Assembly: GCA_949297765.1 (NCBI GenBank)
Contig: CASFTV010000031.1
Span: forward strand, 1 to 39,641
Length of the DNA: 39,641 bases
Reading direction: 5' to 3'
From: an uncultured bacterium
GTDB lineage: Bacteria > Verrucomicrobiota > Lentisphaeria > Victivallales > UBA1829
Positions 1-39,641 of this stretch are shown here, one piece after another. The notes below the pieces were generated by a model that saw nothing but the letters and a program-made list of their open reading frames with translations, had not been told where the DNA came from and did no database searches. How positions within the stretch are numbered: position 1 is the stretch's first letter; every line of letters starts with the position of its first letter. The position numbers and the translations under genes were made by a program.

Positions 1-361
1 ACTCCTGCCAGATACATCTCGATCAGGGCTTCCTCGACGCTGCTTTGCTTCGTCTTGTAACGCTCAATAATCTGCGTTTCAAATGGCAACGTTCTCAGAG
101 ACGGGGAACGTGAAGTTCCACTTCGCCCGCTTTCGTCAGGAGTTTGCGTTTATAGCTTCCGGCCCGCGTATTCTGCCGATCCGGACTGCGCTGATACCTC
201 GAAGCCTGGCAGATCGCGTCAGCTTCCGTATTCAGGAGCGCATTCAGCGTATCCTCGACAGACTGCCGAACCAGTCCGTCAAGATGCGTCCGAATCTCTT
301 TTTCATCGATTTTAATCGCTCCGGAGATTGCCTTTTCATTTTCTTGCGCTACATTTTCCAT
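1..361 (-). pseudogene. IS256-family (mutator-type) transposase, N-terminal part, frameshifted and cut by the window edge
   Basis: The minus-strand frame starts at ATG 361-359 behind an AAGGAAGG ribosome site. It encodes a typical IS256/mutator transposase N-terminus: a helical part, then the family block ending TRAGSYKRKLLTKAGEV and VPRL. After VPRL (about position 95) the frame hits TGA. The reading continues perfectly in another frame as RTLPFETQIIERYKTKQ up to base 1. The lesion looks like a duplicated CT (or loss of one base) in the CTCTGAG stretch. Such transposases are normally made from one uninterrupted frame carrying a DDE catalytic triad. The triad would lie beyond the window, so it cannot be checked. 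The element's outer end probably lies near 410-440, but I could not fix a terminal inverted repeat. The copy is presumably inactive. Confidence 0.85.
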
Positions 362-441
362 GGCCTGTTTTCCTTCCTTTTGAGGTTTGGTCACTATAAT
401 CAATCAGAAAACAGGTCCTTTTTCAAGTGCCCTCTCTCAAA

Positions 442-1264
442 ATGTGCGCAATTTTCCGGACGTTATCCGAATTGCAGGAAAAACGGAAAAAAATTGAGAG
501 CTTTTTCCATTCTAAATTTTCCCCGAAGAAATTAAAGCTGATAGGCATTATCCTGATTGTTTTGGGGATTCCTTGTTTGTGTCCGGCATCGGTATCTTGT
601 TCATCGCAATTGGTATCTTTATGATCTGGCTGTCATCCAAGCCGGTTATAGATGAAGCCCAATTCGACCTGTATGCGGCGGAGGATATGGCATATATCGA
701 CACCTTGAATATTCTGGAACAATACGGCAAAGACCCATCCGAACTGGTTGCGCCGCCCTACACCATGACCGCTCCCGATTTCAACGGGGCTGGACTGGTG
801 GAATTCGCCTGGCGCTGGGAGAGGATGGTGAAATTCGTTATTCCGTCATTGAAATCACCAAAGCTTTCATGTTCGAACATCAGTTATTGGTATTCTCCGC
901 CAGTTGGGATTTCATAAAAGGAATTCTGATGAATGAAAAAACGCATGCATTTTTCTATAAAGACATTGTTGCAATCAACACCTCCAGCGAGTATGATAAG
1001 ACTTCGAACACATGGCTGATTCAACTGATCGGCATGATTCCGTATGTTGGAGAAACTGTTGCTGCTTTTATGAAAGAAAAGACAACTATTTATAAAACAG
1101 CAGAAACATTTGAGCTGATCTCCAGTTCAGGAAATTCCATCAGTCTGACAGTCGGTTTCGATCAGTGGATTCTGGCACATGGAGGACAGGTCCCGGATAA
1201 AACGGAAGCCGACGCTATGATCCGTTCTGTTCGCAAGATGGTGGAAGAAAAGAAAAATTCCTGA
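442..1264 (+). pseudogene. Uncharacterised membrane protein gene with two frameshifts
   Basis: Three consecutive plus-strand frames read as one protein of about 274 residues if two single-base losses are repaired. Part one (from ATG 442) is a basic N-terminus ending LIGIILIVLGIP. Near 573 it continues in another frame as LFVSGIGILFIAIGIFMIW, completing a strongly hydrophobic hairpin of two membrane segments. Near 821 the frame changes again, and EDGEIRYSVIEITKAF leads into the last part, which stops at 1264. The soluble part contains FFYKDIVAINTSSEY and a second weakly hydrophobic stretch. I do not recognise the family. Its stop lies 6 bases before the sigma-factor gene, so it may have been the first gene of that operon. 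Its 5' flank adjoins the IS fragment, so the original start and promoter may be lost. The DNA is visibly AT-richer than the kinase gene downstream. Alternatively the shifts are sequencing errors. Confidence 0.6.
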
Positions 1265-1270
1265 TTTCAG

Positions 1271-1837
1271 ATGGCGTATACGACGAAGAAATCATTACTG
1301 GAAGCAATACGAAGCGGCGATGAGGTTTCATGGCATGAGTTCTATGAGACCTATCGTCCGCTGATCGTGGTGCGTGGACGGGACTACAAGCTCAATGTTG
1401 CAGAGATCGATGAGCTGGTTCAGTCGGTCATGCTGCGCTTCTTCAAACGGAGTCAGACCTTTCTCTACGACCGCACCAAAGGCAGATTCCGGGACTATCT
1501 CGGCAAGATGATCTATCACTGCGCGATCGACATCATCCACCAGCGGCCCCGAAACCAAGTTGCCTGCGAGGAGGAGGAGATCACGGAACCTGCTCCGGAC
1601 AACGATCGCTGGCGGGAGGAGTGGCACCAGCATATCATGACACAGGCGCTCTCTCAGCTGAAACACCAGCTGGAAGAGGTCACCTACCAGGCTTTTGAAC
1701 TGTATGCGCTCAAAGGAGAATCGCCCCGGAAAGTGGCGGAATTTCTAAAGATCAATGTCAATATGGTCTATGTCGCCAAAAGCCGGGCAATTACCAAACT
1801 CCGGGAGATCGTCAAACAACTGCAGGAGATTGACTGA
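1271..1837 (+). CDS. ECF-type RNA polymerase sigma factor (sigma-70 family)
   Basis: A 188-residue protein with ECF sigma organisation. Region 2 (about residues 10-85) includes EIDELVQSVMLRFFKR and the DYLGKMIYHCAIDIIH helix. Region 4 (about 125-185) has a helix-turn-helix ending NMVYVAKSRAITKLREIV. ECF factors direct core RNA polymerase to a small promoter set and are usually held by a membrane or zinc anti-sigma factor. Here the next gene starts only 2 bases after the stop and encodes an 83-residue protein with the zinc anti-sigma signature. A transmembrane kinase follows. The ATG lies 6 bases after the upstream pseudogene stop and the ribosome site is weak, so translation may have been coupled to the upstream gene. 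The regulon is unknown. Confidence 0.85.
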   Translation: MAYTTKKSLLEAIRSGDEVSWHEFYETYRPLIVVRGRDYKLNVAEIDELVQSVMLRFFKRSQTFLYDRTKGRFRDYLGKMIYHCAIDIIHQRPRNQVACEEEEITEPAPDNDRWREEWHQHIMTQALSQLKHQLEEVTYQAFELYALKGESPRKVAEFLKINVNMVYVAKSRAITKLREIVKQLQEID

Positions 1838-1839
1838 CC

Positions 1840-2091
1840 ATGCATTACAACCGATATGAACTCGATCAGTACCGCACCCGGGCGATGCACTGGCTGCAGC
1901 GGCTCTGCTGCAAACTCCATCTCGCCCATTGCCCCCTCTGCCGGGAAGAACTCGCACAGCTCGAACAGGACGACTGGCTGATCGCGGAACTGCGGAATTC
2001 CCGCCGGAATCTGAATGTCGCTCCGGATCCCGGGGAATACCGCCGTCTCTGCGCGCTCTTTCACGCCGGGAAACGGAAATCCACGGTGTAG
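1840..2091 (+). CDS. Small zinc-binding anti-sigma factor (ZAS-like)
   Basis: An 83-residue protein starting 2 bases after the sigma-factor stop. Residues 27-34 read HLAHCPLC, which fits the HX3CX2C zinc site of ZAS-type anti-sigma factors. These hold ECF sigma factors until a redox or other signal releases them. There is no membrane segment, so it would act in the cytoplasm unless another protein tethers it. The C-terminal half (ELRNSRRNLNVAPDPGEYRR) is charged and short, leaving little room for a sensor domain. The adjacent kinase may supply the signal. The role is inferred from the zinc motif plus position; no longer similarity to a specific family member can be claimed. Confidence 0.7.
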   Translation: MHYNRYELDQYRTRAMHWLQRLCCKLHLAHCPLCREELAQLEQDDWLIAELRNSRRNLNVAPDPGEYRRLCALFHAGKRKSTV

Positions 2092-2106
2092 CAAAGAGAA
2101 ATTCCA

Positions 2107-2134
2107 CCGCACGATCGAATTTTTTCCCGTGCGG
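2107..2134 (+). other. Hairpin between anti-sigma and kinase genes
   Basis: CCGCACG (2107-2113) pairs exactly with CGTGCGG (2128-2134) around an AT-rich loop. It lies in the 66-base gap between the anti-sigma stop and the kinase start. No T-run follows the stem, so it is not a typical terminator. It could reduce or adjust kinase expression relative to the sigma / anti-sigma pair, but this is speculative. Confidence 0.35.
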
Positions 2135-2157
2135 CAGAGAGAGGCGGAAACTGACGG

Positions 2158-3783
2158 ATGATTTCGATTCCCGATTATGAGCTCCTGCGCAAATGCGGCA
2201 GCGGCGCCTACGGCGAGGTGTGGATCGCCCGCAACCGCGCCGGTGCGCTCGTTGCGCTGAAGATCGTCGAGAAATCGGATCAGGTCGCAAGGGAACTCGC
2301 CGGACTGCGGAGCTATTCCCGGATCGCCGACGCCCCGCATCTCATCCGGATTTTCCACATCGGCGAAGCGGCGGGTTCACTTTACTATACGATGGAACTC
2401 GCCGACGACCTCGGCTCCGATACGCTCTACATTCCGGCGACGCTCACCAATCAGCTGATCCGGAAAAAACGGCTCGCCACCGCCGAAACCATCGAACTGG
2501 GGCAGAAACTCCTTCAGGGGCTGGAACTCCTCCATCGGGCCGGCCTCATCCACCGCGACATCAAACCGGACAACATCCTCTATGTCAACGGCGAACCGAA
2601 GCTCTCCGACATCGGTCTCGTCCGTGCGGTCTCGCAGTCGCTGAGTCTGGGCGGCACGCTGGGCTTCATTCCGCCGGAACGGCTGAAATCCGGCTCCAGC
2701 AGCCGGAACAATGCCGATGACCTCTACGCCCTCGGCAAGGTGCTCTACTGCTGCCTCACCGGGAATGAGGTCGACGACTATCCCTCCTTTCCCCAGTCGC
2801 TGCTGAGCGCGGAGTACAGCCGCCTGAACGAGGTGATCCTGACCGCGTGCAGCAGAAACGTTTCGCTGCGCTTCAAGACGGCCGGAGAGTTCCGCCGCGC
2901 GCTGACCGATGGGCTGAGTTCGCGGAAGCGCCTGTGGAACAGGCTCTTTCCGTGGCGCTACGCCGGAATCGGCCTGCTTCTGCTGCTCGCCGCCGGTGTC
3001 TGGATCAGCCGGGATCCCCGGTTCCGCCCGTCGGTCGGCGGAGAGCCGCCGCTGGAGGAGGGGGAAATCCGGAACCGCACCTACTTTTCCGTGGAAACCG
3101 ATGCGAACGATCCCGATGTCGACACCTCGTCGACCGGATATGTCGATCCGGTATTCCGCCGTTTTTCGCCGACGCAGTTGGATTTCGCTCCGCGCCGCCG
3201 CGAGACGGTTTTCCGCCGCTTCGCCGGGAAGGAGTGGGCCTCCATCCACTCCAGCAATTTCCAGCGTTCCGGGGACCAGCTCCGCATCTACGCCAACGCC
3301 GAGGGCGGCATGCGGCTCATGCAGCCGCTGGATTACGCCTACGCGATCCGGTTTGAAATCGATTACGAGAAGCTGGAAGATCTGCTGATCTTTCAGGTCG
3401 CCGCGCTGAACGCCCGGGGAAGCGACCGCGCCTCCTACCGGTGGAGTCTCCTGAAAACGCAGGGAAAACTCACCTTGCAGCCGCTGGAATATCAGGCGGA
3501 AAACGGCGAACGGAAAATCCGGATCAAACCGGTCCGGCAGCCGCTGGACCTCGCCGGATTTCACCGGGTGGAGATGGTGCAGACCTCGAAAATTTTCCGG
3601 CTGTACATCAACGGCGAGCTGGTACTCTACGCGCCAAGCTTCTTCGTGGGCGGCTACTTCACCATTCTCGCCGTGACCGGAAACAGCAGTTTCGTCGAAC
3701 TCAAAAACTTCGAACTGATCAAAATCCTGCACGATCCGGCCTGTCCGCCGGAACAACAATATCAATTGCCGGAGAGGAGATAA
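2158..3783 (+). CDS. Transmembrane Ser/Thr protein kinase with an extracytoplasmic lectin-like domain
   Basis: A 541-residue protein. Residues 1-250 are a Hanks-type kinase: glycine loop GSGAYGEVW near residue 15, lysine in VALKIVEK, catalytic loop HRDIKPDNIL near 131, then SDIGLV where most kinases have DFG, and PPE for APE. The essential lysine and both aspartates are present, so activity is plausible. A basic stretch leads to one membrane helix at about 268-285 (GIGLLLLLAAGVWI). Residues 300-541 lie outside the cytoplasm and have the beta-rich look of a concanavalin/LamG-like fold (FHRVEMVQTSKIFRLYINGELV). Located after a sigma / zinc anti-sigma pair, it probably passes an envelope or glycan signal to that pair by phosphorylation. 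That arrangement is known for kinases near ECF factors in planctomycete-type bacteria; the ligand is unknown. Confidence 0.85.
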   Translation: MISIPDYELLRKCGSGAYGEVWIARNRAGALVALKIVEKSDQVARELAGLRSYSRIADAPHLIRIFHIGEAAGSLYYTMELADDLGSDTLYIPATLTNQLIRKKRLATAETIELGQKLLQGLELLHRAGLIHRDIKPDNILYVNGEPKLSDIGLVRAVSQSLSLGGTLGFIPPERLKSGSSSRNNADDLYALGKVLYCCLTGNEVDDYPSFPQSLLSAEYSRLNEVILTACSRNVSLRFKTAGEFRRALTDGLSSRKRLWNRLFPWRYAGIGLLLLLAAGVWISRDPRFRPSVGGEPPLEEGEIRNRTYFSVETDANDPDVDTSSTGYVDPVFRRFSPTQLDFAPRRRETVFRRFAGKEWASIHSSNFQRSGDQLRIYANAEGGMRLMQPLDYAYAIRFEIDYEKLEDLLIFQVAALNARGSDRASYRWSLLKTQGKLTLQPLEYQAENGERKIRIKPVRQPLDLAGFHRVEMVQTSKIFRLYINGELVLYAPSFFVGGYFTILAVTGNSSFVELKNFELIKILHDPACPPEQQYQLPERR

Positions 3784-3787
3784 CTTC

Positions 3788-3928
3788 ATGAAAATTCTCT
3801 ATATACTGCCGCTGTCGCCGGCGCCGCCCGGCCGCCGCAGTGGGACTCGTAAGCATATTTATGCAGCAAAGAGACTGTTGAGAAGCAATAAGATGAGAAT
3901 GCTGCTGAAAGCACTAATAGGAAAATGA
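3788..3928 (+). pseudogene. Truncated 5' remnant, possibly of a glycosyltransferase gene
   Basis: An ATG 4 bases after the kinase stop, inside the same tight spacing, opens a 46-codon frame. It begins MKILYILPLSPAPPG, which resembles the first beta-strand and glycine-rich loop of GT-B glycosyltransferases. After about 20 residues the sequence becomes AT-rich and basic and stops at 3928. The abrupt change in composition near 3845 suggests the gene was cut by a rearrangement. The alternative is a meaningless short frame: 15 residues of similarity are weak evidence. Confidence 0.35.
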
Positions 3929-4515
3929 CTCTCCAGACAAGTTACTGCAGAAATTCAAAAGACCGCAGGAACTTTACAATCCGTCATATTAAGCGTATCT
4001 CCCCCAATGGGACAACTTTTTATTGAAAGATTGGCGTGTAAAAGCCCTTGAGCTACCATATCCCGCAATTAGCCGATTGCAAGGACTCAAAGATAAACGG
4101 CAAGAGGTCGGCAGTTTGCCAAGTGGACAAAACGACCATTTTCCGGGATTTTCGGAAAAATCAAAAAAACAGCCATTTTCTCCAGAGTTTAACCTTGAAA
4201 ATGATAGGGTTGTTGCAACTGAAACTTCCGACCTCTACCCCTGCAGGCTTTTTGATTAATGGCTTGATAATGAATCTATTACAACATATTTTTTCGCAAG
4301 CGGAGAATCTCGTTTTTCAATTCCAAAAATCAAGAGGTCGGATTTATCAGTGTGTTTCCCCGACTTTTGCTTCTCCAATCGAAAAGCCTGCGACCTCTGC
4401 TCCCCGGAGAATTTGTCGGGGGATCATCGGAAACACAGAGGAAAATACGAAAACAGTGGATTCTCTCCGGCGCTGCAAATAGATCAATTCAGACTCAAAA
4501 TTACCCCCCGAAACG
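3929..4515. other. AT-rich gene-free interval with inverted and direct short repeats
   Basis: I see no convincing gene here. The interval contains repeats in alternating orientation. AGAGGTCGG occurs at 4103-4111 and 4333-4341, and its complement at 4228-4236 and 4391-4398 (the last lacking one base). CAAGAGGTCGG is a direct repeat at 4101-4111 and 4331-4341. A 15-base inverted repeat with one mismatch joins 4243-4257 and 4377-4391. The interval lies directly downstream of the tmRNA gene's 3' end. It may be the remains of an integrated element. Confidence 0.5.
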
Positions 4516-4542
4516 AAAAAGCCGACCGGGAGACCGGTCGGC
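4516..4542 (-). terminator. Rho-independent terminator of ssrA
   Basis: GCCGACCGG and CCGGTCGGC form a perfect 9-base stem with a 4-base loop (4521-4542). On the minus strand it is followed by five Ts (4520-4516). It sits 15 bases beyond the tmRNA 3' CCA. Confidence 0.9.
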
Positions 4543-4557
4543 GGAGAATTCTCAAAA

Positions 4558-4911
4558 TGGTGGAGGTGGCGGGGATCGAACCCGCGTCCTGTGAAGGCAT
4601 TGCGCCAACTTCTACATGCTTGTTCTGTCTTTCCTGCTTATCGTCACGCAACCGAGCCGGCAGACAGGCGGCTTTGCGACTATTTTATTGAAAATCTCAT
4701 CCGGCGTCAATAAAAAAATCCACCGGACCAGGGCGCTGTCGTCGCCACCTTCCCCCAGCACCCGTCAGGGAGGTGACGTCGCTGCAACTCAGGCAGCGAG
4801 TGCGTACTCTTCGTTCGCAGTTATCGTTTTGATCGAAGTTTTACGAGGCCAACGATCATCCTCGGCATGCCGTCAACACTGAGCGCATCCAGTCGAAACC
4901 ATGACACCCCC
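4558..4911 (-). ncRNA. ssrA: tmRNA (transfer-messenger RNA)
   Basis: The minus strand begins GGGGGTGTCATGGTTTCGAC, the usual tmRNA 5' end. It finishes with a T-arm GGTTCGATCCCCGCC and CACCTCCACCA with an encoded CCA. GGGGGTG pairs with CACCTCC (one G-U) as the acceptor stem. The RNA is 354 bases and one-piece. The tag frame at 4818-4789 (minus) reads ANEEYALAA then TGA, preceded by ATAACT as is usual before the resume codon. tmRNA with SmpB rescues stalled ribosomes and marks the product for proteases such as ClpXP, ClpAP and Lon; lon and clpS-clpA lie nearby in this window. The tag keeps the ALAA end those proteases recognise but is one residue shorter than the E. coli tag. Confidence 0.96.
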
Positions 4912-5108
4912 AACGAAAAACGTTCCATCACTCTCCCCTTACAATAGCATTCTTTCCTCTAAAATTCAAGTTCTCCCCTTTGGAAATCCGCTCCGGAAAG
5001 ATTCCCTAAAACTTTCCTCTCCTCCTTTTCTCCCTCCCTTTTCCCGGAATCGACGAACTTCGACGATCTTTAGAGGTCTAAATCTTTGCGTTTTTCTCAT
5101 TTTTAAAC

Positions 5109-5136
5109 TTGCCTTTGCCTGTTTGCAGCGTAAAGT
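5109..5136 (+). promoter_or_regulatory. Possible promoter for lon
   Basis: TTGCCT (5109-5114) and TAAAGT (5131-5136) are separated by 16 bases and lie about 33 bases upstream of the lon start. The fit to sigma-70 consensus is moderate. No CIRCE-type heat-shock inverted repeat is visible in 4912-5168. Confidence 0.35.
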
Positions 5137-5168
5137 GTAACGAAATAAAAAAGAAAGGGTGGGGTTTT

Positions 5169-7631
5169 ATGAACAACGGAAACAACTCACAAGGAAATGC
5201 CATGCATGACAGTCTTGATTTTATACTGCCGGAAAAGTTGAGGGTCCCGGCGCTTCCGCTGAATGGAACGCTTGTCTTCCCCTATGCGCTGACTCCTCTG
5301 GTGATCGACGGTGAATCCTCCATTCAGCTGGTGACCCGTGTCGCGAACGGTGCCGACAAGCTGATCGCGTTCTTTCCCGAAATCCCTCCTCAGGATGAAA
5401 ACGGAATGCCTGAAATCAATGTCGACACCTTTGTCATGGATGAGAAAAAACTCTCCGCAACCGGGGTGATCGGACGGATCGTCAAACATGTGAAGTTCCC
5501 CGATGAGACCGACCGGGTCCTGATCCGCGGTCTTGCCCGGGTCCGCGCCCTCGCGTTCCAGCCGGAGGATCACTCCGTCGAGATCGAACGTCTCCCGGAG
5601 GATGCCGATGACGGCGTGGAAGTCACCGCAATGATTAAAAATGCCGTCAAACAGTTCCAGGAGATCATCTCCTATTCTCCGAATTTCCCGGAGGAACTCA
5701 AGATCGCCGTCCTGAATCTGCACGACAATACCCGCATCGTCGATCTGATCGCGGATACCGTCAACCTCTCCTATGCGGAAAAACTGGAGATCCTGACGCT
5801 CCCGACCCTTCAGGAACGTCTTCAGCTCCTGACAATTCTCCTCAACCGCGAGGTCGAAGTTCTCAAGCTCGGCTCGGAGATCCAGACCCAGGTTCACAAT
5901 GCGCTCGGCAAATCTCAGCGGGAGTTTTTCCTCCGCGAGCAGCTGCGCGCCATCAAGGAGGAACTCGGCGAGGAATCCAAAAATCCGGACATCGTTTCGA
6001 TTCAGGAGCGTCTTCTCAAGCTTAAAGCGCCGGAATCGGTGCTGGAGACGGTCCGGAAAGAGACGGAGCGGCTCGAAATGATTCCGCAGGCGTCCGGTGA
6101 ATATACCATCGCCTACAACTACATCGACTGGATTCTTTCTCTTCCGTGGCAGACCTATACCGAGGACCGTATCGATGTCGCGGAAGCGGAACGGATTCTC
6201 AATAAGGATCATTTCGGTCTCAAGGATGTCAAGGAGCGGATTCTGGAATTCCTGTCCGTGCTGCAGCTGAAAAAAGAGAGAAAGTCGCCGATTCTCTGCT
6301 TTGTCGGACCGCCCGGAGTCGGCAAAACCTCGCTCGGAAAATCCATCGCCAATGCAATGGGACGGAAATTTGTGCGCATGTCGCTCGGCGGAATGAAGGA
6401 TGAAGCCGAGATCCGCGGTCACCGTCGAACCTATCTGGGCGCTCTCCCGGGACGGGTTCTGCAGGGACTCCGGAAAGCCGGAGTCTCCAATCCGGTCTTC
6501 ATGCTCGACGAGATTGACAAGATCGGTTCCGATTTCCGCGGAGATCCCGCCTCCGCTCTCCTTGAGGTGCTCGATCCGCAGCAGAACTGCGCGTTCAACG
6601 ACCATTTCCTTGAACTGGACTACGATCTCAGTTCCGTGATGTTTATTGCCACGGCGAACCTGCTGGATACGATTCCGCCGCCTCTGCTGGACCGCATGGA
6701 CATCATTACGCTTCCCGGTTATACGCCGTATGAAAAACGGCAGATCGCGCGGAAGTATCTGGTCCCCCGTCAGATCGCCGAAAACGGACTGGAGAACGTG
6801 AAGCTCTCCTTCCCGATGAAGTCGATCGACCGGATCATCAACTCCTATACACGGGAGGCGGGCGTGCGTTCTCTGGAGCGGACCATCGGCGCTGTGCTGC
6901 GGAAGGTCGCAAAGCGGGTCGTCGAGCAATCGTTCGATCCCGCAAAGGATTCGGAGATCACACCGGAGGCGATTCACAAATATCTCGGGGCGCCCCGCTT
7001 CCTCTCGGAGGAGATTTCGGCAAAGCCGGAACTCGGCGTCGCGACCGGCATGGCGTGGACCAGTGTCGGCGGGACCACTCTGCAGGTGGAGTCGATCCGC
7101 ATGCCCGGAAAAGGCGAACTCAAACTGACCGGATCCCTCGGCGATGTGATGAAGGAGAGCGCGTTTGCCGCTTTCAGCTTTCTCCGGAGCCGGGCGGATG
7201 AGTTCGGGATCGAGCCGGAACTCTTTCAGAAAAATGATTTCCATATCCATGTCCCGGACGGCGCCACACCGAAGGACGGGCCTTCCGCCGGAGTGACTCT
7301 GGCCACGGCGGTCTTCTCCCTCCTGACCGGAAAACCGGTCCGCAACGACTGCGCCATGACCGGAGAAATCACCCTCCGGGGACGCGTAACGGCGGTCGGC
7401 GGAATCAAGGAAAAGGTGATCGGTGCGCTTCGGGCGGGAGTCCGCACCGTCATCCTTCCCGGAGAGAACCGGAAGGATCTGGAGAATATTCCGGAGGAGG
7501 TCCGGAAAAAACTTCAATTCCATTTCGTTTCCGACATCACTCAGGTCTGGAAGCTGGCTGTTGTCGGTTTCGAAAAAACACCTCCGGTCCGCCGGAAACA
7601 TTCCCGGGAAGGGAAGGAGGGCTCCCGATGA
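5169..7631 (+). CDS. lon: ATP-dependent protease Lon (endopeptidase La)
   Basis: An 820-residue cytoplasmic AAA+ serine protease degrading misfolded and regulatory proteins. The N-terminal substrate domain (about 20-215) begins with [21 protein letters not shown] long helical linker follows. The AAA+ module has Walker [10 protein letters not shown] at about 381-389 and Walker [10 protein letters not shown] near 445. The C-terminal protease domain carries [10 protein letters not shown] with the nucleophilic serine near 705, and the partner lysine in [13 protein letters not shown] near 747. Length and order match ordinary bacterial LonA. I chose ATG 5169 because it follows an AAAGGGTGGGG ribosome site; the frame is open further upstream but without one. 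The stop overlaps the next start (ATGA), so the downstream secreted protein is probably translated together with lon. Confidence 0.97.
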
Positions 7632-8359
7632 GAAATCGTTCCGTTTTTCTGTCCGTCCTCTGTTTTCTGATCTGCGGAACGCTCGTCGCGGATGGGGTGG
7701 ATCCGAAACGGCTGACCGCGGAACAGTTCGTGGCAGTCGTCCGCACTCCTCCCGGGCGGGAGAGCTGGGGACTGCTCGAAGGAAAGGCTTCCCATCGGAG
7801 ACGAGGCGCTTCCACCGTTGAGGCGCCGATCCGCTTTGCCGTGCTGTTCACCCGCGCCCGGACGATTGCGCAGATCGTGTTCAACGGAACGGAAATTTAT
7901 GATGTTGCCCAGGCATACACGCCGCCGTTCGCGTCGTCGATTGATCTGCGCGAACCCGGCGGGAAGCAGACCTTGAAGGAGTTCGGACTTCGTCCGGAGG
8001 ATTTGACGATGAATTTCATCTTCTGGCCGCTGAAACGGGAACTGGATGCCGACTCCGTCCGGGGGGTCCCGTGCCGGGTGATGCTGTTCGACTCTCCCGC
8101 CGGAACGGAATGTGTCAAGGTCTATATCGCCCGCGATTACTTCTCGCCGATGAAGGTGGAATGGTTCAATCTTCCCGCGTCGAAACTGGGGGGGAAGCCC
8201 TTCCGGACTCTGGAGGTGACCTCCTTCAAAAAGAGCGGAGATTTATGGGTTGTCGGAGCTCTCTCTCTGTTCGGTCCCGGATGGCGGACCGTGGTCGATT
8301 TCCCTGAAACGAAAGCCGGACTGACAAAAGACGGCGTCGTCAAAGAGCTTTTCCGCTGA
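7628..8359 (+). CDS. Secreted LolA-like (outer-membrane lipoprotein-sorting-like) protein
   Basis: A 243-residue protein with a signal peptide ([22 protein letters not shown]). The mature part alternates beta-strands in the style of LolA-like proteins: RFAVLFTRARTIAQIVFNG early, a middle portion FIFWPLKRELDADSVRGVPC, and a closing half LEVTSFKKSGDLWVVGALSL. Related proteins are often named outer-membrane lipoprotein-sorting proteins, though their role is rarely tested. It would act in the periplasm of a two-membrane cell. The start overlaps the lon stop by 4 bases. Pairing a cytoplasmic protease with a periplasmic carrier-like protein is unusual and may only reflect convenient transcription. 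The family call is moderate; secretion is well supported. Confidence 0.6.
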   Translation: MRNRSVFLSVLCFLICGTLVADGVDPKRLTAEQFVAVVRTPPGRESWGLLEGKASHRRRGASTVEAPIRFAVLFTRARTIAQIVFNGTEIYDVAQAYTPPFASSIDLREPGGKQTLKEFGLRPEDLTMNFIFWPLKRELDADSVRGVPCRVMLFDSPAGTECVKVYIARDYFSPMKVEWFNLPASKLGGKPFRTLEVTSFKKSGDLWVVGALSLFGPGWRTVVDFPETKAGLTKDGVVKELFR

Positions 8360-8385
8360 ATTGTTTCTGTTTTGCAGGGGAGGGG

Positions 8386-8419
8386 AAAAAAGGCGGAGAT
8401 CCGTTCGGGGATCTCCGCC
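8386..8419 (-). terminator. Terminator between converging genes
   Basis: GGCGGAGATCC (8392-8402) and GGATCTCCGCC (8409-8419) form a perfect 11-base stem with a 6-base loop. The six As at 8386-8391 give a T-run on the minus strand, so it chiefly ends the sugar-isomerase transcript. It probably also stops lon-side transcripts arriving on the plus strand. Confidence 0.85.
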
Positions 8420-8446
8420 TGAATTGTTTCGCTGTCCGGCAGCGGA

Positions 8447-9442
8447 TTATTTCCGCTTGTCCATTGCGTCGTCGAATTTGATTTTGGAGGGGATGAAATC
8501 AATGCGTTTGACGAATTCACAGGCATCCTGCGCGCCGTATTCACGATCCATTCCGGAATCCTCCCATTCGACGGAGAGGGGGCCCTGATAGTCGATCCGG
8601 TTGAGTTCGCGGATAATGTCTTCGAAATCGACGTCGCCGTGTCCCGGACTCCGGAAATCCCATCCGCGGTTCGGTTTGCCGAAATCGAGGTGCGAGGAGA
8701 GGATTCCCGTCTTCCCGTCGAGCGTAACCGCCGCGTCCTTGACATGGACATGATAGATGCGGTTCGGAAACTCTTTCAGGAAGCAGACCGGATCCATCAT
8801 CTGCCACTGGAGATGGCTCGGATCGAAATTGAAGCCGAATTCCGGGCGGTTCCCGATGGCTTCAAGAGTGCGCTTCGCGGTGTAGATGTCGAACGCAATC
8901 TCGGTCGGATGGACTTCCAGTGCAAATTTGACGCCGCAGTTTTTGAATTCATCCATGATCGGATTCCATGTTTTTGCGAAGAATTCATATCCTGCGTCGA
9001 TCATCTCTTCGGTGACCGGCGGGAAGCTGTACAGCATGTGCCAGATCGGCGATCCCGTGAAGCCCGTGACCACCTTCACTCCGAGATTCGCTGCTGCGCG
9101 TGCGCTGAGCTTCATCTGTTCGATCGCCCATTTGCGTTTTGCACTCTTTTTCCCGGCGAGGGCGGCGGGAGCAAAGCGGTCGGTTCTGCAGTCGTCGTCC
9201 GGATCGCAGGTCAGCTGTCCGGCAAGGTGGTTGCTGATCGCCCAGACTCCGAGGTTGTTTTTCCGGAGCGTATCGAGGAGTCGTTTGCAGTACTTTCTGT
9301 CGGTCGCGGCCTTGTCGATGTCCAGATGGTCGCCGCTTGCGGCAAGTTCGAGTCCGGCATATCCCCACGAGGAGGCTTTTTCCGCCATGGTCTTGAGGGG
9401 AAGATCCGCCCATTGTCCGGTGAATAATGTGATCGGTCTCAT
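8447..9442 (-). CDS. Sugar phosphate isomerase/epimerase family protein (xylose isomerase-like TIM barrel)
   Basis: A 331-residue cytoplasmic protein starting MRPITLFTGQWADLP behind AGGAAGGAG. It has the AP-endonuclease-2 / xylose-isomerase-like barrel. Expected metal ligands appear in order: Glu in FALEVHPTE (about 171), Asp in FNFDPSHLQWQ (about 202), His in YHVHVKD (about 229) and Glu in LSVEWEDSG (about 290). Family members isomerise or epimerise sugars, inositols or keto acids; the substrate cannot be read from sequence. It lies downstream of L-fucose isomerase on the same strand, but a strong terminator separates them. It is therefore probably a separate transcript, perhaps with a related sugar-catabolic role. 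Confidence 0.8.
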   Translation of the reverse strand: MRPITLFTGQWADLPLKTMAEKASSWGYAGLELAASGDHLDIDKAATDRKYCKRLLDTLRKNNLGVWAISNHLAGQLTCDPDDDCRTDRFAPAALAGKKSAKRKWAIEQMKLSARAAANLGVKVVTGFTGSPIWHMLYSFPPVTEEMIDAGYEFFAKTWNPIMDEFKNCGVKFALEVHPTEIAFDIYTAKRTLEAIGNRPEFGFNFDPSHLQWQMMDPVCFLKEFPNRIYHVHVKDAAVTLDGKTGILSSHLDFGKPNRGWDFRSPGHGDVDFEDIIRELNRIDYQGPLSVEWEDSGMDREYGAQDACEFVKRIDFIPSKIKFDDAMDKRK

Positions 9443-9561
9443 CGTCTGTTGTCTCCTTCCTGGTTGGTCTTTTGAAATCTATCTCCGTTCAGGCGGATTT
9501 CAAGAGCCGTTTGAAAAAAAACGGAAAAACAATTCCGTGCCGTCCGGGATGGAGCGGCGAT

Positions 9562-9593
9562 AAAAAAAGCTCCGCCGGCGGAACCGGCGGAGC
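9562..9593 (-). terminator. Rho-independent terminator of fucI
   Basis: GCTCCGCCGG (9569-9578) pairs with CCGGCGGAGC (9584-9593) around a 5-base loop. Seven As at 9562-9568 form the T-run on the minus strand. It lies 24 bases after the fucI stop. Confidence 0.92.
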
Positions 9594-9616
9594 CTGGATT
9601 ACGGGCAGTGTCGCGC

Positions 9617-11434
9617 TTACTTGTAGAGCGGACCGAAGTTCTTGCAGGCGCGGAAGTCTGCGCCTTCGAGATCCTTGGATCCGAACGAATTCCAGGAGGA
9701 GGGACGGAAAATCTTCTCTTCCGGAACGTTGTGCATGCAGACCGGGATGCGGAGCATGGACGCAAGCGTGATCAGATCGGCGCCGATGTGTCCGTAGGAG
9801 AAGGCCCCATGGTTTGCACCCCAGTGAGCCATGACGCTGTACACATCCTTGAAGGCCGGATTTTCCGGATCCAGATTCGGAACGAACCAGGTGGTCGGCC
9901 AGCCCGGATCGGTGCGCTGATCAAGCTTGTCATGCACATCCTTCGGCAGAACGGCAGTATATCCTTCCGCAATCTGAAGGACGGGACCGAGTCCGGCGAC
10001 GATGTTCAGACGGTACATGGTCAGCGGCATTCCGCCTTCCGTCAGGAAGCGGCTGGAGAAACCGCCGCCGCGGAAGTATCCGAGGTTTGCGGGAGTCCAT
10101 TCCACAGCGTCGGCACAGGCTTTCGCCTCTTTTTCCGTGATTTCCCAGAAGGGTTTCATCGCGGGTTTGCCGTTTTTCCTCTGCTTTCCGGTGGCGTCCA
10201 TGGTGGTCGCGCCGGAGTTGATCAGATGGATCAGGCCCGGGACATTGACTTTCTTGCCGGTTGCCTTTTTGATCGCTTCCGGACTCCAGTAGGTGCGGAC
10301 GTCGGAGAAGCCGGACGCCGTGCAGGTGAGCAGATGCCCGAAGAGCATCGCAACGCCGTTGCATGCGTCATTTTCCGTCGCGAGGACATAGGGCTTGCGG
10401 ATGCCGTTCCAGTCGAAGGAGGAGTTCAGAACGGTTTCCATGAAGTCGCCGTTGGGCATGAAGTCGGTCCACTGGCGCTGTCCCTGGAATCCGGCCGCGA
10501 TCGCGTTGTGTCCGCAGGACTCCTCAACAAATCCCATTTCGGCGAGTTTGGCGTTTCCGACCATCAGGTCGCGGGCGATAATCGTCATCTTGGCGACGTA
10601 TTCCCAGATCTTCTTCTGCTCGGCAGCGGATTTTCCGGCTTTTCCGTTATAGACATCCTTGTTCTGCTTGCAGTTTTTCTGAATCCAGGCGATCGCCTTC
10701 TTGTATTCCTCGGGATCGTAGATGTTCTCGTTCACGCGGCGGATGATCTCGCACTGATCCACGGATTCGCAGCGCATGCCGAGATATTTTTCGAAGAAAT
10801 CGGGATTCACAATGGATCCCGCGATTCCCATGGCAACACTTCCCATGGAGAGATAGCTTCTGCCGCGCATGTTGGCAACGGCGAGTCCGGCCCGGACGAA
10901 GCGGAGGATTTTTTCCTTCACGTCATCGGGAATTTCTTTGCAGTCCTTGTCCTGCACGTCGCGTCCGTAGATGCCGAACGCGGGGATGCCTTTCTGGGAG
11001 TGTGCCGCGAGAACCGCTGCAAGATAGACCGCTCCGGGGCGTTCCGTTCCGTTGAAGCCCCAGATTGCTTTCGGGGTCTGCGGATCCATGTCCATGGTTT
11101 CGGAACCGTAGCACCAGCAGGGGGTGACGGTCAGGGAGACTCCGACATTTTCGCGTCTGAATTTTTCCGCGCAGGCGGCCGCTTCGGCGACGCCGCCGAT
11201 GGTGGTGTCCGCAATGACGCATTCAACAGGGGTTCCGTCCGGATGGCGGAGAGTGGAGGAGATGAGTTCGGCTGCGGAAAGCGCCATCTGCATGGTCTGC
11301 TCTTCCAGGGATTCGCGGATTCCTTTTCTTCTTCCGTCGATGGTGGGACGGATTCCGACTTTCGGGTGCGCAGTCGTTCCCGTGACGGCCTTCGGTGCGG
11401 CCTTGACTGCCTTTTTCTGTGTTTTTGCTGCCAT
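9617..11434 (-). CDS. fucI: L-fucose isomerase
   Basis: A 605-residue enzyme converting L-fucose to L-fuculose, first step of the fuculose-phosphate pathway; related enzymes also accept D-arabinose. Conserved blocks run the full length: [117 protein letters not shown] and [13 protein letters not shown]. It ends FGPLYK like the E. coli enzyme. A 24-residue Lys/Ala-rich N-terminal extension is extra. The ATG follows AAGGAG. No other fucose genes lie nearby, so kinase, aldolase and transporter must be elsewhere. Its presence fits an organism using fucose-rich glycans such as mucin or algal fucans. Confidence 0.97.
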
Positions 11435-11842
11435 ACTTTCTGCTCCTTCTTTTAAGGTTTTCAGTGAATGGACTCTTTAGTTCATGGAGATTCTTCATAG
11501 GGTACAATAACAGATTCTTTACGACATGCAAACGACTTTGTCGGGATTCTTCATAAAACAGGCGATTTTCGGCATGGTTTTTTTTGCTTCCGGCGCTGGG
11601 AATGAGGCATTCCGACTCAAAATCCATCGGGGGAGGGCTTTTCATTTTCCCGTTTGCTTCCCGGCTGCCGGAATCCGGAAAAAAGAGGGAAGGGGGAAAT
11701 TTTTGAAAAATAATGCCCGGAGGTTCGTTTTCAGTTTGATAAAACAGGGATTCCGCTGTATTTTAAAAAGATGATCTTTTTCGGAGCTTGTCGGAGCTTC
11801 CTTGAATCAACCCGAATTTGAATGGAGAAGAGGGAGAGAAAA
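11435..11842. other. Divergent intergenic region between fucI and the NDK-like gene
   Basis: About 400 bases without a credible gene. It should carry both divergent promoters. On the plus strand TTGATA (11736-11741) and TATTTT (11759-11764), 17 bases apart, are a fair promoter for the NDK-clpS-clpA operon. On the minus strand TTGCAT (11531-11526) and TATTGT (11509-11504), 16 apart, are a weaker candidate for fucI. I found no convincing operator palindrome. Confidence 0.4.
11736..11764 (+). promoter_or_regulatory. Candidate promoter for the NDK-like / clpS / clpA operon
   Basis: TTGATA and TATTTT with the ideal 17-base spacer, about 80 bases upstream of the first start codon. The -10 is not ideal (TATTTT instead of TATAAT). 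Confidence 0.4.
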
Positions 11843-13030
11843 ATGGCGGTGGAACTTTCGTATGTGCTGATTACCCCGTATTCACTGAAAAAATCCAGAA
11901 CAGGCGGAATCATCGCCCGTCTGCTGTCCCGGACGGGACTGGAACTGGTCGCGGCAAGAATGATCGCGCCGGACAAGGCGTTTGCGGAAGCCTATGCGGA
12001 GTCGCTCAAGCGGCGCGTCGGCGCACGTGATGAGTTCGCGGCAAAAATCCTTTCCGACTATGTGATCGACAATTTCACTCCGCTCGACGATGGAAGCCGG
12101 GAACGCCTTCTCCTGCTGCTCTTCCGCGGAGAGGATGCGTGCCGGAAACTCTATGAGGTGGTCGGCCAGCTCCCGAACTCCAAAAACCGCCGCGACGACC
12201 TCTACGGCGACACGATCCGCGACACCTACTGCAATCTCGTCTTCAACCGGGACGGCTCGCTTCTCTATTTCGAGCCGGCGGTGTTCACCCCTCCGCACAT
12301 CGAAGGGTGTGTTGAACGACTGAAAATCATAGCGGATTTCATCGAACACGAAGAGAACATCGTGGAAAACATCGTGCGTCCCGAAGAGGACGAAGGACGG
12401 GAACGCACGCTGGTGATTATCAAGCCGGACAACTGGACCCGTCCGAGCACGAAGCCGGGCAATATTATCGACATGTTCAGCCGCACGTCGCTGCGCATTG
12501 TCGGATGCAAGGTCTATCAGATGTCGGTGGCGGAGGCGCTGGAGTTCTACGGTCCCGTCAAACAGGCTCTGCGGAAAAAACTGGCTCCCGTGATCGCGAA
12601 AAAAGCGCGGGAACTGCTCGAACACGAATATAAGATCGTGCTGCATGACTGCGAGGAGATGCTCGAAAAATCGGTCGGCCGCGACTTTGCGGACGATCAG
12701 TTCAACCGGATTGTGGAGTTCATGTCGGGCGTCCGTCCGGACAGCTGTCCGCCGGAGGAGCTGAACGCCCCCGGAAAAGTCAAATGCATGGCGCTGATCT
12801 ACGAGGGAACCGACGCCGTTTCGAAAATCCGGACGGTTCTCGGCCCCACCGATCCGACCAAGGCTCCCGACGGCACCATCCGCCGCGAATTCGGAAAAGA
12901 TGTCATGGTCAACACCGCGCACGCCTCCGATTCGATCGAGAGCTATGAACGCGAGACGAGAGTGATCAAGATCGACCGCAACAACATGGCATCCATCATC
13001 CGCGCCTATCTGAAGGAACGCAAAGACTGA
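11843..13030 (+). CDS. Nucleoside diphosphate kinase-like protein with two NDK domains
   Basis: About 395 residues, versus roughly 140-150 for ordinary NDK. The N-terminal half starts SYVLITPYSLKKSRTGGIIARLL, like the first NDK strand and helix, but no active-site histidine motif follows. The C-terminal half restarts with TLVIIKPDNW near residue 185. After an extra helical insert of roughly 80 residues it resumes with MALIYEGTDAVSKIRTVLG and ends with GTIRREFG and NTAHASDS, giving His360 at the phosphohistidine position (HASDS where most have HGSDS). NDK balances nucleoside triphosphates by a ping-pong phosphohistidine mechanism. I chose ATG 11843, just after AGAGGGAGAG; an in-frame ATG at 11822 is possible. 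The clpS gene starts 4 bases after its stop. Confidence 0.8.
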   Translation: MAVELSYVLITPYSLKKSRTGGIIARLLSRTGLELVAARMIAPDKAFAEAYAESLKRRVGARDEFAAKILSDYVIDNFTPLDDGSRERLLLLLFRGEDACRKLYEVVGQLPNSKNRRDDLYGDTIRDTYCNLVFNRDGSLLYFEPAVFTPPHIEGCVERLKIIADFIEHEENIVENIVRPEEDEGRERTLVIIKPDNWTRPSTKPGNIIDMFSRTSLRIVGCKVYQMSVAEALEFYGPVKQALRKKLAPVIAKKARELLEHEYKIVLHDCEEMLEKSVGRDFADDQFNRIVEFMSGVRPDSCPPEELNAPGKVKCMALIYEGTDAVSKIRTVLGPTDPTKAPDGTIRREFGKDVMVNTAHASDSIESYERETRVIKIDRNNMASIIRAYLKERKD

Positions 13031-13034
13031 GCGT

Positions 13035-13346
13035 ATGGGACGCGGTCAGGAAGAGTTCCGGGAGGAAGAATCCTGTTCGGCGGAATGTCAGGAGCCGCCC
13101 ATGTTCCGGGTTCTGCTCCTCAACGACGATTATACGCCGATGGATTTTGTCGTCCGGATTCTGCGGGAGATCTTTCATAAGGAGTCTTCCGAGGCGGAAC
13201 GGATCATGCTGAATGTTCACCGGAAAGGGTGCGGCCTGTGCGGCGTCTATCCCTATGAAATTGCCGAGACCCGTGTTGCGCGGGTTCATGCCCGGGCATC
13301 CGCGGCGGGATATCCTCTCCGCTGCCGGATGGAACCGGATGTGTAG
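13035..13346 (+). CDS. clpS: ATP-dependent Clp protease adaptor ClpS
   Basis: A 103-residue adaptor that delivers N-degron substrates to ClpA(P). After an acidic N-terminal tail, the core starts FRVLLLNDDYTPMDFVVRIL, the ClpS signature whose Asn-Asp binds the substrate amino terminus. It continues with IMLNVHRKG and CGVYPYEIAETRV, all characteristic. It sits 4 bases after the NDK-like stop and 22 bases before clpA, matching the common clpS-clpA pairing. No clpP is in this window. Confidence 0.95.
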   Translation: MGRGQEEFREEESCSAECQEPPMFRVLLLNDDYTPMDFVVRILREIFHKESSEAERIMLNVHRKGCGLCGVYPYEIAETRVARVHARASAAGYPLRCRMEPDV

Positions 13347-13368
13347 AAGCGGGGAAAGGGACGGATAT

Positions 13369-15612
13369 ATGAGTCTGAATCTTTCCGGGGAGACCCGGGA
13401 TTTCCTCCAGAAGGTCCATGCGCAGGCGGAGTTGTTCGGACATGAGTTCATTCTGCCGGAGCATTTGCTGTTCCAGTTTACGGAAACTCCGCTGACTGCG
13501 GAGCTTCTGGAATCGCTTCAGATTTCTCCGGAGACGATCCGGGACCGTCTGCTGGAGTTTTTCGAGGAGAAAGTCGAACGGCTGGATGAGGAGTGCGAGA
13601 TCTCTTTTTCGAATTCGGTCCTGCGGATTTTTTCCGATGCGGAGCAGCATGTAGCCTCTTCCGGGCGGTCTCTTCTGGAGGTGACGGATCTGTTTGTTTC
13701 GCTGTTTTCGGAGGAGCAGTCGTATGCGGTGTATCTTCTCCGCTCTTCCGGAGTTGAAATTGCGGATGTGCTTTCCGCCGTGACCGGCGCACTTCATCCG
13801 GAATCGCGCGGCGAGACGGAGGATTCCGACGAGGATTCCCGTACGGCACGGAAACGCTCCGCACTGGAGCTTTATGCGCTCAATTTGACAGAGCTTGCGC
13901 GTGCCGGGAAACTGGATGCTGTGGTCGGGCGGTCGAAGGAACTTGCATCCGTGCTGCGGACTCTGTCGCGGCGGAAGAAGAACAATCCGCTTCTTGTCGG
14001 AGAACCCGGAGTCGGGAAAACCGCGGTGGTGGAGGGGTTGGCGGTGCGGATTGCGCGCGGCGAGGTGCCGGAGCGTTTTTCCCGTCTTTCCATCTATGCG
14101 CTTGACATGGGCGCCCTGACCGCGGGAACCAAATTCCGGGGACAGTTTGAGGAGCGCCTGAAGAATGTGATCCGGGAGCTGACCGCTTCGCCGGACAATG
14201 TGCTGTTTATCGACGAACTTCATACGGTGGTCGGCGCGGGATCGGTGGGGAGCGGATCGCTGGATGCGTCGAACATCCTGAAACCTTCGCTGAACCGGGG
14301 GGAACTGCGCTGCATCGGCGCTACGACGAACGAGGAATATCGGAATGAGCTGTTGAAGGACAAGGCGTTTTCCCGTCGGTTTCAGAAGATTGATGTTCCG
14401 GAGCCGTCGGAGGAGGAGACTCTGCAGATCCTTTCCGGAATCGCTCCCGCCTATGAACAGCACTACGGCGTCTCGTTTGATCCCGCGAGCCTGAAACGGA
14501 TTGTTGAACTGGCGGGCCGTCATATTTTTGACCGCTTCATGCCCGACAAGGCCATTGATCTTCTGGATGAAGCGGGTGCGGCCAACAGCATGGCGGAGAA
14601 GCCGCGGAAAGTCATTCCGCCGGAGTATGTGGAGCATCTTGCGGCGGAGATGTTCGGCCTTCCGGAGGTTCAGACGTCGGGCAGCGAGGCGGAGCGTCTG
14701 CGTGCGCTGAATGGAGAACTGCGGCGTGTTGTGATCGGGCAGGAATCCGCGATTGAGGCGGTGGTGTCCGCGATCAAACTTTCCCGGTCCGGACTTGCGA
14801 ATGCGGACCGCCCGGTGGGGTCGTTCCTGTTCGCGGGACCGACGGGCGTCGGAAAAACCGAGCTGGCAAAGCGTCTTGCCTCCGCGCTCGGAATCGGACT
14901 GGTCCGTTTCGACATGAGCGAATACGCCGAGGAGTACGCGGTTTCCAAGCTGATCGGCTCCTCGCCCGGATATGTGGGTTTTGAGCAGGGCGGACTGCTT
15001 ACGGAGCGGATCATCCGTTCGCCGCATTGCGTTCTGCTGCTCGACGAGATGGAGAAGGCGCATCCGAAGATTTACAATCTGATGCTTCAGATCATGGATT
15101 ACGGCGTGATGACCGACAATTCCGGGCGCAAGGCCGATTTCCGCAATGTGATAGTCATTATGACATCGAATGTGGGAGCCCGCTCGCTGACGGAACATGC
15201 GATCGGCTTCAACGCTCCGGACCAGACCGATTCCCGAGTGGAAGGGGCGCTCCGGAAACATTTCCCGCCGGAATTCCGCAACCGTCTGGACGGCATCATC
15301 CGTTTCCATCCGCTCTCCCGGGAGTCGATCCGCGCGATTGTCCGGAAGTTCCTTGCGGAGGCCGGAGACCGGCTCCGGAAACGGGGAGTCGGCCTGAAGG
15401 CGGATGAAAAGGCCGTTGACTGGCTGGCCGATCACGGATTCGATGAAAAGCTCGGCGCCCGCCCTCTGGAACGGCTGATCCGGGATGAGATTCTGGCAAA
15501 ACTTGCGGATCTGCTTCTTTCCGGATCCGGTGTTTCCGGGAAGACCGTCGCCGTCTCTGCGGGAGAGAGCGGGATCGTTCTCAAAACGTCCGTCCGCCGT
15601 TCCGGAAAATAA
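13369..15612 (+). CDS. clpA: ATP-dependent Clp protease ATP-binding subunit ClpA
   Basis: A 747-residue double AAA+ unfoldase. Residues 1-140 form the Clp N-domain (FLQKVHAQAELFGHEFILPEHLL). The first ATPase domain has Walker A GEPGVGKT near 212 and Walker B VLFIDELHTVVGAG. The second has GPTGVGKTE near 491, VLLLDEMEKAHPKI and LGARPLERLI near the end. The short stretch between them lacks the long coiled-coil M-domain of ClpB, and the upstream clpS supports ClpA. It feeds unfolded proteins to ClpP. ATG 13369 follows GGGGAAAGGGACGG and gives the natural N-domain start; the open frame extends upstream through clpS but is not needed. Confidence 0.95.
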   Translation: MSLNLSGETRDFLQKVHAQAELFGHEFILPEHLLFQFTETPLTAELLESLQISPETIRDRLLEFFEEKVERLDEECEISFSNSVLRIFSDAEQHVASSGRSLLEVTDLFVSLFSEEQSYAVYLLRSSGVEIADVLSAVTGALHPESRGETEDSDEDSRTARKRSALELYALNLTELARAGKLDAVVGRSKELASVLRTLSRRKKNNPLLVGEPGVGKTAVVEGLAVRIARGEVPERFSRLSIYALDMGALTAGTKFRGQFEERLKNVIRELTASPDNVLFIDELHTVVGAGSVGSGSLDASNILKPSLNRGELRCIGATTNEEYRNELLKDKAFSRRFQKIDVPEPSEEETLQILSGIAPAYEQHYGVSFDPASLKRIVELAGRHIFDRFMPDKAIDLLDEAGAANSMAEKPRKVIPPEYVEHLAAEMFGLPEVQTSGSEAERLRALNGELRRVVIGQESAIEAVVSAIKLSRSGLANADRPVGSFLFAGPTGVGKTELAKRLASALGIGLVRFDMSEYAEEYAVSKLIGSSPGYVGFEQGGLLTERIIRSPHCVLLLDEMEKAHPKIYNLMLQIMDYGVMTDNSGRKADFRNVIVIMTSNVGARSLTEHAIGFNAPDQTDSRVEGALRKHFPPEFRNRLDGIIRFHPLSRESIRAIVRKFLAEAGDRLRKRGVGLKADEKAVDWLADHGFDEKLGARPLERLIRDEILAKLADLLLSGSGVSGKTVAVSAGESGIVLKTSVRRSGK

Positions 15613-15689
15613 AAGCGCCGGAATCGTTTCGAAAGTATATCAGAAGTAATCAGACGGGAAAAAAGTTTTTGTTTTCTGATCTGGAAATC

Positions 15690-15718
15690 TTGTCATTGTT
15701 TCTGTTTTGTGATATAAT
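15690..15718 (+). promoter_or_regulatory. Strong sigma-70 promoter of cassette A regulator
   Basis: TTGTCA (15690-15695) and a perfect TATAAT (15713-15718) with a 17-base spacer. Transcription would begin near 15725, leaving a leader of only about 11 bases before the start codon, in which GGGAGAAG serves as ribosome site. Confidence 0.85.
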
Positions 15719-15735
15719 GAATCCCGGGAGAAGAA

Positions 15736-16818
15736 ATGATGACGTATCCGGAAATAGCAGAAAAACTCAGACAGGAGATCCGTTCGGGACGCATTGCGCC
15801 GGGGAGCCGGCTTTCCGCCCGCGGAATCGCGGAACAGTACGGCGTTTCGTATCTGACAGGCAACCGGGCATTGAACCTGCTGACGGGGGAGGATCTGGTG
15901 TCGCGGCGGCCGCGGGGCGGTTCCTATGTGAACGGGGATATGAAGCAGAGCCGGTTGATCGGCTATTCCATCGAGCATTATTTCCAGAATGCGTTCAATC
16001 AGACCGCGGGGGTTTTCCGGGAGATGCTTCTGGGCGAGTTCCGGAAGCGGCAGTATAAGGTCCGGATGCTGTCGCTGAACGACTGGAATTCCGAATGGCT
16101 CGGCGATCTCGACGCCCTTCTTTTTTCCCATGAGATCACGGAAGAACAGAAGCAGGTTGCGCAGCAGCTGGGGATTCCGGTGATCCAGTTTTACGGAGAG
16201 AGAATCTGGGATCATCCGTTTCATCAGGTGGTGATTGATCTGGAATCCGGATTCCGGGAGCTGTTCCGGCATGTCACTCCGGAGCGTTTCCGGCGGGCGG
16301 TGATCGTCACCGGGGAGGATGAGACGCTGATGCGACGGGGAAAACTTGCGGAACGGTTTCTGCGGGAGGCTGGATTCTCTTCCGCCCATCTGGAGATCGT
16401 GACGGCCGACAATGTGCTGCCGGAACGGAACTGGCCGCTCTGGAGGGACCTCGGAAAACGATGCCGGGGAGCGTTCATTTTCACCTGCGGCGACTATCTG
16501 GCGGCGGGACTTCTCAGCGCTCTGATGACCGGAGAGCTCCGGATCGGACGGGATGTCTCTCTGGCGGGGTACGATAATCTGGAGGAGTTCGGGTTTCTCC
16601 CGTTCGGCAAGCCGCTGATTACGGCGATCGGCTATTCCCGGCGGGATGTCGCCTCCGCGATCGCGAAACTGTTTCAGACCTTGATTCAGGACCCCGCCTC
16701 CATGCGCTGTCAGACAATTCTGAAAATCCCGACCCGTCCGGTTTTCCGGGAGACCATGAAACCCGCCGCGACAATCGGAATTTCCGGAAAATCCAGCGGA
16801 AAGAATGAAATCCCGTGA
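15736..16818 (+). CDS. GntR-type transcriptional regulator with LacI-type sugar-binding domain (cassette A)
   Basis: A 360-residue DNA-binding protein. Residues 5-70 are a GntR winged helix (EKLRQEIRSGRIAPGSRLSA, YLTGNRALNLLTGEDLVSRR). From about 78 to the end is a periplasmic-binding-protein-like effector domain (LIGYSIEHYFQNAFNQTAGV through DVSLAGYDNLEEFGFLPFGK) as in LacI/GalR proteins. AraR of Bacillus is the known example of this GntR plus LacI fusion and responds to arabinose. Here the ligand is probably a sugar released by the downstream hydrolase. The gene has a consensus promoter and very short leader. It lies 61 bases before the hydrolase gene, so it likely controls the cassette and perhaps itself. 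It is intact although both downstream genes are damaged. Confidence 0.88.
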   Translation: MMTYPEIAEKLRQEIRSGRIAPGSRLSARGIAEQYGVSYLTGNRALNLLTGEDLVSRRPRGGSYVNGDMKQSRLIGYSIEHYFQNAFNQTAGVFREMLLGEFRKRQYKVRMLSLNDWNSEWLGDLDALLFSHEITEEQKQVAQQLGIPVIQFYGERIWDHPFHQVVIDLESGFRELFRHVTPERFRRAVIVTGEDETLMRRGKLAERFLREAGFSSAHLEIVTADNVLPERNWPLWRDLGKRCRGAFIFTCGDYLAAGLLSALMTGELRIGRDVSLAGYDNLEEFGFLPFGKPLITAIGYSRRDVASAIAKLFQTLIQDPASMRCQTILKIPTRPVFRETMKPAATIGISGKSSGKNEIP

Positions 16819-16879
16819 TGGATTCTCTTTTGAATCAATCAAATTGCAAGACGTGCTAAGAAAAAAGAAGAGGAGAAGA

Positions 16880-19800
16880 ATGCGTAAGATCGGTATGATG
16901 GCTGCAGGGATTCTGCTGTCCGTTTCCGCTCAGGCGGCGAACGTGATTGCGGAGAGCGGTTTTTCGGGAGCGGACCGGCTGGCGGAAGCCGGAGCCTCCA
17001 CGCCCGGGAAAGGAGTTTTTCAGGGCGTTCTGCCCGGCGGCTGGCGGGAGAACTTCACCAGCTGGACGACCTCCCGGGTGACAACGGCCCGGCAGCAGAG
17101 GGAACGTTCCCGTTTCTGAGTTTCAAGGTGCAGGAGATCGGAGGGGCGTCGCCTCAGTTTGTATATCCGCTTCCGCCGCTGCGGAAGGAGGGGGTGTATC
17201 GTCTGAGCGTTCTGGTCCGGAACCGTTCGTCAAAGGATGCGGCGCTTGCACTCCGAATGATTCCGGCACCGTACAGGACAGCCGGAACGATTCATATTCC
17301 GCCGTCGCGGAGCTGGAAATCTCTTTCGGGGATTCTCCGTCTGAAAGGCGGAAATGTGGATCCCGCGGGGCTTTTCCTGACTCTGAACGGCGTCGGCGAG
17401 CTGGATCTTCAGAAAGTTCTGCTGGAGGAGCTGACACCGGCGGAGGTCAAAGCCGCGGACGCCGCCGCGAGAACGATTCTTCAGACGGTCTTTTTTGTGG
17501 ATGCCAAAGACGGTTCCGGACAGGGGAAGGGGATGTTCCGCGGAGTTCTTCCCCCGCCGTGGCGTCAGGACTATACCCACTGGAATGCGGCTCGGGCGGG
17601 ATCGGAAATCATCAATCGCGGGCCGGAGCATTTTCTGCGTTTGAAGGTGGAATCGGGATCGCCGCAGTTTCTGGCGCCTCTTTCGAGGATTCGTCCGAAC
17701 CGGACATACCGGCTGACGGCATATTTCCGGAACCGGACCGGAGGAGCGGTCAAACTGAGTCTCCGCCTTCTTCCTCCGCCGTATTCCACGCTTGCTTCGG
17801 GGGCTTTGAAGCGGACGGATTCCTGGACATCGCAGACGATTTATTTCAAGACACAGACTTTTGATTCTGCGCTTCCCGTCGGTCTTCTTCTGAATCTGGA
17901 CGGCCCGGGGGATCTGGATCTTGTGACACTGAAGCTGGAAGAATTTGACGGAGCTGCCGCGCAGCTCCGCCGTCCATCCGCCGCATTGCCGAATGTTCTC
18001 CGCAGCAGCCGGTTTCCGCTGGGTCTTCCGCCCGGCTGGAATCGGATGCGCGGTTATGCGGACGGGAGCGTGAAATCGTCTCCGGATCTTCGGGGGCCTT
18101 CGGGAGAGGCTGCGCTGGTCCTGCGCTCCCGGAACGACGGACAGATCGGGCTGAGCAGCGAGCCGTTCAACGTTGCGGATCCTTCCGGGCTGCATCGTTT
18201 TTCGTTCTCCTGCCGGGGAAGGGGGAAGTTCCGGGCGGAGATCCGGTGCGAGGGGAAAACTCTTGCTTCTCTTCCCGTTTCCCCGGACGGAGAATGGAAA
18301 CGAATGCATCTGGATTTCCGGGTTCCTCCGGATGCGCTCGCCGTGGTGTTCCGGATTTTCGGAAGCGGAGAACTTGCGCTTGACGCTGTCCGCGCCGCGC
18401 CGGCCGGGAGCTCGGAATATCTTCCGGCAGGCGAATGTGAAATTGCGCTTGCTCTTCCGGAGTCGGAAACACAAGCCTGCGGTATTCAGTTCGAAGATGA
18501 AGCTCCGCGAATCCGCTATGCGGTCACGGGAAACTGTACGGGCGGCGTGCTGAGCGGAAAAATCGTGAATTTGTACGGGGAGGAGAAGGCGCTTTCTCCG
18601 ATTCCCCTGACGCCGGAGCGGACGTCCGGAACGCTCTCCTATGCGCTGTTTCCCGGAAGAACGCTCGGGCAGTTCCGTCTGGAGTTGAGTGTGCAGAAAG
18701 ACGGGCGTCCGGTATCTCCTCCGGCGGAGATGGTTGTTACCCGGATCGCCCGGCCGGAATACTGGAAGCGTGACGCGCCGGATTCTCCGTTCGGGATTCA
18801 TGTCCTTGCGGATGATCCCTCTCTGAAGGCGGTGAAGGCGGCGGGAATCAACTGGGTCCGTTTCCACGATGCCGGGACGGAGTATACCGGCTGGTTCTAT
18901 CTGGAAGGGGAAAAAGGGAAATGGCGCTTTCGGGATTCGGAGATTGACCGGTTCCGAAACAACCATCTGAAGATCTTTGGACAGCTCGGGACTGCGCCGA
19001 AATGGGCGAGCCATCTCTCCATTGCCGATACGGGCCGGAGCGGGATCGCCTATCATGACCGTTATTTTCAGCCGTTGAATCTGGAGGAGTTTGCCGCCTA
19101 TGTTTCCACCGTTGTCGGCCGCTACCGGGGAAAAATCGACGACTGGTTTGTCTGGAATGAACCGTGGGTTCCCGGCTGGTGGGGGATTGCGTATCGCAGG
19201 GATTCGAAGGATGGCGGATACGTCACGAGCGCGGATCCGCAGGCGGATTTCGCAAAATTGACCCGGACCGCGTATCGGCGGCGAAGAAACAGAATCCGGG
19301 CGCACTCATTTCCGGGTTCAACACCACTGCCGGAGCCGAAGGCCGCCGCTGGACTTCCGGAGTTCTCAAGTCCGGAGGCTTGGAGTGCTGCGATATCATT
19401 GACTTTCATTTTTATACAGCGAAGAAGACCGGTTTCCCCGGCGACGCCTGCTGGGAAGCGTGGACTCAGGCCCTCGGTCCGATTCTTGAAAAGAACGGCC
19501 GGATCGGGAAACCGGTGATTCTCTCGGAAGGGCAGGGGGCGAGTCTGGGAAGCGCCGCCGGCGACACGTCCATGCGCTATGCCGGATTCTACAATCGGAC
19601 ACTTCCCTGGAAGAACGAGGAGGATTTCAATTCCGTTGCGGAACGCAATGTCCGTTATATCGTTTCCTTTCTGAGTCTGGGAGTGAAGCGGATTTTTCTC
19701 TATTCCGCCCACTGCTACGAAGATTTTTCCCGTGCGCCGAGTTTTCTTGTTCTGTTCAACGCGGATGGTTCTCCGCATCCGATGCTTCCCGCCTGTTCCG

Positions 19801-20108
19801 CAATGGCCCGGCGTCTGGAAGACCGGGCGTTTCAAGTGCGTCTGGATCCGGGAAACGGGGTTCATGCGTATGTCTTTTCCGGCAAAAAGGGCGGGACGGT
19901 TGTGTTTACCGGTCCGGTGGCGTCCATGGAATCTCTTCTGAAGGCGGCGCGCGGGACGATGACGTTTTATGATCTCTACGGGAATCCGGTCGTATGGCCG
20001 CTCTCCTTCGGACAGGAACTGATCTACGGAGAGTTTTCCGGATCGCCCGATCCCGTAATTTCTCTTCTTTCGACCAAACAGGGAGGACACAATGAACCGA
20101 AACAATAA
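16880..20108 (+). pseudogene. Large secreted clan-A-like glycoside hydrolase with repeated carbohydrate-binding-like modules, two frameshifts (cassette A)
   Basis: Repairing two single-base losses gives about 1076 residues. Signal peptide: RKIGMMAAGILLSVSAQAA. Two related modules follow: GVFQGVLPGGWRENFTSW and GMFRGVLPPPWRQDYTHW, each leading to a SPQF beta-core. A third, more distant one starts LPPGWNRMRGYADG. The C-terminal TIM barrel has VWNEPWVPGWW (acid/base Glu near 761) and VILSEGQGA (nucleophile Glu near 883), the two-glutamate pattern of clan GH-A (GH39/GH5-like). Frameshift 1 is near 17095-17105, where the frame stops at 17119 but EGTFPFLSFKVQE continues in another. Frameshift 2 is near 19275, where TAYR is followed by AAKKQNPGALISGFN in another frame. 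The last codons overlap the prepilin gene. ATG 16880 follows AGAGGAGAAG. Family assignment below clan level is not possible by eye. Confidence 0.8.
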
Positions 20109-20868
20109 TCCGATGTACGGAAAACGTCCCGTACAGAAATTTACTCTTGTGGAATAGCTGATCGTTGTTCTGATCATCGCCATCCTTGCGGGGCTTCTGC
20201 TTCCGGCGCTGAACAAGGCCCGCATGCGGGCGCGGCAGACGCAGTGTATGGGAAATCTGAAGCAGATTTCCGGCGCGACCCATGTGTATATCGAGGACAA
20301 TTCCGGATTTATTCCCTACGCTTTTCTGGATGTGAACAACATCTCCTGGGACGACCTTCTCGGGATCGGCCGTTATGACGGCCGTGATCTCACCTGGGCG
20401 GATGCTTCCGCGATTCCGCTGCCGTTTCATCGCCGGACCACGAATCTGTACATGTGTCCGGAGCACATCAAAAATGATTCGAGCCGCCGTTCCTATTCCA
20501 TTGTCAGTTCCCATGTGGCGGGCAGCGTGGCGGCTCCGGGAAATCCGGAAAATACGCACGGAATCGCCTTCCGGGGATGGTCCATGAAACTTTCCCGGGT
20601 TCCGGAGGCCTCCCGGACCCTGATGTACGCGGAACGCCCCGCCGACACCAATTACATCAGCGACGGCTCCTGCAACAACATCAACTCCGTTGCCGACCAG
20701 TGCGGTCCGGGAGCGGAGCTGGTGATCGCCCGTTCTCACATGGGGCGTCACATTTACGTTTTTGTGGACGGACACCTGGAGACCCATTTCCCGATGGCGA
20801 CGATCAATCCTCAGGGCGGCACCATGGAGAATCCGAAGGGAATCTGGACCTGGACCCGCGGAGACTGA
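20092..20868 (+). pseudogene. Prepilin-like H-X9-DG protein with an in-frame amber codon in its signal (cassette A)
   Basis: ATG 20092 follows AGGGAGGACAC. The frame reads a short basic leader, then KFTLVE, a TAG stop at 20155-20157, then LIVVLIIAILAGLLLPALNK and on to 20868. Its relatives have FTLVELLIV or FTLIELLIV, so TAG replaces one leucine codon right after the conserved glutamate, the residue guiding prepilin peptidase and assembly. The rest is intact: a single hydrophobic helix, a globular domain, and near the end HMGRHIYVFVDG, an exact H-X9-DG motif typical of large prepilin-like families in planctomycetes and Lentisphaerae. One base change (for example TTG to TAG) would explain the lesion. 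The start overlaps the hydrolase end by 17 bases, implying one operon. Without read-through no membrane-anchored product is made. Confidence 0.85.
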
Positions 20869-20928
20869 TTCCCATATTTTCTTTTCGGTTTTTCCCTTTT
20901 CTTTTCCCGCCGCCACCTCCGGTCCGTT

Positions 20929-23900
20929 TCAGGGCAGGAGGAGCAGGTCTTTGTAAAGATGGGGATTCCGGAAGGGTTCGGTTCCTTTCGGGGCGAGCGT
21001 GAGACCGTCCTTGCGTCCCTTGCCGTCGTCATCGTTGATCAGGAGGGAGAAGCCGAAGGAAGTGCCTTCCCGGAAGGAGATGTAGGGCAGCGTGGCGGCG
21101 GGGAAGAAGACGTGGTAGATCAGGGTGTGGGCATCGGGACGCTCGCAGGAGAGCTGGAGAGCGGAGTCGATGCCGCAGGTCTGATTGCCTTCTCCGATGA
21201 AGCGGGCGTCGCTGCCGTGGTTCAGATAGGCGACGGGGGTTTTCCCGTGGAGGAGTGAGAGGATGTAATCGCAGTCGTCTCCTTCATTTTTTCCTTCCTT
21301 CCCGGAGGTGGGGGTGGCGTCCCGTTTCATGTCGAAATAGACCTGAACGGAGTCGTTCTGCCAGGCGGCGGGGGCGTTGTCCGGGAAGACGAAGCGGTTG
21401 TCATGGACCCGAACGGAGAGACCGAAGCCGTCGCGATTCCACCAGGTGCGGAACTGGGCGGAGAGATCGTCGTTTCCGCTCCATTTTTCCGTCGGGTTGT
21501 AATTGGTGCTGAGGTTGTCGCTGTTCAGGGGGATCCAGGGGACGTCCCTGCCGTTTGCCGAGCGGGGCGCGAACAGGACGGAAAGCGAGGTCCGTTCCGT
21601 GGAGTGCCCGAACCGGGAGCGGAGAGTCGCTTTGAACTCATACCGTTCCATCGGACGCATGTTCGACTGAAGAATCGGGAAGGAGAGAATCCGTTTTTCT
21701 CCGGGGGCGAGGGCAAGAGCGACTTTTGTCCGTTCCAGCTGAATTTCCTTCGGAATTCCGGTCAGTTCGACTTCCAGTTGCTCGGATTTGTTCGTCCGGT
21801 TGCTCAGCGTCAGATTCAGCGTATTTTTCCCGCCCATGGAAAGACGGAGGGCAAACGGTGCGCCCAGATCCCGGAATTCCAGATTGTTCAGGATGGCCTT
21901 CCAGTTTTTCACCGGGATTCGCAGATAGATCGGAGCAATGGAGATCGGAGCCGTCGCGGATTGAATCCGGTTGCCGAAGAAATCGAAGGCGTGGACGTTT
22001 TCCGGAATGGTCATGGAGCCTTTTGTCGCCGGATCCAGCGTGCAGAGCGTGACGAGTGTGCCGCCGGGGGCGTTCGGGAAGGCAAAACTTTTGACGGCCT
22101 CTCCGAGATTGAGCTCTTCTCCCCGTCCGGCGTTGGAGAGGATCTCCTGCGCGGCGTTGACGGCGGCAAGACTGTCGAAGACCATCTGCTCCTTCTGCCC
22201 CGGGATTCCATGGAGGAAGTAACCCAGCACCATGGAGGACCATTTTGCTCCGGCAGCCGCATGATGGATGAGGTTGTCGACACAGACGGCGGCATGTTCC
22301 AGTTCCGTATCTTTGAAGTAGTGCCGGCTGACCTCGGCGTCGTGATCAGGCAGACCGCTTCCGCGGAAACCGAAATACTGTTCCGTATTCCAGATGGGGA
22401 TGTCGCGTCCGAATTTTTCTTTCAGAGCCTTGCGGTACTCCATGATTTTCCCATAGAGATTGAAGAGACTGGGGGATTCGCAGTATCCATGGAAGGCGTA
22501 GATGTCGATGGCGTTAGCGCCGCCGCTTTCCAGAAACTGGAAACCGTAATCCCGCCATGCGACGGGTCCGAGAATTTTGATGGAGGGATCGACCTCCCGG
22601 ATCACCTTGCGGGCGATCTGATAATAGCGGGCGACCTTCTGGGGAGACATGGTTGGCAGATTTTTCTTTTCTCCCTTCTGATATCTCCAGAGTTCGGGTT
22701 CGTTGAAGAGCTCCACGCCCTGAATGCCTCCTTTCAGCTTTGTAATACTCTCCCGGATCTGTGCGGCAAACGATTTTTCCAGTTCCGGTGTGATGGTTGG
22801 GTTGACGGCAAAGTCGGCGTTCTGGTCCTGGATTCCCGGCAGACTCAGAACGTTGAATTTATGATGGTTCAGAAATGTTTTCCGGAATTCCGGTTCCGTT
22901 TGCAGATCCAGTACTTCCTTTCCGAAAAAACGGGTGTAGGTCATCTGCTGAAAACCGAAGATCTTCTTGAGCAGATCCGGGTCGTACTTCTTCTGAAACG
23001 GCGAAAGGTGGCCGGCGAGGGGCGGATCGGAAAGAGTCAGAGCGGAGAGATCTTTCAGAACCGCATATCGGAATTCGCTTTTTTTTCCCTCCGCGGTCAG
23101 CGTGATGTGAAAGACCCCGCGCTGTCCGTCCGGATTGACCGTGAAACGTTTTTTCTGATCGCCTTTTCCGGAAAAACGGAATGTTTCCGTTCGGATGGTC
23201 TTCCCGAAGGCGTCGGAGAGTGTCAGTTGGACGGTCAGCGGGTCCGGAGTCCGTTTTCCGGGCAGGACCCGGAGTTCAAGCGGTGCATTGCGTTCGGTGT
23301 CGAACAGAATGTTCCGGCCGGTGATCCCCATTTCCAGTTCCGGTTCCAGCCAGTGGTCCGTTTTGCCTTCTGTGACCTGGACCTGCTCAATCTGGACGGG
23401 ATTGTCTCCCGCGTCCAGCCGCAGATACATCCGGTTGTAGAGGGAAGGTTTTGATGTCCCGGAGAAAAGACAGGTCTGATATTCATCGGTCAGTTCAAAT
23501 CGTTTGAAAAAGAAGTTCCATTTTCCATCAATGAGAAAGGCGGAACAGGTTGCTTTTTTTCCGGGAATGGCGTTTTTCATCCGGATCCGTGCGGTATAAG
23601 GCTTTCCGGGAGTCACGGAAAATGTGCGGGACTGCAGAAGGGTTCCCGGTGCGATGATCAGGGTGTCTCCGAGCAGGTAGGGCCTTTTTTCGTTCTGGTG
23701 AGCTTTGAGGAATTTTCCGGAAGAATACGACCCCTCGTCGCCTCGGAGCTGCCATCCGAGAGTGCCGAAATGGAAGGAGGGATTGAAGATCCGGTTTTCT
23801 TTCCGGTTTTCTGCTGTCGGGGGGACGGGATGAACGATCAGTTCAATCTGTCCGATCAGAATATCGCTGTTCGGCGCAACGTCGATGCGCGGCCAGAAAA

Positions 23901-24690
23901 ACGGACTTTTTGCTTTCAGGGGAACGGGAAGGCGGAGAGAGAATTTCTGCCAGTTTTTGTTGAGAGAAAAACTCTTGCTTCCTCCCCATGCGTATCGGTC
24001 GCCAATCAGAAGCAGAGTCATGGCTGCGGAATCGGAGAGCGCACGGGCATGAACCGTCAGTTCAAGATTTCCTTCCCGAGGGAGCGGAAAGTTCATTCCC
24101 TGAATGCAGGCGGCTTTTCCTGCCGCTTTGAGGCGCATGACGGTCGAAGCATTTTGAAATCCGAATTCTCCGGTCAGTCCGCACTCATTTGTGTATCCGG
24201 AGTATTTTCTCCACTGTGCGGGAATGGTGCCGGGGTCGCCGGAAAAGAATCCATTGTTCAAAAGAAGATTCCGTCCGGGTTCCGGACGATAGGGTTTTGT
24301 TCTGATCGTCTTGATTTGCAGGGACTTGAAACTTCCGGTTGCAGCCGATTTGTTCAGAATCAGCGTCACTCGTCCCGGCGTTTTCAGAATGATCGGGAGA
24401 GTCAGGGGCGTCCATGAGGAGTGGATTGGGATCGTTTGCGGAAGAGCCGGTTTTTCCTCCGTTTTCGGATCGGTTTCCACAGAAACGGAAATGGCGGCGT
24501 TCGGAGATGGGGAATCGGCGCGAAGCTCTGTCGTAATCAGATGGTTCCCTGCAAGGAGGTTTTCCGGGATTTCGATTCGCCGGTAAAGAGTATTTTTTGC
24601 AGAAGGAGTCAGTGTCATTTCGACGGCAGGTTCCGATGCAGGGAGGAGCTGTGTACAGAATGCGACGGAAAGAAAAAATGCGAGTTTCAT
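20929..24690 (-). CDS. Giant secreted clan-A-like glycoside hydrolase with C-terminal CBM9-like domain (cassette B)
   Basis: A 1253-residue exported protein. Signal peptide: MKLAFFLSVAFCTQLLPAS. Two or more beta-sandwich, carbohydrate-binding-like modules occupy about 25-480 (for example NNGFFSGDPGTIPAQWRKYS and NPSFHFGTLGWQLRGDEG). A TIM barrel from about 540 to 880 contains VELFNEPELWRY (acid/base Glu near 661) and IPIWNTEQYFGF (probable nucleophile Glu near 769). Ig-like linkers follow. The last 210 residues (DLSAQFRTWWNRDGFGLSVR, AWQNDSVQVYFD) resemble the CBM9-like domains that end many such enzymes. It likely cleaves a polysaccharide at the cell surface or in the periplasm. The start lies 29 bases after the prepilin-like gene with AAGGA before ATG. 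The exact GH family is uncertain; GH39-like is my best guess. Confidence 0.82.
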   Translation of the reverse strand: MKLAFFLSVAFCTQLLPASEPAVEMTLTPSAKNTLYRRIEIPENLLAGNHLITTELRADSPSPNAAISVSVETDPKTEEKPALPQTIPIHSSWTPLTLPIILKTPGRVTLILNKSAATGSFKSLQIKTIRTKPYRPEPGRNLLLNNGFFSGDPGTIPAQWRKYSGYTNECGLTGEFGFQNASTVMRLKAAGKAACIQGMNFPLPREGNLELTVHARALSDSAAMTLLLIGDRYAWGGSKSFSLNKNWQKFSLRLPVPLKAKSPFFWPRIDVAPNSDILIGQIELIVHPVPPTAENRKENRIFNPSFHFGTLGWQLRGDEGSYSSGKFLKAHQNEKRPYLLGDTLIIAPGTLLQSRTFSVTPGKPYTARIRMKNAIPGKKATCSAFLIDGKWNFFFKRFELTDEYQTCLFSGTSKPSLYNRMYLRLDAGDNPVQIEQVQVTEGKTDHWLEPELEMGITGRNILFDTERNAPLELRVLPGKRTPDPLTVQLTLSDAFGKTIRTETFRFSGKGDQKKRFTVNPDGQRGVFHITLTAEGKKSEFRYAVLKDLSALTLSDPPLAGHLSPFQKKYDPDLLKKIFGFQQMTYTRFFGKEVLDLQTEPEFRKTFLNHHKFNVLSLPGIQDQNADFAVNPTITPELEKSFAAQIRESITKLKGGIQGVELFNEPELWRYQKGEKKNLPTMSPQKVARYYQIARKVIREVDPSIKILGPVAWRDYGFQFLESGGANAIDIYAFHGYCESPSLFNLYGKIMEYRKALKEKFGRDIPIWNTEQYFGFRGSGLPDHDAEVSRHYFKDTELEHAAVCVDNLIHHAAAGAKWSSMVLGYFLHGIPGQKEQMVFDSLAAVNAAQEILSNAGRGEELNLGEAVKSFAFPNAPGGTLVTLCTLDPATKGSMTIPENVHAFDFFGNRIQSATAPISIAPIYLRIPVKNWKAILNNLEFRDLGAPFALRLSMGGKNTLNLTLSNRTNKSEQLEVELTGIPKEIQLERTKVALALAPGEKRILSFPILQSNMRPMERYEFKATLRSRFGHSTERTSLSVLFAPRSANGRDVPWIPLNSDNLSTNYNPTEKWSGNDDLSAQFRTWWNRDGFGLSVRVHDNRFVFPDNAPAAWQNDSVQVYFDMKRDATPTSGKEGKNEGDDCDYILSLLHGKTPVAYLNHGSDARFIGEGNQTCGIDSALQLSCERPDAHTLIYHVFFPAATLPYISFREGTSFGFSLLINDDDGKGRKDGLTLAPKGTEPFRNPHLYKDLLLLP

Positions 24691-24719
24691 TGTTGTAAAT
24701 CCTTATATAAGTTTATGAT

Positions 24720-25460
24720 TTATAACGTGATATACCAGTAGTACTGAGGTTTTCCCTGCCGACCGTAATTCAAGTGTATGCGGCTCATCCAGGAGACGTG
24801 TCCGTCCGCCCAGTTGATGTTGGCTCCGTTGTTGTGACGGTTGCCGACCCATTCTTCGCTGGAACTCCGGGCAAAGGGTTCCCATGCGATGGACTGGGCC
24901 ACATCTCCGATCTCCGCATCCGTTGTATCCGCGGTGACGACCGTTTCACTCGGCGATTTCCCTTTGATGCTGTTCAGACGTTTGCGCTGATCCTCACTTT
25001 TACCCCAGCCGCGAAAAGGCCAGTCCGATGCTGCAAGTCCGTAACTGTATGGTGTCAAAGGATTGATGTTTCCAGAATCCGTATTTGGAAGAAGGGTTTT
25101 CTCACACCAGAAAACCGCTGTTTTCCCGCAAACCCGGCTGCGGTTGACGGAAATTTCTCCGCTGAGATGGCGGATCCCAAGATAGGGGGCGATGGCATAA
25201 CGCCAGTAATAGTGAACAGCGAAAGTCGCTTCGGAAGAACTGACCGGCATCCAGTCCTCCATCTCTCCGGCATATTGCTGAACGGCGAATCCCTGCTGCT
25301 TTAAGTTGCCCGTACATTTTGCTGCATACCCTTTCTCGCGAGCGGATTTCAGTGCGGGAAGAAGAAGGGAAGATAGGATTGCAAGAATTGCGATGACGAT
25401 TAAAAGTTCTATCAAAGTAAATGGATCATTCTTTAGATGGAGTGTTTTTTTCTTCTTCAT
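24720..25460 (-). CDS. Prepilin-like protein with type IV pilin signal and H-X9-DG motif (cassette B)
   Basis: A 246-residue protein. A basic leader [13 protein letters not shown] precedes [20 protein letters not shown], a textbook class III (prepilin) signal cleaved before Phe by prepilin peptidase and N-methylated. The globular domain holds paired cysteines and ends with [12 protein letters not shown], exactly H-X9-DG, followed by HVSW. Such proteins form or decorate pseudopili of type II secretion or type IV pilus machines; in Lentisphaerae their partners are mostly unknown. ATG 25460 overlaps the regulator stop as ATGA and follows GGAGAAA, so it is translated with the regulator. The giant hydrolase follows after 29 bases. 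An open frame extends upstream to 25604 but lies inside the regulator gene and is not needed. Confidence 0.92.
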
Positions 25461-26566
25461 TGTTTTTCTCCTTTCGATAGATTGTTGTATGGATTCAGTG
25501 CGGTTTTTCGGATGGTCAGCCGGGTGGGAACCCGGATGATTGTCGTAGTTTGTTCCCCGGAACGGATTTTTTCGAGAAGCAGACGGGCTGCAAGCAGAGC
25601 GCATTGAGTGTTGTCAACGGAAATGGAGGTGATGGTCGGTTCGGAGAAGGGGTGAAAACCGTTGCCTTCCGAGTTGTCGTAACCGATAATTTCATAATCT
25701 TTCCCGAAGAGCAGACCGACGGAGTTCAGGGCGGAAATAATGTCGGATGAAAACGTGTCGGAACAGGAAATGATCAGTTTGCCCCGGCACTCCTTTGAGA
25801 GACGCCTTCCCAGGACATAGGCGTTCTGCAAATTTGCGTTGAACGCAATCGTATGGATCTGTTCCTGCGTGTATCCGTTTTCCAGGGCCGCTTTCTGAAA
25901 GGCATTCTTTCGGGCCTCTCCGTTTCGATGGTTTCCGTAGATGATAATGATTCCTTTATAGCGGATCCGGGCAATCTGAAAAATTTTCCGGATCCCGGAA
26001 AGGTGATCCGCCAGAACCTGCGAAACCGGCTCTTCCACCAGAAAGTCGCTTTGAAATACCACGCAGGGAATCGGAAGTTCCCGAACTGAAAAACAGTTGT
26101 CCAGATTGACCGCTACACCGGAAATCAGCAACCCGTCCAGTCCCGCGATTCGCCGGCGGAACGGAACGGTTTCATAAAAAAGTTCTTTGGAAAGCGGATC
26201 AATGGTGACATTTCTCCGTTTCAGATAATCCAGTGCCTGGTCGGCCGGGGCGTTCAGAAGCACATTGAGTTTCTCATTCCGGTTTTCGGAAATCGAACGC
26301 AGCGTGCAGCCAATCTTCAACGTCCGGAGCGACTGGGGGCGCGGGCCGACAAACGTTCCGCTGCCTCCAATCCGGTACACCGCTCCCTCTGCAACCAGAA
26401 CTCCGATCGCGTTCTGCGCCGTCTTCAGCGAAACGCCCCACTCGGCGGCAAGACCTTTCGCCGACAAAAGCGGTGTCCCAGGCTTCAGATGATTCCGATT
26501 GATCGTTTCCCGGATCGCCTGCGCAATTTTCCTGTACTGGATTTCCTTCGTAATACCGCTTTGCAT
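25457..26566 (-). CDS. GntR-type regulator with LacI-type sugar-binding domain (cassette B)
   Basis: A 369-residue regulator starting [20 protein letters not shown] behind AGGAAAGGAA. The GntR winged helix spans about residues 8-75 ([36 protein letters not shown]). The LacI/GalR-like effector domain runs from about 85 ([15 protein letters not shown]) to the end, including the characteristic [15 protein letters not shown] and [19 protein letters not shown]. It matches the layout of the cassette A regulator, so the two are probably paralogues. A TATAAT lies 31 bases upstream. The stop overlaps the prepilin-like start by 4 bases, so regulator, prepilin and hydrolase form one operon likely controlled by this protein in response to a sugar. 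Confidence 0.88.
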
Positions 26567-26596
26567 TCGTTGGTTTCCTTTCCTGGAGATCAATAT

Positions 26597-26602
26597 ATTA
26601 TA
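26597..26602 (-). promoter_or_regulatory. -10 element of cassette B operon
   Basis: A perfect TATAAT on the minus strand, 31 bases before the regulator ATG. The -35 zone is a T-rich run without a clear TTGACA, which suggests that an activator or an UP-like element may help. Confidence 0.55.
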
Positions 26603-26679
26603 TCCCGGAAAGAAAAACAAAAAAAAAATTCAGAAAAAAAAACTTCTACGCACAAAAATAACGATTTCAGGAGGAAAAA

Positions 26680-26701
26680 CCGATATCCTTCCGATATCCT
26701 T
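26680..26701. repeat. Perfect tandem duplication of an 11-base unit upstream of cassette B
   Basis: CCGATATCCTT occurs twice back to back (26680-26690 and 26691-26701), each unit containing the palindrome GATATC. The spacing equals about one helical turn. It lies about 80-100 bases upstream of the cassette B -10 element and just past the 3' end of the ABC-F gene. Confidence 0.8.
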
Positions 26702-26734
26702 TGGAAGCAGGGGGGAAAAACGGAAAAATCCGGA

Positions 26735-28699
26735 TCAGCGGCAGCTGGCGATCGCGTTGTATTCCGTCATCAGCGTTTCAAGGGCGGAAGCGGCGTTTTC
26801 CCATTGCATTGTTGCGTCGTTGATACTGTTTTCGAGCTCGTTCAGGCGTTTCTGGAGCGCGGCAAAGTCGCATTTTCCGTCCGGAGCGGAAAGGGCGGCA
26901 ATGATTTCGGCCTTTTCCGACTCCGCCTGTTCAATCCGGTTTTCCATTTCGGCAACGAGGTTTTCCAGGCGTTTTTTCTCTTTGGAGAGTTCCTGTCTCC
27001 GGGCGGCGCGTTCTTTTCGCCGCTCCTTCTGGGAGTCGGAGGAGAGGGCGGGTTGCGGATCTGCCGAAAGTGTCTGTGCAGCGTTTTTCTGTTCAAGTTC
27101 AAGGAGTTTCTCCTTGTAGTAATCGTATCCGCCCTGAAAGCGGGTCACGCGGTGATGGCGCACTTCGAGGATCACGTCGGCCGCGCCGCGGAGGAATTCC
27201 ACATCGTGGCTGACCATGCAGACCGTTCCGGAATAGTCGTGAATGGACTGCTGAAGCGCTTCGCGGGCGGCGATATCCAGATGAGTGGTGGGCTCGTCGA
27301 GGACCAGAAGGTTCGGAGGATTGACGAAAATCCGGGCAAAGCAGAGACGGATTTTTTCCCCTCCGCTGAGGACCTTGCAGAGTTTTCCCGCGTCTTCACC
27401 GGAAAATCCGAATGCTCCGACGATCTCGCGGACCCTCTGCCCGGAGACGTCGGCCGCGGCCGCCTGCCGGACAATGTCATAAACGCTCATTTCCGGGGGG
27501 AGCAGTTCGGCGAACTCCTGTGCCTGATAGCCGACAACGACCTTGTGTCCCGGAGTCCGGGTTCCGTGTGTCGGATTCAGCCGTCCCGCGATCAGTTTCA
27601 GGAGGGTTGTTTTTCCCGCTCCGTTGTATCCGATGATGCCGATTTTTTCTCCGCGTTCGACCCGCAGATCGACGCCGGAGAGAATGGTTTTCCCTTCCTC
27701 GTATGCGAAATCGACGTTTTCGAGCCGGACGACCTCCACACCGGAATGCGGCGGAGGCGGAATGCGGATGGTTCCGCGGAAATGGAGATCATCCGGGACG
27801 TCCACATCTTCGATCCGGTCGAGCATTTTGATCCATGACTGCACCTGGGCGGCCTTGCTCGCCTTGGCGCGGAAGCGTTCGATATTCCGTTCGAGCTGTT
27901 CTTTTTTCCGTTCGATGTTGGCGGCGGCCGATTCCGCGTGGTGTCTCCGTTCCTCGCGTTCGCGGACATAATACTGATAATTCCCCGGATAGCGGACCAC
28001 TTTGGCGTTGTTGACCTCCAGAGTCACCGTCGTGAGGGAGTTCAGCAGGAAGCGGTCGTGGGAGATCAGCATCAGGGTCCCTTCAAAGGCGCGCAGACGT
28101 TTCTGGAGCCACTCCACCGCGGGAATGTCGAGATAGTTGGACGGTTCGTCGAGGAGGAGAATATCCGGTTCGCTGAGCAGAGTCCGCGCCATGCACGCGC
28201 GCATCTGCCATCCTCCGCTGAAGTCGCCCATGGGCCGGTTCCGGTCTTCCTCCTGAAATCCGAGTCCGGCGAGAGCGGCGGCTGCGCGGTGGCGGATGTC
28301 GTATCCTCCGATGTGTTCAAATCGTGTCTGGAGTTCTCCGAGTTCCCGCAGGGCCGACGGATCCGACGGCTGGTTTTTCAGAAGCGTTTCCAGCTCCTGC
28401 ATCCGCGCGAGGAGACGGGGCAGTTCCCCGCCCGCGGTGGCGACAAATTCAATCAGCGGTTCTTCTCCGGAAAAGAAATCCAGCTGCTGGCGCAGATGGC
28501 CGATCCGAGCCTTCCGGGGAATGACGATTTCGCCTTTGTCGGCGGAAAGTTCCCCGGTAATCAGAGAAAAAAGAGTGCTTTTCCCGGAACCGTTCGGCCC
28601 CACGACGCCGACCCGTTCTCCTTTTTCGACCCGGAATCCGGCCGCGTTGAAAATGTCGCGCGCTCCGTAACTTTTTGAAACCTCGTTGAAGTCGATCAT
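26735..28699 (-). CDS. ABC-F family ATPase (translation-associated, two ATP-binding cassettes)
   Basis: A 654-residue soluble protein with two ABC domains and no membrane segments. Domain 1: GPNGSGKST near residue 36, signature DFSGGWQMRA, Walker B ILLLDEPSNYLD. Domain 2: GYNGAGKTT near 360, signature VLSGGEKIRL, Walker B LLVLDEPTTHLD. Between them is the charged linker typical of ABC-F proteins (NIERKKEQLERNIERFRAKA). The C-terminus is a coiled coil (RRQELSKEKKRLENLVAEME) as in Uup/YheS-like members. ABC-F proteins bind ribosomes, easing stalled translation or protecting against antibiotics; which one applies is not visible. I chose ATG 28699 (MIDFNEVSKSYG), the usual family start, although its ribosome site is weak; an in-frame ATG at 28744 is possible. 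Confidence 0.92.
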   Translation of the reverse strand: MIDFNEVSKSYGARDIFNAAGFRVEKGERVGVVGPNGSGKSTLFSLITGELSADKGEIVIPRKARIGHLRQQLDFFSGEEPLIEFVATAGGELPRLLARMQELETLLKNQPSDPSALRELGELQTRFEHIGGYDIRHRAAAALAGLGFQEEDRNRPMGDFSGGWQMRACMARTLLSEPDILLLDEPSNYLDIPAVEWLQKRLRAFEGTLMLISHDRFLLNSLTTVTLEVNNAKVVRYPGNYQYYVREREERRHHAESAAANIERKKEQLERNIERFRAKASKAAQVQSWIKMLDRIEDVDVPDDLHFRGTIRIPPPPHSGVEVVRLENVDFAYEEGKTILSGVDLRVERGEKIGIIGYNGAGKTTLLKLIAGRLNPTHGTRTPGHKVVVGYQAQEFAELLPPEMSVYDIVRQAAAADVSGQRVREIVGAFGFSGEDAGKLCKVLSGGEKIRLCFARIFVNPPNLLVLDEPTTHLDIAAREALQQSIHDYSGTVCMVSHDVEFLRGAADVILEVRHHRVTRFQGGYDYYKEKLLELEQKNAAQTLSADPQPALSSDSQKERRKERAARRQELSKEKKRLENLVAEMENRIEQAESEKAEIIAALSAPDGKCDFAALQKRLNELENSINDATMQWENAASALETLMTEYNAIASCR

Positions 28700-28841
28700 A
28701 TTGCATCCGTGCGTTGTGATGAACAGGGGGTAAATGTACTTCATTTTTCCCGGATTTCAATGGAGAATCGCATTTTTCCGTTTTTTTCCCGCAGGAGTGT
28801 CCCGGCATTTTCCGGCAGATGGAAAAAAGCGGAAGATTCTC

Positions 28842-28871
28842 TTGCGATTTCTGTCCCCTGTGGCATATTAT
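28842..28871 (+). promoter_or_regulatory. Probable promoter of the polysaccharide deacetylase gene
   Basis: TTGCGA (28842-28847) and TATTAT (28866-28871), 18 bases apart and about 49 bases before the start codon. Confidence 0.5.
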
Positions 28872-28919
28872 ACGGAAAGAACGCTGCGATGCAGAAAAAA
28901 CTGGGAGGAAGAGAATATC

Positions 28920-29597
28920 ATGGTACGCGTTGCCTGCTGCTGGGATGACGGAGTCGAAACCGATTTGCGCCTGATCGAACTTCTGAAAAAATATCATGCG
29001 AAGGCCACGTTCAATCTGAATCCGGGTCTCTATTATCCGGACCGCCGGAGGACAAGCAACTGGCAGTTCCCTGCAAATCCGGGTTTTATCAACCGCTGTT
29101 TCTCCCGGAAGGAATTGCCGGAGGTGTACCGCGGATTCCGCATAGCCTCGCACGGCTACTTTCATGCCAATCTGCAGAAGGTGACGACGGAAGAGTATGT
29201 GTATGATGCCACGGAGGCGCGGAAAGCTCTGGAAGATCTGTTCCAGATGGAAATCCCCGGCTTCGTCTACGGCGGCGGATACTGTTCGGAAGAGGCCGCA
29301 AAAGCGCTTGCCGACGCAGGATTCCTCTATGGGAGAACGGTGGAGAACACCGATCATGTTCTCGACTGTCCGAATCCGCTTCTTCTCAGGAGTTCCGCCC
29401 ATTTCCGTCACGGGGATTTTCTCGAACGCTTTGAAGCCGCCAAACGCGAAAACGGCGTATTTTACTTCTGGGGCCACAGCTGCGAAATGCAGGACAAGGA
29501 AGCGGAATGGGAGGCGTTTGAACAGCGACTTGCCCGGATTGCGGGCGATCCGGAAACCTGCTGGATCGACGTTGTGGATATCGTCCGTCCGGCCTGA
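28920..29597 (+). CDS. Polysaccharide deacetylase (NodB-like) family protein
   Basis: A 225-residue protein without a signal peptide. It opens MVRVACCWDDGVETD, giving the NodB motif 1 aspartates. Then ATFNLNPG corresponds to the usual ATFFL block. ASHGYFHANL supplies the H-X3-H metal site, and the end reads FYFWGHSCEM and WIDVVDIV. Carbohydrate esterase family 4 enzymes remove N- or O-acetyl groups from glycans, usually with Zn, Co or Ni. Lacking an export signal, this one may act on imported oligosaccharides or nucleotide-sugar-like substrates. ATG 28920 follows GGGAGGAAGAG. It lies between the divergent ABC-F gene and cassette C with its own promoter, so functional linkage to cassette C is only positional. 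Confidence 0.82.
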   Translation: MVRVACCWDDGVETDLRLIELLKKYHAKATFNLNPGLYYPDRRRTSNWQFPANPGFINRCFSRKELPEVYRGFRIASHGYFHANLQKVTTEEYVYDATEARKALEDLFQMEIPGFVYGGGYCSEEAAKALADAGFLYGRTVENTDHVLDCPNPLLLRSSAHFRHGDFLERFEAAKRENGVFYFWGHSCEMQDKEAEWEAFEQRLARIAGDPETCWIDVVDIVRPA

Positions 29598-29712
29598 TTT
29601 CCAATTTCCGGCGAACGGATTTCCCTGGATCGACGCCGGTTCAAGATCCTCGCAGCAAACTACGGGTTCCGGATTTTTTCATCAATTTCCGGAAAACCGC
29701 TTGTTTTCCCTC

Positions 29713-29741
29713 TTGATTTTTTTCGGGAACTGTGCTATAAT
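29713..29741 (+). promoter_or_regulatory. Promoter of cassette C regulator
   Basis: TTGATT (29713-29718) and a perfect TATAAT (29736-29741) with a 17-base spacer, about 45 bases before the LacI-type gene. Confidence 0.8.
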
Positions 29742-29761
29742 TAGCTTAGACGATTGAGCAA

Positions 29762-29773
29762 ATGAAATTTCAT
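29762..29773. promoter_or_regulatory. Perfect 12-base palindrome, candidate autoregulatory operator
   Basis: ATGAAATTTCAT is a perfect palindrome between the promoter and the ribosome site of the LacI-type regulator. That is where a bound repressor would block early transcription. A related imperfect site lies ahead of the prepilin gene at 30793-30806. Confidence 0.4.
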
Positions 29774-29785
29774 GCGGGGAAAACA

Positions 29786-30775
29786 ATGGCGACACAGAAG
29801 GACATTGCCCGGGAGGCGGGAGTTTCGAACAGTCTTGTTTCGTATTATCTGACGGGGAGCAAATCTGCCCGGATGAGCGACGAGACGCGGAAGCGGATTG
29901 ACGCCGCGATCCGGAAACTGAATTACCGGCCGAATCAGCTGGCGCGTTCGTTGCGGACAGGGAGAAGCAAAAGCATCGGGATGCTGATCTCGCAGATTTC
30001 GAATCCGTATTTTTCCCATCTGGCGGAGGAGGCTCTTCAGGAGGCCCGCCGGCTTGATTATTCTTTGATTCCGGCGATGACGTCGTATGACAATCAGGAC
30101 ATCCGTGCGGCGCTGGAATTCCTGATGCGGAACCGGATTGATGCGCTTTTTTCCTGCATGGGAGTCGGGAATCTGCTGGATTGCTTTGATTCGATTCCGA
30201 TTTTCCGTCCCGTGTATGCCGAGCCCGGAATTCTGACGCTTCAAAGCGATGTGGAAAATGCGTTTGTGGATGCGTTTTTGTTTTTGAAGAGTCGCGGTCA
30301 TTCCCGGGTTTTCGGGTATTACGATCAAAGGATGCCATGGAATGAGTCTCTGCGATCGGGGGCCGAGAAGACCGGAATGGCATTGGAACATCAGCGGGTT
30401 TCCACTCCGGAGGATTATGAGGCGGTCTATCGCTGGATCGCCGCAAACCGTCCCGGAGCGATTTTCCTGAATGGAAGGACTCTGGACCAGGTTCTGAATC
30501 TGCTTCGGAGCATGGAGGAATACAGACCGGATATCATTATCGGAGTGGATGAGTTTCATCGATATCTGGAAAGTCCGCTGATCGTCGGAGGCATTCAGAC
30601 AAGTACGGCGGAAATGGCTCGAAGAGGAATTCAGGTCCTGGTAGAGCGGATCGAAAATCCGGAATTGCCGCGGGAAGGAATCCTGGAAATTTCACCGGGA
30701 AGATTTGTGGATTATACTCGTCAGGAGATTCCGGGGATGTTCTCGGTTGAGGAGAGAGCCGGGAGGCCCCGTTGA
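29786..30775 (+). CDS. LacI-family transcriptional regulator (cassette C)
   Basis: A 329-residue repressor-type protein. The N-terminal LacI helix-turn-helix and hinge are clear: TQKDIAREAGVSNSLVSYYL, then RIDAAIRKLNYRPNQLARSL with the usual hinge helix. The effector domain starts SKSIGMLISQISNPYFSHLA and continues with FLKSRGHSRVFGYYDQRM and DIIIGVDEF. LacI proteins sense sugars and control nearby catabolic genes. ATG 29786 (MATQKDIA) is the natural family start, preceded by GCGGGGAAAAC; an in-frame ATG at 29762 would add 8 residues but overlaps the palindrome. A prepilin-like gene follows 60 bases later and the giant GH2-like gene after that. Unlike cassettes A and B, the DNA-binding part is LacI type, not GntR. 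Confidence 0.94.
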   Translation: MATQKDIAREAGVSNSLVSYYLTGSKSARMSDETRKRIDAAIRKLNYRPNQLARSLRTGRSKSIGMLISQISNPYFSHLAEEALQEARRLDYSLIPAMTSYDNQDIRAALEFLMRNRIDALFSCMGVGNLLDCFDSIPIFRPVYAEPGILTLQSDVENAFVDAFLFLKSRGHSRVFGYYDQRMPWNESLRSGAEKTGMALEHQRVSTPEDYEAVYRWIAANRPGAIFLNGRTLDQVLNLLRSMEEYRPDIIIGVDEFHRYLESPLIVGGIQTSTAEMARRGIQVLVERIENPELPREGILEISPGRFVDYTRQEIPGMFSVEERAGRPR

Positions 30776-30792
30776 CGACAGAGAGCGACTGA

Positions 30793-30806
30793 AAATGAAA
30801 TCATTT
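30793..30806. promoter_or_regulatory. Inverted repeat before the cassette C prepilin gene
   Basis: AAATGA and TCATTT flank two bases. The site shares ATGAAAT and a closing CAT with the palindrome at 29762-29773. It lies 17 bases after the regulator stop. It could be a second operator for the LacI-type protein, or an RNA hairpin. Confidence 0.3.
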
Positions 30807-30835
30807 GACAGAATACAAACGAAAGGAGCACAGAA

Positions 30836-31615
30836 ATGATCCGGAAACAAAATTTTACGATAATTGAACTTCTTGTTGTGATTTCAATTATTGCGATTCT
30901 TGCTTCTCTTCTTCTTCCCGCCCTGGAGAAGGCTCGGGAAGCGGGAAGGGCGGCGGATTGCCGGAGTCGGGAAAAACAGTTCGGCCTGGGTTTTTCGATG
31001 TATGCGAACGACAATGATCAGTTTCTTCCGCTCTGCTATGCCGGTTACAATGGGGAATATGTGGCGGTGGAAAAGAAAAACATGAGCTGGGTGCAGAAAG
31101 TCGGAGATTATCTGGGGAAACGCCCGAACAGTGAAAATCCTTCGGATGCCAATACGGTGGGCGATTATTCGGAAAAGGCGATGCGGACTTCTTTTTTCTG
31201 GTGTAAGAGTCCGGTTGTAGCCATCAGTCCCGACTATCCGAATACTTATCCCTATGGAGGAGATCATTTGGACCGGTACCGCTATGCGATGAATTCTCTG
31301 CTGACCGGAACAAGTTTCGGAACCATTGAAGGGATTGGGGATCCGGGGGATAAATATGGATACAAATCATTGAAGCAGGTGACAACTCCGAGTCAGGCGT
31401 TTTTGGTCGGTGAATCTTTCGGAGGCTGTGTTGGGCGTATTTGGACCTTTGTGCATCAGAATGGAAATGTGCCGCATTCGGGAAAAGGGAATGCGCTGTA
31501 TGTGGACGGTCATGTAAATACCGTCAACCGTGCATTGTTTCTGAGTTACGGAGAGTGGTCACCCTCCCTTTCGAAAGCGGGGTCCTACCCGTTCTGGTAT
31601 GGAAAAACTCATTGA
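30836..31615 (+). CDS. Prepilin-like protein with type IV pilin signal and H-X9-DG motif (cassette C)
   Basis: A 259-residue protein. A short basic leader MIRKQN precedes FTIIELLVVISIIAILASLL, with the conserved glutamate at mature position 5. The globular part carries acidic loops (YANDNDQFLP) and ends with HSGKGNALYVDG, exactly H-X9-DG, followed by HVNTVNRALF. ATG 30836 is preceded by AAAGGAGCACAG. The mature protein would be anchored by its N-terminal helix and could join a pseudopilus. It sits between the LacI-type regulator and the giant GH2-like enzyme (26 bases downstream), repeating the cassette B order. Confidence 0.92.
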   Translation: MIRKQNFTIIELLVVISIIAILASLLLPALEKAREAGRAADCRSREKQFGLGFSMYANDNDQFLPLCYAGYNGEYVAVEKKNMSWVQKVGDYLGKRPNSENPSDANTVGDYSEKAMRTSFFWCKSPVVAISPDYPNTYPYGGDHLDRYRYAMNSLLTGTSFGTIEGIGDPGDKYGYKSLKQVTTPSQAFLVGESFGGCVGRIWTFVHQNGNVPHSGKGNALYVDGHVNTVNRALFLSYGEWSPSLSKAGSYPFWYGKTH

Positions 31616-31641
31616 GAGTACACAATAAGAAGGAGATTTTT

Positions 31642-34600
31642 ATGAGAGGATCGATGAAATGGTTGCTGCTGAGCTTGTGTCCCTTCCTGCTGTCGGGGGC
31701 CGAGGCTCGGTTTTTTCTGCCGTTCGACGGAACGCCGGACGTCGCGGGACCCAAAGGAGAAAAATATTCTCCGGCCATGATTTTCGGGCGGAACACCTAT
31801 GTGGATGGCGTATCGGGAAAAGCCCTGCTGGTCCGGCGCCACGCCTACGATCAGGTGACGGCGGTCAATCTGAACAAACTGCCGGAAATGGAGTGGCGCG
31901 AAGGGACGGTCTCCTTCTTCTTCCGCCCGGAATGGAACGGAAGCGATCCCGGTGCACGCTGGCTCTTTTATGCAACGAAAAACAACAATCTGCGCATCTA
32001 TTTCATCAAGAACAAGCCGGATGGACTGGAACTGAGCGTCTGTACGGATGGTTTCCAGCGTCAGATCCTTGTGAAAAATCCGCTGAAGGCCGGAAAATGG
32101 GTGCATCTGGCATTTTCGTGGAATATTCCGGAGGGCAAAGCCGCAGTTTATCTGGACGGGAAAGCGCTGGGGAAAAAATCCGTTGAAAAATGGAAGAATT
32201 CCGGGTTGCGGATCCCATGTTCCCCGTCAGTCTGGCTGGGCAAGAACACTTCCGACCGCTTCAAGGCGGAAGTCGGAGAAGGGGCGTACGACAATCTCCG
32301 GATTTATGACCGGTTTCTCGAAGAGAATGAAATCCTCACGGAAGCCCTCGGCGGAAGAGCCGTGAAAATGAAGAATCTCCCGACGACGCATTGTCAGCAG
32401 AAAAACGGTGCGCTGAACTTCCGCTTTCGCTATACGGCGGATCGGATCGCCTCTCCGCAGGTTCTCCTTGTTCTGAAAAGCGGGAAATCGGATCTGGCGC
32501 TCTCCACGATGGGCGCCTCCGGCAAACTGGCCTTGAACGGAGGAGGGAAAGTTCTGGAATCACCGTATGTACTCGACCTGAAACGTCCTCTGAAACTCTC
32601 CTTTGAAGCGGTCGGAAAACAGAAAATGCTGGTTCGCTTCGATGACGCCGCTCAGGGATTTCTGGAGATCCCGAACGGATGGGATTCTCTGAAGGAGATC
32701 CGTGCAATCGACGGTATTTCCCTCCTGCCGCCGGAGATTCCCGCGGAAGAGACGCTCCGGTTGAAAACAAAATCCTCCGGGAGTCTGGAAAAGAAACTCT
32801 GGGATCTTTCCGATGCGCAAAACGTAGTGCATGGAGACGTTCGAAAGGGAATCTCCCTGAACGGAATTTGGCGCATTTTCGGCAACAAGGCGTATTCCTA
32901 TGCGCCGGAGAAGGAGAGCATTCAGCGCTATTCCCGGGTTCCCGGCAGTTTCCGGTCCGTCTACTTTCAGCACTACTGCGAAAAGAACGGAAAGCTGGAA
33001 AAAGTTGGCGGCGGGCCATACAAGACAACGGCCGGATGGTATCAGAGGACATTTCAGGTGCCGAAGGAGTGGAAAGGAAAACGGATTTTCCTGAATTTCG
33101 AGAATCTCCATGCGGATTACGGACGGGTGTATCTGAACGGAAAGCTGATTGATTCCTTCCGTCAGGATTTCAAGTATTTTTCGGCTGTTCCGAATGCCCG
33201 CAGAATTGATGTGACCGATCAGTTGGAAGAGGAAAATGTGCTTTCGGTGTTTCTGGATCGCTTTGTCGTTGTTTTCTGGCAGGATGTTCCGCACCGGGAG
33301 GACCATCACACGATCGCCATCGACAATGTCTGGCTGGAATGTGCGCCATCCCGGGTCTCCCTGAAGAGCGCGATCTCCTTTCCGTCGTTCCGGAAGAAGA
33401 GCGTGGAGATGCGGGCGACGGTTCTCAATCCCGCCGGGGAACGGGGAACGGCAAAAGTTGATTTCCGGTATAGACGGACGGGAGGCGACCGGAATTTTTC
33501 AAAGACGTTCCGTCTGACCGGAGAAAAGGAACAGCGGATCGTGTTTACGGAGAGCTGGAAAAATCCCGTCCTCTGGAACTATGAGACCCCGAATCTGTAT
33601 ACGCTTTCGGTTCGTCTGTCGGTAAACGGATCTGCTGCCGATGCTCTGCCGGATTGCGATTTCGGATTCCGCGAAGCGTGGGTGGAAAACGGAGAATTCC
33701 GATTCAACGGACTCAAGACCCGTTATCGCATGGCAACCTGTCCGCTTCTGGAACAGCAGAGAATGTATCTGGCGAATCCGCGGGCAATGGCACAGTTCGT
33801 TGCCCAGATCCGGAAGATGAATTATGATACGGTCCGGTTCAATCCGGATGTGATTATTTCTCATTACGGAGAACTGTATTTTCAGGATTATCTGCGGGAA
33901 GCGGGTCGGCAGGGATTGTACAATCTCTTTCCGATGCCGTCGTATGAAGGCGGAGCTGTCGGTCCCTACAAAAAGGAGGTCGAACGGTTCCTGGAACATT
34001 ACGGGCGTTTTCCGAGCATCATCATGTGGTACACGGATTTCAATACCTGTTTTTATTCGGAAAATCAGGACCCGTATTATCTGAACAATACGGAATTTGT
34101 CCCGAAGACCGCAGCGGCGGCGAACCGGAAGCTGGCAAAGGTGGCCGATGATACGATGCGGTCGCTGGACCCGAGCCGGGAGTGTTTTCAGCATGCCGGC
34201 GGCAACATGGGGAAGATTTTCACCTCGATGAATTATCAGTCGTTCGGGACCCCGCTGCAGGAGCAGGAGGACTGGCCGAAGATCTGGTCGGCAAAACACA
34301 CGCAGCCGCTGATGGTGGTGGAATCCGGCTTCCCTTATCCGTTTCAGTATCTCTATTTTGACGGTCCGAAGGGGCATTATCTGTGTGCGGAGCATGCGGC
34401 ACGGTATTTCGGCGATTCGGTCTACCGCCAGGAAAAAATTCCGGCCCAGATGGGGATATGGAGGATGTTCTCTCCGTATGCGCCGCGTCCGTTCAATTAC
34501 TTTCTGCTTTCCGGAGAGATGTACCGGAGAGTGGTCCGGGCATGGCGGGCTTACGATGTCTCCGCCGTCGGCGATTTCACAACGCTGCGGGAGGCGTTCC

Positions 34601-36936
34601 GCGGATGGGGAAGCGATTTGCAGTACAGCATGTTCTGGGGAGTCGACGACAATGTGAAAAGCGCCGGAGTCCGTCCGGACCGCGAATACTTCACCTATCA
34701 GGTGCTCGATTACCTGAACCCGGAGAAATTCGGAGAGGTGATGCGCAAGGAGTTCGAGCCGCTCCGCGTCTTCCTCGCCGGACGGGTGGATGATTTCACC
34801 AACAAGGACCATGCGTTTTTCTCGAACGAGAAATTTGAAAAGAGCATTGTCGTCATCAACGACAGAACCACGGTTCAGAATCTCCGTTTCCGCTGGCGCT
34901 TCACGGTCGGAGATGAGCAGCTTGACCGTGGAGAGCTTTCGGTCAAGGCGGAACCGGGGGCTCTGCTGAAACTGCCGCTCCATCTGACCGCACCGGAAGT
35001 CGCGGTGCGATCCGAAGGGAAAATCCATCTGGACGTCTTCCGCAACGGGGAAGGATACGATACGGATTCGTTTGACGTGCAGATCTTCCCGAAACGAGGA
35101 AAACCGGATTTCCGGTATGTCCCGCCCGCAGGACTGTATGATCCGGCGGGGAAAACGGAAGGACTTCTGAAAGCGGCGGGCTTCCCTTATCGCAAAATCT
35201 CCACTCCGGAGGAGGCGAAGGCGTGCCGTCTGATTGTGATCGGACAGAATGCGCTTGGGGAGCATGTGCCTGCATTTCTGAAAGAATTGGAACTCAGCGG
35301 AGAGTTCCGTCTCGGACGCAAGATTCTGATTTTCGAGCAGAAGCAGTGCAATCTGGGGAATCTGGTTTTCGAGTCTCCGAGTTGCCGGGACGCATTCATT
35401 CAGCGTCCGGAGAGTCCGTATCTGCGCGGACTGAAGGATGCGGATTTCAAAAACTGGCGGGGGGCGTCGGACACCGTTCCGGCAAAGATTGTCAGCAAAA
35501 ATCCGTCGCCGCACTATCCGCGTTCGAAATGGAAAATCGGCAACGGAGGCATGGTTGCGGGAAACGTGATCCGCAAACCCTCATATGGAAATTTCCGGAC
35601 GATCGTGGACTGCGGATTCAATCTGATGTTCGCCGCCCTGATGGAGCTGAAACAGCAGCACGGACATGTCCTCTTCTGTCAGCTCGACGTCACATCGCGC
35701 TACGGCAAAGATCCCGCCGCCACACTTCTGGTGGACAATATCCTGACGGAGATGGCGACCCCGTTCCTCCCGGTCAATCCTCAGAAGGTGATCTATCTCG
35801 GCGACCGGGAAAATGAGAAGATCCTGAAGAAAATGGGTCTTGTCTACGAGAAGAAAGGCGGGTGGTCCCCGGGAGAACTCGCCGGATGCGAAGTCGTGAT
35901 TCTGGGGCGGGACGGGATCCAGCCGTCCGCCCGGGAAAATTTCCGCAAGGCCTTTGCGCAGAAGGAGAAGAACCGGACGATTCTCTGTCTTCCCGGAGCT
36001 CCGTTGGATCTTCTCCCCGTGCCGCTGAAGAAGGAAAAAGCTCCGGTTTTCCGGGTGGAAATCCCGAAGGACGATCCGATGTTCTCCGGCGTAACCGAAG
36101 CGGATCTCTATTTCCGGACACCGAAAGAGATGGAGGTGCTCGAGACCCCGGCATGGACGGTCAAGACAAATCCGGCTGTGATCGTCCGCCACGATTTCCA
36201 GAAGGGCGGAGCGATCGTCGTGCTGAATCTCTCCCCGGAAATGTTCGACGACACCTTCTGGAACAAGGAAAAAGTTTCTCGGGTCTGGAGCACGATCTTC
36301 AGCAATATGAATCTCCCGCTCGGACGCGATCTGACCCTGTTCACCGGACGGCGGATGCGCCACAACACGATTACGCCGCTGCGGGGAGAAATTCCTCTTG
36401 AGAAAGGGCTGCTGTGTCTGGATCCGAAAAACAGCGGAACCGTTCCCGGTCCGAACGATTTCCGTCCCATCCGTCTGGGAGACGCGTGGGAGAAGCAGGG
36501 ATTTACACAGAACAATCCGTATCATGTGTATCCGAAGGAGACTCCGCTGAAGATGCGGGAAATGTATGACGGCTATGCCTGGATCCGGATCCCTGTGACG
36601 ATTCCGGAGTCGTGGAAAGAGTATTCCGTCCGTCTGTACGGCGGTCCGGTCGATGACGCCGACTGGACCAGCTTCAATGGCGTCCGGATCGGAGAAACGA
36701 CATTCGAAAAATGTTCCGATCCCTATGCACGGAAACGCAGTTATCCGATTCCCTCCCGGCTGATCCGCTACGGAAAAGAGAACACCCTCCTGATCCGGGT
36801 GTATGACCGCTGGGGCTTCGGGGGAGTCACGGGGCCGCTTTCCCTGATCGCCGAGGACCCGCAGAGCCGGGATTCCTGGTCGCCCTACGTTGATAAGCTC
36901 AACTTTTATGATGTGGACGCATTTCACAACTGGTAA
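31642..36936 (+). CDS. Giant secreted GH2-like multidomain protein with N-terminal LamG-like domain (cassette C)
   Basis: About 1764 residues, ATG 31642 behind AAGGAG. Signal peptide: GSMKWLLLSLCPFLLSGAEA. A LamG/concanavalin-like domain covers about 23-225 (REGTVSFFFRPEWNG, GAYDNLRIYDRFLEENE). From about 400 a GH2 sugar-binding jelly roll (LNGIWRIFGNK, GWYQRTFQVPKEWKGKRIFL) and an Ig-like domain precede a TIM barrel at about 690-1000. There MNYDTVRFNPDV and FPSIIMWYTDFN occupy the positions of GH2 motifs, but the acid/base glutamate of the usual MWSLGNE is not there. VVESGFPYPF near 891 may hold the nucleophile. A GATase-like segment (GHVLFCQLDVTSRYG) lies near 1340. A second jelly roll (AWIRIPVTIPESWKEYSVRL) closes the protein at about 1630-1745. 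Probably a polysaccharide-active enzyme or binding protein; substrate unknown. Confidence 0.8.
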   Translation: MRGSMKWLLLSLCPFLLSGAEARFFLPFDGTPDVAGPKGEKYSPAMIFGRNTYVDGVSGKALLVRRHAYDQVTAVNLNKLPEMEWREGTVSFFFRPEWNGSDPGARWLFYATKNNNLRIYFIKNKPDGLELSVCTDGFQRQILVKNPLKAGKWVHLAFSWNIPEGKAAVYLDGKALGKKSVEKWKNSGLRIPCSPSVWLGKNTSDRFKAEVGEGAYDNLRIYDRFLEENEILTEALGGRAVKMKNLPTTHCQQKNGALNFRFRYTADRIASPQVLLVLKSGKSDLALSTMGASGKLALNGGGKVLESPYVLDLKRPLKLSFEAVGKQKMLVRFDDAAQGFLEIPNGWDSLKEIRAIDGISLLPPEIPAEETLRLKTKSSGSLEKKLWDLSDAQNVVHGDVRKGISLNGIWRIFGNKAYSYAPEKESIQRYSRVPGSFRSVYFQHYCEKNGKLEKVGGGPYKTTAGWYQRTFQVPKEWKGKRIFLNFENLHADYGRVYLNGKLIDSFRQDFKYFSAVPNARRIDVTDQLEEENVLSVFLDRFVVVFWQDVPHREDHHTIAIDNVWLECAPSRVSLKSAISFPSFRKKSVEMRATVLNPAGERGTAKVDFRYRRTGGDRNFSKTFRLTGEKEQRIVFTESWKNPVLWNYETPNLYTLSVRLSVNGSAADALPDCDFGFREAWVENGEFRFNGLKTRYRMATCPLLEQQRMYLANPRAMAQFVAQIRKMNYDTVRFNPDVIISHYGELYFQDYLREAGRQGLYNLFPMPSYEGGAVGPYKKEVERFLEHYGRFPSIIMWYTDFNTCFYSENQDPYYLNNTEFVPKTAAAANRKLAKVADDTMRSLDPSRECFQHAGGNMGKIFTSMNYQSFGTPLQEQEDWPKIWSAKHTQPLMVVESGFPYPFQYLYFDGPKGHYLCAEHAARYFGDSVYRQEKIPAQMGIWRMFSPYAPRPFNYFLLSGEMYRRVVRAWRAYDVSAVGDFTTLREAFRGWGSDLQYSMFWGVDDNVKSAGVRPDREYFTYQVLDYLNPEKFGEVMRKEFEPLRVFLAGRVDDFTNKDHAFFSNEKFEKSIVVINDRTTVQNLRFRWRFTVGDEQLDRGELSVKAEPGALLKLPLHLTAPEVAVRSEGKIHLDVFRNGEGYDTDSFDVQIFPKRGKPDFRYVPPAGLYDPAGKTEGLLKAAGFPYRKISTPEEAKACRLIVIGQNALGEHVPAFLKELELSGEFRLGRKILIFEQKQCNLGNLVFESPSCRDAFIQRPESPYLRGLKDADFKNWRGASDTVPAKIVSKNPSPHYPRSKWKIGNGGMVAGNVIRKPSYGNFRTIVDCGFNLMFAALMELKQQHGHVLFCQLDVTSRYGKDPAATLLVDNILTEMATPFLPVNPQKVIYLGDRENEKILKKMGLVYEKKGGWSPGELAGCEVVILGRDGIQPSARENFRKAFAQKEKNRTILCLPGAPLDLLPVPLKKEKAPVFRVEIPKDDPMFSGVTEADLYFRTPKEMEVLETPAWTVKTNPAVIVRHDFQKGGAIVVLNLSPEMFDDTFWNKEKVSRVWSTIFSNMNLPLGRDLTLFTGRRMRHNTITPLRGEIPLEKGLLCLDPKNSGTVPGPNDFRPIRLGDAWEKQGFTQNNPYHVYPKETPLKMREMYDGYAWIRIPVTIPESWKEYSVRLYGGPVDDADWTSFNGVRIGETTFEKCSDPYARKRSYPIPSRLIRYGKENTLLIRVYDRWGFGGVTGPLSLIAEDPQSRDSWSPYVDKLNFYDVDAFHNW

Positions 36937-36953
36937 AAACATTGGAGACAAGG

Positions 36954-36987
36954 ATCCCGGCTTTTCACGGACCGGGATTTTTTTTTT
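36954..36987 (+). terminator. Rho-independent terminator ending cassette C
   Basis: ATCCCGG (36954-36960) pairs with CCGGGAT (36972-36978) around an 11-base loop, followed by ten Ts. It lies 17 bases after the stop of the giant gene. Confidence 0.88.
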
Positions 36988-37123
36988 GTTTTCCGCTAGA
37001 AACTTCTTCCGGCGATTATATATTCCCGGAAAAGATTGTCCGCGCCGGATGTACCAGAGAGAATCGGCGGGGAGGACCCTTCTTCCGCAATCGTGCGGGG
37101 AACGGGAAACGAAAGGAGTTTTT

Positions 37124-38074
37124 ATGGATCCGGAAGAGCCGCTGGCCATCGAAGAAACCGCCCAGAAAGCAATTGAAACCATTCGACAGGGACGGTTTCG
37201 AGAGTTCCTTCAGTACCTCTGGGACAATTATCAGGGAGATCTGATGCATTTTGGAAAAGTTCTTGTGCTTTCCCTTGTCATTGTTCTTCTGGCGAAGATC
37301 TGCATCCGGATGATTCATGCGCTGATGGCGCGGACACCGAAAAATCTGCGTATTCTGGACGATGCCGCACGCATGGTCCTTGACAAGGCGGTGAGTTACG
37401 GGATTGCATTTCTGGCAATTTTGATTATTCTGGATCTTCTCGGGGTCAATACGGCGAGTCTGATCACGGTTCTTGGAGCCGCCGGACTGGCGATCGGTCT
37501 GGCGTTCAAGGATACGCTGAGCAATATCGCGGCCGGCGTGATCCTGCTGTTCCTGCGTCCGTATACGATCGGCGATTATGTGGAATGCGGATCGGTCAGC
37601 GGGACGGTGATGGAAATGGGATTCTTCACAACGACCCTGACAACTGCCGACGGACTCTATCTCTCCGTTCCGAACGCCGCCCTCTGGGGAACGCCGATCA
37701 AGAACTATACGCGGAACGGAAGACGGCGGATGGATATCACGGTCGGCATTTCCTATTCGGATTCTCTGGATCAGGGACTTGCTGTTCTGAAGAAGCTGAT
37801 GGAGGAAAATGAATTTGTCCTGAAGGATCCCGCACCGCAGGTTCTCGTACAGGATCTTGCGGATAATTCGGTGAATCTTCAGCTTCGTCTCTGGGCGTCG
37901 GTGGAACATTACTGGGATCTCTACTGGCAGCTGAAATACCAGCTGAAGGGAGCGCTGGAGTCCGAAGGATTGAACATTCCGTTCCCGCAGCGTGTCATTA
38001 CCTTTGCCAACGCGCTTCCCGGGGAGGAAAAACCGAAAGAGGCGGGAATCGGTGCGGAAACGGAAAAAAAATAA
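37124..38074 (+). CDS. Small-conductance mechanosensitive channel, MscS family
   Basis: A 316-residue inner-membrane protein. Membrane helices lie at about 43-63, 89-106 and 110-140. The third is the pore helix with the glycine/alanine-rich pattern SLITVLGAAGLAIGLAFKD, followed by TLSNIAAGVILLFLRPYTIG, the strongest MscS signature. The cytoplasmic beta/alpha domain follows (LSVPNAALWGTPIKNYTRNG, RRMDITVGISYSDSLDQGL). These channels release solutes under hypo-osmotic shock. ATG 37124 follows AAAGGAG. A terminator precedes it, so it is independent of cassette C. The C-terminal tail is charged and ends in lysines. Confidence 0.94.
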   Translation: MDPEEPLAIEETAQKAIETIRQGRFREFLQYLWDNYQGDLMHFGKVLVLSLVIVLLAKICIRMIHALMARTPKNLRILDDAARMVLDKAVSYGIAFLAILIILDLLGVNTASLITVLGAAGLAIGLAFKDTLSNIAAGVILLFLRPYTIGDYVECGSVSGTVMEMGFFTTTLTTADGLYLSVPNAALWGTPIKNYTRNGRRRMDITVGISYSDSLDQGLAVLKKLMEENEFVLKDPAPQVLVQDLADNSVNLQLRLWASVEHYWDLYWQLKYQLKGALESEGLNIPFPQRVITFANALPGEEKPKEAGIGAETEKK

Positions 38075-38092
38075 AAAAAATCCGTTTTCCTC

Positions 38093-38120
38093 TTGACATC
38101 CTTTTTTCCTCTGTTATAGT
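38093..38120 (+). promoter_or_regulatory. Consensus promoter before two small genes
   Basis: A perfect TTGACA (38093-38098) and TATAGT (38115-38120), 16 bases apart. About 70 bases of leader precede the start codon. This is among the strongest promoters in the window, suggesting high expression of the small protein downstream. Confidence 0.85.
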
Positions 38121-38191
38121 AGCTGTTCAGGCCGGAAATCCACGGTGGATTCCGGATGCAGAAGAACAAATAAAGAGAAAGGTTCTTGAAA

Positions 38192-38437
38192 ATGAGCGAG
38201 AAAAAAGAAATTTTTGCGGACGGCATCGGCCAGATTCATTTTGCCGGCGGAATGGTCAGATTTGACTTCGTCACGCTCCAGCCGACCGAGGATGGAAAGG
38301 CTCCGGTTCCACAGGGAACGATCCGCGTGATCATGCCGCCGAACGGATTTCTCGGCGCATTTAACTCGATGCAGCAGCTGATCGACAAACTCCTGGAAGC
38401 CGGAGTGCTCCAGAAGAACGAAAAGGCCGCGAAGTAA
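38192..38437 (+). CDS. Small uncharacterised cytoplasmic protein (81 residues)
   Basis: MSEKKEIFADGIGQIHFAGG is followed by a beta-rich section (MVRFDFVTLQP, GTIRVIMPPNGFL) and a C-terminal amphipathic helix (SMQQLIDKLLEAGVLQKNE). There is no signal peptide, membrane helix or metal motif. Size and the strand-strand-strand-helix order recall small DUF3467-type proteins, but I cannot assert membership. ATG 38192 has AGAAAGG upstream. The gene has a consensus promoter and is followed 34 bases later by another small frame. Coding character is good; function unknown. Confidence 0.75.
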   Translation: MSEKKEIFADGIGQIHFAGGMVRFDFVTLQPTEDGKAPVPQGTIRVIMPPNGFLGAFNSMQQLIDKLLEAGVLQKNEKAAK

Positions 38438-38471
38438 AAAGCGCGACAGCGGAACGCCGGGACGGAATTCA

Positions 38472-38843
38472 ATGCAGAGCATGAATCTGACATTTTCTCC
38501 AATGCTCCACGAGGTCACGATTTCGTGGGATTCCGGCGTATCGTCTTCCGGCGGAGATTTCCAGTTTGCAGAGGACCGGACAGACCGTTGCGACGGAGTC
38601 TGGGTGGTCTCGGCGGACTGGAAGTTTGCGGAGGAAACACCGGTGTTTTCCTTCCGCATTTCCGTGGAGATGTATGATGTTCATTGCAAATCGTTTTTTG
38701 TGGAATCTCCGTTTCTGCGTTGCGTGGAAACGGTGGTTCGGAATGTGAAAGCATTCCTGAGAAACGAGTTCCGCATGGTGGCCGGTCTGGTGTGTCCGGA
38801 AGGGAATACCGTGCAGGCGAATCTGTGTCTTTTTTCCCTGTGA
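38472..38843 (+). CDS. Uncharacterised protein (about 120 residues)
   Basis: A frame starting MQSMNLTFSPMLHEVTISWD, then RCDGVWVVSADWKFAEE and FRISVEMYDVHCKSFFVESP, ending NTVQANLCLFSL. It reads like a compact alpha/beta protein with three cysteines and no signal peptide. It is not a family I recognise. It follows the 81-residue gene by 34 bases without a terminator and is followed by a strong terminator, so the two probably share a transcript. The ribosome site is weak (GGGACGG). The start could be the second ATG at 38481. An antisense frame of similar length exists, but its composition looks unnatural. Confidence 0.55.
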   Translation: MQSMNLTFSPMLHEVTISWDSGVSSSGGDFQFAEDRTDRCDGVWVVSADWKFAEETPVFSFRISVEMYDVHCKSFFVESPFLRCVETVVRNVKAFLRNEFRMVAGLVCPEGNTVQANLCLFSL

Positions 38844-38868
38844 AACGCAGGGAAAAACAGATTCAGCC

Positions 38869-38932
38869 AATGCGGAACATGCGGAAAACGGACACAGTTT
38901 GAGTCCGAGTTTTGAATGTTCCGCATTTTTTT
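38869..38932 (+). terminator. Large terminator hairpin after the small gene pair
   Basis: AATGCGGAACAT (38869-38880) pairs perfectly with ATGTTCCGCATT (38916-38927), with an inner CGGAC/GTCCG stem, then a T-run to 38932. Confidence 0.85.
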
Positions 38933-38958
38933 CAAAAGAACCTTTTTTCAGAATTTGG

Positions 38959-39010
38959 AACGGTTTTCAGTCTCTTTCGCTCGGAGCTGAGAACCGTTTC
39001 TTTTTATTTT
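38959..39010 (+). terminator. Second, weaker terminator hairpin
   Basis: AACGGTT (38959-38965) with AACCGTT (38992-38998), extended by TCAG and CTGA arms, followed by T-rich DNA. It insulates the tRNA gene from upstream transcription. Confidence 0.6.
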
Positions 39011-39024
39011 TCGGGAACGCGGAC

Positions 39025-39053
39025 TTGCCTTCTTCCGGAAAGCATGATATAGT
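39025..39053 (+). promoter_or_regulatory. Promoter of the tRNA gene
   Basis: TTGCCT (39025-39030) and TATAGT (39048-39053) with a 17-base spacer; the mature tRNA begins 12 bases after the -10 element. Confidence 0.7.
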
Positions 39054-39064
39054 ATTGCGATGTC

Positions 39065-39141
39065 GGGCCCTTAGCTCAGTCGGTTAGAGCAGGTGACTCA
39101 TAATCACCGGGTCGCTGGTTCGAGCCCGGCAGGGCCCACCA
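39065..39141 (+). tRNA. tRNA with CAT anticodon, probably tRNA-Ile2 (lysidine type)
   Basis: A 77-base cloverleaf. Acceptor GGGCCCT pairs with AGGGCCC. The D-arm is GCTC...GAGC. The anticodon stem GGTGA/TCACC holds loop CTCATAA (anticodon CAT). The T-arm is GCTGG TTCGAGC CCGGC, and CCA is encoded. CAT can be elongator Met or Ile2, where TilS changes C34 to lysidine so that AUA is read. The acceptor, anticodon loop and GGTCGCTGGTTC stretch resemble E. coli tRNA-Ile2 more than tRNA-Met, so I favour Ile2. Confidence 0.93.
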
Positions 39142-39156
39142 TTTGATGCTGCAAGG

Positions 39157-39199
39157 GTATTTTGGACACTTTCTGTTGGGACGTCCAAAATACTTTTTT
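39157..39199 (+). terminator. Rho-independent terminator of the tRNA gene
   Basis: GTATTTTGGAC (39157-39167) pairs perfectly with GTCCAAAATAC (39183-39193), followed by six Ts. It lies 15 bases after the tRNA CCA. Confidence 0.9.
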
Positions 39200-39539
39200 C
39201 TTTTTTGTCTGCGAAATGCCGTTCCGCTTCGCTCGGAGTCAACCCCAATCTCATCCTGAGCGGGCGCACAGGATGGACCTTCCCGCTAGTCTTTTCTTGA
39301 AAGCCGATTCGGAATCGGTCAATTCCATCATTCAAATATGTTTGATTTGCAATCAGATTTCTTCATGCTATTTTATTCTTATTGACAGAATATGATTCAA
39401 GATTCCATCATCTTGAGTGTCAATTTATTAACATGAAGAAAAAGAGTCACCTGTTTTTTTATTGAAAAACAGAACCATTTATTTCCACACATGACAATTT
39501 AGTAGATTAGAGAAGAAGAAAAAAGTCAGGAGAACAAAA
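39200..39539. other. Gene-free interval with several inverted repeats
   Basis: No convincing gene. Small palindromes occur: CATCCTG...CAGGATG near 39252-39275, and CCGATTC/GAATCGG at 39304-39318. A longer structure lies at 39381-39424, where ATTGACA and TGTCAAT enclose TTCAAGAT...ATCTTGAG. CTGTTTTT...AAAAACAG lies near 39451-39474. The DNA becomes AT-rich after 39320, like the 3929-4515 interval. Confidence 0.5.
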
Positions 39540-39620
39540 ATGGGTTCTTCTGCACTTTATGTAAAAAATGGGAATGGAATATCCGGAACCCCTGTGCAGT
39601 CAAGTCCCAATCCGGCATAA
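39540..39620 (+). CDS. Small unrecognised reading frame (26 residues), possibly a broken gene start
   Basis: ATG 39540 is preceded by a good ribosome site (AGGAGAAC). The frame reads MGSSALYVKNGNGISGTPVQ and stops at 39618-39620, close to the window end. It may be a true micro-peptide or the start of a gene broken by a frameshift. The remaining 21 bases are too few to tell, and I do not recognise the sequence. Confidence 0.3.
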   Translation: MGSSALYVKNGNGISGTPVQSSPNPA

Positions 39621-39641
39621 TCGGTCGCGATGCTCCCTTTT

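Follow-up and report, generated by a model that had tools for sequence, protein, structure and literature searches.

Kinase-linked ECF sigma factors and soluble zinc anti-sigma factors

Extracytoplasmic function (ECF) sigma factor groups whose genes adjoin Ser/Thr kinases, in Planctomycetes and elsewhere, are said to have been described by Jogler in 2012 and by Casas-Pastor in 2021. In Mycobacterium tuberculosis, PknB is a general kinase and is not known to be encoded with SigH/RshA or SigE/RseA. RshA and RseA are soluble zinc anti-sigma factors, and their phosphorylation by this Ser/Thr kinase releases the sigma factor (PMC8999054). In the ECF43 group, which includes EcfP/PknT from Vibrio and EcfK/PknS from Xanthomonas, it is the sigma factor itself that is phosphorylated by the kinase (PMC8999054 and PMC13147305). 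Region 2.2 of these sigma factors typically lacks the usual acidic residues of the DAED motif, which give way to uncharged ones, although EcfK retains one of the acids and is phosphorylated also in the linker between sigma2 and sigma4 (PMC13147305). Six ECF groups associated with Ser/Thr kinases usually have no anti-sigma factor, and how the kinase-linked groups other than ECF43 work is called open in PMC8999054.

The locus described here, composed of an ECF sigma factor, a zinc anti-sigma factor and a transmembrane kinase, shares features with all of these systems. As in ECF43, the sigma factor gene adjoins a gene for a Hanks kinase of a family with varied outer domains, but the wiring differs: region 2.2 retains its acids, and the sigma and kinase genes are separated by one for a zinc anti-sigma factor, a component not mentioned in the cited descriptions of ECF43. 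It has the sigma-kinase gene pair of the six kinase-associated groups, which come partly from the same wider group of phyla, but differs from them in having an anti-sigma factor, a comparison made by published description. From SigH/RshA and SigE/RseA it differs in that the kinase is a dedicated one, linked or fused in this family. Literature searches combining Lentisphaerae, extracytoplasmic function and kinase returned nothing, and Victivallis with sigma factor gave an unrelated match only; these searches covered literature outside subscription, so the system may have been described earlier.

Components of the triad

The window (the whole stretch of DNA analysed, 39,641 nucleotides of a contig from an uncultured member of the Victivallales) contains three complete ORFs in the + strand, at 1271-1837 (188 aa), 1840-2091 (83 aa) and 2158-3783 (541 aa), which are as tightly packed as the initial annotation had claimed, with gaps of 2 bp between sigma and anti-sigma genes and 66 bp between anti-sigma and kinase genes. 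This triad is real and is not a chance arrangement, because the same combination is found again in other genomes. Inspection by eye of the 60 to 150 bp ahead of five loci revealed no conserved promoter.

The first gene (1271-1837) codes for a protein that is classed by its sequence as an ECF sigma factor, since it contains only sigma2 and sigma4 regions and scores 61.9 bits (E 5e-17) with the curated family TIGR02937, above the cut-off of 42.9. It also passes the Sigma70_r2 cut-off (24.6 bits, cut-off 24), although Sigma70_r4_2 stays below it (23.3, cut-off 25.7), and a PDB sequence search gave no match at E 0.001. Region 2.2 has E45 and E48 before Q51, and an acid (E or D) is found at position 45 in 21/21 triads and at position 48 in 20/21, so that RNA polymerase binding should be possible without phosphorylation of this region. 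Among its Ser/Thr residues T5 and S8 are invariant (21/21), and T4 and T138 are present in 20/21 triads. The N-terminal TT was rejected as a kinase-specific phosphosite, because it is also found in sigma/anti-sigma pairs without a kinase.

The second gene (1840-2091) encodes a predicted sigma inhibitor, a soluble, stand-alone class I zinc anti-sigma (ZAS) domain according to profile and structure model, which bears out the minimal zinc anti-sigma factor (83 residues, HX3CX2C, no membrane part) of the initial annotation. No hydrophobic segment was found in a simple scan, and the protein matched nothing in Pfam up to E 10 and nothing over the cut-off in NCBIfam; its family profile and its structure model, however, both match solved ECF anti-sigma factors. 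The zinc motif H27-x3-C31-x2-C34 (1918-1941) is in register with that of ChrR, its His and two Cys being present in 22/22 aligned rows. We take the upstream zinc ligand to lie about 25 residues before this His, a position adopted from ChrR, which makes His2 (1843-1845; 25 residues ahead of His27, and placed in register with ChrR by the profile alignment) the presumed first ligand; this column is His in 19/22 rows, Cys in 1 and a gap in 2, at least one of the gap rows being clipped by its coordinates. Helices 5-12, 18-30, 32-58 and 64-76 of the model (mean pLDDT 86, with values of about 70-76 for helix 4) form a three-helix bundle plus a fourth helix. With this model, 14/15 Foldseek rows are ECF anti-sigma chains, none reaching E 0.001, and the best Z in VIA is 6.1, which alone is too low for a helical protein. 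The protein shares motif register and helical fold with the class I ZAS proteins ChrR, RslA and RsiW, but has neither a C-terminal sensor domain nor a membrane anchor. The zinc motif is present in 72 percent of soluble class I anti-sigma factors (PMC7406223). An extra cysteine, C24, is conserved in 19/22 rows.

The third gene (2158-3783) codes for a transmembrane Hanks Ser/Thr kinase by its Pkinase profile (PF00069, E 8e-30). The catalytic region spans residues ~7-257 (2176-2928), with a YxPxTL signature at residues 91-96, and all the catalytic residues expected of this family (Lys, Glu, HRD, Asn, DxG) are present: an alignment of 17 sequences shows no variation at K35, E46, HRD, N139 and D151 and hardly any at G153. 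The DIG (for DFG) and PPE (for APE) pointed out in the initial annotation are real, but a hydrophobic residue replacing F, and PPE, are usual in the family and not special to this kinase; for this reason, and because the catalytic residues do not vary, they were rejected as signs of an unusual or inactive enzyme. Residues ~267-285 (2956-3012), which rank first in hydrophobicity with 15- and 17-residue windows, are likely a single transmembrane pass, although with a 19-residue window the segment 488-506, inside the outer domain, outscores them (1.79 vs 1.59). The 19-residue maximum falls at or near the same place in 6/7 other kinases with this type of outer domain (at 330 in L125), L081 being the exception. 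Basic residues precede the segment, and therefore the kinase would be inside the cell and the C-terminal half outside. The transmembrane kinase is the likely sensor, as had been proposed.

The outer half had been taken for a carbohydrate-binding sandwich, structure prediction being suggested as a check and a fold unrelated to lectins as an argument against. Residues 60-243 of the ectodomain model (3190-3741 of the window) form a ConA-like lectin/glucanase beta-sandwich, which is not unrelated to lectins, with VIA Z scores of 15.4 to 1oq1, about 15 to ERGIC-53 and 13-14 to GH16; sugar binding is putative. None of the 8 sandwich ectodomains matched a Pfam family up to E 1. GH16 enzymes have a conserved catalytic motif, ExDx(x)E. 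A loose version is found in 2/8 sandwich ectodomains, including that of the window, and is not conserved in the other 6, so a GH16-type enzyme was rejected.

Distribution, fusions and co-divergence

The check suggested initially, conservation of the triad in relatives, gave a positive answer: the triad recurs, and several genomes of the Victivallales keep its genes together. Across 61 genomes, a related sigma match lies nearby (within 3.5 kb) for 60/69 related kinase matches. As to a kinase gene without the sigma pair, named in the initial annotation as evidence against it, 9/69 kinase matches have no sigma match in this range (one of the nine at a contig end, with an adjoining anti-sigma gene), but all 8 distinct kinases matching the window's ectodomain profile adjoin a sigma gene. 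When linkage is counted from the anti-sigma side (leaving out 15/48 anti-sigma rows with E 7e-4 or weaker), 16/27 sigma/anti-sigma pairs, from 13 genomes, have a kinase at most 3.5 kb away, which lies downstream in 7 cases and upstream in 9. The other 11 pairs, six of them closely related, have no kinase match nearby, so a kinase next door is no fixed requirement of this anti-sigma family. Conversely, for 34/108 sigma matches a kinase follows downstream but no anti-sigma gene was detected, so kinases of this family can act without an anti-sigma factor.

In relatives of a Phycisphaerales genome, the kinase carries this zinc anti-sigma domain at its N-terminus, as a single fused protein, in 23/30 loci, with a sigma gene directly upstream in 21/23, and this fusion ties the kinase to the anti-sigma domain. 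The corresponding profiles match each other (A5-A6, probability 88.9, E 2.4e-6), and a PDB search with A6 retrieves ChrR, DdvA and RsiW with E values between 0.06 and 0.7. We did not find such a fusion in the titles and abstract openings of the papers matched, so an earlier description may exist. A short acidic C-terminal tail is present in 20/26 kinase-linked sigma factors without an anti-sigma gene vs 0/34 in the comparison set, a pattern chosen after looking, so that its p of 5e-11 is descriptive only. The count dropped 11/37 sigma rows without an anti-sigma gene, none showing the tail (3 without kinase, 1 with a degenerate anti-sigma, 1 with a broken kinase gene, 4 fused and 2 with the kinase upstream).

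In 21 triads, distances correlate between sigma and kinase (0.82), sigma and anti-sigma (0.81) and anti-sigma and kinase (0.63), each with a permutation p of 0.0005, the minimum possible with 2000 permutations and obtained with no neutral control gene. The outer domains of related kinases are sandwich, ankyrin, TPR, LRR and others without a Pfam family. Judging from these distances, the sigma factor, its anti-sigma factor and the kinase domain have evolved in step, whereas the outer domains have been exchanged.

A proposed kinase-gated sigma/anti-sigma switch

We favour, with confidence just short of even, a switch that senses outside signals and is gated by the kinase, which would phosphorylate the anti-sigma factor (the partner that we infer) and so free the sigma factor. 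Under resting conditions, the sigma factor would be clamped by the anti-sigma domain; an outside ligand, perhaps a glycan or envelope fragment, would activate the kinase, which would phosphorylate the anti-sigma factor, alone or within the sigma complex, and the phosphorylated anti-sigma factor would let go or be degraded, allowing the sigma factor to transcribe its genes. This reading is based on the linkage of the kinase in both gene orders, the co-divergence, the N-terminal fusions and the retained acids of region 2.2. Against it count the kinase-linked sigma factors without an anti-sigma gene, the kinase-free pairs and the lack of a universal phosphosite in the anti-sigma factor (the best Ser/Thr columns reach 15/22 and 12/22), whereas T5 and S8 of the sigma factor are invariant. 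Candidate sites, picked after the sequences had been inspected, could be Ser54 (Ser/Thr in 12/22 rows), which the model places towards the end of helix 3, ahead of the linker to helix 4, and the Ser-Thr tail with which the closest anti-sigma factors end, directly behind helix 4.

Direct phosphorylation of the sigma factor by the kinase, with the anti-sigma factor as a second cytoplasmic check (e.g., redox or zinc), is a serious rival, though a less likely one. It has the precedents of ECF43, including the linker of EcfK, phosphorylated despite its region 2.2 acid, and of SigH, which is phosphorylated by PknB (PMC8999054 and PMC13147305), and by analogy with these the intact acids of the window sigma factor would leave its phosphorylation possible. 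T5, S8, T4 and T138 as the most conserved Ser/Thr positions, and the frequency of kinase-linked sigma factors without a detected anti-sigma gene, point in the same direction. However, region 2.2 is intact, unlike in EcfP, which weakens EcfP-type activation as the sole requirement, T4 and T5 are also found in sigma factors without a nearby kinase, and the fusions point to the anti-sigma part.

It is improbable that the zinc anti-sigma factor is itself the sensor, of cytoplasmic redox state or metal, with the kinase a mere neighbour or acting elsewhere. Redox sensing is frequent in cytoplasmic class I anti-sigma factors, although their zinc motif may be structural only (PMC7406223), and the conserved C24 and the kinase-free pairs would fit such a sensor; a kinase that is linked in both orders, co-diverges and becomes fused to the anti-sigma domain would not.

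Origin of the window copy

The window triad seems to have come by horizontal transfer from Victivallis-like bacteria, apparently together with a fourth gene that is truncated. Its identity to a Victivallis-type genome (G057) is 77 percent for sigma, 51 for anti-sigma and 73 for kinase, the best values in three genomes of its own genus being 49 percent for sigma and 44 percent for kinase, whereas the adjoining lon shares 81-82 percent identity with two genomes of its own genus and 58 percent with G057. In blastn, similarity to Victivallis loci stops at 3770 and likeness to an own-genus genome (G003) starts near 5077. The fourth gene, a lipoprotein gene complete in two Victivallis-type loci (L148 and L099), looks cut short in the window, where an apparent remnant at 3789-3850 (+ strand) was recognised by eye, and Victivallis vadensis DSM 14823 keeps its sigma and anti-sigma genes only in truncated form. 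All this would also fit a transferred fragment decaying without working output or a chimeric assembly join, which is improbable given three complete ORFs with conserved motifs.

Significance

On a tentative view, which we hold less firmly than the switch itself, these loci of Lentisphaerota and Planctomycetota may form a separate class of kinase-gated ECF switches. Its dedicated Hanks kinase would have as its target a zinc anti-sigma domain stripped of other parts (free, of 70-90 residues, or fused to the kinase) and outer sensors would be freely swapped, a short acidic sigma tail serving as kinase contact where the anti-sigma factor is missing. The regulators of Lentisphaerota have been little studied. 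As one module exists in natural versions (with a free anti-sigma factor, with a fused one, or with none but an acidic tail), the target of the kinase is directly testable with small proteins, and in Lentisphaerota the outer domains would provide a link from sensing at the surface to transcription.

Components of the three-gene system

The system is composed of an ECF sigma factor gene (1271-1837, + strand), an anti-sigma factor gene (1840-2091, +) and a Hanks kinase gene (2158-3783, +), open reading frames that are all present as the initial annotation had placed them. The first product was identified as an ECF sigma factor by comparison with family profiles. The second protein matched no family in a Pfam search; a profile of 13 of its relatives gave DdvA (E 0.031) and ChrR (E 0.046) as top PDB matches, with the zinc residues in register, and its model (four helices, mean pLDDT 86) retrieved ECF anti-sigma chains in 14 of 15 Foldseek rows. 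Although these scores are singly weak (none below E 0.001; best VIA Z 6.1), sequence, motif and predicted fold agree on an anti-sigma identity. The third protein is a Hanks kinase with conserved catalytic residues and a membrane segment at about residues 267-285, which ranks highest in hydrophobicity when windows of 15 or 17 residues are used but is outscored by residues 488-506, inside the sandwich, at a window of 19. A YxPxTL signature lies N-terminal of the catalytic loop in 42 of the 46 kinases of the fetched loci; six of the 14 kinase hits of the own genome were recovered, and the signature is found in the kinase of the triad and two relatives and absent from three. A second anti-sigma/kinase pair of this genome (contig C29, 39934-40988) sits where the contig ends; the sigma gene presumably falls outside the contig.

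The outer half of the kinase had been read as a carbohydrate-binding type of sandwich, which is right as a fold, because the model of the window's ectodomain, the one member modelled (a beta-sandwich, mean pLDDT 81), aligns in VIA-align with 1oq1, a galectin-like Bacillus subtilis protein (Z 15.4), the ERGIC-53 lectin domain (about 15) and GH16 glucanases (13 to 14), and the Foldseek rows likewise contain lectins and glucanases of these kinds. None of eight members has a Pfam family in this domain, and the GH16 motif is present in two of the eight and not conserved. The sandwich was found in eight kinases by profile search; the outer halves of others contain ankyrin repeats, TPR or leucine-rich repeats, several having no Pfam family. 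One sigma-linked kinase of 1475 aa (L111:6747-11174) carries an FGE-sulfatase and a Laminin_G_3 domain in its outer part.

Fusion of the anti-sigma domain to the kinase

Four Phycisphaerae genomes encode a sigma-adjacent kinase that lacks an outer domain: a zinc anti-sigma domain (C, 24 residues, H-x3-C-x2-C) forms its N-terminus, and a hydrophobic anchor its C-terminus. A survey of 100 genomes around one of these four gave matches in 32, and 30 loci were read, including those of the four. The N-terminal domain was present in 23 of the 30 (22 by pattern, the other being L156, whose protein is that of L127), with a sigma gene directly upstream in 21 of the 23. A pairwise profile comparison matched the fused to the free domain with probability 88.9 (E 2.4e-6); used by itself, the fused domain retrieved ChrR, DdvA and RsiW from the PDB at E 0.06 to 0.7. 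In our view these results are the strongest sign that the kinase and the anti-sigma domain act jointly.

Conservation in related genomes

Three hit tables from 61 genomes (the own genome and 60 relatives) were joined: kinase matches (E 1e-20) in 37 genomes, sigma matches (E 1e-6) in 51 and anti-sigma matches (E 0.1, rows to E 4e-5 being used in the join) in 30. Of 69 kinase matches, 60 had a sigma match at most 3.5 kb away. The anti-sigma gene is directly downstream of 27 of 108 sigma matches, and a kinase is near 16 of these 27 pairs (7 downstream, 9 upstream), so that the triad is present as a complete set in 13 of the 61 genomes, a minority, several genomes being incomplete. The 11 kinase-free pairs are made up of six closely related ones, two that lie close to contig ends, the remnant in Victivallis vadensis and two single cases (G020:C127 and G060:C51). 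The remaining sigma matches have a kinase downstream (34), on the opposite strand (6) or upstream (4), or neither kinase nor anti-sigma gene (37). The same arrangements occur in named GTDB loci of Victivallis, Victivallales, Lentisphaeria, a Gemmataceae and a Phycisphaerae genome. Pairwise distances in 21 triads correlate (sigma-kinase 0.82, sigma-anti-sigma 0.81, anti-sigma-kinase 0.63, for the kinase domain), figures to which common descent by itself may contribute, there being no neutral control gene in the comparison; the outer half of the kinase, meanwhile, varies.

Four of the six closely related pairs (L149:5840-6651, L152:1195-2006, L153:5490-6068 and L155:6014-6834), inspected in their loci, lie near Tad pilus genes, confirmed by Pfam in L155 (TadE, Tad, prepilin peptidase), which suggests ECF control of a Tad pilus in this family. 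V. vadensis DSM 14823 (L108:6034-6653) retains only truncated sigma and anti-sigma genes, with 93 percent DNA identity to another Victivallis-type genome, and no kinase was found beside them. In a Victivallis MAG (L100:3151-3402) the anti-sigma gene has lost the zinc motif and retains the C-terminal part with its Ser-Thr-Val end.

Where a sigma gene is followed by a kinase gene but lacks an anti-sigma gene, the sigma factor usually ends in a short acidic tail (20 of 26), which is seen in none of 34 anti-sigma-linked ones, in a count whose pattern was picked post hoc, with 11 rows dropped and many rows from close relatives. The tail may serve for docking or inhibition in place of the anti-sigma factor.

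History of the copy

The nearest relatives of the triad, with 77 percent identity in the sigma factor and 73 percent in the kinase, are in Victivallis-type genomes from a different family, whereas against three own-genus genomes it reaches at best 49 (sigma) and 44 percent (kinase); lon, 1.3 kb downstream, is nearest to the own genus (81-82 percent). The blastn match to Victivallis loci ends at 3770 and similarity to an own-genus genome begins near 5077. Horizontal transfer fits these comparisons best; conceivably, an assembly join placed the triad here. In two Victivallis-type loci a lipoprotein gene follows the kinase (L148:8403-9245 and L099:8713-9567), matching the lysozyme inhibitor LprI over the cut-off in L148 and below it in L099, a possible output gene; apparently only its first codons are present in the window, and it did not turn up next to the triads in L100, L081 or L082.

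The contig edge carries a fragment of a Mutator-family transposase (95-403, - strand; PF00872, E 2.6e-16). Upstream of the sigma gene, two ORFs that overlap in different frames (573-1264) are possibly one frameshifted membrane protein and had no counterpart in 20 related loci searched. Zinc-ribbon proteins with hydrophobic segments (weak Pfam matches) are encoded near triads at L148:12014-12658, L100:1408-2481 and L102:9631-11228.

Mechanism

The sigma factor retains the acids of region 2.2, unlike EcfP (PMC8999054), and so can be expected to be active when nothing restrains it. The argument does not settle the matter, because, according to PMC13147305, EcfK retains an acid in region 2.2, T51A EcfK is still functional, T106 in its linker is of importance and SigH, too, is phosphorylated by PknB. 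The obvious candidate for the brake would be the anti-sigma domain, and the kinase, the sole part with an outside domain, would be the outside-facing sensor. Phosphorylation of such a brake is known from RshA and RseA, the kinase being PknB (PMC8999054), and PMC7406223 describes helix 4 of class I domains as lying on sigma2 and covering regions 2.1 and 2.2. In the anti-sigma model helix 4 spans residues 64-76; Ser54, close to where helix 3 ends and ahead of the linker to helix 4, is Ser/Thr in 12 of 22 rows. The window's protein shares with those of L080, L081, L084, L099 and L100 a Ser-Thr/Ser-Val/Ile end directly after helix 4, an end not seen in the other anti-sigma factors listed. Ser54 and this C-terminal end are candidate phosphosites only.

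The triad itself is confirmed, and there is partial support for its initial interpretation, a membrane kinase that frees the sigma factor by phosphorylation: the system resembles a kinase-controlled ECF switch but does not fit the definition of ECF43 (EcfP/PknT, EcfK/PknS). The existence of fused and free anti-sigma forms makes it simple to test what the kinase acts on.
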